Of a DNA stretch of 55,948 nt, positions 1-55,948 are shown one piece after another. Where the stretch lies: positions 1 through 55,948 of IMG/VR virus record IMGVR_UViG_3300010885_035166; one strand, written 5' to 3'. The translations under genes and the position numbers were made by a program. Each line of letters opens with the position of its first letter. The first letter of the stretch is position 1. The DNA is from a virus. Below the pieces are notes generated by a model. That model did no database searches. It was not told the DNA's origin and saw nothing but the letters and a program-made list of their open reading frames with translations.

Positions 1-1
1 A

Positions 2-904
2 CAAGATATTAGGTTTTCAAGAACAATTAATCGTATTCAACAATCTATGTTGCAAGAACTTAATAAAATTGTTATTATTCATTTGTATCTATTAGGATTT
101 GAAGATGATTTAGACAATTTTACACTTACACTTAATAACCCATCAACACAAGCTGAAATGCTTAAAGTTGAGCATATGCAATTAAAGATGACATTATATA
201 AAGATTCTGTAACTGATGCTGGTAATGGATTCGCACCAATGTCTATGACAAGAGCTAGAAGGGAAATATTTGGATGGTCTGACAATGAAATTAAACAAGA
301 TTTTCTTGAGCAAAGAATTGAAAAAGCAGCTTCCGCTGAATTGCAAAACTCATCAAATGTTATTAAACACACTGGTGTATTTGATGTTGTTGATAGGATT
401 TATGGCGATATGGATTTAGCGCTTAAAGGCGGTGGTGCTGCTCCTGCTGACGGTGAAGATGGTGGCGCTAGTGCTGGCGGAGGCGGTGGAAGTATTGGTA
501 GCTTAGGTGGTGGTTTTGGTGGTGGTGGAACAGCTGAGGGTGATTTGGATTTTGGTGGTGACGAAGGAACTGAGGGTGAAACGCCAGAAGCTGGAACCGA
601 AGGTGAAACGCCAGAAGCTGGGGCTGAGGGTGAAACGCCAAAGGCTGGGGCTGAAGCTAGTGCGACTTCTGAAAATTTCAAAAAAACTGAAAACTTATTA
701 ATGGAACAGAAAGAAGTATTATCAAAAAAATTAAATGAACGAAATAAAAAATATCAAAATATTTTTATTGACAGATTAATTTCAATGGTGGGAAATGAAC
801 CTAAAAAATCAGTAGAAAAAATTAAAATATATGATAAAAATGTAAAAATTAATGAAGGCATTGGTAATATGATTAAAAATATTGACGATATGCTTAAAGA
901 TTAA
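2..904 (+). CDS. Portal vertex protein (gp20-like), C-terminal part
   Basis: The reading frame is already open at base 2 and enters the window coding DIRFSRTINRIQQSM, so the first visible ATG at 47 is internal and the gene is cut by the window edge. The visible helical part (QQSMLQELNKIVIIHLYLLG, then a segment on target-list mutation of MSMTRARREIFGWSDNEIK type) fits the C-terminal region of T4 gp20-type portals, the dodecameric ring at the packaging vertex. The following order protease, scaffold, major capsid protein is the T4 order and supports the call. After about residue 135 the protein turns into a Gly/Ala/Glu-rich low-complexity stretch with three 9-residue repeats and then a charged helical tail, an extension not expected in T4 gp20. 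The extension is richer in G and C than its surroundings. The portal call is by similarity of a partial sequence plus synteny. Confidence 0.75.
   Translation, partial: QDIRFSRTINRIQQSMLQELNKIVIIHLYLLGFEDDLDNFTLTLNNPSTQAEMLKVEHMQLKMTLYKDSVTDAGNGFAPMSMTRARREIFGWSDNEIKQDFLEQRIEKAASAELQNSSNVIKHTGVFDVVDRIYGDMDLALKGGGAAPADGEDGGASAGGGGGSIGSLGGGFGGGGTAEGDLDFGGDEGTEGETPEAGTEGETPEAGAEGETPKAGAEASATSENFKKTENLLMEQKEVLSKKLNERNKKYQNIFIDRLISMVGNEPKKSVEKIKIYDKNVKINEGIGNMIKNIDDMLKD
569..649 (+). repeat. Three tandem 27-bp repeats in the portal tail
   Basis: Three in-frame copies (569-595, 596-622, 623-649) encode TEGETPEAG, TEGETPEAG and AEGETPKAG. Copies differ at a few bases. They lie inside a Gly-rich acidic linker and keep the reading frame. 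Confidence 0.9.
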
Positions 905-922
905 TTTTTTGAGACAATAATT

Positions 923-937
923 GATATTTATTATTAA
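923..937 (+). promoter_or_regulatory. Candidate late promoter element
   Basis: The sequence gatatttattattaa lies 10-24 bases before the ATG at 947. A near-identical ATATTTAT core recurs close upstream of several other structural operons in this window. Assignment to the gp55-like sigma factor is inference; the genome is AT-rich so chance matches are possible. Confidence 0.4.
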
Positions 938-946
938 ACTATTAAA

Positions 947-1723
947 ATGCAAAATTTTGGTAAAATAAAAAACGTTTTCAATAATTTATTCGTAGAAAAT
1001 ATTATAAGAAAAGACAATACAACTAAAAAATTATTTAAAAGATATCTGAAAACTATTAAAGAAAGTGAAATATTGAAAACACAATTTTTCATATATAATA
1101 ACATTGAAAATAAAATAGATGGAGATGTTATGTCTGCAAATCTTTTTATTTCTGAAAATATAAAGTTATTGGAAAAATATAGTAAATCCGATATATTAAA
1201 AGAAAATCAAAAACTTGTAAACCTTGTAAATAAATTTGAAGACAAGGTAGTTGAATCTTACGAGTATTCCACATTACATGAATCATTGGCCAACTTGATT
1301 TTTATTAAAAGAACACCTAAAAATATTGAAAAGATTACCGAAGAAATAAAAAACATTAATAAATTTATTTCCACGAATAAAGCTAAAGAAGTTAATAGCG
1401 CATTAGAAGTACCTATTAGTATATTAACCAATATAATGGTTGAAAAATACAATGAAAAGTATAATACTTTAGACGAATTCGATAAGAAAATCTTAAAAAC
1501 ATTAATTGAGTCTGACATTAAAGGTAAACAAAAACTTTATGATGAAATTGTCAAAGAATGTGTAACGCTTGTTGAAAAATTACTTGACAATGCTGATGGT
1601 GAATCAAAAGAAAAATTATTAAGGGTTAAGACAAAATTAGATGAAAAAGATGAAGTTAATGAAGAAGAATTAATAATAAGAATTTCTAAATTAATTGGGC
1701 TACGAAATAACTTAAAAAATTAA
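947..1723 (+). CDS. Unknown protein between portal and protease
   Basis: A 258-residue, lysine- and glutamate-rich, almost wholly helical protein without a domain I recognise and without a signal peptide or membrane segment. It begins at an ATG a few bases after an A-rich leader. Its place directly after the portal corresponds to the T4 gp67/gp68 prohead-core slot, so a role in head assembly is plausible, but there is no sequence match I can point to. The stretch after about residue 120 has coiled-coil-like spacing. Confidence 0.75.
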   Translation: MQNFGKIKNVFNNLFVENIIRKDNTTKKLFKRYLKTIKESEILKTQFFIYNNIENKIDGDVMSANLFISENIKLLEKYSKSDILKENQKLVNLVNKFEDKVVESYEYSTLHESLANLIFIKRTPKNIEKITEEIKNINKFISTNKAKEVNSALEVPISILTNIMVEKYNEKYNTLDEFDKKILKTLIESDIKGKQKLYDEIVKECVTLVEKLLDNADGESKEKLLRVKTKLDEKDEVNEEELIIRISKLIGLRNNLKN

Positions 1724-1732
1724 AAAAATTCT

Positions 1733-1966
1733 ATGGTTACTAAACATCCAAATGAAAACATTATTAAATTAAGGGAATTATCTAATATTTTATGTACTAT
1801 AATAGATGATAAAACATCTGAAAAAATGATATATGAAATTAAAAATATTGTTGAAGTAGAAAATGAACACGTTAATCAACTAGACAATAAAGATGCAAAA
1901 ATTATGTGTTACGAAAATATGTGTACTAAATTAAAAATAATATTAAATAAATTTAAATTTGTATAA
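1733..1966 (+). CDS. Small unknown protein
   Basis: A 77-residue acidic helical protein, starting nine bases after the previous stop and ending directly before the next ATG at 1967. The tight packing and same strand argue for co-transcription with the head genes. No recognisable motif; contains two cysteines in MCYENMC near residues 62-68. Confidence 0.65.
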   Translation: MVTKHPNENIIKLRELSNILCTIIDDKTSEKMIYEIKNIVEVENEHVNQLDNKDAKIMCYENMCTKLKIILNKFKFV

Positions 1967-2302
1967 ATGTCTACAGACAGAGAAACTTGGGGCAACTACA
2001 GTAAATTAGTATTAAAAGAATTAGAAAGACTAAATGATAATTACGAAAAAATGCGTGAAGACATTGATATTCGTTTTAAAGAAATGAATACTGTTTTAAC
2101 TGAATTTAAAAATACTGAAAAAGTAGTTAGTGACCAAAAAAATTGGATTGAAAAAGTTAATGATGTTTGGTCACCAATGCAAATGAAAGAAGCCAAGGAT
2201 GAGATTTATGCACAAAAAAATAAGTGGGTTGCAACAATTGCTATTATTACATTTGTTCAAATTTTAATTGGAGTTGCTTTGTCTATTTGGGGAAAATTTT
2301 AA
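1967..2302 (+). CDS. Small coiled-coil protein with C-terminal membrane anchor
   Basis: A 111-residue protein. Residues about 10-75 are charged and heptad-like (LKELERLNDNYEKMREDI), and residues about 86-107 (WVATIAIITFVQILIGVALS) form one strongly hydrophobic segment ending in WGKF, typical of a tail-anchored membrane protein. Many phages carry small proteins of this build (XhlA-like or unnamed), some linked to lysis, but no family match is certain. Starts at the base following the preceding stop. Confidence 0.7.
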   Translation: MSTDRETWGNYSKLVLKELERLNDNYEKMREDIDIRFKEMNTVLTEFKNTEKVVSDQKNWIEKVNDVWSPMQMKEAKDEIYAQKNKWVATIAIITFVQILIGVALSIWGKF

Positions 2303-2305
2303 AAG

Positions 2306-2794
2306 TTGACCCAACAAAAAAATTTTATTATACTTGTAATAAAACCAGGTATGAAGAAAGGAAAAGAATTAAAAATTAACAAGTTTAAAAATTATAATGT
2401 TGTTTACGGAAGTGTAAATAATAAAAATTCAAAAGCATTATATATTAACGTTTCAGCATGGGCTGACCCAAGATTAGATGGAGAGTTAAATTACACTAGA
2501 ATTATAAAAGACATTGATAAAAAAATCAGACAAACAATTTATAATATATTAGAAAAAAATATTGCGACACCATTTTTAAAAGATAGGACAATTGTAGATT
2601 TTGATATCCGAGAATCAGGTGTCAAATTTGGTAAGCGAAGTTTTACAAATGTTGAAATAACATTTTTTATGAAATACGAAATGCCAATAAATGATAGTAC
2701 TTTAGCACCATTTATTGATGAATTAATTGAAACCGTAATTAAAAATGTTTTTGAAAAGGACAAATATTTCAATTTTTACAAGAAAAAAAAATAA
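2306..2794 (+). CDS. Unknown head-cluster protein
   Basis: A 162-residue protein of mixed alpha/beta look. The longest frame starts at TTG 2306, three bases after the preceding stop; the first ATG (2351) would remove 15 residues including a hydrophobic strand (NFIILVIKPG). I keep the TTG start because that segment reads like protein and the gap would otherwise be 48 bases, but the start is uncertain. No domain recognised. It is the last gene before a strong terminator, and so probably the end of the portal transcription unit. Confidence 0.65.
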   Translation: MTQQKNFIILVIKPGMKKGKELKINKFKNYNVVYGSVNNKNSKALYINVSAWADPRLDGELNYTRIIKDIDKKIRQTIYNILEKNIATPFLKDRTIVDFDIRESGVKFGKRSFTNVEITFFMKYEMPINDSTLAPFIDELIETVIKNVFEKDKYFNFYKKKK

Positions 2795-2818
2795 AAATAA
2801 ATTTAATAATTAATTAAG

Positions 2819-2844
2819 CCTCAATTCAACATTGAGGTTTTTTT
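2819..2844 (+). terminator. Rho-independent terminator
   Basis: Perfect 6-bp stem CCTCAA / TTGAGG with a 7-base loop, followed by seven T. It closes the portal-side unit just after the stop at 2794. Confidence 0.85.
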
Positions 2845-2854
2845 GTTTTAATGC

Positions 2855-2870
2855 CATATTTATTATAATA
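2855..2870 (+). promoter_or_regulatory. Candidate late promoter element
   Basis: catatttattataata lies just after the terminator and about 90 bases before the protease ATG (2961). Same ATATTTAT core as the other candidates. Its position between a terminator and the next operon is what a promoter would need. Confidence 0.4.
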
Positions 2871-2960
2871 ACATTAGATAAAAATTTAACGCTTTTAAAC
2901 TAGTAAAAGTGTGTTTGATTATACAAATATATTGTTATAAATGTTTAAAGATATAATATT

Positions 2961-3665
2961 ATGAGAATATATGATGAATTAAAAATATTAAAAATTGGTG
3001 AAGTTGGTACTGGAGTATTAATTGAACATGATGCTGGATATATTTCACCGTTAGAGGCTAGAAATCAACCAATTATTAAAGAATTTACTAAATTAGAATT
3101 GGGGCATAAAGGTGATACAGGAACATTAGTCGTTTATGTTGTATTACAAAAATTTAACGTTAAAAATCGAAATGGTAGAATATACCCAGAAGAAATTCTT
3201 AAACGACAAAATGAAGTGTATCAAGAAGCCATTAGAGAAAGAAGGGCATTAGGTGAATTAGACCATCCAGAATCTTCTGTAATTTCTGGTGATAGAATAT
3301 CACATAATATTATTCAAACATGGTGGGAAGGTCATACACTTATGGGTAAAATGGAAGTACCTATGACCAAAGGATTCATAAATTTTGGTATCGTATCAAC
3401 AAAGGGTGATTTAGTTGCCCATTATCTACAGCAAAATTATATGATTGGTGTATCATCAAGAGGTGTTGGTTCATTAAAAGAAGTAAAGGGCGATTTTATC
3501 GTTCAAGATGATTTTGAACTTATATGTTGGGATGTAGTTACAGCACCAAGCACCCCTGGTTCTTGGGTCTTTAAAAACAAAGAAGAATCAAAACCTTATG
3601 TTGAAAGTATTTCAATTACAAAGACAAATTTAAATGAAAGTTTAGATAATTTTTTACTGGGGTAA
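2961..3665 (+). CDS. Prohead maturation protease (gp21-like)
   Basis: A serine protease of the T4 gp21 type, which cuts scaffold, capsid protein and internal head proteins inside the prohead. Family landmarks: GELDHP with the presumed catalytic His102, GVSSRG with Ser165/Ser166, and the CWDVVTAPSTPGS block with Asp191, about the spacing expected for a His-Ser-Asp protease. Length 234 is close to T4 gp21. Near the C-terminus TNLNESLDN gives a possible self-cleavage site L-N-E226/S227 of the [LI]-x-E type that this family cuts; KIGE near residue 14 is another. It sits before the scaffold and the major capsid protein as in T4. The assignment is firm; the self-cleavage positions are predicted. 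Confidence 0.93.
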   Translation: MRIYDELKILKIGEVGTGVLIEHDAGYISPLEARNQPIIKEFTKLELGHKGDTGTLVVYVVLQKFNVKNRNGRIYPEEILKRQNEVYQEAIRERRALGELDHPESSVISGDRISHNIIQTWWEGHTLMGKMEVPMTKGFINFGIVSTKGDLVAHYLQQNYMIGVSSRGVGSLKEVKGDFIVQDDFELICWDVVTAPSTPGSWVFKNKEESKPYVESISITKTNLNESLDNFLLG

Positions 3666-3716
3666 AATAAAAATAAAAATATTTTTTTACAAAAATTGAA
3701 TTTTTATAAAAAAATA

Positions 3717-3729
3717 CATATTTATTATG
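3717..3729 (+). promoter_or_regulatory. Candidate late promoter element
   Basis: catatttattatg lies 54-66 bases upstream of the scaffold ATG at 3783. The 117-base gap after the protease gene is otherwise AT-rich and featureless. Placement would allow high expression of scaffold and capsid protein. Confidence 0.4.
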
Positions 3730-3782
3730 TAAGTGGGTAATACTCATATTATTATTTGATAAGTAATACAAAAACAAAAAAA

Positions 3783-5075
3783 ATGGCAGAAAAAAAATCA
3801 ATTTTAGAAGAAGCGTTATTGGATGTTAAAAAAATTCAAGAAGCTTTAAATGCCAACACCAAAGAAATACTTCGCTCAGTTGCGAGAGAAGAAATTGATG
3901 GTATGGTGAAAGAATCGCTTGAAGAAGCTGATTATGACGAAGAAGCCATAGATGATGAAAATCTTGAATCTCAAGAAGGAGCCGAAGACGCTGAAAGCGA
4001 AGATGCTGAAGGTGGCGAAGGTGACGAAGAAGGTTTTGAGATTGAAATTGATGGTGAAGATTCTGACGAAGAGTCTGATGAATTAGAATTTCCAAACCCA
4101 GAAGAAGTTGGCTCAGAAGATGATGACCAAGAAATAGGAATGGACGCAGATGCGTTAGGTGGGGATGAATTAGATATGACAACCGCATCAGATGATGATG
4201 TTATCGCAATTTACAAAAAATTAAGCGGTGAAGATGAAATTGAAATTGTTGGTGACGAAATTCATTTAAACATTTCAGAACCAGGCGAATACATCGTTAA
4301 AAAAGGTGCATTAGGCATGGGAAGTTCTGAAACTGATATGGAAGACATGGAAGACATGGAAGACATGGACGATATGGAAGATGAAGGAATGACTTACGAA
4401 ATCGCAATGGATGATGAATCTGAAATAACTAATGAATCTGAAATGACTGACGAAGTTTATGAATCAAAGGATGAAGAAGAAGTTGTAACGGAAGAAGATG
4501 AAGAATCTGATAACGAATCAATTGAAGAAAAAGCGAGTATTGGTACTGGTATGAGTGTTGGCACTCACCGTAATAAAACTGGTCCTAGTTCGATTGGCGC
4601 TATTCAAAATCCAAAGGCTAAAAATGAGTCTGTATCTTCTAAAAAAGTTATTTCTGAAACCGAAATTAAGTATAAAAAGTTACTAAATGAATCTGCGCAA
4701 TTAAAGCTTGAGAATGAAGAGTTCAGACAAGCGCTTAAGAAGTTCAGAAATATGTTGGTAGAAACAGTTGTATTCAATTCTAACTTAAGTTACGTAACTA
4801 AGTTATTTATGGAACATTCAACTACCAAAGACGAAAAGAAAAAAATCATCACAAGATTCGATGATGAGGTTTCTAACCTTAAAGAATCTAAAAAATTATA
4901 TAAAACTATTGTAAGTGAATTATCTGTTAGAAGACCAATGAACGAAGCGGTAGAGAATAAAATAATCAAAGAGGTTGCAACTAGTGGCTCTAAACAATTA
5001 AACAAAGCTACTGTGTATGTTGACCCATCAACTCAAAGAATCAAAGATTTGATTAAAAGAGTTGAACAAAGATAA
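3783..5075 (+). CDS. Prohead core scaffold protein (gp22-like)
   Basis: A 430-residue, extremely acidic protein directly before the major capsid protein. A TTG at 3756 would add nine residues, but the ATG at 3783, after an A-rich leader, is the natural start. Residues 1-50 are helical, about 50-245 are almost all Asp, Glu, Gly and Ser with a DME repeat, and about 290-430 return to a Lys/Glu-rich coiled-coil. This build and position match internal scaffolds of T4-type phages. Possible protease sites of [LI]-x-E form occur at ILE9/E10 and LLNE/S in the coiled-coil part, as expected of a scaffold destroyed on maturation. Identified by composition and synteny, not by close similarity. Confidence 0.75.
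   Translation: MAEKKSILEEALLDVKKIQEALNANTKEILRSVAREEIDGMVKESLEEADYDEEAIDDENLESQEGAEDAESEDAEGGEGDEEGFEIEIDGEDSDEESDELEFPNPEEVGSEDDDQEIGMDADALGGDELDMTTASDDDVIAIYKKLSGEDEIEIVGDEIHLNISEPGEYIVKKGALGMGSSETDMEDMEDMEDMDDMEDEGMTYEIAMDDESEITNESEMTDEVYESKDEEEVVTEEDEESDNESIEEKASIGTGMSVGTHRNKTGPSSIGAIQNPKAKNESVSSKKVISETEIKYKKLLNESAQLKLENEEFRQALKKFRNMLVETVVFNSNLSYVTKLFMEHSTTKDEKKKIITRFDDEVSNLKESKKLYKTIVSELSVRRPMNEAVENKIIKEVATSGSKQLNKATVYVDPSTQRIKDLIKRVEQR
4335..4382 (+). repeat. Short 9-bp tandem repeats in the scaffold gene
   Basis: About five imperfect copies of ga(t/c)atggaa encode a DME-DME-DMD type run. A likely replication-slippage tract that can change length without losing frame. Confidence 0.8.
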
Positions 5076-5104
5076 TAAGAACTAAAAATAATTAAAAAAA
5101 AATT

Positions 5105-6943
5105 ATGTCACATTTATTAACATCTGGACAAGTTGGTAACATCGGAATGAACCACATGAAGGCCATCCGAAAAGAAACCCAATCAAAATGGGATAGCTTA
5201 GGCTTCCTTGAAGGTCTTAAAGGCCACGTAAAAGAAAACATTGCTCAATTGTATGAGAACCAAGCTTCAGTTCTTTTAAGCGAATCTACTGTATCAACAT
5301 CATCTGGTTCTTTTGAAACAGTTGTATTCCCTATCGTAAGAAGGGTTTTCTCTAAATTACTTGCTAACGACATCGTGTCTGTACAAGCTATGAACATGCC
5401 AATTGGTAAATTGTTCTATTTCGTACCACAAACTTCTAGCCGTGTTGATGCTAACGGAAATGCTGGTAGTGACTATGCGAATAACGGTACTACAGACGTT
5501 TATGGAACTATTTATTCTGCTCATACTTCATTTGCATCTAGTGGAATTCCATCATGTGTATTGCCAGCAGCTGGAACATGTGTTGTGACTCCATTTGAAG
5601 CTAAGAACTTGTATGATATTTTCTACAATGATGGCTTATTTGATAACTCTAAAGGTACTTTGACTATTCGTACACACTCTAACGTACCTAAATTTACTTT
5701 AAATACTAGTGGTGTGTTTAGTGCAGCTTTGTCTGGTGCTGGTACTTTGCAAACCGCAACTGATGGAGCTGTAAGAGAAATTATTGTTGCTATCTCTGGA
5801 TTTTCACCAAATAACACAAACAAACAAGTAATGATTGGTGCTGATGGTAACCAAATGGATACCGAATCTTTCTTAGCTTCTTTGCAAGTTGTTACCACTG
5901 CTAACATTTTGGATAGAGATAATAACGTAGTTATTGGTTCTAACAAGTCTGTACCTTTCAGAATAGTTACTCAGAAATATGGTAAAGGAATTGTTGATTA
6001 TGATTCATTAACCGATGCGACAGGTGCTATCTATTTGGGATTGGATTTAACTCACCCAGTTGGAACAACTGCTTCTGGTACTGCTTATGCTGGTACTGCT
6101 ACTTATGATGGTTATGTTGGTGCTTCTGCTACAACTGTATCAGCATATACATTTAATGCTGCATGGGCTGAATATGCTACCTTAGAACTTGAAACTGAAA
6201 TGGGAGAAGTATCTTTTAAATTGGATGAAATCGTGGTTGCTGTTGAAGAAAGAAAATTAAGAGCAACATGGTCTCCAGAATTGGCTCAAGATGTTAGTGC
6301 ATTCCACAACATTGATGCTGAGGCTGAATTGACTGCAATGTTGTCTGAGCAAGTTGCTGCTGAAATCGATAGAGAAATCTTGAGAGATTTGCGTAAGGGT
6401 GGTGCATGGCAATTGCGTTGGGATTATAACGGTTGGAGAAAAGCTTCTTCTGCTGCTAGTCCTTACACACAAAAAGACTGGAATCAAACTTTGATTATGA
6501 AAGTTAATCAGTTAAGTGCTCAAATTCACAAATCAACTCTTCGTGGTGGTGCAAACTTTATTGTTGTATCTTCTGAGATTTCGGCTGTATTTGATGATTT
6601 GGACTATTTTCACGTAAGTGATGCTAACCCTGAGCAAGATTCATACAACATGGGTATTGAAAGAATTGGTACATTAAGCGGACGTTATCAAGTATACCGT
6701 GACCCATATTCACCTGCTTACTCTATCATTGTTGGTCATAAGGGTAAATCATTGTTGGATACTGGTTATATCTATGCGCCATATGTGCCATTGCAATTAA
6801 CCCCAACTATGTACAATCCGTTTAACTTTGCTCCAGTTAAAGGTATCATGACACGTTATGCGAAAAAGGTTGTAAATAACAGGTTCTACGCTCACGTAAG
6901 AGTGGATGGTGTTCCTACATTTAATGTTAATGAGTTGAGATAA
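5105..6943 (+). CDS. Major capsid protein (gp23-like)
   Basis: The 612-residue hexamer-forming shell protein. The N-terminus KWDSLGFLEGL...AQLYENQ parallels the T4 gp23 prodomain (KWKPLLEGEGL...IFENQ), and later blocks match gp23: WSPELAQDVSAFHNIDAEAE near residue 395, EIDREILRDL, and YQVYRDPYSPAYSIIVGHKG followed by YIYAPYVPL near 535-565. T4 gp23 is cut after FLTE; the aligned site here is LLSE60/S61, so about 60 residues should be removed by the 2961-3665 protease. It is about 90 residues longer than T4 gp23; Thr/Ser/Gly/Ala-rich stretches near residues 110-350 are the likely inserts, perhaps a surface domain. It has the most G+C-balanced codon use nearby, which fits high expression. Preceded by an A-rich leader without Shine-Dalgarno. 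Confidence 0.96.
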   Translation: MSHLLTSGQVGNIGMNHMKAIRKETQSKWDSLGFLEGLKGHVKENIAQLYENQASVLLSESTVSTSSGSFETVVFPIVRRVFSKLLANDIVSVQAMNMPIGKLFYFVPQTSSRVDANGNAGSDYANNGTTDVYGTIYSAHTSFASSGIPSCVLPAAGTCVVTPFEAKNLYDIFYNDGLFDNSKGTLTIRTHSNVPKFTLNTSGVFSAALSGAGTLQTATDGAVREIIVAISGFSPNNTNKQVMIGADGNQMDTESFLASLQVVTTANILDRDNNVVIGSNKSVPFRIVTQKYGKGIVDYDSLTDATGAIYLGLDLTHPVGTTASGTAYAGTATYDGYVGASATTVSAYTFNAAWAEYATLELETEMGEVSFKLDEIVVAVEERKLRATWSPELAQDVSAFHNIDAEAELTAMLSEQVAAEIDREILRDLRKGGAWQLRWDYNGWRKASSAASPYTQKDWNQTLIMKVNQLSAQIHKSTLRGGANFIVVSSEISAVFDDLDYFHVSDANPEQDSYNMGIERIGTLSGRYQVYRDPYSPAYSIIVGHKGKSLLDTGYIYAPYVPLQLTPTMYNPFNFAPVKGIMTRYAKKVVNNRFYAHVRVDGVPTFNVNELR

Positions 6944-6964
6944 CTTATTGAAAATAAATAACTT

Positions 6965-6994
6965 AAAAGGGTAATCGAAAGATTACCCTTTTTT
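6965..6994 (+). terminator. Rho-independent terminator after the capsid gene
   Basis: Stem AAAAGGGTAATC / GATTACCCTTTT closed by a GAAA tetraloop and running into a T tract. It lies 22 bases after the stop of the major capsid gene. Confidence 0.92.
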
Positions 6995-7003
6995 GCATTT
7001 AAT

Positions 7004-7017
7004 GATATTTATAATAA
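7004..7017 (+). promoter_or_regulatory. Candidate late promoter element
   Basis: gatatttataataa lies between the capsid terminator and the ATG at 7022, only 4 bases from the start codon at its nearest end. Same core as the copy at 53369 before a fibre gene. Confidence 0.45.
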
Positions 7018-7021
7018 AAAC

Positions 7022-7441
7022 ATGAGCAAACAATCTTTAATAAAAAAACAAATTGTTAATAAAGAAAAATTAATAATTGAAAATTTTCATAAAATTTCTA
7101 AACAATTGGGTATGATAACCGAAAATGGAAATTATGATTTATTATCGCAATATAAAGGAGACCATTATGGTAATCCAATGCCTAAAAATCAATATTTAAA
7201 TTCTTTAGCGTTAGATGAAAGAGGTATTTCAATATTACAAGATTTAGTTAATTTAATCTCATCTGATAAACATTGGATGGCGAATGTTTATCCAAATGGT
7301 GCATCGTATGTGGATTTAATTAACGATATTAAAAACGTATATAATATTACTCAAACCACAATGGATTTGGTTGCTAGAGAAAACCCAATAAAATATGCGA
7401 ATAACTTAAAAGATGCTATTCAAAACAACAAACAAAGTTAA
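7022..7441 (+). CDS. Unknown protein, possible internal head protein
   Basis: A 139-residue protein without a recognised domain. Its stop overlaps the ATG of the next gene by one base (TAATG), so the two are probably translated together. Two possible head-protease sites occur near the N-terminus, KLIIE20/N and GMITE34/N, preceded by a basic helix as in capsid targeting sequences, but the leader differs from MKKxIKKLLRE of the following genes. First gene of a probable late operon running to 9757. Confidence 0.65.
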   Translation: MSKQSLIKKQIVNKEKLIIENFHKISKQLGMITENGNYDLLSQYKGDHYGNPMPKNQYLNSLALDERGISILQDLVNLISSDKHWMANVYPNGASYVDLINDIKNVYNITQTTMDLVARENPIKYANNLKDAIQNNKQS

Positions 7442-7968
7442 TGAAAAAAGTGATTAAAAAATTACTTAGAGAAAATTTAATTTTTGAGAATGAAAATAAA
7501 TATGTTTTATTTCCAATAAGTTATGACGATTATAATGAAGAAATAGAAGATTCTAATTTAGACATTGATGAACTAATTGATAGAGTACATAAAATAGCTA
7601 ATGAAAATGGGGTAAATATTTTAAGCGATAAACGCTTATCTAATATTTTAGTGGATGTTGAAAATGGAACAGCTATTGGTGGTGTGTGGGTTAGTGATAA
7701 TAATATGAGTTTTTCTTTTGATATTGCGCTAGATAAAAATTATCAAAACTTAAGATTATCACATTTATTAATAGATGCGGCACTAGAAGAATATGAAATA
7801 CAAAATGATACAGTTTTAGATATGTCAAATAAGAAATTATCAATGGATATTGATGTTATTAATCCGAAATTAGCTGATATATTAAAACGAAAATATGGAT
7901 TTAGAGTAAAAAAAAGAATATCTAATGATAGGGTTATTATGAGTTTAAATAAAACAAATAAAATATGA
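7441..7968 (+). CDS. GNAT-like protein with capsid-targeting-type leader
   Basis: A 175-residue protein. Residues 1-11 are MKKVIKKLLRE, nearly the same as the first residues of the genes at 8582 and 9350; LLRE/N fits the [LI]-x-E cleavage rule of gp21-type proteases and the leader resembles in role the T4 capsid targeting sequence MKTYQEFIAE. The body has a GNAT-like order: GGVWVSDNN strand, ALDKNYQNLRLSHLLIDAA (the usual acetyl-CoA loop place) and a C-terminal PKLADILKRKYGFRV, which is a typical GNAT ending. The loop lacks the glycines of the Q/R-x-x-G-x-G motif, so acetyl-CoA binding may be altered or lost. Predicted internal, possibly injected, protein. Confidence 0.6.
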   Translation: MKKVIKKLLRENLIFENENKYVLFPISYDDYNEEIEDSNLDIDELIDRVHKIANENGVNILSDKRLSNILVDVENGTAIGGVWVSDNNMSFSFDIALDKNYQNLRLSHLLIDAALEEYEIQNDTVLDMSNKKLSMDIDVINPKLADILKRKYGFRVKKRISNDRVIMSLNKTNKI

Positions 7969-7989
7969 AATTAATGCCAATATATAAAA

Positions 7990-8580
7990 ATGAGTAAAAA
8001 ACTAATTTTTTTAATGTTTTTTGTAATATCATTAAATGGATTTTCACAAAAATTAAGAGATAGCGTATATTTTAAATTTGAAATATTTGAAGTGATGTAT
8101 TCAGAAGTATTAGAACAACCATTATGGGTTAAATATACGGTATTGTGTCCTAATGGTACTGCGTCTAGAGCTGGTATGGATTTTTATATCAATAATTTAA
8201 TACATACTTCAGATTGGTTTGATTATTATCAAAATATGTATGATAAGGGTCATTTAGCACCAGCTGCTAATTTTAATTGTACCACTAAAATGTTATATAT
8301 GACATTCACGTATTTAAATTGTAGTTTACAACAACAAGATTTAAATAGAACAACATGGAAATTATTAGAAGACCACGAAAGAAAATTAAAAGAAAAAAAC
8401 AGTAGAGTTGATGTCAAAGTTATATGTGTTTTTAGTAAAAAATCAATTAAATTATCTAGTGGTGCAACAGTACCTGATGGATTTTATAAATTAATTAGCT
8501 ATGGTAAAAAAATTGAAAAATATTATTTTAAAAATGAAAAACCAAAATATTCAGACTATTTAAAATACCGTGTAAAATAA
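7990..8580 (+). CDS. Exported DNA/RNA non-specific endonuclease (NUC/EndoG family)
   Basis: A 196-residue beta-beta-alpha-metal nuclease. Residues 1-20 form a signal peptide (lysines, a hydrophobic run, NGFSQ before the mature end) of Bacteroidota style. The active site is YDKGHLAP with the general base His88; the family usually has DRGH, so Arg is replaced by Lys here. The metal-binding Asn is expected at N119 in LQQQDLNRTTW, followed by KLLEDHE, matching the family N-x7-W-x2-LE layout. Export suggests action in the periplasm or outside, unlike the neighbouring leader-bearing proteins. It may degrade host or competitor DNA, or help clear nucleic acids at lysis. Small for the family. Confidence 0.8.
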   Translation: MSKKLIFLMFFVISLNGFSQKLRDSVYFKFEIFEVMYSEVLEQPLWVKYTVLCPNGTASRAGMDFYINNLIHTSDWFDYYQNMYDKGHLAPAANFNCTTKMLYMTFTYLNCSLQQQDLNRTTWKLLEDHERKLKEKNSRVDVKVICVFSKKSIKLSSGATVPDGFYKLISYGKKIEKYYFKNEKPKYSDYLKYRVK

Positions 8581-8581
8581 T

Positions 8582-9334
8582 ATGAAAAAATTAATTAAAA
8601 AATTATTACGAGAAACAATACTTTTAGAAAAATTAACACATGTTGATGACGATGTTAATTTGTTATATGATAAATATTTTAAACATGATATTGATATAAT
8701 TGAAAAAACAGGATTGATAACACCTGATATGTTTAAAAAGTCTGAGACAGATACATCAATTTTAATATCGCCCGATTCGTTTACGTGTCATGAATTAAAC
8801 CCTTGCGTTATAATAATAAACTCAGGTCATAATCATTATAATCCAAACCATAACAGAATTAGTCTTAGTTATTCTAGCAATGCATTAAATTTTATACAGA
8901 ATCAAGCTGATGGAAATATAAAAAGAGCCATTAGTTTTTTACCTAGTGGTTTTCAAAAAAAATCAATGGAAGCAGAATTTACTGAACATAAAATTAAGGG
9001 TAGTATTCATCATGAGTTAGTTCATTGGATAGACGACACATTAAATAATAGTCATATTAAAACAGCAGTTAATAAGAAACAGTATGATTATAGGAATATG
9101 AATGTAAATGCAACAAAAATAGAAATTCAAGGACAAATTCATAACATAAAACAATTATATAATAAATATAAAAATGTATGGGATGAAATATCATTTCAAG
9201 ATATGTTAGACATGTCATCATCATTACTTAGTATTAATGATGGACTTAAAGGTGAGACAAACGCAAAATGGCGTAAGGAATTAAAGCAAAGAATGAATAG
9301 AGAAGGATTATTAGGTAAAAAAATGACAAATTAA
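8582..9334 (+). CDS. Putative zinc metalloprotease with capsid-targeting-type leader
   Basis: A 250-residue protein starting MKKLIKKLLRE/T, the second copy of the shared leader. At residues 144-148 it carries HELVH inside GSIHHELVHWIDD, the HExxH zinc site of metalloproteases with catalytic Glu145; Asp151/Asp152 or a Glu further on (GETNAKW, near 220) could be the third ligand. The rest is without a family match that I know. No export signal. If packaged in the head and injected, it could cleave a host protein early in infection or act in head maturation. It begins two bases after the nuclease stop. Confidence 0.65.
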   Translation: MKKLIKKLLRETILLEKLTHVDDDVNLLYDKYFKHDIDIIEKTGLITPDMFKKSETDTSILISPDSFTCHELNPCVIIINSGHNHYNPNHNRISLSYSSNALNFIQNQADGNIKRAISFLPSGFQKKSMEAEFTEHKIKGSIHHELVHWIDDTLNNSHIKTAVNKKQYDYRNMNVNATKIEIQGQIHNIKQLYNKYKNVWDEISFQDMLDMSSSLLSINDGLKGETNAKWRKELKQRMNREGLLGKKMTN

Positions 9335-9349
9335 TATAAAATATTAATT

Positions 9350-9757
9350 ATGAAAGAAATTATAAAAAAATTATTACGTGAAAGTACATTAGAATCTATA
9401 AACAAAGATGAAAATAAATTTAAAATTCAAATGGAACTAGATAGTATCATACAAAAATATGATGATATGGGTATGGCGTGTTGGATATATTTAAAAGGTG
9501 ATTATGCAATTGAGGTTGCATCAATAAAAGTAAAAGATAAATCACAAAGAAGACAAGGATTAGGTACCGCTCTAATGGGCGAAATAAACGCATTGTGCGA
9601 TAAATACGGATTATTGTGTGTTCTTACACCAGAAGATACCGAAAGCTCTAAATCAGGCTTATTACGCTTCTACAAACGCTTTGGGTTTGTGTCAAATATG
9701 GGTAAGTATAAAGATTTTAGATTTAGAAATTCAATGATTAGATTTCCAAATAAATAA
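9350..9757 (+). CDS. GNAT acetyltransferase with capsid-targeting-type leader
   Basis: A 135-residue protein, third carrier of the leader (MKEIIKKLLRE/S). Residues 54-85 give a clear GNAT motif A: VASIKVKDKSQRRQGLGTAL, with R67-x-x-G70-x-G72 for the acetyl-CoA pyrophosphate, followed by a helix. The end (LRFYKRFGFVSN) is the usual GNAT last block. It would transfer an acetyl group to an amine of a protein or small molecule; the substrate is unknown. The phage context and leader suggest delivery into the host with the genome, somewhat like T4 Alt, which is also head-packaged. It is the last plus-strand gene before convergence at 9758. Confidence 0.72.
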   Translation: MKEIIKKLLRESTLESINKDENKFKIQMELDSIIQKYDDMGMACWIYLKGDYAIEVASIKVKDKSQRRQGLGTALMGEINALCDKYGLLCVLTPEDTESSKSGLLRFYKRFGFVSNMGKYKDFRFRNSMIRFPNK

Positions 9758-9760
9758 ACC

Positions 9761-10099
9761 TTATTCTTTTGGTGGTAGTGGAAATTCATCAATTATATTA
9801 TTAGTTTCTTCTGATTCAGAATGTATTGCTTGGTCAACATTATCTTTTATTGTTGGAAGTTTAGATAATTTACCAATAACATCATATTTTAATATTTTTT
9901 CTGCCGACATAAATTTAAATGCTATCCATATTGTAATTACACATAACGATACATAAAATACCCAAAATTGAAGATTAAAAGGATTTAAAATCCCAGCAAT
10001 TCCATATGCAACAAACATACTTAAACAAATTAACCCTATGAATCGTTTCATAGAAATTTTGTTGCTATCAGACAATAAAATGTTTAAAAATTTTTTCAT
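9761..10099 (-). CDS. Small two-helix membrane protein
   Basis: A 112-residue protein with hydrophobic segments at about residues 19-38 (FIGLICLSMFVAYGIAGIL) and 45-66, a basic N-terminus and an acidic, hydrophilic C-terminus. The build is compatible with a holin or another inner-membrane phage protein; I do not recognise the family. It ends the minus-strand tail operon and converges on the GNAT gene with only three bases between stops. Confidence 0.6.
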   Translation of the reverse strand: MKKFLNILLSDSNKISMKRFIGLICLSMFVAYGIAGILNPFNLQFWVFYVSLCVITIWIAFKFMSAEKILKYDVIGKLSKLPTIKDNVDQAIHSESEETNNIIDEFPLPPKE

Positions 10100-10101
10100 A
10101 A

Positions 10102-10476
10102 TTATTGAAATTCTGGTCCTTGTTCACAAATAGTTGACTGTATTGCGGTCCACCAAGTATTTGATTCATCTACCATTGAATCACCAGTCATGCCATTTGA
10201 GTTATTTGTTTTATTGCCATTCACATCGGTATGTTTTTCTTTATTAATTTCATTGTTAGCTTGTTGTAACATACTTAATGGCTTCGCAATTTTAGCCCAT
10301 AATTCAGGATTTTTTTCTTTGGTGCCAATTGCTGCTATTACTCTACCAAGTACTTCTTCATAGCTTTTTACACTCATTGTGTTACATAATGATTGAGTAT
10401 GATAATTCATATTTTGTCCATCAATCATTTGTTCGTTTATAAACAATCTAATTTTGTTTTTTATAAAATTTTTCAT
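10102..10476 (-). CDS. Unknown protein with possible head-protease site
   Basis: A 124-residue protein. The N-terminus MKNFIKNKIRLFINE/Q is a basic amphipathic helix ending in I-N-E, resembling the capsid-targeting-type leaders seen at 7441, 8582 and 9350 but less similar. The body is hydrophilic with an Asn/Gly/Thr-rich stretch. No domain recognised. Overlaps the upstream gene by one base (TAATG). Confidence 0.6.
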   Translation of the reverse strand: MKNFIKNKIRLFINEQMIDGQNMNYHTQSLCNTMSVKSYEEVLGRVIAAIGTKEKNPELWAKIAKPLSMLQQANNEINKEKHTDVNGNKTNNSNGMTGDSMVDESNTWWTAIQSTICEQGPEFQ

Positions 10477-11879
10477 TATTGACTGGTTCTAAAGTTTGAT
10501 TCACTAGCTATTGTAAAGTTTAATACATTTTTTAATGTTGTTACTTCTAAATTTGATTCACATAAAATATCCAAGTAATAAACATTTGGTATAAGACTTT
10601 GCGTATCTAATAAAAAATAATTATAGTTTGTTGCCATTTCAATAGGTTCAAAATCAGTAACTGTATATTCGTTTCTACCTTCAGTAACATAAAGTCTATA
10701 TTTTAAGCTACTAATACTTTGTGTTTGTTCAACAGTATAAGGAATTCTTGTTGATACAATAACTTTTCTTATATCACCACGTTTTATTTTTTCTTGATTT
10801 TGTATTCCAGAAATGCTAACCGCAACTTTTTTGGGTAATGAATCTGCATTACCAATATTGTAATAACCCAAACTATTTTTTAATTCAAAGTCCAAAGTTA
10901 TATCTGGTCTAGCTATACCATTGATAACCACATTACTCCAAACATCGTTGTATAGATACCCATCAGTGGATTGTGTTGATGGTATTGTAATGTCAATAGA
11001 ATATACACCCTTTGTAACATGATTAATTTCATTTGAATCATAATATAAATAATCAATTCCATTTTGGTCATATATTCGAACCGTTGGCAAGCTATCAAGA
11101 TTTGTTGGCGTTCCAGCTAAATTTACATATAAATAAAGTTTATTTGGTTTATCTAAATAAAAATTATTTCTATCATCTTTAATATAATTTGCATAAACGC
11201 TTTCTACAAATGGCTCATAAAATGTTTGTGTATGTCTAGTAAAAAATCCAACATATTGAAGTTTATTTGTTTGAATTAATTCATAGTTTCTTGAAAATGC
11301 TATTCCTAATCCATAATTTGTATTACCTGTTAGTAATCCATTTACATAAGATGAAATATCAATTTCAATATTTTCATTACCAGCGTCGAAATGTTGTGTA
11401 CCAACAATTTTTGAACTTGTACCCGAAAATACACCCGAACCACCACTCCAATTTATGCCAGTTTGTGAATATATCCAGTTAGATGGTGCCACTGATATCG
11501 CACCATCACCATTTAAAGTAGCAGACGTTTCGTAATCATATCCAACACCTTCATCCCAAAATTGTGGAATTTTGAATACTATTAAATCAAATGAACATGC
11601 TCTATCTTTTGATGCCATGGTTCCATTTAAGAATTCAGCGTTAAAGGTTATTGTATTTGTTAGCTTAAGTGTATGGGTTAATTTTGATAAATCTGGTAAT
11701 GTACCATCGTTATATAAATTGACTAATCTAGTTTCATCAAAATGAAAAATATAGCGACTATATTTGTTTGCAATATTTTCACCCCCATAAAATAGTTCAG
11801 TAACTGGGTTTCTACCAGTATTGGTGTAACTATTTTTAATTAGTGTATTATTTTTATCAAAAAATGTTCTAATAATCAT
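10476..11879 (-). CDS. Putative tail or virion surface protein
   Basis: A 467-residue beta-rich protein. Residues about 35-220 (SRYIFHFDETRL; DEGVGYDYE; NWSGGSGVFSG; IEIDISSYVNGLLTG) have the strand pattern and aromatic content of DNRLRE-type or galactose-binding-like modules used in cell-surface and virion proteins; the remainder looks like Ig-like beta domains. No transmembrane segment or catalytic motif. It lies between the OB-fold baseplate gene and two small genes in the minus-strand tail cluster, hence the structural guess. Confidence 0.6.
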   Translation of the reverse strand: MIIRTFFDKNNTLIKNSYTNTGRNPVTELFYGGENIANKYSRYIFHFDETRLVNLYNDGTLPDLSKLTHTLKLTNTITFNAEFLNGTMASKDRACSFDLIVFKIPQFWDEGVGYDYETSATLNGDGAISVAPSNWIYSQTGINWSGGSGVFSGTSSKIVGTQHFDAGNENIEIDISSYVNGLLTGNTNYGLGIAFSRNYELIQTNKLQYVGFFTRHTQTFYEPFVESVYANYIKDDRNNFYLDKPNKLYLYVNLAGTPTNLDSLPTVRIYDQNGIDYLYYDSNEINHVTKGVYSIDITIPSTQSTDGYLYNDVWSNVVINGIARPDITLDFELKNSLGYYNIGNADSLPKKVAVSISGIQNQEKIKRGDIRKVIVSTRIPYTVEQTQSISSLKYRLYVTEGRNEYTVTDFEPIEMATNYNYFLLDTQSLIPNVYYLDILCESNLEVTTLKNVLNFTIASESNFRTSQ

Positions 11880-11885
11880 TTTCTT

Positions 11886-11899
11886 TATTAATAAATATC
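11886..11899 (-). promoter_or_regulatory. Candidate late promoter element
   Basis: On the minus strand gatatttattaata lies 7 to 20 bases before the ATG at 11879. Same core as the plus-strand copies, in the coding orientation. Confidence 0.4.
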
Positions 11900-11935
11900 A
11901 AAGAATATTAGATTATTTAGATGTTAATTAACATT

Positions 11936-12916
11936 TTAATTAATGCGTATATTACGAGATAACATACGATTTTCAAGGTCTTCAGCTAAACTTTTAAATT
12001 TTAAAACATCTTGAGTTGCACCACCAGATATTAAGTCTGTTGCTGGTGTCCCATTACTACTATGTACGTGATTTATTACCGCATTTTTAAGTAATTTAAG
12101 ATATTCAATTAATAAATCGCCAAATGGTAACGGATGTGCCGTATCTAAAATATTTAAAAGTTCTTCATCACTAATTAAATTATCTTGATTTGTTAGATTA
12201 AATCTTGGGGAACCGTCTTTGTGGGTTAATAAATTAATTTTATTTCCAACAACATTAATTGCCGTGCCTCTTTCTTGTGTTTTATCTTCTTGTGGTTTGG
12301 TAATCGCAACATCATTTTTAATTTGAATATAGCCTTGTGTTATAGCATTAAATTGAAACGAAAACGGATTATTATCGTTAGGTTTGGATGTTTCAAATTT
12401 ACCAGCTCTGATTAATACTTCATTTTTTTTAAATATTAAATCGGTATTATATCTACCTTGTACTGCAATATCTGTAGCATTTGGAAAAACACCTTTTAAT
12501 GCTGGAATTCGATTAAAATCAACATTAGGTGTGTTTGTAGCAAATGTAAATGAATTTAACCCTGTTAAATCAACGCTATCAAATTCTAAATTGTTAAGTT
12601 GTGAGATAATAGGTCCAAAATATAATCTATCACTATGTGTTTTTTGTTTATCATAAATTAACACAAACACCCCCTCACCGACAATTGGTGTTGATGAAAA
12701 GAATTTTGGAACCATAGGATATGACCATGGTATATCATTTGTTGCAACGCCATCGTCTCCGCCTTTGGCAGCTTGACCAGGAATTTTTACTTTAATTCTA
12801 CCTAGTGATTCTGGGTCATCAATACTTACAACAATACCAATTTGAATCGATTTAATAAAATCAACAGTGCTTAATACACTAGGTTTGTTTGAATTAAAAT
12901 TACTATCAGCCGACAT
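11936..12916 (-). CDS. Baseplate hub / spike protein with gp5-type OB fold
   Basis: A 326-residue protein. Residues about 25-110 match the N-terminal OB domain of T4 gp5 and related spike proteins: GIVVSIDDPESLGRIKVKI, PWSYPMVPKF, then a VGEGVFVLIYD strand that closes the barrel. Such proteins sit at the tip of the tail tube and join it to the membrane-piercing spike. A lysozyme domain as in T4 gp5 is absent; the C-terminal half has a mixed region with LLEYLKLLKNAVINHVHSS-like helix and His (residues about 265-290), often seen in phage spike proteins that bind metal or partner subunits. Surrounded by other tail genes. Confidence 0.8.
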   Translation of the reverse strand: MSADSNFNSNKPSVLSTVDFIKSIQIGIVVSIDDPESLGRIKVKIPGQAAKGGDDGVATNDIPWSYPMVPKFFSSTPIVGEGVFVLIYDKQKTHSDRLYFGPIISQLNNLEFDSVDLTGLNSFTFATNTPNVDFNRIPALKGVFPNATDIAVQGRYNTDLIFKKNEVLIRAGKFETSKPNDNNPFSFQFNAITQGYIQIKNDVAITKPQEDKTQERGTAINVVGNKINLLTHKDGSPRFNLTNQDNLISDEELLNILDTAHPLPFGDLLIEYLKLLKNAVINHVHSSNGTPATDLISGGATQDVLKFKSLAEDLENRMLSRNIRIN

Positions 12917-12917
12917 A

Positions 12918-13109
12918 TTATTCTCCCTTTAATCTTTTAACTAAAATTTTATTTGCTTTATCAAATTTCTTTTCAATTTCAATTAAATCGTCAAAATATT
13001 TAATAATTATTAATTTCATTGCCTCATGGTCAGCTTCATATTGTTTAATTTGAAACAGTATCTCGTTGTTCGATAAATTTTCTAAATCTTCTATTTTTTT
13101 TTCATCCAT
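12918..13109 (-). CDS. Small coiled-coil protein
   Basis: A 63-residue acidic/basic helical protein (MDEKKIEDLENLSNNEILF) with heptad-like spacing throughout. It ends one base before the start of the hub gene, consistent with one operon. No function recognised. Confidence 0.55.
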   Translation of the reverse strand: MDEKKIEDLENLSNNEILFQIKQYEADHEAMKLIIIKYFDDLIEIEKKFDKANKILVKRLKGE

Positions 13110-13119
13110 AAAATATATT

Positions 13120-13566
13120 TTAACGTATTACCCCACTTCCAACTGCAATATTGGTTGTAACTCCATTTGATAAGACTGGTGCACCTAAGTTACCAATTCC
13201 TATTGTTGTTACAGAAATGCCTGGTGGTATAACTATTTCTATTTTGGCTTCTGTTAAAATTGAATTAACAATCTCTTCAATGCGAATAAGCTCCATTGCT
13301 TCGCTTTTATTGGGTCCATCTCCAAATACATCGCCAGTAACTAAACCTGCCTCAGATTGCCTTGAAATAATCCTAGACGCAATTTCACTTGCGGTAATTC
13401 CAGGTCTAAGATTTGCACCTACCAATAATAATGGTGGGGGTAATGGCGAAACAGGTGTTTTAGGTATATTGAACGCTGATAATATAATATTCAATATGCT
13501 ACTAATTGACCCTAATCCAATATCGGTTACGTTTTCAGATTTTTTATTAGTGTTTACATTACTCAC
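13120..13566 (-). CDS. Unknown tail-cluster protein
   Basis: A 148-residue protein. A Pro-rich stretch (PKTPVSPLPPPLLLVGANL, about 34-52) precedes a helix (ASEIASRIISRQSEAGL) and a Gly/Val/Ile-rich beta C-terminus. It overlaps the upstream gene by four bases (ATGA-type), so translation is likely coupled. A baseplate role is suggested only by position. Confidence 0.6.
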   Translation of the reverse strand: MSNVNTNKKSENVTDIGLGSISSILNIILSAFNIPKTPVSPLPPPLLLVGANLRPGITASEIASRIISRQSEAGLVTGDVFGDGPNKSEAMELIRIEEIVNSILTEAKIEIVIPPGISVTTIGIGNLGAPVLSNGVTTNIAVGSGVIR

Positions 13567-14054
13567 GCCAATCCTTTTATTTTTCTAATTACATCTTGTG
13601 GAACACCAATTAAGCTTAATAATTGTGTTAAGTTAGATTGATTTTTATCAATTTGTTGTTTAACAATTGTTTCAGTAACAAGTTGTGTTATGTTTTTAAG
13701 TACAATATTTAATAATGTTTTAATTATTAATTCGGTTATTCTTTTAGTTATATTGTGTATTAAATTTTTATTCTTTTTTAAAAAATCAACAGCATCAGTA
13801 AAGGTTGCATCGGGCCCATATATAATTTTAAAATTAATAATAAATATTGAAATTACTTTTGGCGATAAAATAGTATTTACGATAGATTTAATAAGATTAT
13901 TAATAAGTTCTTGAATAAAATTAAATTTTAACGACTGATGGTCGGTGCTATTGTTACTATATGCTGCAACTTCATTACCAATTAAATTAAGTGAATTGGA
14001 TACAGCATCTTTTTTTTGAATTTGATTAGTAGTACTACTAACCGAATCGTTCAT
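13563..14054 (-). CDS. Unknown tail-cluster protein; possible 3' half of a frameshifted gene
   Basis: A 163-residue frame from the ATG at 14054, mostly helical with many Ile/Leu/Asn residues and no recognised domain. The same frame stays open upstream to 14114 and reads KILNTSNQLSTSVSLYSITE, which looks like protein, yet has no standard start codon. That extension meets the end of the upstream gene at a run of six A. The two frames may therefore be one protein joined by a -1 shift, or one gene broken by a one-base deletion. Confidence 0.55.
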   Translation of the reverse strand: MNDSVSSTTNQIQKKDAVSNSLNLIGNEVAAYSNNSTDHQSLKFNFIQELINNLIKSIVNTILSPKVISIFIINFKIIYGPDATFTDAVDFLKKNKNLIHNITKRITELIIKTLLNIVLKNITQLVTETIVKQQIDKNQSNLTQLLSLIGVPQDVIRKIKGLA

Positions 14055-14104
14055 TTCGGTTATGCTATAAAGTGAAACACTAGTAGAAAGTTGATTTGAT
14101 GTAT

Positions 14105-15004
14105 TTAATATTTTTTACCTTCTTTTCTATTTTTTGCATCTATTTCTTGTTGATTTTTTTCAGAGTTACTAAATACAAAATATTTATCGTTAATAATATC
14201 ATTATTATCTGAATTAATTATTTTATCGATAACAGTATTTATTTTAGCTTCGTTTTCTAATTGTTTTATAGTTTTATTAGAGGCATTAGAAATAGTACCA
14301 AACACCATATCAATAATATTAGATAAAAGCTTTTCGGTATTAAATAAACTTATACTATCAATATAATCATTATTTAAATCCGTAAGTGTTTTGTTACTAT
14401 AATCTGAATGAGCTTTTACCGTAATTGTATTGTTTGGTGTTTTACGTGAAATGTCATTTGATTTGAATTGAAACGATAATATTTTGTTAGTTGCTGTTGT
14501 CGTTTGTGGCCATGCTTCAACAGTACCATCATTTTGTATTGTTTGATACAAAAAAGTATTATAGTCTGAACTGTTTATAAGATTTGGTGTTAAATCATTA
14601 TATAATAATTTACCAGTGGATGAATATGGGTCAATAAACATAATTCCAGTAAAATCAACCTTATCAACGATATAACTCATACCATTACCATCAGGTTTAA
14701 TAATATCTGGAATTGAAGGATTTACCCCACAATTAACTATTGATTTTAATTCTGATTTTAACGCTTGTTTAACCTCTAGTTCAATGTTTTTTAACTCATA
14801 TACCAGTGTATCGGTAATACTTTGTTGTAACGCTTCATAACCAATAAGCGTTTTAATTAAATCACACAAAAAGGTAATTGAGTTTCCATCATTATTAATT
14901 GATGGAAACGATGAATTAAGCTTTAATTTAGGCATGCTTTCGGTTAACGTTCTAGCGGCTGCAATGTTACCAAAAACTTTTTTCTTTTGACTTAATATTG
15001 ACAT
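14105..15004 (-). CDS. Unknown tail/baseplate protein
   Basis: A 299-residue protein. The N-terminal 70 residues are helical; residues about 105-200 are beta-like (IVDKVDFTGIMFIDPYSSTG; SNDISRKTPNNTITVKAH), followed by helices. No family recognised. Ends EGKKY at the poly-A tract described separately, immediately before the next gene. Position in the tail operon suggests a baseplate component. Confidence 0.6.
   Translation of the reverse strand: MSILSQKKKVFGNIAAARTLTESMPKLKLNSSFPSINNDGNSITFLCDLIKTLIGYEALQQSITDTLVYELKNIELEVKQALKSELKSIVNCGVNPSIPDIIKPDGNGMSYIVDKVDFTGIMFIDPYSSTGKLLYNDLTPNLINSSDYNTFLYQTIQNDGTVEAWPQTTTATNKILSFQFKSNDISRKTPNNTITVKAHSDYSNKTLTDLNNDYIDSISLFNTEKLLSNIIDMVFGTISNASNKTIKQLENEAKINTVIDKIINSDNNDIINDKYFVFSNSEKNQQEIDAKNRKEGKKY
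14111..14116 (-). other. Six-A slippery run between two tail frames
   Basis: On the minus strand the coding end reads GGT AAA AAA TAT TAA. A -1 slip on the A run leads into ATA TTA AAT of the downstream frame, which stays open for 185 codons. One extra A in the sequence would also fuse the two frames. Confidence 0.4.
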
Positions 15005-15006
15005 AA

Positions 15007-15390
15007 TTATTCAAGTTCATTATTAATAGTTTTATCATTTTTAAGCATTTCTCTGATTGATTTAAAATCATCCAAAGAAGCTTTACCTTCAGTTCTTTCG
15101 GAAATAGCTGTATCAACATCGCCAAGATTTTTTATTATATCGCTTTGTAATTTAGCCAATTCTAATTTAATTCTAATTGCTGAATCTTTAATTTTTAATA
15201 ATCCACCTTTTTCTTTAGCAATTTTAGTTACTTCGTCAACATCTTGTGCTATAACACTAGTGCTTAATTCATTTATGGTTTTTTGCGCATCATTAATTTG
15301 TAGGCAAGCGTCATTATATGTTTCTTGCATTAATCCTTCAAGACTATCAACATTGTTAATTTTAACTTCTTGTTTTTTTCTTCTTGGCAT
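15007..15390 (-). CDS. Small coiled-coil protein
   Basis: A 127-residue protein starting MPRRKKQEVK, then long helical stretches (QINDAQKTINELSTSV; KLELAKLQSDIIKNLGDVD). No domain recognised. The first gene of the minus-strand tail operon and the one nearest to the upstream candidate promoter; separated from the next gene by two bases. Confidence 0.6.
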   Translation of the reverse strand: MPRRKKQEVKINNVDSLEGLMQETYNDACLQINDAQKTINELSTSVIAQDVDEVTKIAKEKGGLLKIKDSAIRIKLELAKLQSDIIKNLGDVDTAISERTEGKASLDDFKSIREMLKNDKTINNELE

Positions 15391-15463
15391 TTCTATATGT
15401 TTTAGTTAATTGTTATTTGAATTTATCTGTATACGTAATATTATTTATTGCGTATTGGGTTCA

Positions 15464-15477
15464 TATATAAATATTAA
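15464..15477 (-). promoter_or_regulatory. Candidate late promoter element
   Basis: On the minus strand ttaatatttatata lies about 75-90 bases before the ATG at 15390, within the 100-base gap after the sigma-factor gene. It contains the ATATTTAT core. This gap holds nothing else that I can identify. Confidence 0.35.
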
Positions 15478-15490
15478 CTAAAATATTTTT

Positions 15491-16219
15491 TTAAATATCG
15501 TTATGTTTTAAAAATTCATAAAGTTCTTTAAATCGTTTCATTGCCAGTCTAATATCTTTGGTTGATAAATTGGTATAATTACGCATTGTTTCTAAAACTG
15601 AATTTTTATTATATTTTGACCCACCATTCATTGTATCAAATGCCGTCTCCCAATTTTGTAAAATTTCAACTAATGATTGACCAACTTTTCGCTCGTTTTC
15701 ATTTAATCTTTTTTTTAATGGTAAATGTTCGTCATCAAGTTCTTCTTTAATATTATTAATCAGATTTTTTAAAAAGTCATCCATTAAAAATTTATCATCA
15801 TCAATTACATAACTCAAATCACTTCTTTCTTCAATATCTGAAGAAATATCTTCATATGATGACATTTGACGTGTATACTTTTCATCTTTTATTAAAAGAC
15901 CTAAAATATAATGTTTACATATAGTCCCATAATAAGAATAAGCTTTTTTACCTCTACTATTTTCAAATTTATGTGCTTTGGTCATTAGAAATGAAAGGGT
16001 GTCACTATGTAAATCTTCAAATGTTTCACCCTTACGATACAATTTATATCTTCTAATTATTGATTCTATCATTTTGTTCAATGGTTCTCTAAGCCATTGA
16101 TTATAAATTAAATTTCTTTCGGCATTGTCTGTTGATGATAAATAATCGTTAACAGCTTTTTCTTCATCTGGACCAAAATACATTTCATTTTTTCGTTTTC
16201 TGCCCCTTTTATTAACCAT
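15491..16219 (-). CDS. Late-transcription sigma factor (gp55-like)
   Basis: A 242-residue sigma-70-family protein. The core is the region 2 pattern near residues 65-115: ETFEDLHSDTLSFLMTKAHK, KFENSRGKKAYSYYGTICKH, matching the RNA-polymerase-binding helix and -10 recognition helix of small sigma factors. A basic start (VNKRGRKRKNEMYFG) and an acidic linker follow; the C-terminal part (YNKNSVLETMRNYTNLSTKDIRLAMKRF) may be a small helix-turn-helix. T4 gp55 is of similar domain content and reads TATAAATA late promoters; it is the natural candidate to read the ATATTTAT elements here. It could alternatively be a non-late phage sigma factor. Starts one base before the next gene's stop, so probably co-transcribed with a glycosyltransferase. 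Confidence 0.78.
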   Translation of the reverse strand: MVNKRGRKRKNEMYFGPDEEKAVNDYLSSTDNAERNLIYNQWLREPLNKMIESIIRRYKLYRKGETFEDLHSDTLSFLMTKAHKFENSRGKKAYSYYGTICKHYILGLLIKDEKYTRQMSSYEDISSDIEERSDLSYVIDDDKFLMDDFLKNLINNIKEELDDEHLPLKKRLNENERKVGQSLVEILQNWETAFDTMNGGSKYNKNSVLETMRNYTNLSTKDIRLAMKRFKELYEFLKHNDI

Positions 16220-17026
16220 TTATGCAGATTGTTTCTCATATGTTATTTTTCTATCTTTGTCAAAATAATATTCTTTTTTTGCATGATTTAACCACCATTT
16301 AGCCTCAACTGGATTAATAGTATCTTTATACGTCATAAATAATGAATTTTTACGTTGATTCATATGTTTGTATCCAAATTTTGGAATTGTCATAATTCTG
16401 ACATCTTTAAATGCCATTCGTAATAAAAATTCATAGATAAACATTAATTTAATACTTGGTTTAAACCCACCATATTCTTCATAAATTTCTTTTTTAATTA
16501 CAATACCATCAATGTTAAAATTTTGATATGATAATAAAGCATTTAAATCTAAAATTCCCAATTCGTCCGAAAAACTACTAGCCCAAACTGCTTCGTTTGT
16601 AAAACCAATAAAATTACCATTAGCATCTGTATCAACAACAATTGGCATAAAAATACCAACATTGCTATGTGCGTTTCTATATTCAACAACATTTTTAAAC
16701 CAAATATTGGCGTATTCATCGTCAAATTCTAAAAAAGATACCCATTCTGATTTTGCTTTACTAACACCTAAATTTACTTGGCTTGCAAAATCCGTCTCAC
16801 CTTCATTTTCTATGATAGTAACAATATTTTTGATTGTTTCAAAATCTACCGTTTTAATATATTCAGCTACTTCGCTATCTTTGGGTACAACAATTACCAA
16901 TTCATCGGGCAATACTTGTTGTAGTTCTACGCTTTTTATTGCGTTATGAAACATTGGTTTAACAGTTTCATTCAATTCGTGTATTGGGAGTATAACAGAA
17001 ATCCCACTTAAATTTTTATTACTCAT
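16220..17026 (-). CDS. Family 2-type glycosyltransferase
   Basis: A 268-residue GT-A-fold enzyme. ISVILPIHELNETVKPMFHN is the classic start of family 2 transferases, and WVSFLEFDDEYANIWFKNV gives an acidic metal/nucleotide site (DDE in place of the common DxD) near residue 100. It should transfer a sugar from a nucleotide-sugar donor; the acceptor cannot be told. No membrane segment. The 149 bases upstream (17027-17175) contain an inverted repeat TTGGTTT/AAACCAA at about 17139-17162, without a T tract, and no gene that I can see. Confidence 0.85.
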   Translation of the reverse strand: MSNKNLSGISVILPIHELNETVKPMFHNAIKSVELQQVLPDELVIVVPKDSEVAEYIKTVDFETIKNIVTIIENEGETDFASQVNLGVSKAKSEWVSFLEFDDEYANIWFKNVVEYRNAHSNVGIFMPIVVDTDANGNFIGFTNEAVWASSFSDELGILDLNALLSYQNFNIDGIVIKKEIYEEYGGFKPSIKLMFIYEFLLRMAFKDVRIMTIPKFGYKHMNQRKNSLFMTYKDTINPVEAKWWLNHAKKEYYFDKDRKITYEKQSA

Positions 17027-17175
17027 TTTTTTGTTTATTTTAATATCTTATAATACCCTTTAATATGTATATAATTGGGTTTGTGATAATAATGTATAAT
17101 CTAACGTACCATTTTTGATTACTTATAACCTTAAACATTGGTTTGTTGTTTGTAAAACCAACGTATTCGTAGTTT

Positions 17176-18306
17176 TTACTTAGTTTCGGCATATGTTAAA
17201 TTGGCATTAATAATAATTTGATTAAATTCTTCTTTTCTTTCTTTGACTAATTGAGAATAAACTTTAGATACTATTTCTTTTTGATTTTCAAATGTGTATT
17301 GACCTGTTGAACTTTTCATGGTTTCAATAAGTTCATTCGGGATTGCATCCTCGAACCAAACTTTTAAATACGTTGCAATTAATTCAGGAATGTTGATTGT
17401 TGTATTTGTCCAAACGCCATTATTTTTAATTACTGAATTTCCATTTTCATCAATTGTTTCCATCCATTCAGGTACCATATTAGGAATTTTACCAATAACT
17501 GGTGTACCGCATTCCATAGCTTCAATTGGAAACGTACCAAACCCAGCCGCATCATCAACCCAAACAGCCAAACAAGATTTTTTTAATTCTTCAGCTAATG
17601 TTTCTCTAGGTTCACCTCGTAATTCTTTAAACGTAATCCATTTGTAAATTGGATATTGTAAATAAAAAGATTTTGCAATCTTAACTGCATCACCTTGATT
17701 TCTAGTAAGAATACTTACAACGGGAATTTTTGGTTTATCACTAGGTTTAAAGTAACTTGGTATTGATACTGGGACAACATATGTATTAAGCATAGGAAAT
17801 AAACTCTTAACATAATTAGCTTGTCTTTCACTAGTTGTAATCACGTGACTAAACCCATAATCTACTTCCCATCTTTTACCAATTGGTAAAAGCTCTAAAA
17901 GATAATCATAACTTTGGCATAATACGACTTTTCTACATGGAAATCCTTTAACTTGGTCCATAATTGTTGAAAAAGCTTCTGGTATAATTATGAAATCTGT
18001 TGGTGTAATATTTAAATTTTGCCCTTCTATTGATACGTGCGGTAGGGCTGCATATTTTTCACCTAACCAATCTGAAATTCCCATGCCAGTTTCATCACCA
18101 CGTAATTTATAATCATTTTTTTCATGTAGAATAAATGCCTTATACCCTAATTCATTTAATATCTTAACATGCTCATAAATATTTGCAATACCAGCAGTTG
18201 GGTTTCCCTTTGTGTCAAGCGTAAAAAAATAAAGATTAAATTCTTTGTTGTCTAAATTTTTAATAAACTGCTCAATTTGTTCAATTTGTTTTTGTTTTTC
18301 TTCCAT
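17176..18306 (-). CDS. GT-B-fold glycosyltransferase (family 4-like)
   Basis: A 376-residue enzyme. The N-terminal domain shows FNLYFFTLDTKGNPTAGIAN, where these enzymes bind acceptor, and the C-terminal domain holds the donor site GFGTFPIEAMECGTPVIG (about 275-292) with the E-x7-like acidic motif of GT4. The middle (RKVVLCQSYDYLLELL; VITTSERQANYVKSLFP) follows the typical Rossmann pattern. No signal peptide, so cytoplasmic. It begins five bases after the next gene's end and is the last glycosyltransferase before the sigma-factor block. Confidence 0.85.
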   Translation of the reverse strand: MEEKQKQIEQIEQFIKNLDNKEFNLYFFTLDTKGNPTAGIANIYEHVKILNELGYKAFILHEKNDYKLRGDETGMGISDWLGEKYAALPHVSIEGQNLNITPTDFIIIPEAFSTIMDQVKGFPCRKVVLCQSYDYLLELLPIGKRWEVDYGFSHVITTSERQANYVKSLFPMLNTYVVPVSIPSYFKPSDKPKIPVVSILTRNQGDAVKIAKSFYLQYPIYKWITFKELRGEPRETLAEELKKSCLAVWVDDAAGFGTFPIEAMECGTPVIGKIPNMVPEWMETIDENGNSVIKNNGVWTNTTINIPELIATYLKVWFEDAIPNELIETMKSSTGQYTFENQKEIVSKVYSQLVKERKEEFNQIIINANLTYAETK

Positions 18307-18311
18307 ATTTT

Positions 18312-18662
18312 TTATTTTTCTTTTATTATACCTTCATTAAGAAGTGTATTGAATGCTATTTTATATCCTAATGAGGTTTGTGATAATGCTCTTTCGGCAC
18401 CTAGTGTATCGTCTTGAACGTCTTCATTGTCTAGGATATACTCAATACATGTATTGAGTAAAGAGTATTTAGCCGCATCAATTTCTTTACCCCTTGGAAT
18501 GGTTTTAGAAATAATTTCTTTTTGTATAACATTATTGGCTCCATCAAGCGTTATTGTTTCTTCGGTCTCGGTAACGTATTCACTTTTATCAAGTGTAAGT
18601 GTAATTGCTTTATCAAAAGCTTTTAGATTAATGTAGTATGCTGAATCTCCAAAATATATCAT
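18312..18662 (-). CDS. Small unknown protein
   Basis: A 116-residue protein with a beta-rich first half (YYINLKAFDKAITLTLDKS) and a helical second half. No recognised domain. It ends five bases before the downstream glycosyltransferase and starts three bases after the HAD-like gene's stop. Confidence 0.6.
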   Translation of the reverse strand: MIYFGDSAYYINLKAFDKAITLTLDKSEYVTETEETITLDGANNVIQKEIISKTIPRGKEIDAAKYSLLNTCIEYILDNEDVQDDTLGAERALSQTSLGYKIAFNTLLNEGIIKEK

Positions 18663-18665
18663 AAA

Positions 18666-19268
18666 TTAAATTTCTTCGTAAGTTGTTATTTGTGTATTTA
18701 AAATTTTATTTCTAAAATTTTCATCTTTTATAAATTCTAATATTGAATCTAATTCATAATCAGCTTTTATATTTTGATTATATGACGTTTTTATTTTTAT
18801 GCTAATTTTGCCGCTAGGTTTATTTTGTAAGGCATCTGGATTTGCGGTGATTAATACGTCTAAATTATCCCATTCGTTAATTGAATTTTGTACAAATCTA
18901 ATTTTTTCAATTCTACACCCTGTTTTTGATAAAAAGAAAAAAGTGGATGGAATGCTTTTATTTGCTTCTTTGCTTACAATTTCAATTTCATGCTCACCAT
19001 CATCTTTAATGTTCATTAAAAAATGATTAAAGTGTGTCATTAAATTATCTGACATTTGGTCGGCATGCCCAAAAATTTCTAATGGGGCTTCGAGATACAT
19101 AAATTTATTTAATTCGTCAATACTTTTAAAGGGAAAAAATTCAATTAAATTAAAATTAGTTACATCATTTTCTTTAATATTGTTTTCGCTAACGTACTTA
19201 TTATATGTATAGCTTAACTGCCCAATAAAATCTCTTAAAACTTCATTAATACTAATACCTATAACCAT
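18666..19268 (-). CDS. Degenerate HAD-fold-like protein
   Basis: A 200-residue protein. The start MVIGISINEVLRDFIGQ looks like a HAD motif I (hhhDxDxT) in which both aspartates are gone (S-I-N). Later FFFLSKTGCRIEKIRF and WDNLDVLITANPDAL resemble motifs II and III of 5'-nucleotidase-like HAD proteins. The end is acidic. If the resemblance is real it is catalytically dead and may bind a partner or ligand. A purine-rich AAGGAT six bases before the ATG is one of the few Shine-Dalgarno-like sites in the window. Confidence 0.55.
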   Translation of the reverse strand: MVIGISINEVLRDFIGQLSYTYNKYVSENNIKENDVTNFNLIEFFPFKSIDELNKFMYLEAPLEIFGHADQMSDNLMTHFNHFLMNIKDDGEHEIEIVSKEANKSIPSTFFFLSKTGCRIEKIRFVQNSINEWDNLDVLITANPDALQNKPSGKISIKIKTSYNQNIKADYELDSILEFIKDENFRNKILNTQITTYEEI

Positions 19269-19291
19269 AAAATTATCCTTTTCATTTCTCT

Positions 19292-19319
19292 ATGTTACGT
19301 TGAAAAAGATATAAGTCAA
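19292..19319 (-). promoter_or_regulatory. Possible sigma-70-like promoter
   Basis: Minus strand TTGACT, 16 bases, then TAACAT, lying 24-51 bases before the ATG at 19268 in the short gap after phoH. The -35 box is near consensus and the -10 box is weak (4 of 6). Confidence 0.3.
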
Positions 19320-19323
19320 GTTA

Positions 19324-20160
19324 TTACTTAAAAATTTTTAAAAATTTTACAAATAAATTTTCTTTTTTTATGGGGTGTAATATTACCTTATCAAAATTTG
19401 GTTTTTTCTTATAATCTTTGTGTTCAAATATTTGAATAAAATATTTTGTGAGTCTATGTCTAACAACTTCATTTTCAGTAAATTCAATAACATTTACTCC
19501 CTCTTCTGGATGTAATTTTGCCATTCTTACCAATTCAAATAAACAACTACTTTCTGGTTTATTTAAATCTATTTGATTACTATCGCCTAATGCAATAACC
19601 TTTGTATTTTCAGAAAACCTAGTAAGTAGTGTTTTTCCATTGTTATCCGTAACGTTTTGAAATTCATCAAAAAGTATTATACAATTTGATAATGACCTTC
19701 CACGAATGGCACCAAAAACTTCCATTTTAATATATCCAGCTTCTAATAATTTTTCTGTTAATTCTTCACCAATAAGTTTATAAAACGCATCTAAGAAAGA
19801 CATCATAATAAACTTTAATTTATCATTAGCATCACCAGGTAGGGTACCTAAATCTTCATCTTTAAGCTGTATGATAGATTTAACTAATTTAATTTCGTGA
19901 TATTTATCTGGATTATTTTTTAGTAATTGTAAGGCTTCTGCGACGCTTATTACTGTTTTCCCAGTGCCTGCTGGGCCCGTACATATTGTTACATCACCTA
20001 CTTTAATTGCGTTAGTTAATTTTTTTTGTACCTCATTTTTATGCTTAAGGTTTATTTTAATTTGAGCTAATAAATCAACATCTTTTTTATCTTCTTGAGT
20101 AGGTACTACATCAGGTTTTTTTGTTTTTGTTGTAGATTTTGTAGGTGTAACTTTTGTCAT
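19324..20160 (-). CDS. phoH: PhoH-family P-loop ATPase
   Basis: A 278-residue ATPase. Walker A is GPAGTGKT at residues 62-69 and Walker B is IILFDEFQN at 161-169; the QLKDEDLGTLPGDANDKLKF block and the ALGDSNQIDL sensor segment are PhoH signatures. The Thr/Lys-rich first 30 residues are a flexible leader. PhoH proteins are common in large phages; roles in RNA handling or phosphate stress have been suggested but not settled. It is preceded by a candidate late element at 20171-20183. Sequence identity to the family is clear. Confidence 0.93.
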   Translation of the reverse strand: MTKVTPTKSTTKTKKPDVVPTQEDKKDVDLLAQIKINLKHKNEVQKKLTNAIKVGDVTICTGPAGTGKTVISVAEALQLLKNNPDKYHEIKLVKSIIQLKDEDLGTLPGDANDKLKFIMMSFLDAFYKLIGEELTEKLLEAGYIKMEVFGAIRGRSLSNCIILFDEFQNVTDNNGKTLLTRFSENTKVIALGDSNQIDLNKPESSCLFELVRMAKLHPEEGVNVIEFTENEVVRHRLTKYFIQIFEHKDYKKKPNFDKVILHPIKKENLFVKFLKIFK

Positions 20161-20170
20161 AAATAATTTA

Positions 20171-20183
20171 TTAATAAATATGG
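20171..20183 (-). promoter_or_regulatory. Candidate late promoter element
   Basis: On the minus strand ccatatttattaa lies 11-23 bases before the phoH ATG at 20160. It lies in the 24-base gap after the nucleotidyltransferase gene. Confidence 0.35.
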
Positions 20184-20184
20184 T

Positions 20185-21780
20185 TTATTCTTTGTAAACA
20201 TTAATGTGGTTAGCATTTTTATTAAAATATTCATACCAATATTGATATGTTTTATAATCATTTGGTGTCCCCCAACAAATGTAATTCTTAACCTCAAACA
20301 CTTTAACCTTCAAACCATTTTTTATGTTTTGGTTCAACACATCGTCAACGTAAAATTCACCATTTGTTCTAATATTTTCTTCATAATTCTTTTTCAAACC
20401 GTCAATAAAATATTTGTTTTTTCTAAAAAACATAGTACCAATGATAGCGTGTGTTTTTAAAGGGTCATCATAAATAAAGTTCTTACAAGAAACATGTCTA
20501 ACAAAATCATTGTCATCAACATCTAACCATGCATATGCGTTTGGATTTGTTTTACTGGCTTGATTATTTCTAAAAGTCCAAACAATAACATCAATAGTTT
20601 CATCGTTGACCATTTCCAAATATTTTTGTGAATCATAATAAACACCGTTATCACAGGCAGAAATTAATATTGGTGAGTCTAAATCAATATTGGTTTCGTT
20701 GACACCTATTTCACACGTACACGCTTGACCCTCAGTTGTTTTATCAATTGTAACAATTTTAGTATTTGGGTAGTAGTCGGTTAAGGTTTTATCTATATTA
20801 AAATTCTCTATATGGTCTTTTAAACACATAAAAACATTATTGTCACATTCTGGTAAACAATTAACAGCTTGTAATATCATAGGTAAATTATCAATTTCTA
20901 ATAAAGGTTTTGGTCTAGAATATCCTTCGGCTTCAAAACGACTTCCCCTACCAGCCATTGGTAACACCAATGTAGTTCCTTTTGGGTTTTTAACTTTTGG
21001 TTGTGGAATTTTAATATTTGAGAAGTATTCAGACCAACCGTTATAGTTTTCCAAATCATAAGGTGTTCCCCATTGTAACATATTTTCAATTAAAAATGTA
21101 GTAACCAACAATCCATCTTTTATTAACAAATTGTAAACTAAGCTAACATAAAATTCATTATTTAACGAATAATCTAAATCCATCAATTCTTTAAACTTAT
21201 CTTTTACCAATCGACCGCTTTTAAAATAATAAGTTCCGTTTGAAGCTAATTCAGACATCTTATCATTTGTAAATGGTCTTTTCTCTTGTATAGCAATAGC
21301 TTTATCACCATCCATTTTAACAAAAGCATAATTATCAGAACCTAACATGTGTGGGTGAAAACCAGTGTAACAAGCTATAGCACCATCTGAATTTGCTGTT
21401 CTGGTTTGTTCTAAAAATTTATCATAATCCCAATAGGTACCATAATCACAATAACTAACAATAATTTCTTTTTCGTCATCAATATAATCAGCTATTTGAT
21501 ATACGGCATCAACGGGTCCTTTTCTATTATCATTTGAAACAGAATAAATTTTACAATTAGGTGAAATTGATATTAATATTTGTCTTATGTTAGTATCTCT
21601 TAAATGTATTTCATTGCAAATAAAAATTACATCATCAGGACTATTAAACATTTCAACAACGTGTTGTATAATTGGTTTACCATCAACCACAATAAGTGGT
21701 TTAGGGTCATAATAACCAGCATCAATAAAACGTTTACCAACACCAGACATAGGTATTATTATTTGTGGTTTATTTTTCAT
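20185..21780 (-). CDS. Tandem sugar-phosphate nucleotidyltransferase
   Basis: A 531-residue protein made of two complete nucleotidyltransferase domains. Domain 1 starts at residue 6 with IIIPMSGVGKRFIDAGY and PKPLIVVDGKPI; its metal site is YCDYG near 110-114. Domain 2 starts near 269 with TTLVLPMAGRGSRFEAEGY and RPKPLLEIDNLP, with SACDNG as its metal site. Both keep the G-x-G-x-R nucleotide loop and the PKPL lysine, so both may be active. Such enzymes join a sugar-1-phosphate to NTP, giving the donors for glycosyltransferases. A single domain is usual; tandem fusion suggests two different sugars or one catalytic and one regulatory copy. It overlaps the gene upstream by 11 bases. Confidence 0.87.
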   Translation of the reverse strand: MKNKPQIIIPMSGVGKRFIDAGYYDPKPLIVVDGKPIIQHVVEMFNSPDDVIFICNEIHLRDTNIRQILISISPNCKIYSVSNDNRKGPVDAVYQIADYIDDEKEIIVSYCDYGTYWDYDKFLEQTRTANSDGAIACYTGFHPHMLGSDNYAFVKMDGDKAIAIQEKRPFTNDKMSELASNGTYYFKSGRLVKDKFKELMDLDYSLNNEFYVSLVYNLLIKDGLLVTTFLIENMLQWGTPYDLENYNGWSEYFSNIKIPQPKVKNPKGTTLVLPMAGRGSRFEAEGYSRPKPLLEIDNLPMILQAVNCLPECDNNVFMCLKDHIENFNIDKTLTDYYPNTKIVTIDKTTEGQACTCEIGVNETNIDLDSPILISACDNGVYYDSQKYLEMVNDETIDVIVWTFRNNQASKTNPNAYAWLDVDDNDFVRHVSCKNFIYDDPLKTHAIIGTMFFRKNKYFIDGLKKNYEENIRTNGEFYVDDVLNQNIKNGLKVKVFEVKNYICWGTPNDYKTYQYWYEYFNKNANHINVYKE

Positions 21781-22228
21781 TTTTAATCAAATTAACAAAA
21801 TCGGTACAGATTGCGTAAGGTGTTTCATTATTATAAGATTTAATGTCTTTTTCATTTAATAATGGTATTATACAATTTTCATCTAATTTACCCTTTAAAT
21901 CATGAACCCATAAGTTATTTGTACTAGTTAAAACATAAGAATCGTTTGAGTGGCAGAAAAATTTATACCCGTTATTTAATTTTGTTAATTCTAAAGCTGA
22001 ATTAATATCTTTACAATGGAACCATAGTTTTTCTTTTCTTGGTTCCATCCACGATAATTCTATTTTGTATTGTTCGTAATCATGACCTAGCCAAAAGTCA
22101 TTATTAATAAATCTTAAATCCACCTCAACCTCGTATCCTAATTGTATTGCTGAATCGATATATGATGGTCTGTTTTCTTTTTCTATTACTGGGCCGCATA
22201 TATTACCCCTGTGTGATATTATTTTCAT
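21770..22228 (-). CDS. Glycerophosphodiester phosphodiesterase-like protein
   Basis: A 152-residue short member of the GDPD (PI-PLC-like barrel) family. Landmarks: SHRGN (H6, R7), EKENRPSYIDSA where the family has EN-T, EVDLRF with E35 and D37, and GHD with H49, the usual metal and acid-base residues. Members split glycerophosphodiesters or related diesters. At 152 residues it lacks part of the barrel of full enzymes. In this context it might act on a phosphodiester-linked glycan or lipid precursor; the substrate is unknown. Confidence 0.7.
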   Translation of the reverse strand: MKIISHRGNICGPVIEKENRPSYIDSAIQLGYEVEVDLRFINNDFWLGHDYEQYKIELSWMEPRKEKLWFHCKDINSALELTKLNNGYKFFCHSNDSYVLTSTNNLWVHDLKGKLDENCIIPLLNEKDIKSYNNETPYAICTDFVNLIKNEK

Positions 22229-22232
22229 AACT

Positions 22233-23132
22233 TTAAAATATAAAATTCCAATTATTTAATCTTGGTTCATCCATCATCTTCCATGCCGAGTCTAGCATCA
22301 TATTTGGTACCGCCCAATCTCTGTTTCTTAAATTAACATGAAAATTAATTATATTATTATAATTAAAAATACCTTTGTATTGTGAATGATAAAAAAAATT
22401 AACATTATTTCCTTCAATAAAATGTATTTCCTCAGCACCTTCAACCAACAAACTTAATTCACCAACACATTCACCTAAATTATTTATGTTGATTGTTGGT
22501 AATCCATTATGAATACGTGAACCCAAATTAAAACCTATCGAGTCGTTTATTATGTTATATGGTCCTGTAATATTTTGTTTCGCTAAAATAAAATTTTTAA
22601 TATGCAATTCATGATTATAACTCCTAGCGTAATTAAAAAAATCCATCCTTACTGTATTATTTAACCCAACTAATTCATAATAAAGTTTATGATTTGTTGT
22701 TAATATTTGGTTTGGTAAGTGTTTATTTGGTTTGCAAAGATATATTTCATCAATATCAAGTTTGTTATATAATGGATTTAAGTCATTAAAATAATATGTT
22801 TTATCAACATTTTCTAAATCATAAAAATTAAAATGAGCTTTATCCCAACCAGCTGTTAATGTATTGCAAATATCATAATCACCAAATTCACCATTATTAA
22901 TCATTTCTTCAGGGTTGTGAGCAAAAAAAAGTCTTTCATTAAATAATGGTTCATGTCTAAAATAAGCAGTGTAATAATCAATTAAATATTGTCTACTATC
23001 GCTATTATACCCTTCAAAAAGATAGAAATGTACTTTTTCGTAATAATTCAATAAAAAATAATATAAACCGATTACTGAAAAAGTGTCACCATATGTATAA
23101 CATGGTGGTATTAAAATTATGTTTTTTCTCAT
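22233..23132 (-). CDS. Unknown protein of the glycan island, possibly a glycosyltransferase
   Basis: A 299-residue protein. The start RKNIILIPPCYTYGDTFSVI and HFYLFEGYNSDSR are compatible with the first Rossmann part of a GT-B enzyme, and the middle SLLVEGAEEIHFIEGNNVNF resembles the end domain of heptosyltransferase-like proteins, but I do not see a firm catalytic motif. It overlaps the HAD gene by one base, so it belongs to the same operon. No membrane segment. Confidence 0.55.
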   Translation of the reverse strand: MRKNIILIPPCYTYGDTFSVIGLYYFLLNYYEKVHFYLFEGYNSDSRQYLIDYYTAYFRHEPLFNERLFFAHNPEEMINNGEFGDYDICNTLTAGWDKAHFNFYDLENVDKTYYFNDLNPLYNKLDIDEIYLCKPNKHLPNQILTTNHKLYYELVGLNNTVRMDFFNYARSYNHELHIKNFILAKQNITGPYNIINDSIGFNLGSRIHNGLPTININNLGECVGELSLLVEGAEEIHFIEGNNVNFFYHSQYKGIFNYNNIINFHVNLRNRDWAVPNMMLDSAWKMMDEPRLNNWNFIF

Positions 23133-23431
23133 TATATTTCTTCAATTTTTAAAGTTTTATCGTCAATGAATAAATCGTAATATGGTTTATCTACTCTTAA
23201 TTCATGGAATTTAGCACCCCATTCGTTTAATTGTGAGTATGTTAAGTCATACCAATTTATTTGTTTTCGGCTGCCTCTGGCTGTCCAATATACTATAGTA
23301 TTACCTTCATCGTATAATTTGTTTATTTTTTCAATATTTTCGATTATAGGTGTTGCTAAACTATAGTCCCTTGTGTTTGATGTGTTACAGATTGTTTCAT
23401 CTATATCCACATAAATAACCTTTTTTTTCAT
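23132..23431 (-). CDS. Small HAD-family phosphatase
   Basis: A 99-residue minimal HAD phosphatase without a cap domain. Motif I is VIYVDIDETICN (nucleophile D9, acid D11, T13), motif II is YWTARGSRK, and the C-terminal DLFIDDKT carries the motif IV acids. This short form is typical of HAD genes in polysaccharide clusters, where they remove phosphate from sugar phosphates. Overlaps neighbours by one base on both sides (TAATG joints). Confidence 0.82.
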   Translation of the reverse strand: MKKKVIYVDIDETICNTSNTRDYSLATPIIENIEKINKLYDEGNTIVYWTARGSRKQINWYDLTYSQLNEWGAKFHELRVDKPYYDLFIDDKTLKIEEI

Positions 23432-24177
23432 TAATTTAAATTTGATGTTTTATTAGGATATATTAAAACAATATGTTCGTTTTTTACACTATCCTCAGTT
23501 ATTAGTTCATTTCTATACCTAGCAAATTCTTCTGGGTATTCATCTTCAGTTATATTCATATATTTAAGATAATCCATTTCATATTCTTTTGAACTATCAG
23601 CTGTTTTTGTTATTAAACAATCCACTGTATGTCTACCAAAATCAACTATTGTGTTAATTTTAAATTTCAAATTAGGATATTTTCTTTTAAATATTTCTAC
23701 CAATTCTGTTGGTGATGCATTATATCGCCACAAAATAAAATTAACAAACTCTAAATCATTTATATATGTTCTAAAATTATTGATTCGTTTTTCATATCTT
23801 TCAATAAATTTTTCAAAATTATTATCAACAAAATGATTGGGTCCACCCCATTGTTCATTTAAATAAAGATTACCATGATATGGTGACTCATGATTAAAAT
23901 AAAAATTATAATAAGTATTAAATACCCACATTTCATCATCTTTTTGATTGGGTATGTGTGGGGACATAATTGGGGCTGGTCTTAATTCTAAATAATTTGG
24001 GTCGCAAAAGAATTTAAAATCATCTTCAATACATTTACAAACACCTATATAGTTCGTTATCATCATATCAAACGGACATGTTTTATAACCATTTTGTTTT
24101 GTATCACGTAATCCTAATTTAAGACCATCTTGAGCGGCAGAACAATTCCACCCTAAACTTATACCTTCTGTTTTCAT
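23431..24177 (-). CDS. DUF1796-type papain-like cysteine peptidase homolog
   Basis: A 248-residue protein whose start EGISLGWNCSAAQDGLKLGL carries the SLG-x2-C pattern of the DUF1796 putative papain-like family, with C12 as candidate nucleophile; CPFDMMITNY follows as in that family, and His residues (HIPNQ, HESPYHG) lie downstream. Family members are often found inside sugar or capsule clusters of viruses and bacteria; true peptidase activity is not shown. It overlaps the upstream aldolase gene by four bases. Confidence 0.68.
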   Translation of the reverse strand: MKTEGISLGWNCSAAQDGLKLGLRDTKQNGYKTCPFDMMITNYIGVCKCIEDDFKFFCDPNYLELRPAPIMSPHIPNQKDDEMWVFNTYYNFYFNHESPYHGNLYLNEQWGGPNHFVDNNFEKFIERYEKRINNFRTYINDLEFVNFILWRYNASPTELVEIFKRKYPNLKFKINTIVDFGRHTVDCLITKTADSSKEYEMDYLKYMNITEDEYPEEFARYRNELITEDSVKNEHIVLIYPNKTSNLN

Positions 24178-24851
24178 AATAAATTTTTTCTATATTTTTC
24201 TTTTTTATCGTTAATTAAATCAATAACTTCTTCGTCACTTAAAAAATTTACACCCCCAAGACCAATTGACCCAATAAAAATTTTTGCAGCTTTTTCACAA
24301 ATGTCAGTAGATACAATACAATCGTTTATGGAATGTCCACACGTTATTAATCCGTGGTTTTTTAATAAAATTATTTTTGGAAAATAGCCTTCTTTGTTAA
24401 TAAACAAATTAACATTGTCTTTTATTAATTCAGTTAATTTTTCTCCAGGTTTAGCATATGGTACAAAACATGATTTAACACCATTGAATATTACTTGGTC
24501 TGGGAATAATCTCTTATCAACAAAACCGTATAAATCGTTAGAACATAAAATTTTTAAAGTGTTTATAGGGTGAGTATGTGAAACATAATTAACACCTTCA
24601 AACGCTAATAAAAAAGTATGAAAACTTAATTCCATACTACCTTTTTTATTAAAATTATTTTTTTGATTCCCATTAAAATCAAACATAACTAATCCGTTAG
24701 AATCTAAGTTTAATAAATATTGACCACTGGCTTTAATAAGAAAGTTTTCATCGTCTATCTTACCAGATATGTTTCCTTCCATACCAACACAATATTTTGA
24801 AACTTTCTTAGATAACTGTATCAAATTAGTCGTAATATTTTCTATGCTCAT
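24174..24851 (-). CDS. Class II aldolase / adducin-family protein
   Basis: A 225-residue enzyme. The zinc site is SHTHP (H92, H94) with a third His at KNHG (H166), and SMELSFH (E74) is the catalytic Glu pattern of fuculose-phosphate aldolase relatives. The early GNISG loop and KASGQYL match substrate phosphate binding. It should cleave or form a C-C bond of a sugar phosphate or epimerise it; the sugar is unknown. Starting point is the ATG at 24851, after a Bacteroidota-like TATATTTGC element. Confidence 0.85.
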   Translation of the reverse strand: MSIENITTNLIQLSKKVSKYCVGMEGNISGKIDDENFLIKASGQYLLNLDSNGLVMFDFNGNQKNNFNKKGSMELSFHTFLLAFEGVNYVSHTHPINTLKILCSNDLYGFVDKRLFPDQVIFNGVKSCFVPYAKPGEKLTELIKDNVNLFINKEGYFPKIILLKNHGLITCGHSINDCIVSTDICEKAAKIFIGSIGLGGVNFLSDEEVIDLINDKKEKYRKNLL

Positions 24852-24881
24852 CTTAAATTGTTTTAACTTTACTTTTTATAT

Positions 24882-24897
24882 GCAAATATACGAAAAA
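24882..24897 (-). promoter_or_regulatory. Bacteroidota-like promoter element
   Basis: On the minus strand TTTTTCGTATATTTGC includes TATATTTG, which fits the Bacteroidota -7 consensus TAnnTTTG. It lies 31-46 bases before the aldolase ATG. No clear -33 TTTG is seen. A second copy of TTTTTCGTATATT is at 37792-37804. Confidence 0.45.
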
Positions 24898-24900
24898 AAA

Positions 24901-26355
24901 TTAATTAGTAAAGTTAAGGGAAAAAATAAAGTATAGTATGTAATCGTAGAAAGTATTGGTTTTACTATTTTTAATAATCAAATTGTCAACCATATCCATT
25001 TCAACAAATTCATCAAAAATTATCTTTGTAAATTTACCATCATTTGATATAAAAAAATTAATTTTTGTTTTGTTAAATGTTTCTAAAACTTGGTTTAAAT
25101 TTTTACAGTTATTGTTAATTGATAGTTCCAAACTTAATTTTTCTTCAGTCTCAAAATCATTAAAATTAATAACATCTTTTGTAAAAAATCTAATGATTAA
25201 ATCTGCATTTTCTTTTTGTGGTGTAATATATTCGTAAAAATCATTTTGTCTTTTTTCAATACTTCTTAACACTTTTTCTATTGTGTAACCTCGTTCAATT
25301 ACATCTCGTTTAATCTTCCATTTTTTCTTAAGTGAATTGTCGGTATCCATAAATATTTTTATGTCGTATAGATTGTTGTCACCATACAGACTATGTAGGC
25401 CACAAACAATTAAATTATCTGATGGATTGATTAATTGTTTTTCTGTAAATTTGCCACTGTGATGGTCATAATCAACTTGATAAATCTTGTTACCTAATTT
25501 TAAATTAAAAATATCTTCTTCCATTTTCGTTATGTAATTAGCTTCTGGATTTAAATGAGTCATTGCATCCCAATTTTCATTGTATCTTTCCCATTTATGG
25601 TATCTATCACATTCTAACATAAATGAATCGCTATAACCATTTTTTAATAAATTGCTTAACGTAGTTTTACCAGAACCAGAATCTCCGCAGATTGCAAAAA
25701 CATTACATTTCGATAAAACAAAACTATATTTTATATCAATTAACTTATGTTTTATTTTGTTCTTTGTCAAATAATTATATAAAGCTGTTTCTGAAACAGG
25801 TAACATGTTATTACGATAGTAAGAGTAAATGTTAAAATAATCATCCATGATTTTGGAATCACCAAATGCAAATGCATCACATAGATATTTATCATTTGGG
25901 TTGGTTAATTTAACTTTATCTATTTTAGCGTCTTTAGGTAAATAAATAACACCTTTTTCTAATTCAAAATTAAAAAGGTTTTTAGTGAGTATGTTTAAGT
26001 CTAATCTAAACCTTACAACCAAATCATACTTAGTTGTTTCGTTTTCTCTAATAGATTTTAATTGGTTTAACTTAAATAATTTGGCCCAATGATTTGTTAC
26101 GTTATTAATTGATTTATCAGATGAGTATTGGATATTATTTTCAATTATAGTAGTTATTGGGTTTAATGTCTCTATTATTTTTTTTATATCGGTTTCTTGG
26201 ATTTGATTAAAATATTTGTCTTCTGTGTTTTCATCTTTGGTTATATGCAAATATACATCAACATCGTTAAATTTATTTATAATTTCATCTTGGATGTATT
26301 TTATGTTAGTTTCATAACTTCTTAAATACCCAGCAATTAGTAATGCAATTTTCAT
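24901..26355 (-). CDS. Glycosyltransferase-like/uridine kinase-like fusion
   Basis: A 484-residue two-part protein. Residues 1-215 (MKIALLIAGYLRSYETNIKY; KYDLVVRFRLDLNILTKN) look like a GT-A-like sugar-transfer domain of the type found in large-virus glycan clusters. From about 218 a P-loop kinase begins: NVFAICGDSGSGKTTLSNLL (P-loop 224-231), then LECDRYHKW with the catalytic Asp, DYDHHSGKF and a VCGLHSLYG strand, all as in uridine kinase/phosphoribulokinase. It could phosphorylate a nucleoside or sugar. Fusing a kinase to a transferase domain would link precursor activation and transfer. The final 70 residues are not recognised. It overlaps the next gene by four bases. Confidence 0.75.
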   Translation of the reverse strand: MKIALLIAGYLRSYETNIKYIQDEIINKFNDVDVYLHITKDENTEDKYFNQIQETDIKKIIETLNPITTIIENNIQYSSDKSINNVTNHWAKLFKLNQLKSIRENETTKYDLVVRFRLDLNILTKNLFNFELEKGVIYLPKDAKIDKVKLTNPNDKYLCDAFAFGDSKIMDDYFNIYSYYRNNMLPVSETALYNYLTKNKIKHKLIDIKYSFVLSKCNVFAICGDSGSGKTTLSNLLKNGYSDSFMLECDRYHKWERYNENWDAMTHLNPEANYITKMEEDIFNLKLGNKIYQVDYDHHSGKFTEKQLINPSDNLIVCGLHSLYGDNNLYDIKIFMDTDNSLKKKWKIKRDVIERGYTIEKVLRSIEKRQNDFYEYITPQKENADLIIRFFTKDVINFNDFETEEKLSLELSINNNCKNLNQVLETFNKTKINFFISNDGKFTKIIFDEFVEMDMVDNLIIKNSKTNTFYDYILYFIFSLNFTN

Positions 26356-27242
26356 ATTTTGTTTTTAAATGCTTCTAAATTATTATTATAAATATTTTCT
26401 AAAATAGCTTTTATATTGCTATTAGTAAATAATTTATTAAAATAATAATCATAATTATTCATCACCTCTAATGTTTTTTTTGCTATTTCATCATAACTAC
26501 ACCATATTATAAATTCGTTGTAAGGTATAGTTTCTTTTAATGGTACATCTTCACTAACGATAATAACACCGTTTAATAAAGCTGGTAGTACCCTTAATTC
26601 TTCAAAAGTATGGTGATGGTCTGTTTGGTGAACGTTAACCATTATTTTTGTTTTATCATAAGTGTTTAGTAAACATTCATGTGAAAAACATTCAGTAATA
26701 ATTTTATTGTCAACACCATGTTCTTTTAATTTATTTAAAATGTTTGACCTTCTTAAGTTTCCGTTATGGTCAAATAAAGTTATTACATCAGTTTTAAACC
26801 CATTAAAATTTGGTTTATATAGCATGGGTGCAACATAAAAAACTTTAGACAAATAATCATCAAATTTACCGCTAATTTTAATATTCTCAATGTTTGGTAA
26901 ACTGTATTCAATTATCATGTCTAAAGAATTAATATAACTAAATTTATCAATTCTAACCAAATAATATCCTTCATCACTTTTAACATTACCATATATTTTG
27001 TCAGTAACTGAACGACCACCATCTTTAACCAAAGTGTGTTCGCATTGGATATCTACTTTAATTGTTTTATTTGAATTGCCAAAATCGTAAAAATAATTAC
27101 CAAAAATTACGTTCAAATTCTCATCAATTTCGTTTAACCATTTTTCTAATAATAAAACACAGTAATTATAGTATTCTCTGGTGTGTATAACTTGACTATC
27201 AGTATAAAAAATATAACTATTTTTAATCTTATCTAATATCAT
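26352..27242 (-). CDS. GT-B-like glycosyltransferase
   Basis: A 296-residue protein. Its C-terminal half holds HHHTFEELRVLPALLNGVII and VSEDVPL, the donor-site segment of GT-B enzymes (the E-x-R-x-L-x-A...G pattern of exostosin/GT4-like proteins), after a helix that starts KIMVNVHQTDHHH. The N-terminal half (IFYTDSQVIHTREYYNYC) is less conserved. No signal or membrane segment. Four-base overlaps on both sides show it is part of the compact operon. Confidence 0.75.
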   Translation of the reverse strand: MILDKIKNSYIFYTDSQVIHTREYYNYCVLLLEKWLNEIDENLNVIFGNYFYDFGNSNKTIKVDIQCEHTLVKDGGRSVTDKIYGNVKSDEGYYLVRIDKFSYINSLDMIIEYSLPNIENIKISGKFDDYLSKVFYVAPMLYKPNFNGFKTDVITLFDHNGNLRRSNILNKLKEHGVDNKIITECFSHECLLNTYDKTKIMVNVHQTDHHHTFEELRVLPALLNGVIIVSEDVPLKETIPYNEFIIWCSYDEIAKKTLEVMNNYDYYFNKLFTNSNIKAILENIYNNNLEAFKNKI

Positions 27243-28030
27243 TTATCGTTCGTTCTTTCAGTTTTCTGTTGGGCTTTTTTGGCAAAATATGATGTGATAT
27301 TTTCATCATAAATATTCACACTATGACAATCATATTTTGGTGATGGGTTTGGTTGCCCAGCCCAATGATAACCCAAATATCTAATATCTCCATCGATATC
27401 ATTATTTTTATATTCGTTTAACTCCCATAATATTCTAGCTAAATATCTTTCGGCAGCACAACTTTCATCTCTAACAGTAATTTTAATATCTTTAATATAA
27501 TTTAATAATTGCTCAATTTTAGTTGTTGACACAATAAAACTACAACACCAACAAAAAGTTATTTTATCTAAATTATTTAAAAGACCAATACTACCTAAAA
27601 CATTATTGCTAATGTGTTGAAGCATTCCATCGTTTATATAGGAATTAATAGGGCAAGCTGTTATATTTTGTTCATATAACGAATTAAAATCTACTTTATT
27701 TTTAATAACAAAGGTATCTTGAGTTAAAACTACGTAACTATATTTATTCAACAAATTGTTATCAATAATATATTTTAAACCAACTCTATATGCACCAATT
27801 TCAAATTTACAATCAATGTTATTTTCTAGTAAAACAACGTTATCATATTTTCTTAGGTTGCTAAATATGTCTTCAACGTATGTTGAATTATTATCCACAA
27901 TAATAATTAAAGATTCTTTGTAAAATTTCTTTATGTTGTTAATATAATATTCAACATATGATTCATAACCTCTATAGTATTTGTGGGCGATTATGAATAT
28001 TGGTTTATTTTTATCGATTAATGTATCCAT
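27239..28030 (-). CDS. GT-A-like glycosyltransferase
   Basis: A 263-residue protein. PIFIIAHKYYRGYESYVEYY and LIIIVDNNSTYVEDI form the start of a GT-A fold, with FEIGAYRVGLKYI and YVVLTQDTFVIKN where family 2-like enzymes keep their nucleotide-sugar site. A run of cysteines (FCWCCSF) lies in the middle. The end is basic. It overlaps the upstream gene by 13 bases. Confidence 0.75.
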   Translation of the reverse strand: MDTLIDKNKPIFIIAHKYYRGYESYVEYYINNIKKFYKESLIIIVDNNSTYVEDIFSNLRKYDNVVLLENNIDCKFEIGAYRVGLKYIIDNNLLNKYSYVVLTQDTFVIKNKVDFNSLYEQNITACPINSYINDGMLQHISNNVLGSIGLLNNLDKITFCWCCSFIVSTTKIEQLLNYIKDIKITVRDESCAAERYLARILWELNEYKNNDIDGDIRYLGYHWAGQPNPSPKYDCHSVNIYDENITSYFAKKAQQKTERTNDK

Positions 28031-28827
28031 TTATTTGAGTTTTTTAAATTATATTTGTTAGTGATGATGGTATATTCTTCTTCAATATCTTTGTAGGATT
28101 CTTTTGGTAAACTACCCAAATTAAGATAGTGTTGACTGTGCGTGATGTGTAAATATTTAAAAGGTTCTAAACAAATAAAGTAACCACAGTTATATTGTTG
28201 TTTAGAATACAACTTAAAAATATTGAATTGTAAACAAAATTCTTGTACCTCTGGATGTTCGATTGTTCTATAATCTCTATGACTATATGTTTGCATTATT
28301 TTTTTTAATGTTTCCAATTTCCAAATTGATGGGTTTACGTTATATATGTAACCATTTGCTGTTGTGTCGGTGTTAGACGATTTAATTAGATATAAACCAT
28401 CATCTTCAATCGTGTGGCTAAGTTCTCTGTTAAAGTCATAAGCTAGCTGGAAATCAACTCTATCGTAGTTGTTAATTTTTAAAAAATCTATAAATTCTAA
28501 CATTTTTTGATTATCCACATAATATAGTATGTCATTATCATGGATAAAAATAAAATATTCATAATCAATTTGGTTTAAACAATTCAACATTTTATTACCA
28601 TAGGTTAAGTTTGAATCATAAAAAACAACCTTATCAAATTTGTTATAAATATGTTTTAAATCATGGTTATTTTCATCAATAAATAAAGTTAAATGACCTT
28701 TGCCTTGGATGTAGTCTAACTGTATGTTTAACACATCCAAAAAACTAGAATGGCTATAAATTACATAATTTACAACACCATCAATAATATCACAATTAAC
28801 GTGTTTTTTTATATCATATTGTATCAT
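28018..28827 (-). CDS. GT-A-like glycosyltransferase, paralog of 29748-30554
   Basis: A 269-residue protein. It is clearly related to the gene at 29748-30554: both have a VNYVIY/INYVVY start, D-V-L-x-I-Q-x-D-Y-I, an IHDNDIL or LHDIDIL acidic site, and the ending KYNL-x2-SNKWI. The YFIFIHDNDILYYV segment near residues 92-105 is the likely DxD metal/nucleotide site. Middle parts differ, so they may use different acceptors. Cytoplasmic; substrate unknown. Confidence 0.75.
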   Translation of the reverse strand: MIQYDIKKHVNCDIIDGVVNYVIYSHSSFLDVLNIQLDYIQGKGHLTLFIDENNHDLKHIYNKFDKVVFYDSNLTYGNKMLNCLNQIDYEYFIFIHDNDILYYVDNQKMLEFIDFLKINNYDRVDFQLAYDFNRELSHTIEDDGLYLIKSSNTDTTANGYIYNVNPSIWKLETLKKIMQTYSHRDYRTIEHPEVQEFCLQFNIFKLYSKQQYNCGYFICLEPFKYLHITHSQHYLNLGSLPKESYKDIEEEYTIITNKYNLKNSNKWIH

Positions 28828-28831
28828 AGTT

Positions 28832-29746
28832 TTAAGATAAACTTTTTATTTTATCGACCCAATATTTTAATGTTATTTTTTCCAAATTAAATTCAGTATT
28901 TTTAAACTTTTCTATTGTTTTGTTTAGCAGCTCTTGAGTTATTTCACCCCAATCGTTTACGATTAAAACAGGTAAATCTTTATATAAAGTATCTAACACT
29001 GATTTTTTAACTATTACAATACACCCTAACATTAAAGCCTCCCATGTTCTGTGACAATCCATACCATGACCCATTGGTGATAGTACAAATGAATATTTAG
29101 CTTGGTTATTCCAAGTATCAAATCTAGGTATTAAGTTTGGTTCATAAAATACTAAATCTTGTGGTATTTTATCCATAGCTTCTTTTCTAGGGTTTCCAAA
29201 TTCTTGGTAAGTTACAAAATGAAAATTTGAATAGCATTTAGGGATTCTTAAATCAAACGGTAAGCTATTATTTCTAATTTCTTCTATCATATTTTCTTGT
29301 TCTTCGGGTGTTTGTGATGTATGGTGCCAACCACAAAATTCACCGTAGGTTAACGAATGAAAATTAACACCAATAGGTATTAAAGAAAATTTAGGGTGAA
29401 TGGTTTCAATACAATTAACCGAATACCAATGTAATATATTTTCATTATTTATTATATTATTAAAGGTTATCATATCAAACATATCATTTGGCATAGTTTC
29501 ATCACCATCACCAGTTACTAATATAAATTTATAATTTATTCTTGGTAATACATAATACATAAATTCTCTTACGTTAGAAAATTTTATATAAATACAAACG
29601 CCATCATAACCATTTTCTAATTTTGAATAGTCATGAAGAATATTTGATGGTTCTTTATTATAAGTTATTACCCCTAATTCGTCCATCGTTTTCAATAACC
29701 CTACACTAGAGATATATTTACATTCTTTTATTTGTTCTAAACTCAT
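28832..29746 (-). CDS. Exostosin-like glycosyltransferase
   Basis: A 304-residue GT-B-type protein. The key segment is YSFVLSPMGHGMDCHRTWEA followed by LMLGCIVIVKKSVLDTLY, the donor-binding part of exostosin/GT47-like enzymes common in large DNA virus glycan clusters. Upstream KFILVTGDGDETMPND is a Rossmann-like strand-turn. No membrane segment. It lies between the two paralogous GT-A genes and begins one base from its upstream neighbour's stop. Confidence 0.78.
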   Translation of the reverse strand: MSLEQIKECKYISSVGLLKTMDELGVITYNKEPSNILHDYSKLENGYDGVCIYIKFSNVREFMYYVLPRINYKFILVTGDGDETMPNDMFDMITFNNIINNENILHWYSVNCIETIHPKFSLIPIGVNFHSLTYGEFCGWHHTSQTPEEQENMIEEIRNNSLPFDLRIPKCYSNFHFVTYQEFGNPRKEAMDKIPQDLVFYEPNLIPRFDTWNNQAKYSFVLSPMGHGMDCHRTWEALMLGCIVIVKKSVLDTLYKDLPVLIVNDWGEITQELLNKTIEKFKNTEFNLEKITLKYWVDKIKSLS

Positions 29747-29747
29747 T

Positions 29748-30554
29748 TTAATTTATCCATTTATTTGATTTTGTTAGGTTATATTTATTTACAATTTTAA
29801 TATATTCATCGCTTATGTCAGTATATGGTTGACCGTATATTGTTACAAAATTTTGATTTAATGGTAATAATCTACCGCTATGACTAATGTGTAAAAATTG
29901 AAAACCGTCAACACAATTAAAATACCCACATAGTTTTTTATTATTAGCTGTTAATTTAAAAATTTTAAATTGTTTTGCGAATAATTGTACGTCCATTTCT
30001 TCTATTGTTCTATAATTTTTATGTGTAAAATTACTTAACAATTTAATAAACGAATCTTTTTTCCATATTGAAGGGTTAACATTGTAGATAAAATCGTTTG
30101 GGTCATCTTGTTTAATTAAATAAAGACCATCCGTTAATTCTTCAGATAATTTAGTTTTCCATTCATCAGGATTTTTATCTGGGTTATATTCAATAATTAA
30201 ATTTGATAATTTATTATCAGAATGTTTTAAATCTATTCTGTCAAAATTATTAATATTTAAAAATTCATAGAATTTACTAATCATTTTATTATCAACATTT
30301 AATAAAATATCAATATCATGTAAGAATAAAAAATAATTGTCATCAATTTGCTCAATACAAGATAGAAGTCTTTTAGCATATGTGTCAGTGTTATCATAAT
30401 AAATTACTTTGTCATATTTTGAAATTAGCATCTCTAATTCTAAATCATTATAATTTAAAAACAATGTAATATTACCACGACCAGATATATAATCAGTCTG
30501 TATTTCTAAAACATCCAAATAGTCTGTATTTCCATAAACAACATAATTAATCAT
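29748..30554 (-). CDS. GT-A-like glycosyltransferase, paralog of 28018-28827
   Basis: A 268-residue protein with the same length and architecture as the gene at 28018: acidic site NYFLFLHDIDILLNV and a C-terminal NKYNLTKSNKWIN. The pair appears to be a duplication with the exostosin-like gene placed between. Its start overlaps the GT61 gene's end by eight bases. Substrate unknown. Confidence 0.75.
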   Translation of the reverse strand: MINYVVYGNTDYLDVLEIQTDYISGRGNITLFLNYNDLELEMLISKYDKVIYYDNTDTYAKRLLSCIEQIDDNYFLFLHDIDILLNVDNKMISKFYEFLNINNFDRIDLKHSDNKLSNLIIEYNPDKNPDEWKTKLSEELTDGLYLIKQDDPNDFIYNVNPSIWKKDSFIKLLSNFTHKNYRTIEEMDVQLFAKQFKIFKLTANNKKLCGYFNCVDGFQFLHISHSGRLLPLNQNFVTIYGQPYTDISDEYIKIVNKYNLTKSNKWIN

Positions 30555-31758
30555 AAAATTTTTTAAATTTATTTAAATTTATTTCCCACGCTGAATTTAA
30601 TCCTTTATCTAGTATAACACATTCATGAGTCTTTTTTATTGTTTTTTTATACTCATTTTCACTATTCCAACCAGATAATCTAGTATCACCATATATTATC
30701 GTAATGTCATCATTTTCTATATTTATTATTTCACCCACAATATCACCACATTTAACCCTCATATATTTTTTAAATAGTGTTGTTTCAATGTTTTCGGTTT
30801 CTTTAAATAATGTTAAATTTACTTTATTTAAAGAATATATAAAACGTTCATTTACATCTAAAAAATATGGTGAAACCAATGCTATTAATTTACATTCTGG
30901 ATTGGAGAATAAAACATTACAAAGACCACCACCGATAGCACCAATAACACTTTCGGCATTTTTAAGTATAGCTATTTTTTGTTTAGTTGTCAATGTTTCA
31001 GTAAAAATTTCTTCATATCCTTTACTAACTAAATAATTAACTAGTTCATCTTCATTAACTAATTTACGTCTAGTAGTGTAATTAGTGCCTATATTACTTA
31101 TATCACCATGTAGCCAACTCCTTCTAGAAATGTAAATTTTTTTAGGTAAATTAGTTGTATCTATATTTACTTTATTAACAATTTCACGGTAAAAATCATA
31201 TATTTCATTTCTGGGTGGTAAGTTTGAGTCGATACCGTGAGTATAAGATGATGAAATATAAATATTTTTATAATTTGTATTTTCATCAGCAATAATAATA
31301 TCGTACTGTTTTATACCCAAAATATCTAAAAATTCTAAAACAAATTTATAAAATTGGTCTTTACCAGTAGGGTAATTCATTAATAATTTAATATCTGGAT
31401 GAATTTTTTTTATTTTATTAAAAGAAATGAGATATGGTAACGAATCATATACAAAATGAAAATAATTATCCATATTATATATAAAGAAAAAAACCGAATT
31501 TTCTTCGGTTTTAATTGGTGTTTTATTTATAAAATTAAAATCAGTATCAACTTCAACATTTTTTAATGACATTGTTATTTCGTTGATTGGATTATATAAC
31601 GAACCATTGAATAATAATGTATTTGGATAACATAGTGATTTACCAGTAATCATTGAATTTCTTAATTCATAAACATTAATTTCTCGTCCATTAGAATCTT
31701 TTTCAAATATGTTTAAAATATTTGTTTTATCAATTTCAGTAATTTGTTTTATTTTCAT
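30547..31758 (-). CDS. Family 61-type glycosyltransferase
   Basis: A 403-residue enzyme. It shows GT61 features: NYFHFVYDSLPYLISF early on, KKIYISRRSWLHGD, and near the end AESVIGAIGGGLCNVLFSNP, where the family has the catalytic GAHGAGLxN-like stretch (here with IGGGL). This family adds xylose, GlcNAc or related sugars in eukaryotes and bacteria. The C-terminal tail of about 80 residues (from VKCGDIVGEI) is extra. One-base overlap (TAATG) with the upstream gene. Confidence 0.83.
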   Translation of the reverse strand: MKIKQITEIDKTNILNIFEKDSNGREINVYELRNSMITGKSLCYPNTLLFNGSLYNPINEITMSLKNVEVDTDFNFINKTPIKTEENSVFFFIYNMDNYFHFVYDSLPYLISFNKIKKIHPDIKLLMNYPTGKDQFYKFVLEFLDILGIKQYDIIIADENTNYKNIYISSSYTHGIDSNLPPRNEIYDFYREIVNKVNIDTTNLPKKIYISRRSWLHGDISNIGTNYTTRRKLVNEDELVNYLVSKGYEEIFTETLTTKQKIAILKNAESVIGAIGGGLCNVLFSNPECKLIALVSPYFLDVNERFIYSLNKVNLTLFKETENIETTLFKKYMRVKCGDIVGEIINIENDDITIIYGDTRLSGWNSENEYKKTIKKTHECVILDKGLNSAWEINLNKFKKFYD

Positions 31759-32501
31759 TATAGTTTATCTTTGTTTTGCCTAAAAAAATCCTCATGAGGA
31801 TACTGATTAATATCTTCTAAATTTTGGTCCATTGGTGTATCAAACATACCCTTATAAGGACTACTTACATTTGGTAAATATTTTTTACCATAGATAAATT
31901 TACGATTAAAATCAGAATATTTGCCAATACCAGCAGTTATATGTTCATGTCTTATGTTGGATATTATATTAATAACACCATTAACATAAATATTATTTAT
32001 ATCTATACTAGCTTTAATAAATCTGTATGATATGTCACCATCTTCTTCACCAAACCCTAATAGTCTTTCATCAAAATAACCTAATTTATCTATAACAACT
32101 TTGTTGGTAATAAAATGGGAAAAAGACCCATTAATCTTAGTTAACCCATTATATTCTGAAGAATTAATATGCGAAGATGCATGTGTAAAAATGTCGCTAG
32201 AATGGATTTCAATGTCATCATTAAGTATAAGCACATCATCTTTATCTGACATAATTAACCCAGTATTCCACATTTTACATAGCCCTCTAGTTTCAACAAA
32301 CATGGTCGGATATACGTTATTATATTTAGCGCATAATACTAAAATATTTTTTCTATATTCTTCAATAAACTCACCATTTTTTTCGCCATTAATAATCAAC
32401 AGAATTTTATTATCCGTATAATTTCTAATTTGTGGTATTAAATTAACAACATAATCATACCTTTTAGCAAATGTTGTTATTACAATTGTAAAATTTTTCA
32501 T
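31758..32501 (-). CDS. Family 2-type glycosyltransferase
   Basis: A 247-residue GT-A enzyme. NFTIVITTFAKRYDYVVNLI begins the fold, RGLCKMWNTGL is the usual acceptor-loop helix, and VLILNDDIEI is the nucleotide/metal site (DDI) near residue 98. GEEDGDISYRF is the ED-like catalytic base region. It shares one base with both neighbours' start or stop. Substrate unknown. Confidence 0.85.
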   Translation of the reverse strand: MKNFTIVITTFAKRYDYVVNLIPQIRNYTDNKILLIINGEKNGEFIEEYRKNILVLCAKYNNVYPTMFVETRGLCKMWNTGLIMSDKDDVLILNDDIEIHSSDIFTHASSHINSSEYNGLTKINGSFSHFITNKVVIDKLGYFDERLLGFGEEDGDISYRFIKASIDINNIYVNGVINIISNIRHEHITAGIGKYSDFNRKFIYGKKYLPNVSSPYKGMFDTPMDQNLEDINQYPHEDFFRQNKDKL

Positions 32502-33331
32502 TATAAATATTCTTTACCAAATGTTATTAATTTTTCGTTATAATTATCATTTATAAATTTTAAATAATCTTTTTCTTTTGTTGTATTATTAAAAACAGAT
32601 ACATCAAAATCTATCCCAGCAATCAACTTGTTTGTCATATATTTTTCGCAAAAATTTAAATTATTAACAACGGAATCATATCGATTATTTATAAACGCAA
32701 CGCTATGCCCGTATGTAATAAACTCATAGTGTTTATACCATAGTTGTTTTATTGCATAAAAACGTCTGTTGATTGATTGTAAATGAATAACACCATACTC
32801 TTTAGTTAATTCTTTTATTGGTAAATTTACTCGTGGTGTCCTAGGTGTATGATATTTATAATCATTAATATTTAATCTATTAATATGTTTTAACGGTAAA
32901 ATAAAACTTCTATAATTGTTAATATATTGTGGGTCGTTTCTATATTGTAAAAGCGTATCATTAACACAATTATACCAAAATAACCACATATCAGTAGTTT
33001 GATACTTTTTTAAAAAATTATCAAAATCATTAATAATACTAGTCGTTAATAATTCATCACAATCAATAGCAAATACAATATCAACATTGTTTTCTAATGC
33101 CACATCAATCATTTTTTGTCTTTGATATGATTCGTTAAATGTTAATAATTTATCATTTACAATTATAATTTTTTCGGCTGGTAAACTTTTTTTAATGATT
33201 TCAACTGAATTGTCTGTTGAATTATCATCATAAAATATAAATAAATCAATTGGATAAGTTTTCCATATTTTTAAGATTTCAGGAAGAATTGCTTCTTCAT
33301 TTTTAAACATTGTATTAAATGCGGTTTTCAT
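32501..33331 (-). CDS. Family 2/92-type glycosyltransferase
   Basis: A 276-residue enzyme. TAFNTMFKNEEAILPEILKI, then LFIFYDDNSTDNSVEII and DIVFAIDCDELLTT with the DCDE acidic site, resemble family 2 enzymes of the type with NEE-x-L and DxS-T-D-x-S-V. WYKHYEFITYGHS lies in the middle and ends in an unconserved C-terminus. It overlaps the next gene upstream by four bases. Confidence 0.84.
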   Translation of the reverse strand: MKTAFNTMFKNEEAILPEILKIWKTYPIDLFIFYDDNSTDNSVEIIKKSLPAEKIIIVNDKLLTFNESYQRQKMIDVALENNVDIVFAIDCDELLTTSIINDFDNFLKKYQTTDMWLFWYNCVNDTLLQYRNDPQYINNYRSFILPLKHINRLNINDYKYHTPRTPRVNLPIKELTKEYGVIHLQSINRRFYAIKQLWYKHYEFITYGHSVAFINNRYDSVVNNLNFCEKYMTNKLIAGIDFDVSVFNNTTKEKDYLKFINDNYNEKLITFGKEYL

Positions 33332-33987
33332 AAATTAAAGTTTAAAATCTTTCTACGTTTATATAATGCATTATCAAAATTAAAGTTAATAAGATTTAAT
33401 TTATGAATGTCATCTTTTTTACCATATCCCCAATCTGGATGTTGATGTTGAATAATCACATCATTAAAATATGTTTGTTTTTTTAATATGTTTGCAACAT
33501 CCATAAATTCATTATCACAAAAACAAGATTTATAATTTGGATAATAAATGTACCCAAACCTATCATAATATTTTTTACCCAATATACATAAAGTATTTAG
33601 TTTGTTTGCTTGATATCCATCGTTAAACCATAATACACCATCTGTATCTGGATAATGTTCAATCATTTTAGTTTTAATTATTGTGTCAAATCCATTAACT
33701 ATTGGTATCATATCATCAGATGCCAACAAAATAATATCACAATCTGTATTTTCAAGGTTAGCATTAACAGCGTCAATTTTAGATTTGCTATCACCAAAAT
33801 ATAATTTTAGATTTGGAAATTGAGCACAAAAAGCTGAAACATATTCTTCTTTCATTGATTCATCATCGTTGTCACATGTTATAATAATTTCAGTTGTTTT
33901 GTCATCTAGCATATTTATATATTTTGTTAACGCATACAAAAATTTAGATGGCCGATTTCTTGTTGGAAATTTAATTGTTAATTTCAT
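33328..33987 (-). CDS. Small family 2-type glycosyltransferase
   Basis: A 219-residue GT-A protein beginning KLTIKFPTRNRPSKFLYALT, with TEIIITCDNDDESMKEEY and CDIILLASDDMIPIVNGFD as its nucleotide and metal sites. Short for the family, with only one domain. It heads the densely overlapped block 21770-33987; the 42 bases upstream are AT-rich with no clear promoter. Confidence 0.83.
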   Translation of the reverse strand: MKLTIKFPTRNRPSKFLYALTKYINMLDDKTTEIIITCDNDDESMKEEYVSAFCAQFPNLKLYFGDSKSKIDAVNANLENTDCDIILLASDDMIPIVNGFDTIIKTKMIEHYPDTDGVLWFNDGYQANKLNTLCILGKKYYDRFGYIYYPNYKSCFCDNEFMDVANILKKQTYFNDVIIQHQHPDWGYGKKDDIHKLNLINFNFDNALYKRRKILNFNL

Positions 33988-34029
33988 ACCTTTATTTTAA
34001 TGATATACTATGTATTTGTATGTTTGTGC

Positions 34030-34959
34030 TTACATTCTAGCAATTTTATTTTCATATTTTTTTTCTAATTCTGCTTCAATAAAATCATTTAATATATCCT
34101 CGCCATTAATATCAACATTGGCTTTAAATTTAATAACGTAATAACCATCAAATTCAATAATTTTATCAAATGAAATAATGTTATATGTATATAACCTAAA
34201 ATCATACGCCCCAAGCGTATTATTGCTTACAAACATAACGTTTGTTAAATCCAGCATATTAACGCTTCTAGGATTAATCATTGCTTTTTTAACCTCACTG
34301 ATAAATAGACGACTAGTTCGATTATACTCATCCGAATATTTGCTAACATAAAATTCTAATAGTTTTTCTACTTCGGTTATTGTCCTAATGTTTAATTTAA
34401 TGGTGTAATCCTCAATATTAAATTTTGACAAGGATGGTCTAAGTACTTTTATTTGTCTTTCTGGTTTATTATCAATAAAATATTGTTTTGCACTAATCTC
34501 ACCATGTGTAACACTTTTGTCAACATTTTTAATTACTTCTTCGTATAGTTCAACAGAATCATTAATCGCATCAAGGTTAGAAATCGTGATTTCCTCATTT
34601 CTGACAATAATTTCTAGTGGATAGTCATCGTAATCATCTAATTTTGCTCTACGAATTAATCCGTCATTAGGTTTTGCGTTATAATACACATCACCATCAC
34701 TATCCGTATGTGAAAATTCTAATGATAATTTTTCACTAGCTTTTAATACTTTATATGTTCTCCAACGTAAATCTTTTACCTCTTGATTTATTTCACCTCG
34801 TATTAATGCATTTGCTAATGAATCATCTTGATTTCTTTCTTCAGAATCAACACCATTACTAAAAGTATCTGTTTTTTGACTTAACACATTTTTTTCAACA
34901 CTTGATAGTGAAATCGCAATTGCTGTTAAATTGTCTCTAAACCATTTTTTAACTCCCAT
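34030..34959 (-). CDS. Unknown protein inside the glycosyltransferase block
   Basis: A 309-residue protein that does not look like a glycosyltransferase. It has an N-terminal basic/amphipathic helix (MGVKKWFRDNLTAIAISL), a mixed alpha/beta body (YDDYPLEIIVRNEEITIS; YTIKLNIRTITEVEKLL) and a charged C-terminus. No domain recognised. The lack of kinship to neighbours suggests a virion protein or an accessory factor moved into the block. It is separated by one base from the downstream-coordinate transferase gene. Confidence 0.6.
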   Translation of the reverse strand: MGVKKWFRDNLTAIAISLSSVEKNVLSQKTDTFSNGVDSEERNQDDSLANALIRGEINQEVKDLRWRTYKVLKASEKLSLEFSHTDSDGDVYYNAKPNDGLIRRAKLDDYDDYPLEIIVRNEEITISNLDAINDSVELYEEVIKNVDKSVTHGEISAKQYFIDNKPERQIKVLRPSLSKFNIEDYTIKLNIRTITEVEKLLEFYVSKYSDEYNRTSRLFISEVKKAMINPRSVNMLDLTNVMFVSNNTLGAYDFRLYTYNIISFDKIIEFDGYYVIKFKANVDINGEDILNDFIEAELEKKYENKIARM

Positions 34960-34960
34960 A

Positions 34961-36616
34961 TTAATCTAATATTTCTTTATACACATTCATTATGTTAGTA
35001 ACAACATTATTAGCATTATATTTATCAATATCATTAGGAACAGCATGGAATGTTTTATCCATTATGTTTCCTTCATTATCAACATTGTATATCCACCCAC
35101 CCTTTCCACATAACCATCCTTCAATAGTGGTACGACCAAGAAGTATACCAGCTGTTTCGTCACATTGATGAATATATTTCTCAACATTTAGTGTTGGTGT
35201 GTAATATTTTACATGGTCTTGATTAATCATTGCATCATCTAAATATGTATTATTTTTTTTACCAACAATCCATAATTCTTGATTATTTTCTTTGGTAACA
35301 TTTATTAAATCTAAAATAGTTTGTTTTCTTAAATAATCAATTGTACCAACAAAAAGAATTCTTTTCTTTTCACGTTTCTGTGTTAAATTAATTGGCTTAA
35401 ACCTATCACAATCAATTGGATTGTAAATCACATCAACAATATTTTCAGGTATACCAAAACGATTAACAATATAATCTTTTATTTCAGGTCTTATCGCAAT
35501 GTATTTTTTAATTTGCGAATTAATAACTGGATTTTCAAGTGAAATTACTTCTGAATGAATACTACAAACGGTTGGTACCTCAGGATAAAGTCTTAATAAA
35601 TGCTCAGTTACTGGTGTATGGTTAAGATGCAAAACATCAAAATTAACATCAGACAATTTATACAGCGTATTTGGTTGTGATAAAACTTCAGTCTGTGCAT
35701 TCTTAAGTTTCCAGATGCCGTCACCTAATTTAAAACTTGGTGGTTCTTGCAATGTAAATAATTTAATACCACAACGTTTAGCCATACTTGATAATGGCTC
35801 ACCAAAATTTGAACAAATTGTTACATCACAGTTTTGTTTAACTAAAGATTTAGCTAATTCAAAAACATAAAGTTCAGAACCAGTAAAATTAGTAAAATTT
35901 AAACATCCAATTAAAACCTTTAACCTTTCATTTTTGCGTAAAACTTTTTTTATTTTAATTGGTAACTTATCCTCAAATTTTTTACTAAAAATTGCTCGAT
36001 TTTTTTCCCATTCTTCATTTGTCATACCGATAGACATATGATTAATCCTAATAACTGTTGACACACCAATTTTGGTTCCATTTAAATAATTTTCAAAACA
36101 AAAAGTAACGTCGTAGAAATGAAATCCCTCAACAGTTTCATTAAATGGTATCGTTGCCTTAGTTTTATCAATTGCAAAAAATACTCCGTCAACAACTACC
36201 ACTTCTTCAAGTTCTTTATCTAAATCTTCACTATATGATGATAACCATGATTTACCTTCATGCGTATGTTTAACACGACCATACATTTTTCTTTTATCTT
36301 CCCACCATTTACCAGTATTAGCCATGTATTTAGTGCCAGCAACACCAATAATTCCATATTCTGGATTCATATTAAATTGTTTTATCAATTTATTAGCCCA
36401 ATTATTGGTTTCAATTAAAATATCCGAATGACAGAACACGACATGTTGATATATTGATTTATTAAGAATTTCATTATAACATTCTGTTAAAGACCTATTA
36501 CCAGTATTAACAATTTCAATTATTTGTATTTTTTTAGGGTCCAATCCACATGTTTTAATTAAGTGTTTACTATGATTTTCATTACTAACCCTAGTACAAT
36601 AGCCTATTGTTATCAT
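34961..36616 (-). CDS. Two-domain glycosyltransferase (GT-A + GT-B)
   Basis: A 551-residue protein. Residues 1-215 are GT-A-like (TIGYCTRVSNENHSKHLIKT; HVVFCHSDILIETNNW with an HSDI acidic site; VVVVDGVFFAIDKTK). Residues about 228-551 are a GT-B family 4-like domain: NFTNFTGSELYVFELAKSL for acceptor binding, KRILFVGTIDYLRKQTILDL for the linker strand, and TAGILLGRTTIEGWLCGKGG at the donor site. Two transferases in one chain could add consecutive sugars. No membrane part. Confidence 0.82.
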   Translation of the reverse strand: MITIGYCTRVSNENHSKHLIKTCGLDPKKIQIIEIVNTGNRSLTECYNEILNKSIYQHVVFCHSDILIETNNWANKLIKQFNMNPEYGIIGVAGTKYMANTGKWWEDKRKMYGRVKHTHEGKSWLSSYSEDLDKELEEVVVVDGVFFAIDKTKATIPFNETVEGFHFYDVTFCFENYLNGTKIGVSTVIRINHMSIGMTNEEWEKNRAIFSKKFEDKLPIKIKKVLRKNERLKVLIGCLNFTNFTGSELYVFELAKSLVKQNCDVTICSNFGEPLSSMAKRCGIKLFTLQEPPSFKLGDGIWKLKNAQTEVLSQPNTLYKLSDVNFDVLHLNHTPVTEHLLRLYPEVPTVCSIHSEVISLENPVINSQIKKYIAIRPEIKDYIVNRFGIPENIVDVIYNPIDCDRFKPINLTQKREKKRILFVGTIDYLRKQTILDLINVTKENNQELWIVGKKNNTYLDDAMINQDHVKYYTPTLNVEKYIHQCDETAGILLGRTTIEGWLCGKGGWIYNVDNEGNIMDKTFHAVPNDIDKYNANNVVTNIMNVYKEILD

Positions 36617-36637
36617 ATTTTATATATTTTATATATT

Positions 36638-37216
36638 TTAACGTATCCCCGTGCTACCAAATCCACCAGATGACCTTTCAGTATTATCGGATATTTCTAA
36701 TACTTGTGTTAATTCAATTATAGATTTAGCCATTACCGAGGCAACAACAGCTTGAGCTATTCTATCGCCATGATTTATTTTAAAATCTTCAACACCATGA
36801 TTAATAAGTATTACCTTAATTTCACCACAATAATCAGCGTCAATGGTGCCTGGAGAATTTAATACTGTAATACCATTTTTGGCCGCTAATCCACTTCTAG
36901 GTCTAATTTGAATTTCAAAATTATTTGGTATTTCAAAATATAATCCAGTTGGAATAATACTACGACTACCAGCAGGTATCACTTGTGGTTCTTCAAGATT
37001 AGCCCTTAGGTCAAAACCAGAAGAACCGTCTGTAGCGTATTCTGGATTTTGATTGTTCGACTTGTTAACAAATTTAAGTGGGATTTTAAACGATTGTTGC
37101 GATGCAAATGAATCACTATAGTTAAATTCTTTATCAAACTCTTCTTGCGTGTATCCAATATTAGGATTAATAATATCCATAATTTTTTGTCGTATAATTT
37201 CAAATTTATTCTGCAT
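36638..37216 (-). CDS. dut: dUTP pyrophosphatase
   Basis: A 192-residue trimeric dUTPase converting dUTP to dUMP and pyrophosphate, limiting uracil in phage DNA and supplying dUMP for dTMP. All five motifs are present: SGFDLRA (66-72), RPRSGLA (105-111), GTIDADYCGEIKV (123-135), GDRIAQ (150-155) and the C-terminal RSSGGFGSTG (181-190). I choose ATG 37216; a TTG at 37246 would add ten residues but lies deeper inside the upstream gene. About 40 extra N-terminal residues precede the core. The chosen gene overlaps the HD-like gene by 11 bases. Confidence 0.95.
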   Translation of the reverse strand: MQNKFEIIRQKIMDIINPNIGYTQEEFDKEFNYSDSFASQQSFKIPLKFVNKSNNQNPEYATDGSSGFDLRANLEEPQVIPAGSRSIIPTGLYFEIPNNFEIQIRPRSGLAAKNGITVLNSPGTIDADYCGEIKVILINHGVEDFKINHGDRIAQAVVASVMAKSIIELTQVLEISDNTERSSGGFGSTGIR

Positions 37217-37775
37217 TATTTCTTTTTTTTTCGTTTTTAATCGCAAAAAGTGATGCGGTTTTAAGTAAGTCTCCTAATGTACTATTATGAAATTCGGCCA
37301 TTTTATCATCTGTTTTATCAAACATAAGAATAGCTGAAAATTCTTCATCGCTTAATTTAATACCATAATTAACAGCATAATATACCGAGCGCTCACTTAC
37401 ACGCATAGCAACTTGAGTATTATTAAATTCATACATTTTGCCTTGATTATTTTTATGCCATTCTGATGTACAAGGGAAATAAAGATGTGCTTTACCAATT
37501 TGATGTAAAAGACATACCCTAATTAAAGATTTTTGGTCAACTCTATCTGTTTCTGGTAATGCGTTATTAAATATAACAGCATATTTAGTTACATTCAAAA
37601 GGTGGTCAATTAAACCACCTTCAAATGCATTGTATTGGTCTTTCATAGCAGTGGCTGGTGATTTAATAAAATTTTCACCTAAAAAAGCCATAAGTTCATC
37701 GTTCATGATACCATGGTCTTGTGTTGTTTGAAAATACTTTTTTGTATTCTTTACAATTTGTTCCGTTTTTAACAT
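37206..37775 (-). CDS. HD-domain-like protein with altered HD motif
   Basis: A 189-residue protein resembling HD phosphohydrolases: FEGGLIDHLLNVTKYAVIF, then VCLLHQIGKAHLY, where the usual LLHDIGK has Gln in place of the metal-binding Asp. A further His (EWHKNN) and D-rich helices follow. If the D-to-Q change is real the metal site is damaged and nuclease or phosphatase activity may be lost or changed. It overlaps dut by 11 bases and is preceded by a Bacteroidota-like element at 37792. Confidence 0.65.
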   Translation of the reverse strand: MLKTEQIVKNTKKYFQTTQDHGIMNDELMAFLGENFIKSPATAMKDQYNAFEGGLIDHLLNVTKYAVIFNNALPETDRVDQKSLIRVCLLHQIGKAHLYFPCTSEWHKNNQGKMYEFNNTQVAMRVSERSVYYAVNYGIKLSDEEFSAILMFDKTDDKMAEFHNSTLGDLLKTASLFAIKNEKKRNNAE

Positions 37776-37789
37776 ATACTAAGTTTAGA

Positions 37790-37804
37790 CCAATATACGA
37801 AAAA
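37790..37804 (-). promoter_or_regulatory. Bacteroidota-like promoter element
   Basis: On the minus strand TTTTTCGTATATTGG has 13 bases in common with the element before the aldolase gene at 24885-24897. It lies 15-29 bases before the ATG at 37775. TATATTGG matches TAnnTTTG at 7 of 8 positions. Confidence 0.4.
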
Positions 37805-37808
37805 GTAT

Positions 37809-38381
37809 TTAAAAAAACAACTCTGTTGTGTTTGATATATTGTCATCTAATTGTTCAATATATTTAAATGGTGTTTTAATTTTATTTAATTTAGGTTTGT
37901 CTAATATAAATTGTTGTTGTTTTAGATTTAAAATATCGTCTTTTACTTGAATGTCAATTAATTCATTAAGTGTTAACGATTTTTTATCTTTTATTGCTTC
38001 ATTATGAATATCGGTAATTTCTGGGTCATAAAATATTGAAGCTTTTACATATAGTTTTTTTTTATTTGACTCAATTGCGTTTTGTGATAATTGATGCGTA
38101 ATGAATTTTTGATATTCTTCATCTGTCATTTTAATTCTTGGCTTACCATTTTTGGTATGAATATCACCTAACCTAATTCTTTCAATATTTTCAATCTCTG
38201 CTTTAATTTTATCAGGATGAACACCAAATTGTGCAATAAAATCATGTCGAATATATTTGTCATATTTTATTTTTTTCTGTTTTTCACAAAAATCGTAATA
38301 TGGTTTTTTAAATAATCTAAAAATAAAATTTGAAATTTTAATTTTTAATTTTTTGTAACGGCTTAGTTTAAATTCTTTCAT
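37809..38381 (-). CDS. Unknown basic protein
   Basis: A 190-residue, lysine- and isoleucine-rich helical protein with no recognised domain. The N-terminal part (EFKLSRYKKLKIKISNFIFR) is strongly basic and amphipathic. It overlaps the end of the intein-bearing glycosyltransferase gene by four bases. Possible membrane or nucleic-acid association is only suggested by composition. Confidence 0.55.
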   Translation of the reverse strand: MKEFKLSRYKKLKIKISNFIFRLFKKPYYDFCEKQKKIKYDKYIRHDFIAQFGVHPDKIKAEIENIERIRLGDIHTKNGKPRIKMTDEEYQKFITHQLSQNAIESNKKKLYVKASIFYDPEITDIHNEAIKDKKSLTLNELIDIQVKDDILNLKQQQFILDKPKLNKIKTPFKYIEQLDDNISNTTELFF

Positions 38382-41300
38382 TTGTTTAATAATTTTAAGT
38401 AAAGATTTCTTCTATCTTCGGTTATTTTATCTATTGAATATGTATCTTTAACAGTATTGTGTAGATTTTCGCTTAATTGACTGATAAGTTCTGGTGTTTC
38501 TATAACTTTTTTAATGAATTTATACCAATCTTTATGGTTTTTATTCTCGTCAATTAATATACCATTACCATTTGAATCCCAACCACCACCAAATTGGTAT
38601 GCATTGTTAATATCAATTTGATAAGGGCCAAAGTTTTGTGCAATTATGGCTTTTTTATGAAAACCAGCTTCAATTACTTTTAATTGACTATTATGATTTT
38701 TAATCCCATTAGCATTATATTCGTGAACATTTTCGACTTCAATATCGTATACTGTATTTTTAGTATATTCTACATTTGTAATTTTATCTTTTAAAATTAT
38801 TTTTTTCTCGTTATTACTATGTTCACCACTTACAAATATTAATAATTTTTCTTTTTTATGTGCTGACACAAAACCTATTTCTTTTTCAAATATTTCAGAA
38901 TTAAGTCTACTTAAAATTATATTATAATAATATTTTCTATATGTTTTGTTATACGTATGTGATATTTTACCTTTAATGCCAAAACCTAATAATAATATCT
39001 GTACCTGTTGTATTAATTTTAAATCTTTACTAGTCAAACTAATTGGACCATATTCACCTACCGTTCCATCAGCTTCAAATAAACCCTTTAAAAATTCACG
39101 AATTACTGATTTAGGTGATTCTAAAATAACCTTAGGTATTCTAAATGTTTTACCATGTAAACCACACCAGTTATATTTTTTAGCTATCGATGTGAAGTTA
39201 ATACAACTAGATTTTATAGATACACCAAAACCTTCTTTACTCAAATTATTAACACAACGTTTGTCTGGTGTTTTATCGTAAATTAAAGGATTCAAACCAA
39301 TAGATTTATATAACGAAACAATATCATTAACCACATCGATGTGTCTTTTATCGCAGGCGATTTCAATACCAGATTTACCATTATAATGTCCATCACCTAG
39401 CATATAACCTAATAATCTACCCCAATTTTCATTAATTCTAATTCTGGGTAACATATTTTCATCAGCGTTATCTATTTTTTCTTGTGTTATGTTTTTGGTC
39501 AATAACATAGGATAAGTTATTTCTTGATATTTATTTTGTAGAAATAATGGTTTTGTTAATTCTATCTCATCATCTATTTTTAAGTCTTTAAGTTCTACCC
39601 ACTCATCATTTATAAAAATTTTATGATGTGGTGTACCTTCAATATTGAAACCATCTTTAGTTGTAATTTTAATGGTATCAACATTTTCATATTTAAAATC
39701 ATTAATTACTTTATTTGTTACACCGTTTAATTCTGTTTTTAACCTTAAATGATTATCAACAATATCCGAAATGTGTTTAAAGCCATCATCGGTTGAGATT
39801 AATGAATCACCTACAATACATTTTACCTTATTAAAAATATTATTTTCTAATGGTGCTAATGAAACATCAAACATATTATAATTTGACGCATATGTGCTAA
39901 TTGGTTTTGTCCATACTCTTCTATATGGTTCATTAGAAACATTTGTATATTCTTCTTGTTTAAATTTTAATAAAAAATTTTTATATTCAGGACTTACGGT
40001 CGAATAATTATCGGTAAATATTTTTTCATATTGATACCATACGCTTTCATGTGGTTTTATTGGTCGTTGAGTTTGGGTGCCAGTACTTTCATCAATCATT
40101 GTCATTGTACCTCTAAGGTCATAACCACATAATACAAATTGTACCTTATCAATTAACCCATCATTTTTAATTCTACCAACAACGCCATCTAATATTTCAA
40201 GGTCTTTTAAATGGGAATTACCAATCCACATCGCTTTACCATTTCTTCTAACATAGATAACATGGTTTTGCACTTCAACACAGTAAACATTACCCTTATA
40301 ATACTTATTATATTGATTTTCTGTTCTAATCAATGGAGTATTTTTATTGTGTTTGCTAAGGGTCGGATGTTTGGTAAAATTAATAACCAATGAATCATAT
40401 TGATTTACTATTTCCCTACCCTTGATATTGCTGCTTTGTTTACCTTTATTGGTAACCGTCGCTGAAATACCTATTTTTAATGCAATCTCTTGTAAATCAT
40501 TCGCTAAAGATGGTGAGCAAGTAAATGCTCTGGTTCTGTTATATTTATTATTTTCTATATGACCATCACCCTTTATAAACCAATTTAAAAATAAACTTAA
40601 TTGTCTAGATGATAAGTTTAATATTTCTCTGGGTATAAATTTATCGTAAGCGTTTCCAAAGTTAGATAAATACTCCCACAATTGTTTGTCAAAAACTCTT
40701 ACTTGTTTTTTATCTTTGGTATATTTTGGATTAAAACCCATTTCAACCAATAAGTTGTACATATAATCTAAATACCCATTATTTTTTATTTGTGCAATAC
40801 CTACTTGATGTAAACCCCTTGTTTTACTGGTCCAACCTTCAGCCATCCAAAAACCAAAAAATTCTAACCAATTATCCATATTAATGTATTTATCCGAGCC
40901 GTATTTTTCAGATAAACCATTGTAACGTTTTTTAGATATTAACCTATCGATTATGGATACTTCTTTTTCTAGATTCATGTATTCATTCAACATGGGTAAA
41001 ACAAAATATTCTTCCTCGCTTCCTACCCACAATGCATCTTTTTTAACATGAAAGTTTTGGCCATGTATTTTTTCAGATTGAATTAACTCTAAGTTTAATT
41101 TTTTGTGTGTCAAAGATTTGGCAACAGAAGCGTACATATTATGATTTGGTGTAACCTCATATTCAACTAAACCATTTTTAGCACAATTTAATTCACCATC
41201 AAATGGTTCACATATATAACCAGTTGGTTTGTGATACTCTAATTGATTTGTATTTGAATTTAATGTTGCAACGGTTTCGGTTTGGTCTAGCTCGTCAAAA

Positions 41301-41875
41301 CGTTTCCACCCCTCATTTGTTAAAATCTCGGTATCTGGGGTCATGCAACTACCTCCTAACCATCCAATTCTAACCCTATCACTTGTTTCTGGATTTGGTA
41401 TGTATTGTTTTTCGGTTGGGTCAATTGCATTGGGTAAAACATAAACGTTTTTATTTGCGTTACGAATTTCATCGGCAAATACCTTTGTTGTAGTTGTAAT
41501 ATTTCTAGCCGTCCTAATATTGTTTAAAATTAGTTTATCTAAACCACTATTTTTAATTAAAAGATATGCTGGATGATGCTGACCTGGTGACCAATAATCA
41601 TCTAAATCCATAATTGTGACAATACCTAATTTATCTAAACGATTTAATAATTCCGCAAGATTTTCGTATGTTCCCATATTTCTATGGTAGTGAATTATGT
41701 CATATTGTTTAAGCCATTCATCATTATCTAATTCTGGCTCATAATCAATATGAACCACAAATTCTTCAGGATATTTTTGTTCTAACGCTATGTGCGGTTT
41801 TGTCGAACGAAAATAGCTAACTCCAGTACGGTCACTAGGTATAACTAATACTTGTATTTTATTGTTTTTTTTCAT
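38378..41875 (-). CDS. GT-B (family 4-like) glycosyltransferase with two inteins
   Basis: A 1165-residue precursor. Three extein pieces (1-176, 554-685, 1063-1165) form a 411-residue glycosyltransferase: IDYEPELDNDEWLKQYDIIH, then IMDLDDYWSPGQHHP, RIGWLGGS/HLKDLEIL, and NKVK/SQLKVIEAGFHKKAII, the last two being the conserved sugar-donor region of the family. Two self-splicing inteins of 377 residues each (177-553 and 686-1062) cut exactly in those two motifs. Each begins with Cys, ends in Asn, and is followed by Ser in the extein. Removal restores an uninterrupted transferase, which would otherwise be inactive. It starts at ATG 41875 after a consensus promoter. Presumably transfers a hexose in the phage glycan pathway; substrate unknown. 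Confidence 0.9.
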   Translation of the reverse strand: MKKNNKIQVLVIPSDRTGVSYFRSTKPHIALEQKYPEEFVVHIDYEPELDNDEWLKQYDIIHYHRNMGTYENLAELLNRLDKLGIVTIMDLDDYWSPGQHHPAYLLIKNSGLDKLILNNIRTARNITTTTKVFADEIRNANKNVYVLPNAIDPTEKQYIPNPETSDRVRIGWLGGSCMTPDTEILTNEGWKRFDELDQTETVATLNSNTNQLEYHKPTGYICEPFDGELNCAKNGLVEYEVTPNHNMYASVAKSLTHKKLNLELIQSEKIHGQNFHVKKDALWVGSEEEYFVLPMLNEYMNLEKEVSIIDRLISKKRYNGLSEKYGSDKYINMDNWLEFFGFWMAEGWTSKTRGLHQVGIAQIKNNGYLDYMYNLLVEMGFNPKYTKDKKQVRVFDKQLWEYLSNFGNAYDKFIPREILNLSSRQLSLFLNWFIKGDGHIENNKYNRTRAFTCSPSLANDLQEIALKIGISATVTNKGKQSSNIKGREIVNQYDSLVINFTKHPTLSKHNKNTPLIRTENQYNKYYKGNVYCVEVQNHVIYVRRNGKAMWIGNSHLKDLEILDGVVGRIKNDGLIDKVQFVLCGYDLRGTMTMIDESTGTQTQRPIKPHESVWYQYEKIFTDNYSTVSPEYKNFLLKFKQEEYTNVSNEPYRRVWTKPISTYASNYNMFDVSLAPLENNIFNKVKCIVGDSLISTDDGFKHISDIVDNHLRLKTELNGVTNKVINDFKYENVDTIKITTKDGFNIEGTPHHKIFINDEWVELKDLKIDDEIELTKPLFLQNKYQEITYPMLLTKNITQEKIDNADENMLPRIRINENWGRLLGYMLGDGHYNGKSGIEIACDKRHIDVVNDIVSLYKSIGLNPLIYDKTPDKRCVNNLSKEGFGVSIKSSCINFTSIAKKYNWCGLHGKTFRIPKVILESPKSVIREFLKGLFEADGTVGEYGPISLTSKDLKLIQQVQILLLGFGIKGKISHTYNKTYRKYYYNIILSRLNSEIFEKEIGFVSAHKKEKLLIFVSGEHSNNEKKIILKDKITNVEYTKNTVYDIEVENVHEYNANGIKNHNSQLKVIEAGFHKKAIIAQNFGPYQIDINNAYQFGGGWDSNGNGILIDENKNHKDWYKFIKKVIETPELISQLSENLHNTVKDTYSIDKITEDRRNLYLKLLNK
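38690..39820 (-). other. Intein 2 with LAGLIDADG endonuclease
   Basis: Precursor residues 686-1062. Block A is CIVGDSLISTDDGFKHISDI, block B is GTPHHKIFI (747 on), block F/G is VYDIEVENVHEYNANGIKNHN with the usual penultimate His and final Asn, then Ser. LAGLIDADG motifs are LLGYMLGDG (821-829) and FLKGLFEADG (928-937), both keeping the catalytic Asp. It sits at the K-V-K/S-Q-L-K junction of the donor-site motif. Confidence 0.92.
40217..41347 (-). other. Intein 1 with LAGLIDADG endonuclease
   Basis: Precursor residues 177-553. Block A is CMTPDTEILTNEGWKRFDEL, block B is VTPNHNMY (about 241-248), block F/G is VYCVEVQNHVIYVRRNGK-AMWIGN, ending in Gly-Asn rather than His-Asn, then Ser554. LAGLIDADG motifs are LEFFGFWMAEG (337-347) and LFLNWFIKGDG (428-438). 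Inserted in RIGWLGGS/SHLKDL. Confidence 0.92.
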
Positions 41876-41897
41876 AATTTTTTAATCTAATTATTAT

Positions 41898-41925
41898 ATT
41901 ATAAGTATATTTTTTATTATGTCAA
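41898..41925 (-). promoter_or_regulatory. Consensus sigma-70-type promoter
   Basis: On the minus strand TTGACA (41920-41925), a 16-base spacer, and TATAAT (41898-41903). Both boxes match consensus at all six bases. The start of transcription would be about 10-15 bases before the ATG at 41875. This is unlike the AT-only elements before structural genes and suits an early promoter for the island. Confidence 0.7.
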
Positions 41926-41978
41926 GTTTATATTTATATATTTATTTGTTTTTAATTAATAATATATTAGTAAATAAA

Positions 41979-41999
41979 AAAAGCCCAAAATGGGCTTTT
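41979..41999 (-). terminator. Rho-independent terminator, probably bidirectional
   Basis: Perfect inverted repeat AAAAGCCCA / TGGGCTTTT with a three-base loop. On the minus strand it is followed by a T run, and it lies just after the 42021-44559 gene block, whose transcripts it should end. Confidence 0.85.
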
Positions 42000-42020
42000 A
42001 AAATAAAAAAAATTATTACG

Positions 42021-42608
42021 TTAGATTGTTTTTTTTCTAGGTGCTAACTTACCTTCTTTAATTAACAATGAAATTGTTTTTTTAACAGCATCTTCGGTAA
42101 TGGCTTTATTATTAGTCCTAGTCATAAATTCCAATAATTTTTCGTTAACAATAGCGCTTACAATTTCATTAAGTTCTATTTTGCTTACAGTAATCATGTC
42201 TGATTGACTTTGTGATTCACGAATTGTTTGTTTTGGTGTTGTTTTTGGCGTTTTTGGGTATCCCATTGGTTTATCATTTGATAAACTAGCTACATCATCT
42301 AGTGAAAACGTATAATTAGGATTAGTTAATTGCGGAATTGGTCTTTCAAGCATAATTTTTTTAACGCCTTCGGGTAAACGTGAATTCATTACTGTTTCTT
42401 CAGTATACCCAACGTTACCATTATACTGTGACATTGTTGGTCTTGTTACTCCCTCAGCTTGTAATTCTCTAACACCGTCTTCGGTTAACGCTCTAGGGTC
42501 AACGTGGCCAGTTTCAAAATTACCTGTTTCGACTTTATTCATTATTGCTTTTGACGCACCTAAAATGTTTTTAAGTCTATTTAGGTCTACTGGTTGTGGT
42601 AAACTCAT
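42021..42608 (-). CDS. Unknown protein, probable virion component
   Basis: A 195-residue hydrophilic protein. The middle contains many Pro, Asn and Gly residues (RPIPQLTNPNYTFSLDDVAS), the C-terminus is a helix (ITEDAVKKTISLLIKEGKL). A TIRE/S stretch near 130 could be a head-protease site. No domain recognised. Last gene of the five-gene minus block before the terminator. Confidence 0.6.
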   Translation of the reverse strand: MSLPQPVDLNRLKNILGASKAIMNKVETGNFETGHVDPRALTEDGVRELQAEGVTRPTMSQYNGNVGYTEETVMNSRLPEGVKKIMLERPIPQLTNPNYTFSLDDVASLSNDKPMGYPKTPKTTPKQTIRESQSQSDMITVSKIELNEIVSAIVNEKLLEFMTRTNNKAITEDAVKKTISLLIKEGKLAPRKKTI

Positions 42609-42610
42609 AA

Positions 42611-43039
42611 TTAAAATTGTACTTTATTGATTACACGTGACATTGTTCTGTCACCTTGTTTATTATATGTGGGAATGTTTGGACTCAAATCAGAAATTGC
42701 TTTATAGAATTTCATTTTTGTTGGATACCAGCCACGAATTCTATCGAGTCTAAATATTTTCCAATCCCCACTTTTTGGCGTAGTTTTTGACCCACCAAAT
42801 ATTTGAAACGCTCTAATTGCTTTATTTCCAGCTTTGGTTTCAGCAAAATTGTAAACTTGAATGTATCTTTTACTTGGTGCCACTGATGGATAAGCATTTG
42901 GATAGTCATCATACAAAATATTAACATTATATTTTCCATTGATTGCATCAATAACTTCTTGTTCTGATACATTCTCAGTTAAAAGTTTTTTTTGAACCTC
43001 TTCAAATATAATATCTTTAAATAAATTGTAAAGTTTCAT
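42611..43039 (-). CDS. Putative internal head protein with capsid-targeting-type leader
   Basis: A 142-residue protein. The start MKLYNLFKDIIFEEVQKKLL followed by TE/N is an amphipathic helix ending in L-x-E, much like the T4 leader MKTYQEFIAE in its M-K-x-Y opening and cut rule; cleavage after E22 is predicted. The remaining part is beta-rich (YIQVYNFAETKAGNK; RAFQIFGGSKTTPK) and not recognised. Adjacent to other small virion-type genes. Confidence 0.6.
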   Translation of the reverse strand: MKLYNLFKDIIFEEVQKKLLTENVSEQEVIDAINGKYNVNILYDDYPNAYPSVAPSKRYIQVYNFAETKAGNKAIRAFQIFGGSKTTPKSGDWKIFRLDRIRGWYPTKMKFYKAISDLSPNIPTYNKQGDRTMSRVINKVQF

Positions 43040-43040
43040 A

Positions 43041-43409
43041 TTAAATTACTACTTGTCCTATATTTAATGCTGTATTAGGATGTGTATAATTAGTTGTTGG
43101 GTCATATCCCCAAGTTGACGCATTATTTGCAAATGCTGGTTTTCTACCAGAACCAATTGAATTCGATTGGTTACCAAATTTATCCCAATCTGAACCAGCA
43201 TTGTAATTATTTATATCCAAATAATTACCAGTACCTTTACCATAATTAGGTGTTTTGCTATCCGCAATTGCTCTAGTGTGTGTTGCACTATATTGATTTG
43301 GTGCACTTTCGCTATTATAAAAATTCTTAGGAATTAATATTTTTCTTTGTTGAATCGCAGCTTTTTCAAGTGCTGATTGTCCTCCAACGGGTAAATGTGG
43401 AATTGGCAT
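43041..43409 (-). CDS. Unknown Asn/Gly/Tyr-rich protein
   Basis: A 122-residue hydrophilic protein rich in Asn, Gly, Tyr and Thr with little helix outside residues 12-28. It starts MPIPHLPVGGQSALEKAAIQ. It lies one base from its neighbour's start. No family recognised; composition fits a small structural protein. Confidence 0.55.
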   Translation of the reverse strand: MPIPHLPVGGQSALEKAAIQQRKILIPKNFYNSESAPNQYSATHTRAIADSKTPNYGKGTGNYLDINNYNAGSDWDKFGNQSNSIGSGRKPAFANNASTWGYDPTTNYTHPNTALNIGQVVI

Positions 43410-43412
43410 AGT

Positions 43413-43868
43413 TTATAGTTTTTGTTTTTTGTTGTTATTTATATACTCAATTAAATATCTAATTTTTTCAATTTCTTTATTAATTGATTCATTATATACC
43501 TCTTTATTTTGCATTATTTTTCGATAAACACTACCCTTACCTATTTTGGGGATACCACCAACAGCGGTTGGGTTAGCATTATCATGTTTTTTTTTATGAG
43601 TTTTAATAAATTGATTTTCTCTTCCAGCGTCCATTCCAGTTTTTTTAATACTATGAATGGCTGTTCTATCATTATTAAGTGTTTGTTCAATCCAATTTAA
43701 TGCTTCATCACCACCTTTCTTTTTAAACTCATCAACATTATCATTTTTGGCTTTGGTAATTCTAGTTTTTGACATTTTTAAATTAGGATATGATATAGTT
43801 GTTCCCAAAAATGATTGAAGATTTTCAGGTACGTTATATATCTTATTTTCTAATTTTGAATTAGGCAT
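43413..43868 (-). CDS. Unknown basic protein
   Basis: A 151-residue lysine-rich protein with a helical end (INKEIEKIRYLIEYINNNKK). A FIKTHKKKHDNAN stretch is very basic. L-I-E/Y near the end might be a protease site, but this is weak. No domain recognised; close spacing with its neighbours. Confidence 0.55.
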   Translation of the reverse strand: MPNSKLENKIYNVPENLQSFLGTTISYPNLKMSKTRITKAKNDNVDEFKKKGGDEALNWIEQTLNNDRTAIHSIKKTGMDAGRENQFIKTHKKKHDNANPTAVGGIPKIGKGSVYRKIMQNKEVYNESINKEIEKIRYLIEYINNNKKQKL

Positions 43869-43869
43869 A

Positions 43870-44559
43870 TTAGTTATTTATTTGGTTGGTTATATCTTGA
43901 ACATCGTCTCCGAACATGTTTTTAATTTTACCCCATATTGTCATATTAACTGTTAACACATTTTCACCTTCTTTTAAATTTTTAAGTTGATTATCGTGGA
44001 ACATTTGTTTTAAAACTGGTGTAGTTTTTATTCTTTTTAATGTTCCAGCTGTTAATGTTAATTTTATTGTTCTAACATTTTTATTTTCGCTTACATTACC
44101 TTTAATTTTATTAAGAATTGTTGTTTTTATTTTTTCTAGCTGGTCTTTGGTCAAATCAGTGTCTTCAATTGTATCAATTATTTTTTCAATCTTAGAGTTG
44201 TAGTTTTTATCCCTAAATTCACCATCTCTATTTGATTTTTTTACCAAATCTTCTTTTATTTTAGTTTCCATTTGTTTTTTGGTAAAAATTTTAGTTTTTT
44301 CAGCTTCACTTATTGGAAGACCACGCCCACTTGCTCCACGATAACTATAAACCGCAAACCAAGGAATATTTTGTCTATATCTAGTCGCTCTATCAGTCGT
44401 TGTTGACATACCCTTTTCATAATTAGAATAATCATTAAAGGGTTTTTGAACTGGACCCGTTTCAATTTCACTATTATTGGTTACGTTCCTATCACCACCG
44501 ATGATACCACCGTCAGAATCAACAAATTCATCTAACTCGTTATTTTTTATTGTTGACAT
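43870..44559 (-). CDS. Unknown protein
   Basis: A 229-residue protein. The first 75 residues are low-complexity and Gly/Asn/Thr-rich, then IPWFAVYSYRGASGRGLPIS, followed by a basic coiled-coil (KTKIFTKKQMETKIKEDL) and a C-terminal beta/helix part. First gene of the minus block; a candidate late element lies on its side of the divergent gap. Confidence 0.6.
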   Translation of the reverse strand: MSTIKNNELDEFVDSDGGIIGGDRNVTNNSEIETGPVQKPFNDYSNYEKGMSTTTDRATRYRQNIPWFAVYSYRGASGRGLPISEAEKTKIFTKKQMETKIKEDLVKKSNRDGEFRDKNYNSKIEKIIDTIEDTDLTKDQLEKIKTTILNKIKGNVSENKNVRTIKLTLTAGTLKRIKTTPVLKQMFHDNQLKNLKEGENVLTVNMTIWGKIKNMFGDDVQDITNQINN

Positions 44560-44571
44560 AAATAATTCTTT

Positions 44572-44587
44572 CTTAATAAATATATTG
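44572..44587 (-). promoter_or_regulatory. Candidate late promoter element, leftward
   Basis: On the minus strand caatatatttattaag lies 13-28 bases before the ATG at 44559, in the 62-base divergent gap. Contains ATATTTAT. Confidence 0.4.
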
Positions 44588-44595
44588 AAATAGAC

Positions 44596-44612
44596 TAATA
44601 TTTATTATAAAA
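44596..44612 (+). promoter_or_regulatory. Candidate late promoter element, rightward
   Basis: taatatttattataaaa lies 10-26 bases before the ATG at 44622. It forms a divergent pair with the leftward element in the same gap. Confidence 0.4.
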
Positions 44613-44621
44613 TAAACAATA

Positions 44622-45824
44622 ATGGAATATAGGACTAAATTAGATTTTTCTTCTAATAGACAAATTAAACAATATCCAGAAACAATTACCGTATTATCAG
44701 GCGCAACATCATTTGGTGTTCCTTTTAGTGCATTAACTACTGGTCCAAATCTAACAACTACAGGTGTAACCAATACAATAAATGGCGTTGTAAGTACATT
44801 TTCGGGCAATTCAACTGTTAGTGTTTATGCTTGGTATGATGCATCGATGAATTTATGTCGTAATACCTTATCTGCTTGGACACCTTCAAATAGTGGTATA
44901 ACACAAAATACTGGAGTTGTTTTTACTTCAAATACTAGAACAACAATCGATGGAAATACGGTTGCGACATCATATAGTGGGTTGAGTTTTGATTTGCTTC
45001 CAATATCATTTATAAGTTTAGGTGGTGGACGTTATAGTGGAACAGTATATACTGATATTTTAACATATTACAGTGCTGGTACATTAGATTTTACTGGTAG
45101 AACAATTTGGGTTGACGTTAGTGGTATTACAAGAACAAATAGATTAATAATTACCGATGTTGGTGCTGGGCCTAGTTTAATTGATATTGGTGTTAACGGA
45201 AGTGGCTTTGTTGTTAATCAAGTATCTGATATTCAATTAAAAGAAAATATAAATCAAATTGAAAATGCTTTAGATAAGGTAAAATCATTGAGAGGTGTGA
45301 CGTATAATTGGAAGGATAGGGAAAATGGTGGTGATGAATTAAAAATTGGGTTTATAGCACAAGAGGTTGAATTGGCTGTTCCTGAATTAACATATACTAC
45401 TAAAGAATACAAAGGCGTTCATTATAAAGATATTACGGCATTATTAGTTGAGGCGATTAAAGAAATGTCAACAGGAATAACAAATAATATGATTTTCACA
45501 CAAACCGTAGTTGCTGAAGATAATAATATTGAATTAAATTATAATGGAACAACTGAAAGTGCTATTGGTGGTGGTTTAGTTGTTATTAATGGTATTTCCG
45601 ATGGTAAACATTCGCAAATAATATTAAATGATAAAGGTAATTGGGTCACAAATAATTCTTTTATTCCAAAATCATTAATTATTCCTAAACGAACACCTGA
45701 TAGTTCTACCGATTCTTATGGTATTGAAGGTGAGATGACTAGGGATGATAATTATCTATACATAAAAATTACAAGCAATGAAGAAAATTTATGGGGTAGA
45801 ATTGAATTAGATACAAATTTTTAA
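44622..45824 (+). CDS. Tail fibre protein with S74 chaperone domain
   Basis: A 400-residue fibre protein. Residues 1-200 are beta-rich with Ser/Thr/Gly repeats. Residues about 201-285 are a peptidase S74 intramolecular chaperone: VSDIQLKENINQIENALDKV, then SLRGVTYNWKDRENGGDELK and GFIAQEVELAVPELTYT. Family members trimerise the shaft and cut themselves at the S-D bond, here S202/D203, with K207 in the conserved L-K. Unusually about 115 residues follow the domain (from about 286), rich in beta strands, where the family normally ends. Starts at ATG 44622 after a candidate late element. Confidence 0.85.
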   Translation: MEYRTKLDFSSNRQIKQYPETITVLSGATSFGVPFSALTTGPNLTTTGVTNTINGVVSTFSGNSTVSVYAWYDASMNLCRNTLSAWTPSNSGITQNTGVVFTSNTRTTIDGNTVATSYSGLSFDLLPISFISLGGGRYSGTVYTDILTYYSAGTLDFTGRTIWVDVSGITRTNRLIITDVGAGPSLIDIGVNGSGFVVNQVSDIQLKENINQIENALDKVKSLRGVTYNWKDRENGGDELKIGFIAQEVELAVPELTYTTKEYKGVHYKDITALLVEAIKEMSTGITNNMIFTQTVVAEDNNIELNYNGTTESAIGGGLVVINGISDGKHSQIILNDKGNWVTNNSFIPKSLIIPKRTPDSSTDSYGIEGEMTRDDNYLYIKITSNEENLWGRIELDTNF

Positions 45825-45827
45825 TAT

Positions 45828-48800
45828 ATGGCGATAAGAATACGTGAAGATAATGGTAACTCAATTTTTATTCAAGGTGGTAGTGGCGTTCCAACACATT
45901 TATCACCTAGAGGGTCATTATATATTGATAAAGATGCTGGTGTTGCATATATAAATAAAAATAATCTTGCATATTGGGCTGAACTATCAGATTCGGCAAG
46001 TGGTAGTACATTAACAGGTGCATATTTACCACTAAGTGGTGGTACGGTAACGGGTCCAACTAATTTTACAAATGGCTTATCAGCAGATACAATATCAGCA
46101 ACAACATACCTTAATTTACCGATTGATGTTAGAGTAACAGGTGGTACATTTAATGTTGGAACTGGTATTGCTACATTTACAAACAACACAGGCGGTACAT
46201 TTAATGTAAGTGGATTTATAACAAGTGGTGGGACTATAGTTGATAAATATGTTACTGGATTTACGTATAATGGTTCTAATATATTAACCATCAAACAAAA
46301 TGAAAATCTTAGCAATTTATCAGTTGTTATTAATACTATGTCAGGATTAACCATAAACGGTAGTTTATCAGCAACAACATACCTTAATCTACCTATTGAT
46401 ATACAAACTACTGGAGCCACGTATTCTAATAATACATTTTTATTTACTAATAATACTGGTGGAACGTATAGTGTTTTATTTAATACAGTAACTGGTTTAA
46501 CAATTAATGGTAATTTAAATGTTACTGGTAATACAATATTTACTACTGGGTTATCAGCAAATACAATATCAGCAACAACATATTATAATTTACCAAATTA
46601 TGTTAGTGGAACAGGAACAACAGGATATATTTCCAAGTTCATATCTGGTTCATCAATTGGAAATAGTGTAATTTATGAAACAACTGGTGGTACTGTTGGT
46701 ATAGGCACCACAACACCATCAAGAAAGTTAGATGTAAATGGAGATGCAAATATTTCACAATTATTAGTTGTAGGTACTGACATATATAGTAGTAGAGTTA
46801 TTACCAATGCTATTATACCAAATACTTTGACATACGTACCATTTTACTCAAACGCATCACCTTATGGAGAAATAATGAGGATGCAAAATGATGGCAATGT
46901 TTTAATTGGAACAAACACATCAAATGGTAATAAATTACAAGTAAGTGGAAACACAAATATAAGTGGTGGCTTAACGGCAACAACCATATCAGCTACAACA
47001 TATTATAATTTACCAAATTATTTTAATGGTAGTGGAACGACAAATTACATTCCTAAATGGACATCATCGTCAGGACTTGGAAATAGTTTGATTTATGATG
47101 ATGGTACAAATATAATGATTGGTAATACTATTACTAATGGGAATAAATTACAAGTACGTGGTACAACTTCATTAATATCTTTAACTACATCTGGGACTTC
47201 TTTAATATTAGGTAATACTTCTTTTAATTTTAATTTTAACACAAGCATTGTGCCACAAATATTAAGTTTAGCCTACGGAACAAATAATATTTTAAACATT
47301 GGATACGATGCTCCAAATGATTTAATTAGAATTTATAATGGTGGGAATATACAATTTTCTACCAATTATTTTAGTGTGGGTGGGGATGCAAATAATCCAA
47401 TTAGCAGTGCAAGAGTGAATATTGAATCTACAACTAAGGGTGTGTTATTTCCAAGAATGACAACTGTTCAGCGTAATGCAATTCTTTCAGCATCAACAGG
47501 TTTAATGGTGTATGATACTGATGTTTTATCGCTATATCAATATAATGGTTCATCTTGGCTTCCGATACGTGAAAGTATAACAGGAACAGGAACAACAGGA
47601 TATATTCCTAAGTTCATATCTGGTTCATCAATTGGAAATAGTGTAATTTATGAAACAGCAGGTGGTACTGTTGGTATAGGTACTACTACGCCTGCTTATA
47701 AATTAGATGTTTCAGGAACAGGAAGATATAACGATACATTATCTGTTATTACTACTTATAATCCTCAAATATTAGCATACACAACTGTAGGAGGAGGAGG
47801 TAAGATTATACAGGGGTATAATGGTGGATATACATTTTCTATTGATGGAGCAAATGGTGGTGGTCCAAGGTTAGGTTTAAGTTCTTCAGACTCAAATGTA
47901 TATGATTTTTTTGAACTTGGTGCGTTTGCTAATGCTAATAATTTTGCTACCAAAACAAGAAACTTTAGGATATTAAGCACTATATCATCAGTAGAAGATG
48001 TAAGATTTCAAATATTTGCTAATTCGGGAAATGTAGTTATTCAGGATGGAGGAACATTTACAGATAATGGAAATAAATTACAAGTAAGTGGAAACACAAA
48101 TATAATTGGTGGCTTAACAGCAAATACGATATCAGCAACAACATATTATAACTTACCAAATTATGTTGGTGGGACAGGAACAACGGGATATATTCCTAAG
48201 TTCATATCTGGTTCATCAATTGGAAATAGTTTGATTTATGAAACAACAGGTGGTACTGTTAATATAGGCACTACTACCCCAACTGGTCACAAATTAAATG
48301 TTCAAGGTTCGAGTAGATTTTTATCTACATTGAATATAGATAATACAAGTGCTGGTCAACAAGCTTTAATGTATTTTGGATATAGTTATGGTTTACGTTT
48401 AAAAATGGGTTATGTGACATCACTTACACCAGTATTAGAAAATAACGTACAATTTGGTCAAATTATAAGTGATGATAGTGGCAATATTAATATAGCATCA
48501 CGTTCTGATAATCCTAGTGGTTTAAGATTTTACACTACATTAAATACTACAAGTGGATATTCTGAAGCAATGCGAATTACTAATGCTGGTGATTTACTAA
48601 TAGGTACAGTATCTGAAAGTAATACAAAATTAGTGGTTAATGGTAATTTAAAAGCATTAGCAGGGTTTTCAGAAATATATAAATTAGTAATTAATCAAGA
48701 ATTATATACACCAAATATAATTTTATACCCTGATTTTAGTTTTATTTATCCAGGTGGTGGTACGGTAATGAAAATGTATGGCGATACGCATAATGTTTGG

Positions 48801-51800
48801 ATAGGTGAAAATCCATATAATACTACTGAAAAATTTACAGTTCAAGGCACTTCATCATTAAGGGGTAATGTGTATTTCCCTACAGAAGATTCATCATATT
48901 ATTTTGGTAATGATAGTGCATTTGGTATTGTTAAGAAGACGGGAACAAATGGATTTTTGGGAGTTTCAAATGGTGGAACTTTTTACATTAAACGTTCAAG
49001 TACTAGTAATATTGACGCATCAACATCAAATACATTTACAACAATATTTAGTATTAATCCTAATAATTTATTAACTCATAGTGCAAGTGCTACTTTTGGA
49101 GCAAGTGATAATACATTCTTAAAGTTAAATGATGAGATAGGATTTATTAAAAAAGTAGGGGGTGGACCTATTTTAGCTGTTAATAATTATAGAGATATAA
49201 TATTTGCACAATCTAATTCAGGTTTTATAACATCCGCTGATACGTATAATACTTTTCTTACAATTAAATCATCTACAGGAAATGTAGGAATTGGAACGCC
49301 AACACCCACTACAAAATTAGAAGTAAATGGAGACACAAAAATAAGTGGCGGATTAACAGCAAGTACGATTAGTGCAACAACATATTATAATTTACCAAAT
49401 ACAACATTTACTGGTGGAACGGTAACTGGACCAACTAGATTCACAAATGGTTTAACAGCAACAACCATATCAGCAACAACATATTATAATTTACCAAATT
49501 ATTTTGGTGGAACAGGAACAACAGGATATATTCCTAAGTTCATATCTGGTTCATCAATTGGGGATAGTAGAATATATGATAATGGAACAAATGTAATTAT
49601 TGGTGGAGCATCACCAATACTTGCTGATGACGCTCTTAGTGTATATGGTAACACAAGAGTGCAAAATTTTGTTGCTGAAAATTCTTTATATTCAAGGACT
49701 AATTTTTTCATGCTTGGTGGTTCTGCACAATTAGGCACAGGTACTAATACAGGTGAACGATTGCAAGTTTTTGGGGATGCAAGGATAGGTGGTATAAGTT
49801 ATGCTGGTTCATCTATAATTATATATGGACAAGATGATGTATTATTGCCAATTGAGGCTGGTTTAAAAATTAGTTATAATAATAGTTCAAATGTTGGTAC
49901 TATTCAATCAGGTAAAAAAGCAGTATCAGGATATACATTAAGTTTAGGTGGTAACCCTTTAATTTTTTTTAATAGCAACAGCGGTGTTGATTCAGGTAGA
50001 TTTAGTGAATCAGGTAATTTACTAATAGGTACAAAAATAGACAATGGTAATAAATTACAAGTAAGTGGAAACACAAAAATAAGTGGTGGCTTAACAGCAA
50101 ATACAATATCAGCAAATAGTGTAAATATAGGTGTTATAATTACAAATTACCCTGATACAACGTTATATTCAAAAAATACTGGTTCTACAACTTCAAATTT
50201 ATCATTTTTTACCGATAATTTTAATAGAGCTTTGGTTACCCCTGGTGGAGTACCAAGTGTAATTTATACCACTGTAGGTATTTCACAAATTGGTCCAACT
50301 GGTTTAAATACAAATGCTTTAGGGTTAACGCAAGCATCAACATATAATATCTTATATTCTAGATACCCTGCTTTTCCCGTAAATAATTATAATACTCAAT
50401 TAAATAGTAATAGCACTATATTACAATGGGCTGTTAATGTTAGACAATCTTTAAATGGTTCTGTTTCAGGTTTTGGTACTGGACAAGTTGGACAAGCTGT
50501 TGTATTAGCGTGTAATAACCCTAACCCATCAAGTAGTGGTTCAAATGGGTATGCTTTGGTATTTGGTAATTTAAGTACAAATCAGTGGAGTCTTGTATAT
50601 TTTACCAATGGTTTAAATAACAATGGTAATATAACCAACTTAATTTCTTCAACCAATCTGGGTGGTGATAATAGATGTTATTATAGTTTAAGAGTTACAT
50701 ATAACCCATCTACAAATGTTTGGACTCTTTATAATAGGGTTGATGGTTGCGTTTCTTCTACTACACTTTGGGGTGACCCATTAACTGTTGCTACTTTGGT
50801 TGGTTCAGCAACAAGTAATACTTATACATCAATACCATTACCATATTTTGCCTTTGTTTACAACGCATCAACAGGTAATGGATATTTTGATAATTTTAGT
50901 TTACTTAATTTAAACAGTATTACATTTTCGGATTCTGTAAGGGTTGAGGATGGTAATTTTAATCAGATAAATGCACATACAATATTACAAAATTTAACAT
51001 CTCTTAATGCGTCTAATGATGCGGCAGCTGCATTGTTGAATGTTCCATTATATGGCCTTTATAGAAATGGAAATAATATTAAGGTTAGGGTTGGTAATTT
51101 TACTGATGATGTTTATTTTACTGGTGGTACAGTAAGTGGTGCAACTGTATTCACAGCTGGTTTAACAGCTACTACAATAAGTGCTTCAACAATATCGACA
51201 CCAAGTTTTAAAGCAAATTCAAATGGGTTAACGGCAACAACCATATCAGCAACAACATATTTAAATCTACCAAATTATGTTGGTGGGACAGGAACAACAG
51301 GGTATATTCCCAAGTTCATATCTGGCTCATCGCTTGGGAATAGTGTAATTTATGAAACAACAGGTGGTACTGTTGGTATAGGCACAACAACACCTTCACA
51401 AAAATTAGGTGTTAATGGTAGTATTATAGCATCAGCATACATAATTGCTGGAAATGATGTATTTGCTTCTGGTTTGCGTGGAAATTATATTTCTCCTAAT
51501 ACACTAACGTACATTCCATTTATATCTAGTCAATCTCCTTATGGAGAAATAATGAGGGTGCAAAATAATGGTAATGTTTTAATTGGAACTATATCTGATA
51601 ATTTATATAAATTAGATGTTAATGGGGCCACAAGAATAAAACAACTTTTAACGGTAGAATTTCCTAGTATAGTAGACAATACTTCATTATTTAATATAAA
51701 AAGTGGTGTGGATGGTACTAATAATATATTTGATGTACAATATTATAAAGATGCCGCATTGCTTAAAATAGGATATGCTGGAAATAATTTTAATCGAATT

Positions 51801-53351
51801 GAATTAAATGGTGGTGCAGATAATATAGCACCCACAATTAATTTATATGAAAGCGGTATTACTAATACATCTATATCCGCAAGTAAATTTAATTATTCTT
51901 ATTTTAACGGTACACTATTAATTGGTACCAATACGTATAACTATAATGGGGATAAATTACAAGTTAGTGGTAATACAAATATACGTGGTGGATTAACGGC
52001 AAGTACAATATCGGCAACAACATATTTGAATTTACCTAGTTCAACATTTAGTGGTGGTACAATAAATGGTGCAACTAATTTTACAAATGGGTTAACTGCT
52101 AATACAATATCAAAATCTGGGGGGACGTCTTTACAATATCTTATGGCAGATGGTTCTACTTCTGTAATTCCAAATTCAACGAGTGGTTATAATTCAAATG
52201 TTAACCCAGTAACATATGCTTTACAAGATGCTCCAATATTATACCATTCTTTAGCGTGGTTTACGCCTGCTGGTACAATATCTACTACTGGTATAAGTGT
52301 TTCGACAACAATTGGACAATTTGCTTCAACAATGATTGGTGCTAAATTAACTATTAATGGTGAATGGAGAATAATAACAGCATATACAAATACTACAAAT
52401 GTAAGTGTTGCTAGTTCCTACTCACAGAATTATAGTGGAATAGCTGGTGCAAATTTTGGTGTTTATAATAAATATTTTGCAAATGTTGACACTAATAAGA
52501 CGAATGTTGTTTATGATTATCAAAATAATATTAAAACTTATTTTGATGTTAACGGTAATTTTGTTAGCAATTCACTATATAACATTTTTCAAAATATAAA
52601 CGCAACAGCTTTTTTTGCTTTTGGTACAAATGCTGGTATGAGATTTTCACCACAAAATAATGATAGTTTAACAGATGTTAGATTAAAAAGATTAACTTCT
52701 GGAATATTACAAATTGATGATGGTACAACCGACACAAATTATAGGGATTTAATACTTAGAAATTTAACTGGTACAACATTAACAACAACTGGCTTAACGG
52801 CAAGTACAATATCAGCAACAACATATTTGAATTTACCTAGTTCAATATTTACTGGTGGAACCGTAACTGGCCCAACTAGATTCACGAATGGGTTAACCGC
52901 TAATACGATATCAGCTACAACGTATTTAAATGTACCTAGTTCAACATTTTCAGGTGGTACAGTAACTGGACCAACTAATTTTACGAATGGCTTAACGGCC
53001 AATACAATTAGTATTGTACCTAAATTTGTTTCACAAGCAACATATACCGCAACTACTAGTGATTATATTATTTTGGGTGATGTAACGGTAGTTGCTAATA
53101 TATATTTACCACCAGCTAGTAGTTGTACCAATAAAATTTATGAATTTGGTTGGTATAATTATCAAAATGAAGTATTTAGTGGGGAATATTATATCGTTCC
53201 ATCAGCTGGTGACACTTTTGATACCCCACAATCTATTAGTTCTTTACCATGTCTTTTTGACAATAATTTTAGAATGACAACTAAAATTATTTCAAATGGT
53301 GTTAAATGGCATATTTTACAATCGAATACATTAGGAATGACATTACCATAA
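45828..53351 (+). CDS. Giant repetitive tail fibre protein
   Basis: A 2507-residue protein beginning AIRIREDNGNSIFIQGGSGV, a phage fibre N-terminal pattern. The rest is a mosaic of repeated modules: GLTANTISATTYYNLPN (about 14 variants), GTGTTGYIPKFISGSSIGNS (five close copies and one diverged), GGTVGIGTTTPSRKLDVNG and GNKLQVSGNTNISGG, separated by single-copy stretches. The VGIGT-x-P-x-KLDVNG motif is widespread in bacterial and phage beta-helical fibres. A single-copy region at residues 1460-1720 (FTDNFNRALVTPGG on; genomic about 50206-50990) looks like a jelly-roll or LamG-type binding domain. No S74 domain at the end. Its job is probably receptor binding; it starts three bases after the S74 gene. 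Confidence 0.85.
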   Translation: MAIRIREDNGNSIFIQGGSGVPTHLSPRGSLYIDKDAGVAYINKNNLAYWAELSDSASGSTLTGAYLPLSGGTVTGPTNFTNGLSADTISATTYLNLPIDVRVTGGTFNVGTGIATFTNNTGGTFNVSGFITSGGTIVDKYVTGFTYNGSNILTIKQNENLSNLSVVINTMSGLTINGSLSATTYLNLPIDIQTTGATYSNNTFLFTNNTGGTYSVLFNTVTGLTINGNLNVTGNTIFTTGLSANTISATTYYNLPNYVSGTGTTGYISKFISGSSIGNSVIYETTGGTVGIGTTTPSRKLDVNGDANISQLLVVGTDIYSSRVITNAIIPNTLTYVPFYSNASPYGEIMRMQNDGNVLIGTNTSNGNKLQVSGNTNISGGLTATTISATTYYNLPNYFNGSGTTNYIPKWTSSSGLGNSLIYDDGTNIMIGNTITNGNKLQVRGTTSLISLTTSGTSLILGNTSFNFNFNTSIVPQILSLAYGTNNILNIGYDAPNDLIRIYNGGNIQFSTNYFSVGGDANNPISSARVNIESTTKGVLFPRMTTVQRNAILSASTGLMVYDTDVLSLYQYNGSSWLPIRESITGTGTTGYIPKFISGSSIGNSVIYETAGGTVGIGTTTPAYKLDVSGTGRYNDTLSVITTYNPQILAYTTVGGGGKIIQGYNGGYTFSIDGANGGGPRLGLSSSDSNVYDFFELGAFANANNFATKTRNFRILSTISSVEDVRFQIFANSGNVVIQDGGTFTDNGNKLQVSGNTNIIGGLTANTISATTYYNLPNYVGGTGTTGYIPKFISGSSIGNSLIYETTGGTVNIGTTTPTGHKLNVQGSSRFLSTLNIDNTSAGQQALMYFGYSYGLRLKMGYVTSLTPVLENNVQFGQIISDDSGNINIASRSDNPSGLRFYTTLNTTSGYSEAMRITNAGDLLIGTVSESNTKLVVNGNLKALAGFSEIYKLVINQELYTPNIILYPDFSFIYPGGGTVMKMYGDTHNVWIGENPYNTTEKFTVQGTSSLRGNVYFPTEDSSYYFGNDSAFGIVKKTGTNGFLGVSNGGTFYIKRSSTSNIDASTSNTFTTIFSINPNNLLTHSASATFGASDNTFLKLNDEIGFIKKVGGGPILAVNNYRDIIFAQSNSGFITSADTYNTFLTIKSSTGNVGIGTPTPTTKLEVNGDTKISGGLTASTISATTYYNLPNTTFTGGTVTGPTRFTNGLTATTISATTYYNLPNYFGGTGTTGYIPKFISGSSIGDSRIYDNGTNVIIGGASPILADDALSVYGNTRVQNFVAENSLYSRTNFFMLGGSAQLGTGTNTGERLQVFGDARIGGISYAGSSIIIYGQDDVLLPIEAGLKISYNNSSNVGTIQSGKKAVSGYTLSLGGNPLIFFNSNSGVDSGRFSESGNLLIGTKIDNGNKLQVSGNTKISGGLTANTISANSVNIGVIITNYPDTTLYSKNTGSTTSNLSFFTDNFNRALVTPGGVPSVIYTTVGISQIGPTGLNTNALGLTQASTYNILYSRYPAFPVNNYNTQLNSNSTILQWAVNVRQSLNGSVSGFGTGQVGQAVVLACNNPNPSSSGSNGYALVFGNLSTNQWSLVYFTNGLNNNGNITNLISSTNLGGDNRCYYSLRVTYNPSTNVWTLYNRVDGCVSSTTLWGDPLTVATLVGSATSNTYTSIPLPYFAFVYNASTGNGYFDNFSLLNLNSITFSDSVRVEDGNFNQINAHTILQNLTSLNASNDAAAALLNVPLYGLYRNGNNIKVRVGNFTDDVYFTGGTVSGATVFTAGLTATTISASTISTPSFKANSNGLTATTISATTYLNLPNYVGGTGTTGYIPKFISGSSLGNSVIYETTGGTVGIGTTTPSQKLGVNGSIIASAYIIAGNDVFASGLRGNYISPNTLTYIPFISSQSPYGEIMRVQNNGNVLIGTISDNLYKLDVNGATRIKQLLTVEFPSIVDNTSLFNIKSGVDGTNNIFDVQYYKDAALLKIGYAGNNFNRIELNGGADNIAPTINLYESGITNTSISASKFNYSYFNGTLLIGTNTYNYNGDKLQVSGNTNIRGGLTASTISATTYLNLPSSTFSGGTINGATNFTNGLTANTISKSGGTSLQYLMADGSTSVIPNSTSGYNSNVNPVTYALQDAPILYHSLAWFTPAGTISTTGISVSTTIGQFASTMIGAKLTINGEWRIITAYTNTTNVSVASSYSQNYSGIAGANFGVYNKYFANVDTNKTNVVYDYQNNIKTYFDVNGNFVSNSLYNIFQNINATAFFAFGTNAGMRFSPQNNDSLTDVRLKRLTSGILQIDDGTTDTNYRDLILRNLTGTTLTTTGLTASTISATTYLNLPSSIFTGGTVTGPTRFTNGLTANTISATTYLNVPSSTFSGGTVTGPTNFTNGLTANTISIVPKFVSQATYTATTSDYIILGDVTVVANIYLPPASSCTNKIYEFGWYNYQNEVFSGEYYIVPSAGDTFDTPQSISSLPCLFDNNFRMTTKIISNGVKWHILQSNTLGMTLP
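46602..51390 (+). repeat. Dispersed long direct repeats inside the fibre gene
   Basis: A stretch of about 100 bases containing ttcatatctggttcatcaat recurs with few changes starting near 46602, 47577, 48160, 49499 and 51272. A shorter repeat encoding ISATTYYNLPN precedes most copies. The high nucleotide identity, not only amino-acid identity, points to recent duplication or ongoing recombination. Confidence 0.88.
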
Positions 53352-53368
53352 ACATTATTATATTAATG

Positions 53369-53382
53369 ATATTTATATTAAA
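53369..53382 (+). promoter_or_regulatory. Candidate late promoter element
   Basis: gatatttatattaa lies 9-22 bases before the ATG at 53391, in the 39-base gap after the giant fibre gene. It is the closest match to the copy at 7004. Confidence 0.42.
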
Positions 53383-53390
53383 GAATAAAA

Positions 53391-55163
53391 ATGGGTAACA
53401 TAAGAAATTTTAATTTTAATAAATTAGACCTAGCATTATCAAATAGTGACTATTGGGATTTCTTTTTGGCTACCGATGCATCAACGGTAAAATCTTCAAA
53501 CAATAATTGTTTAATTTCTTTATTTGATTTTAATGAATCAAGCATGTATTTGTCTGGTTTAACATCGACAAACATAATTTCAAGTTTAGCTATTTGGACT
53601 GGTTCAACAAATACTGGATATACGTTTAGTACTATTGGTTTGACTGGTATTGATAATGGATTAGTTACGTTTAATAAAACTAGTGGTGATACAGCTAATT
53701 TGGCTTTATTATCAGCATTAACTGGTACCACGCTAATAATTCCTTCTGGTGATAGTCGTTTACATTTAAATAAGATTACTGGTACTACTGGACAATTTAT
53801 TTACCCTATTGATATTTTAAATGATACCAGTGGTAATTATGGACAATTTGGTGGTGGATTTTATCAAGGATATTATAAAATTGACGGGTCAACGTATAAT
53901 GTATGGCCAGAAAGAACATCAAATGGTTGGGTATCTGAGTTTTGGTTGAAAAAAAGTGAATCGTTGTCTAGTGGATACACGGGCACGACATTAAATGATA
54001 CATACCCTAATAATAAGGGATTCTTTTTTTATTGGGGAACTAGGGCCGAAAATAAATTTTGGAACCTATTTGAAGGCGCTGATACAGGTTGTACGAGTGG
54101 GTGTACGGTTGAAAGTGGGTGTACGGATACGCTAAGTCCTTGGTGTACAATACCTAAAGAAACTAATATTTTCATTAATAATGATGGCGAAGTTATTACA
54201 CTTTATCCTAATCAAGAAACAAGTACACTCATAACAAATACCTTTTTAATTTATGGTCGTGCATTTAGTGGACACACTTGTTCGGTATGTGGTGGTAATA
54301 GTCTTTTAGGGACTAAAAACGTTAATAATTATGATGGAAATGGAATTTTAATTAAAAAACCAAAAGATGTTATTACCAACACTCAAAATCCATTTTTAAT
54401 ATTTGGTAGGGCTGGCATAAACAATAGTTGTAATGCTTGTGGTGGAAATAAAAGTGGACTTGGAAACAAAACCGTTTGTTCTTTTACTGGATTTACTAAA
54501 TCAATTCAATTTCAAAATTTAGATTATAAAACCGACATATATGATAACGCCTTAGGATTTAGAATTAAAGATGATGGTAGTATTGGCTATAGATTATTAA
54601 CAATTACTGGTGGTTGCTCTGGAAATACTACAATTATTGGATATACCGTTGAGGAAAAATATTCTGCTAGTGGCCTTGTATCTAATGATGTTTGGACTAG
54701 TGTGATGGTTAGATATTCAACTAATTATTTAAGTGATTGTGAACTAAAACAAAGTGATAAAAGAAAGGGTAAATTAATGTTTTATATTAACGGAAAATTA
54801 AAATTTGTTGTTAATAATTTTAGCGAATTTATTGGTAAACGATTAAATGAACACATGGAAAAACAAATTGGTGTTCCATTTAACATTAGTTTAGGTGGTG
54901 GTTCACAAGGTTTAATTGAAACTCAAACATTTGATGGTAGAGATGAGGCTGATTTAAATCTTCCAATACAAGAAAATTTTGCTGGTACATTTATTGGTGG
55001 TATATCAACATTTAAATTTAATGCTTGTGACTTAGCTTTTACCGATATTCAAAATATTTATAATAATGAGGTAATAAGATATAATCAAGGGATTAGTGGA
55101 TTATTACTTCAAGAAAATGAGTATTACCTTTTACAGGAAGACTATTTTAAAATTATAATATAA
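53391..55163 (+). CDS. Cysteine-rich, LamG-like tail fibre protein
   Basis: A 590-residue protein. Residues about 125-215 and 380-580 look like concanavalin/LamG-type beta-sandwich parts: SNGWVSEFWLKKSESL, KLMFYINGKLKFVVNNF, FAGTFIGGISTFKFNACDLA. Between them lies a cysteine-rich block: GCTSGCTVESGCTD, SPWCTIP, then two similar CSVCGG and CNACGG units in GHTCSVCGGNSLLG and NNSCNACGGNKSGLG, flanked by matching TNTFLIYGRAF/TQNPFLIFGRAG strands. The pairs resemble zinc knuckles or disulphide pins. Probably a surface or receptor-binding fibre. The gene ends one base before the next ATG. Confidence 0.75.
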   Translation: MGNIRNFNFNKLDLALSNSDYWDFFLATDASTVKSSNNNCLISLFDFNESSMYLSGLTSTNIISSLAIWTGSTNTGYTFSTIGLTGIDNGLVTFNKTSGDTANLALLSALTGTTLIIPSGDSRLHLNKITGTTGQFIYPIDILNDTSGNYGQFGGGFYQGYYKIDGSTYNVWPERTSNGWVSEFWLKKSESLSSGYTGTTLNDTYPNNKGFFFYWGTRAENKFWNLFEGADTGCTSGCTVESGCTDTLSPWCTIPKETNIFINNDGEVITLYPNQETSTLITNTFLIYGRAFSGHTCSVCGGNSLLGTKNVNNYDGNGILIKKPKDVITNTQNPFLIFGRAGINNSCNACGGNKSGLGNKTVCSFTGFTKSIQFQNLDYKTDIYDNALGFRIKDDGSIGYRLLTITGGCSGNTTIIGYTVEEKYSASGLVSNDVWTSVMVRYSTNYLSDCELKQSDKRKGKLMFYINGKLKFVVNNFSEFIGKRLNEHMEKQIGVPFNISLGGGSQGLIETQTFDGRDEADLNLPIQENFAGTFIGGISTFKFNACDLAFTDIQNIYNNEVIRYNQGISGLLLQENEYYLLQEDYFKIII

Positions 55164-55164
55164 T

Positions 55165-55948
55165 ATGCCAACATCAGGAAGTAATAAAACAATTAGTGCC
55201 TTACCAATAAATACATCGCCAACAAGTAATGATATTTTTCCAATTGTAAACAACGGTGTTACAAAAAAATTAAGCTTAAGTGGTTTAACTATTTATTTAA
55301 ATACCGTTATTAGTGGAACTGGTGCAAATACAAGATGGGGCACTATAACTGGTTCCTTATCAGCTCAAACTGATTTGCAAACAGCTTTAAACGCAAAACA
55401 AGCTACTTTAATTGATGCGGTTAATATTAAAACCATTAACGGAACCAACATATTGGGGTCTGGTAACGTTACAATTGTTGGTGGTACTGGACTAACAGCA
55501 TTAAATAATTTAACTAGTTCAACACAAACATTTGCAATATCAACATTTGGAACAGATTTTTCAATAAGTAGTTTAACAAATACACATACTTTTGCTATTC
55601 CAACTGCATCAGCAACAGCAAGAGGATTATTAAGTTCGACAAATTGGACAGCATTTAACAACAAACAAAATGCATTAAGTGGAACAGGATTTGTAAAGGC
55701 ACTAAGTGGAACAATTACCTATGATACAAATACATATTTAACTGGAAACCAAGCAATTGCATTAAGTGGTGACGTTAATGGTATTGGGGCGACTGCAATT
55801 ACAACAACACTTAAACAAATAACACAATCAATAGGTGGTAATTTTGTTAAGGTAAGTTTAGATTCTAATGGACGTGTAACTGGAAACACCGCAGTAGTTG
55901 CATCAGATATTACAGCTTTAGGATTTGTATTATCTAGCCCAACATTTA
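55165..55948 (+). CDS. Tail fibre protein, 3' end cut by window
   Basis: Open from ATG 55165 to the window edge (261 codons seen). It starts MPTSGSNKTISALPINTSPT and contains TINGTNILGSGNVTI and SLDSNGRVTGNTAVV-type motifs that are common in phage fibre shafts. Ser/Thr/Asn/Gly-rich and beta-like throughout. It begins one base after the previous stop, so it is in the same operon. Confidence 0.8.
   Translation, partial: MPTSGSNKTISALPINTSPTSNDIFPIVNNGVTKKLSLSGLTIYLNTVISGTGANTRWGTITGSLSAQTDLQTALNAKQATLIDAVNIKTINGTNILGSGNVTIVGGTGLTALNNLTSSTQTFAISTFGTDFSISSLTNTHTFAIPTASATARGLLSSTNWTAFNNKQNALSGTGFVKALSGTITYDTNTYLTGNQAIALSGDVNGIGATAITTTLKQITQSIGGNFVKVSLDSNGRVTGNTAVVASDITALGFVLSSPTF

Follow-up and report, generated by a model that had tools for sequence, protein, structure and literature searches.

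Two homing inteins that are unrelated to each other have very probably invaded the gene for a 411-residue phage glycosyltransferase of the GT4 type, with a GT-B fold, each at a separate invariant motif. The gene was found in the window, i.e., the whole stretch of 55,948 nucleotides analysed here (IMG/VR virus record IMGVR_UViG_3300010885_035166). The case rests on sequence comparison: the intein anatomy, the exact empty sites, the same points being filled elsewhere, and a relatedness of the inteins that is incongruent with that of their hosts. Splicing, DNA cleavage and glycosyltransferase activity are inferred, without laboratory data. With the relatives included, the gene is likely to be a hotspot where three homing elements, independent of one another, have each settled in a different invariant active-site loop. 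Two of these loops are occupied by inteins; at the third, a homing-endonuclease cassette would provide a new hairpin-folded 5′ coding end and a stop codon that is hopped over 2–10 nt to a matching codon. We consider it probable that these cassettes form a natural mobile 'stop-hop' family with 26 distinct versions and cured scars, and thereby a second lineage of phages showing the phenomenon of T4 gene 60. The three-element result carries more weight than the extension of the intein host range, since one non-replication phage gene draws three kinds of gene-interrupting element, each preserving the product differently.

The precursor open reading frame was placed correctly, in position and strand, by the initial annotation (Table 1). 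The enzyme matches a PHROG glycosyltransferase family with an E-value of 1.5e-37, and the Pfam GT4 match stays under the cut-off. Its structural model (pLDDT 90) comprises two Rossmann domains, and the best matches among solved structures are the GT4 enzymes GlgM, PglA, BshA and MshA. Of the E-x7-E motif, the second Glu (E312) is invariant, and a residue other than Glu stands at the first position. The earlier view that the insertions lie in conserved motifs of a family 4-type transferase is borne out, in that the enzyme is GT4-like and both insertion points are invariant alignment columns. That these are donor-binding loops is inferred from the GT-B fold. Close relatives of the enzyme are absent from 50,697 records of isolate phages, where the best identity is ~35% or lower, and no cultured model was found among them; a search of a genome collection gave only 3 matches, all in MAGs.

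Table 1. Positions in the window of the glycosyltransferase precursor gene, its inteins and the third target site.
Feature	Position	Strand	Description
Precursor ORF, 1165 aa	38378..41875	(-)	Glycosyltransferase and two inteins; no internal stop
N-extein (aa 1–176)	41348..41875	(-)	N-terminal GT-B domain as far as GWLGGS
Third target site	41804..41827	(-)	T-G-V^S-Y-F-R-S; empty in the window; in relatives, homing-endonuclease / putative stop-hop cassette
Intein 1, 377 aa (aa 177–553)	40217..41347	(-)	Class-1-like with LAGLIDADG endonuclease; Cys1 ... Gly-Asn, Ser+1
Intein 1, first LAGLIDADG motif	40832..40867	(-)	LEFFGFWMAEGW; acidic residue E170
Intein 1, second LAGLIDADG motif	40562..40600	(-)	LSLFLNWFIKGDG; acidic residue D261
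Intein 1, C-terminal splice blocks F and G	40217..40288	(-)	VYCVEVQNHVIYVRRNGKAMWIGN
Middle extein	39821..40216	(-)	SHLKDL ... FNKVK
Intein 2, 377 aa (aa 686–1062)	38690..39820	(-)	Class-1-like with LAGLIDADG endonuclease; Cys1 ... His-Asn, Ser+1
Intein 2, first LAGLIDADG motif	39389..39424	(-)	WGRLLGYMLGDG; D143
Intein 2, second LAGLIDADG motif	39065..39094	(-)	FLKGLFEADG; D251
Intein 2, C-terminal splice blocks F and G	38690..38752	(-)	VYDIEVENVHEYNANGIKNHN
C-extein	38378..38689	(-)	SQLKVIEAG ... stop; final part of GT-B C-terminal domain

Both inteins satisfy the class 1 features (Cys/Ser1, block B T-x-x-H, C-terminal Asn, Cys/Ser/Thr+1). Blocks A, B (TPNH in intein 1, TPHH in intein 2), F and G and two LAGLIDADG motifs were all found in each. 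The features of a LAGLIDADG homing endonuclease are likewise met (two motifs, acidic residues, fold match), and Pfam LAGLIDADG_3 is present in both. The predicted fold of intein 1 matches the intein/homing endonucleases TliVMA, PI-PkoII and PI-SceI; the model is of low confidence (pLDDT 59) and served for fold-level matching only. Among alleles, D261 of intein 1 and D251 of intein 2 are conserved, and E170 is replaced by Asp in L089. As first described, the two elements share their length and differ strongly (~19% identity, BLASTP E 0.01). The initial annotation had also credited both with complete splice blocks and had named the loss of a splice residue as a possible refutation. This holds for everything except the penultimate His, which intein 2 keeps and intein 1 replaces with Gly; no other residue was lost.

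The Gly-Asn end, together with a Pfam Intein_splicing score of 18 bits, under the cut-off of 35.8 that intein 2 exceeds with 51.1 bits, could mean that intein 1 is splicing-dead, the enzyme being inactive or split and the endonuclease function alone persisting. This appears highly improbable, since the same end is found in every site-1 allele and in most of the more distant relatives located in other genes, while dN/dS values of mostly about 0.1–0.2 show blocks A, B, F and G to be conserved and the extein on either side is still intact. In addition, splicing without the penultimate His is documented for some inteins (Chen 2000, cited in PMC4031507). For both inteins, splicing would proceed by an N-S acyl shift at Cys1, transfer to Ser+1 and Asn cyclisation, restoring the enzyme.

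All 80 of the nearest IMG/VR relatives (52–80% identical) are uninterrupted at both sites, where they read GGSSH and KSQLK. DNA homology to the syntenic relative L002 reaches the intein edges exactly and resumes past them. The empty sites are thus GWLGGS^SHLKDL for intein 1 and FNKVK^SQLK for intein 2; the second agrees with the predicted NKVKSQLK, and the first has one Ser more than the predicted GGSHLKDL (GGSSHLKDL). Had the inserted stretches been normal domains of a larger transferase, an objection raised from the beginning, homologs carrying them as part of the enzyme would be expected; their absence from all 80 and their match to inteins allow this to be set aside almost with certainty, and no evidence for it was found.

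The search for the same insertion sites that the initial annotation had proposed showed them to be filled in other phages: intein 1 lies at the identical site in ~30 contigs, including glycosyltransferases of just 21–43% identity, and intein 2 in a few relatives. The two occur singly or together: L082–L088 carry just intein 1, L090 and L275/L276 just intein 2, and L089 both. Intein 1 is 84% identical between L082 and L083, the exteins of which are 65% identical; likewise, intein 2 of the window and that of L090 are 61% identical, as against 45% for the extein. Filled and empty genes appear as sisters in the tree, e.g., L084/L007 (support 100/99) and L086/L033 (99/96). Because intein identity exceeds host identity and filled and empty genes are sisters, both inteins are taken to be mobile homing elements, the evidence for movement between hosts being indirect, by incongruence. 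dN/dS between similar intein alleles is mostly 0.08–0.27 (0.38–0.59 for the divergent site-1 allele of L089), and purifying selection on the inteins is evident at the sequence level.

The inteins might also be switches that hold the transferase off until some condition triggers splicing. Both sit in active-site loops, so that the precursor would be inactive, and functional inteins are discussed as a general idea in the literature (PMC5784728). However, sporadic presence in close relatives and intact endonuclease motifs are what one would expect if the element were selfish, not if it were a fixed switch, and this possibility seems improbable. On the preferred reading of homing inteins, each LAGLIDADG endonuclease would cut intein-free copies of its motif in co-infecting relatives, and repair after the cut would copy the intein into the empty gene. 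The motifs may be targeted as conserved active-site loops, in which the target stays present and loss is costly. The earlier suggestion that the transferase is a homing target present in many relatives is supported, and the conserved-loop reasoning may extend to the third element.

This element was found in 26 distinct relatives at the 5′ end of the same gene, at the site SDRTGV^[S/G]YFRS, in most cases accompanied by a NUMOD3/EDxHD homing endonuclease. A strong hairpin ends at an AGY/GGY codon, followed by a stop, 2–10 nt and a matching codon, the first two bases of the take-off and landing codons being identical in 25 of the 26 versions. Enzyme reading resumes at the landing codon, often in a different frame, and both flanks are coding. 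The gap measures 4 nt in L084, 5 nt in L017 and 2 nt in L100, and L086 is an in-frame example. The 5′ stem-loop is under selection: none of 5200 synonymous recodings gave an equally stable one, and each hairpin arm fits the partner from its own sequence (0 of 10000 permutations), with the reservation that the register came from the fold predicted for each sequence itself, a choice that somewhat favours pairing. The MAFFT cassette alignment was excluded from pair counting because its 5′ arms are out of register, and Fisher values overstate independence, the cassettes being related. The element looks like a ribosome-bypass cassette of the T4 gene 60 type whose hops would be very short; bypass itself is inferred, without experiment. 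Stop-codon readthrough or a reassigned code was rejected, as 9 of the 26 versions have a gap length that three does not divide and the stop can be either TGA or TAA. An intron would not fit into 2–10 nt, and a pseudogene beside an intact copy was rejected, no second copy of this glycosyltransferase having been found in any of 20 records. Assembly error is contradicted by the recurrence of identical versions across metagenomes, as with L096/L099/L107 and with L086/L087/L088. Pattern matches in L106 and L109 were attributed to chance.

Chitin synthase is a GT2 enzyme, and the inteins of the fungal one likewise reside in a glycosyltransferase-type enzyme; that gene, however, is eukaryotic and nuclear and of another GT family, whereas the present host is a GT4/GT-B enzyme of phages. 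A sugar-transferase host had been called unusual, which is true against published intein surveys, where replication and nucleotide enzymes predominate and >60% of hosts function in replication, recombination or repair (PMC5784728). It is not unique, given that fungal chitin synthase is a known host (PMC5784728) and that ~30 viral contigs share the trait. The phage LAGLIDADG class 1 inteins of Prevotella phage Lak-A1, Corynebacterium phage P1201 (thymidylate synthase) and crAss-like cr56_1 (terminase) show full-length identities of 25–30% and the same arrangement of Hint blocks around a two-motif LAGLIDADG endonuclease, with Cys1 and Ser/Thr+1. The present case differs in the glycosyltransferase host, the two allelic sites per gene and the membership of intein 1 in a Gly-Asn-ending group. 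Two inteins per single phage gene are also known from TerL of crAss-like phages (PMC7886860), but that is a packaging gene with the Hint-Hop type, while here a sugar transferase carries two LAGLIDADG inteins. Phage intein hosts now extend to sugar transferases, and the apparent donor-site loops of GT4 enzymes are recurrent homing targets.

If confirmed, the third element would, to our knowledge, provide the first series of short stop-hops seen in nature, and natural comparison could then be used to test the T4 gene 60 model, in which a 5′ stem-loop acts as the motor, take-off and landing codons match, and an endonuclease drives the spread. According to a 2016 review, a natural in-frame stop-hop was not known (PMC5009743). 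Similar to the T4 gene 60 / mobA cassette (PMC3014915, PMC5009743, PMC11194080), the element of the relatives has a homing endonuclease gene lodged within a host gene, together with a 5′ stem-loop, a take-off codon followed by a stop, and a matching landing codon. It differs in the length of the hop (2–10 vs. 50 nt), the type of endonuclease (NUMOD3/EDxHD vs. HNH), the stop (TGA or TAA vs. TAG), and its occurrence as 26 distinct versions in a glycosyltransferase.

Removal of residues 177-553 (intein 1) and 686-1062 (intein 2) from the precursor leaves a 411-aa protein whose match to the PHROG 'glycosyltransferase' family (E 1.5e-37) is stronger than that of the intein-bearing form (E 1.3e-25). 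LAGLIDADG_3 is found in both inserts, which bears out the initial annotation of two LAGLIDADG inteins in one glycosyltransferase; both are indeed 377 residues long and strongly different, with a mutual identity of only ~19%. Its claim of complete splice blocks holds for intein 2, which scores above the Pfam intein-splicing and the TIGR intein N-terminal cut-offs. Cys1, block B (TPNH/TPHH), the C-terminal Asn and Ser+1 are also present in intein 1, but its C-terminus is Gly-Asn, not His-Asn, and its Pfam splicing domain scores under the cut-off. The profile and predicted fold of intein 1 (model pLDDT 59) match the intein endonucleases PI-PkoII, TliVMA and PI-SceI.

Coordinates of the features discussed (L-numbers denote related viral contigs)
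Feature	Record	Position	Strand	Remark
Precursor ORF	window	38378-41875	minus	1165 aa, open throughout
Intein 1	window	41347-40217	minus	
Intein 2	window	39820-38690	minus	
Empty target of third element	window	41804-41827		T-G-V-S-Y-F-R-S
ORF between HD-domain gene and transferase	window	37809-38381		190 aa, no Pfam match
Second transferase	window	34961-36616		fused GT2-like + GT4-like
ORF adjoining tail-fibre/S74 chaperone ORF	window	45828-53351		2507 aa
Third-element carriers	L084, L085, L086, L096, L017, L048, L082, L100, L105, L111, L112, L121, L125-L142, others	transferase 5' end		
NUMOD3/EDxHD-like endonuclease	L084	3556-4455		example of family (L113-L191)
SpoVR-like protein	L278	275-4396		

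An IMG/VR search with the spliced protein yielded 209 relatives, of which the best 80 were retrieved. In all of these 80 the insertion points GWLGGS^SHLKDL (site 1) and FNKVK^SQLK (site 2) are uninterrupted, e.g., RIGWLGGSSHLKDLE and ENIFNKVKSQLKVIE, so that the empty-site relatives sought as a sign of mobile insertion do exist. In four contigs (L002-L005) the DNA around the gene is syntenic with the window at ~70% identity; the alignment breaks at 41348/40213 and 39821/38693, the intein edges, and restarts in register.

The same sites, which the initial annotation proposed to look for, are filled in other phages. Seven contigs (L082-L088) carry only intein 1, at the identical insertion point; L090 and L275/L276 carry intein 2 without intein 1; and L089 is occupied at both sites, its site-1 allele being only 46-53% identical to the others. 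Relatives of intein 1 fill the equivalent loop in ~30 contigs, in transferase hosts down to 21-43% identical to that of the window (domains confirmed by Pfam in L214, L216, L218, L229 and L231), and further ones split genes of other kinds, among them nrdD and a DNA methylase. Judging by motif position, the insertion points IGQW^TERKN (L231) and KESG^TLPLLHAMA (L229) suggest that both donor-site motifs are targeted in other GT4 enzymes too. Inteins are more alike than their exteins in L082-L083 (84% vs. 65%), window-L090 (intein 2, 61% vs. 45%) and L207 (67% vs. 43%), and dN/dS between similar alleles is mostly 0.08-0.27. The extein tree contains the filled/empty sister pairs L084/L007, L086/L033, L207/L070, L201/L049 and L089/L025; the intein tree was not drawn on further because so few of its branches are well supported. 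Both inteins are genuine, mobile elements in an uncommon host. Separately, a SpoVR-like protein apparently contains two inteins, distant kin of intein 2 (two splicing-domain and four LAGLIDADG stretches).

The model of the L002 enzyme (pLDDT 90) has a GT-B fold; its nearest structures are the GT4 enzymes GlgM, PglA, BshA and MshA, with T4 alpha-glucosyltransferase also among the matches. Site 1 lies in the loop following strand 165-170 and site 2 immediately ahead of helix 308-315, both in invariant columns (L170 G171 G172 S173 S174 H175 and K305 S306 Q307 L308 K309). By analogy with GT-B enzymes in general, these loops are presumed to be where the sugar-nucleotide donor binds. Elsewhere in the window, a second transferase lies close by, so the region may be a glycosylation gene cluster. 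The stretch syntenic to the 190-aa ORF is ~520 bp shorter in L002-L005, and hence this ORF looks like an insertion. The 2507-aa ORF holds internal repeats, since 46015-46106 and 51122-51191 match one place in relatives.

A third element, a cassette absent from the window, whose gene is its empty target, breaks the transferase near its start in several relatives (SDRTGV^[S/G]YFRS): after the conserved SDRTGV come one Ser or Gly codon and then a stop, beyond which the enzyme continues with S/G-Y-F-R-S, often in a different frame. A pattern scan and an endonuclease search gave 26 distinct versions with hops of 2, 3, 4, 5, 6 or 10 nt, shifting the frame in 9. The first two bases of the take-off and landing codons are equal in 25 of the 26 (AGY -> AGN or GGY -> GGN), the exception being L121 (AGT -> GGC); the third base is off in L098, L112 and L133. 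Landing Ser codons are AGY in 7/7 cassettes vs. 8/30 uninterrupted relatives and landing Gly codons GGY in 15/17 vs. 22/43, a test weakened by shared ancestry. The protein sequence of the pre-stop segment is kept (pN/pS 0.32 over 16 codons vs. 0.89 in the preceding 9). Folding of this segment gives a long hairpin that closes at or beside the take-off codon (dG -25 to -33; z -4 to -7), equalled in stability by none of 5200 synonymous recodings; the median folding value is -27 in cassettes vs. -5.4 in uninterrupted relatives. Over the eight basal pairs, arms fit their own partners better than the arms of other sequences, with 112/120 pairs formed vs. a permutation mean of 99 (0/10000 permutations), with the caveat that the pairing register came from the predicted folds themselves. 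A search of 20 records turned up no second copy of this transferase. The likely reading, an inference for which no junction peptide has been seen, is that a short hop of the ribosome yields a single polypeptide.

Many versions have a NUMOD3/EDxHD-like homing endonuclease immediately upstream, and in four of those examined (L084, L086, L119, L122) the original gene start survives ahead of it. As a family, these endonucleases directly precede the transferase at nearly all loci examined; in L144, L147 and L151 one adjoins the gene without the stop. The transferases of L038/L067, L040 and L031 begin with the cassette's additional 5' coding arm yet lack the stop, and look like cured or reverted cassettes. 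The third element occurs together with intein 1 in L082, L084-L088, L096/L197 and L100/L201, and with intein 2 in L092/L275 and L101/L276.

The interest of these data lies in the transferase gene as a hotspot where homing elements strike at three sites, and in the short-hop cassette of its relatives. The inteins are new representatives of an already known type of element. Two in a single phage gene are likewise known for a TerL (PMC7886860). The sugar transferase host, initially considered unusual, is uncommon yet has precedent, since replication, recombination or repair proteins make up >60% of prokaryotic intein hosts and chitin synthase is a known host (PMC5784728). Like T4 gene 60 (PMC3014915, PMC5009743, PMC11194080), the third element combines an endonuclease insertion, a 5' stem-loop, a take-off codon followed by a stop and a matched landing codon; unlike it, the hop is short and the endonuclease belongs to another family. 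The short-hop cassette is a novel variation on this known type of element.
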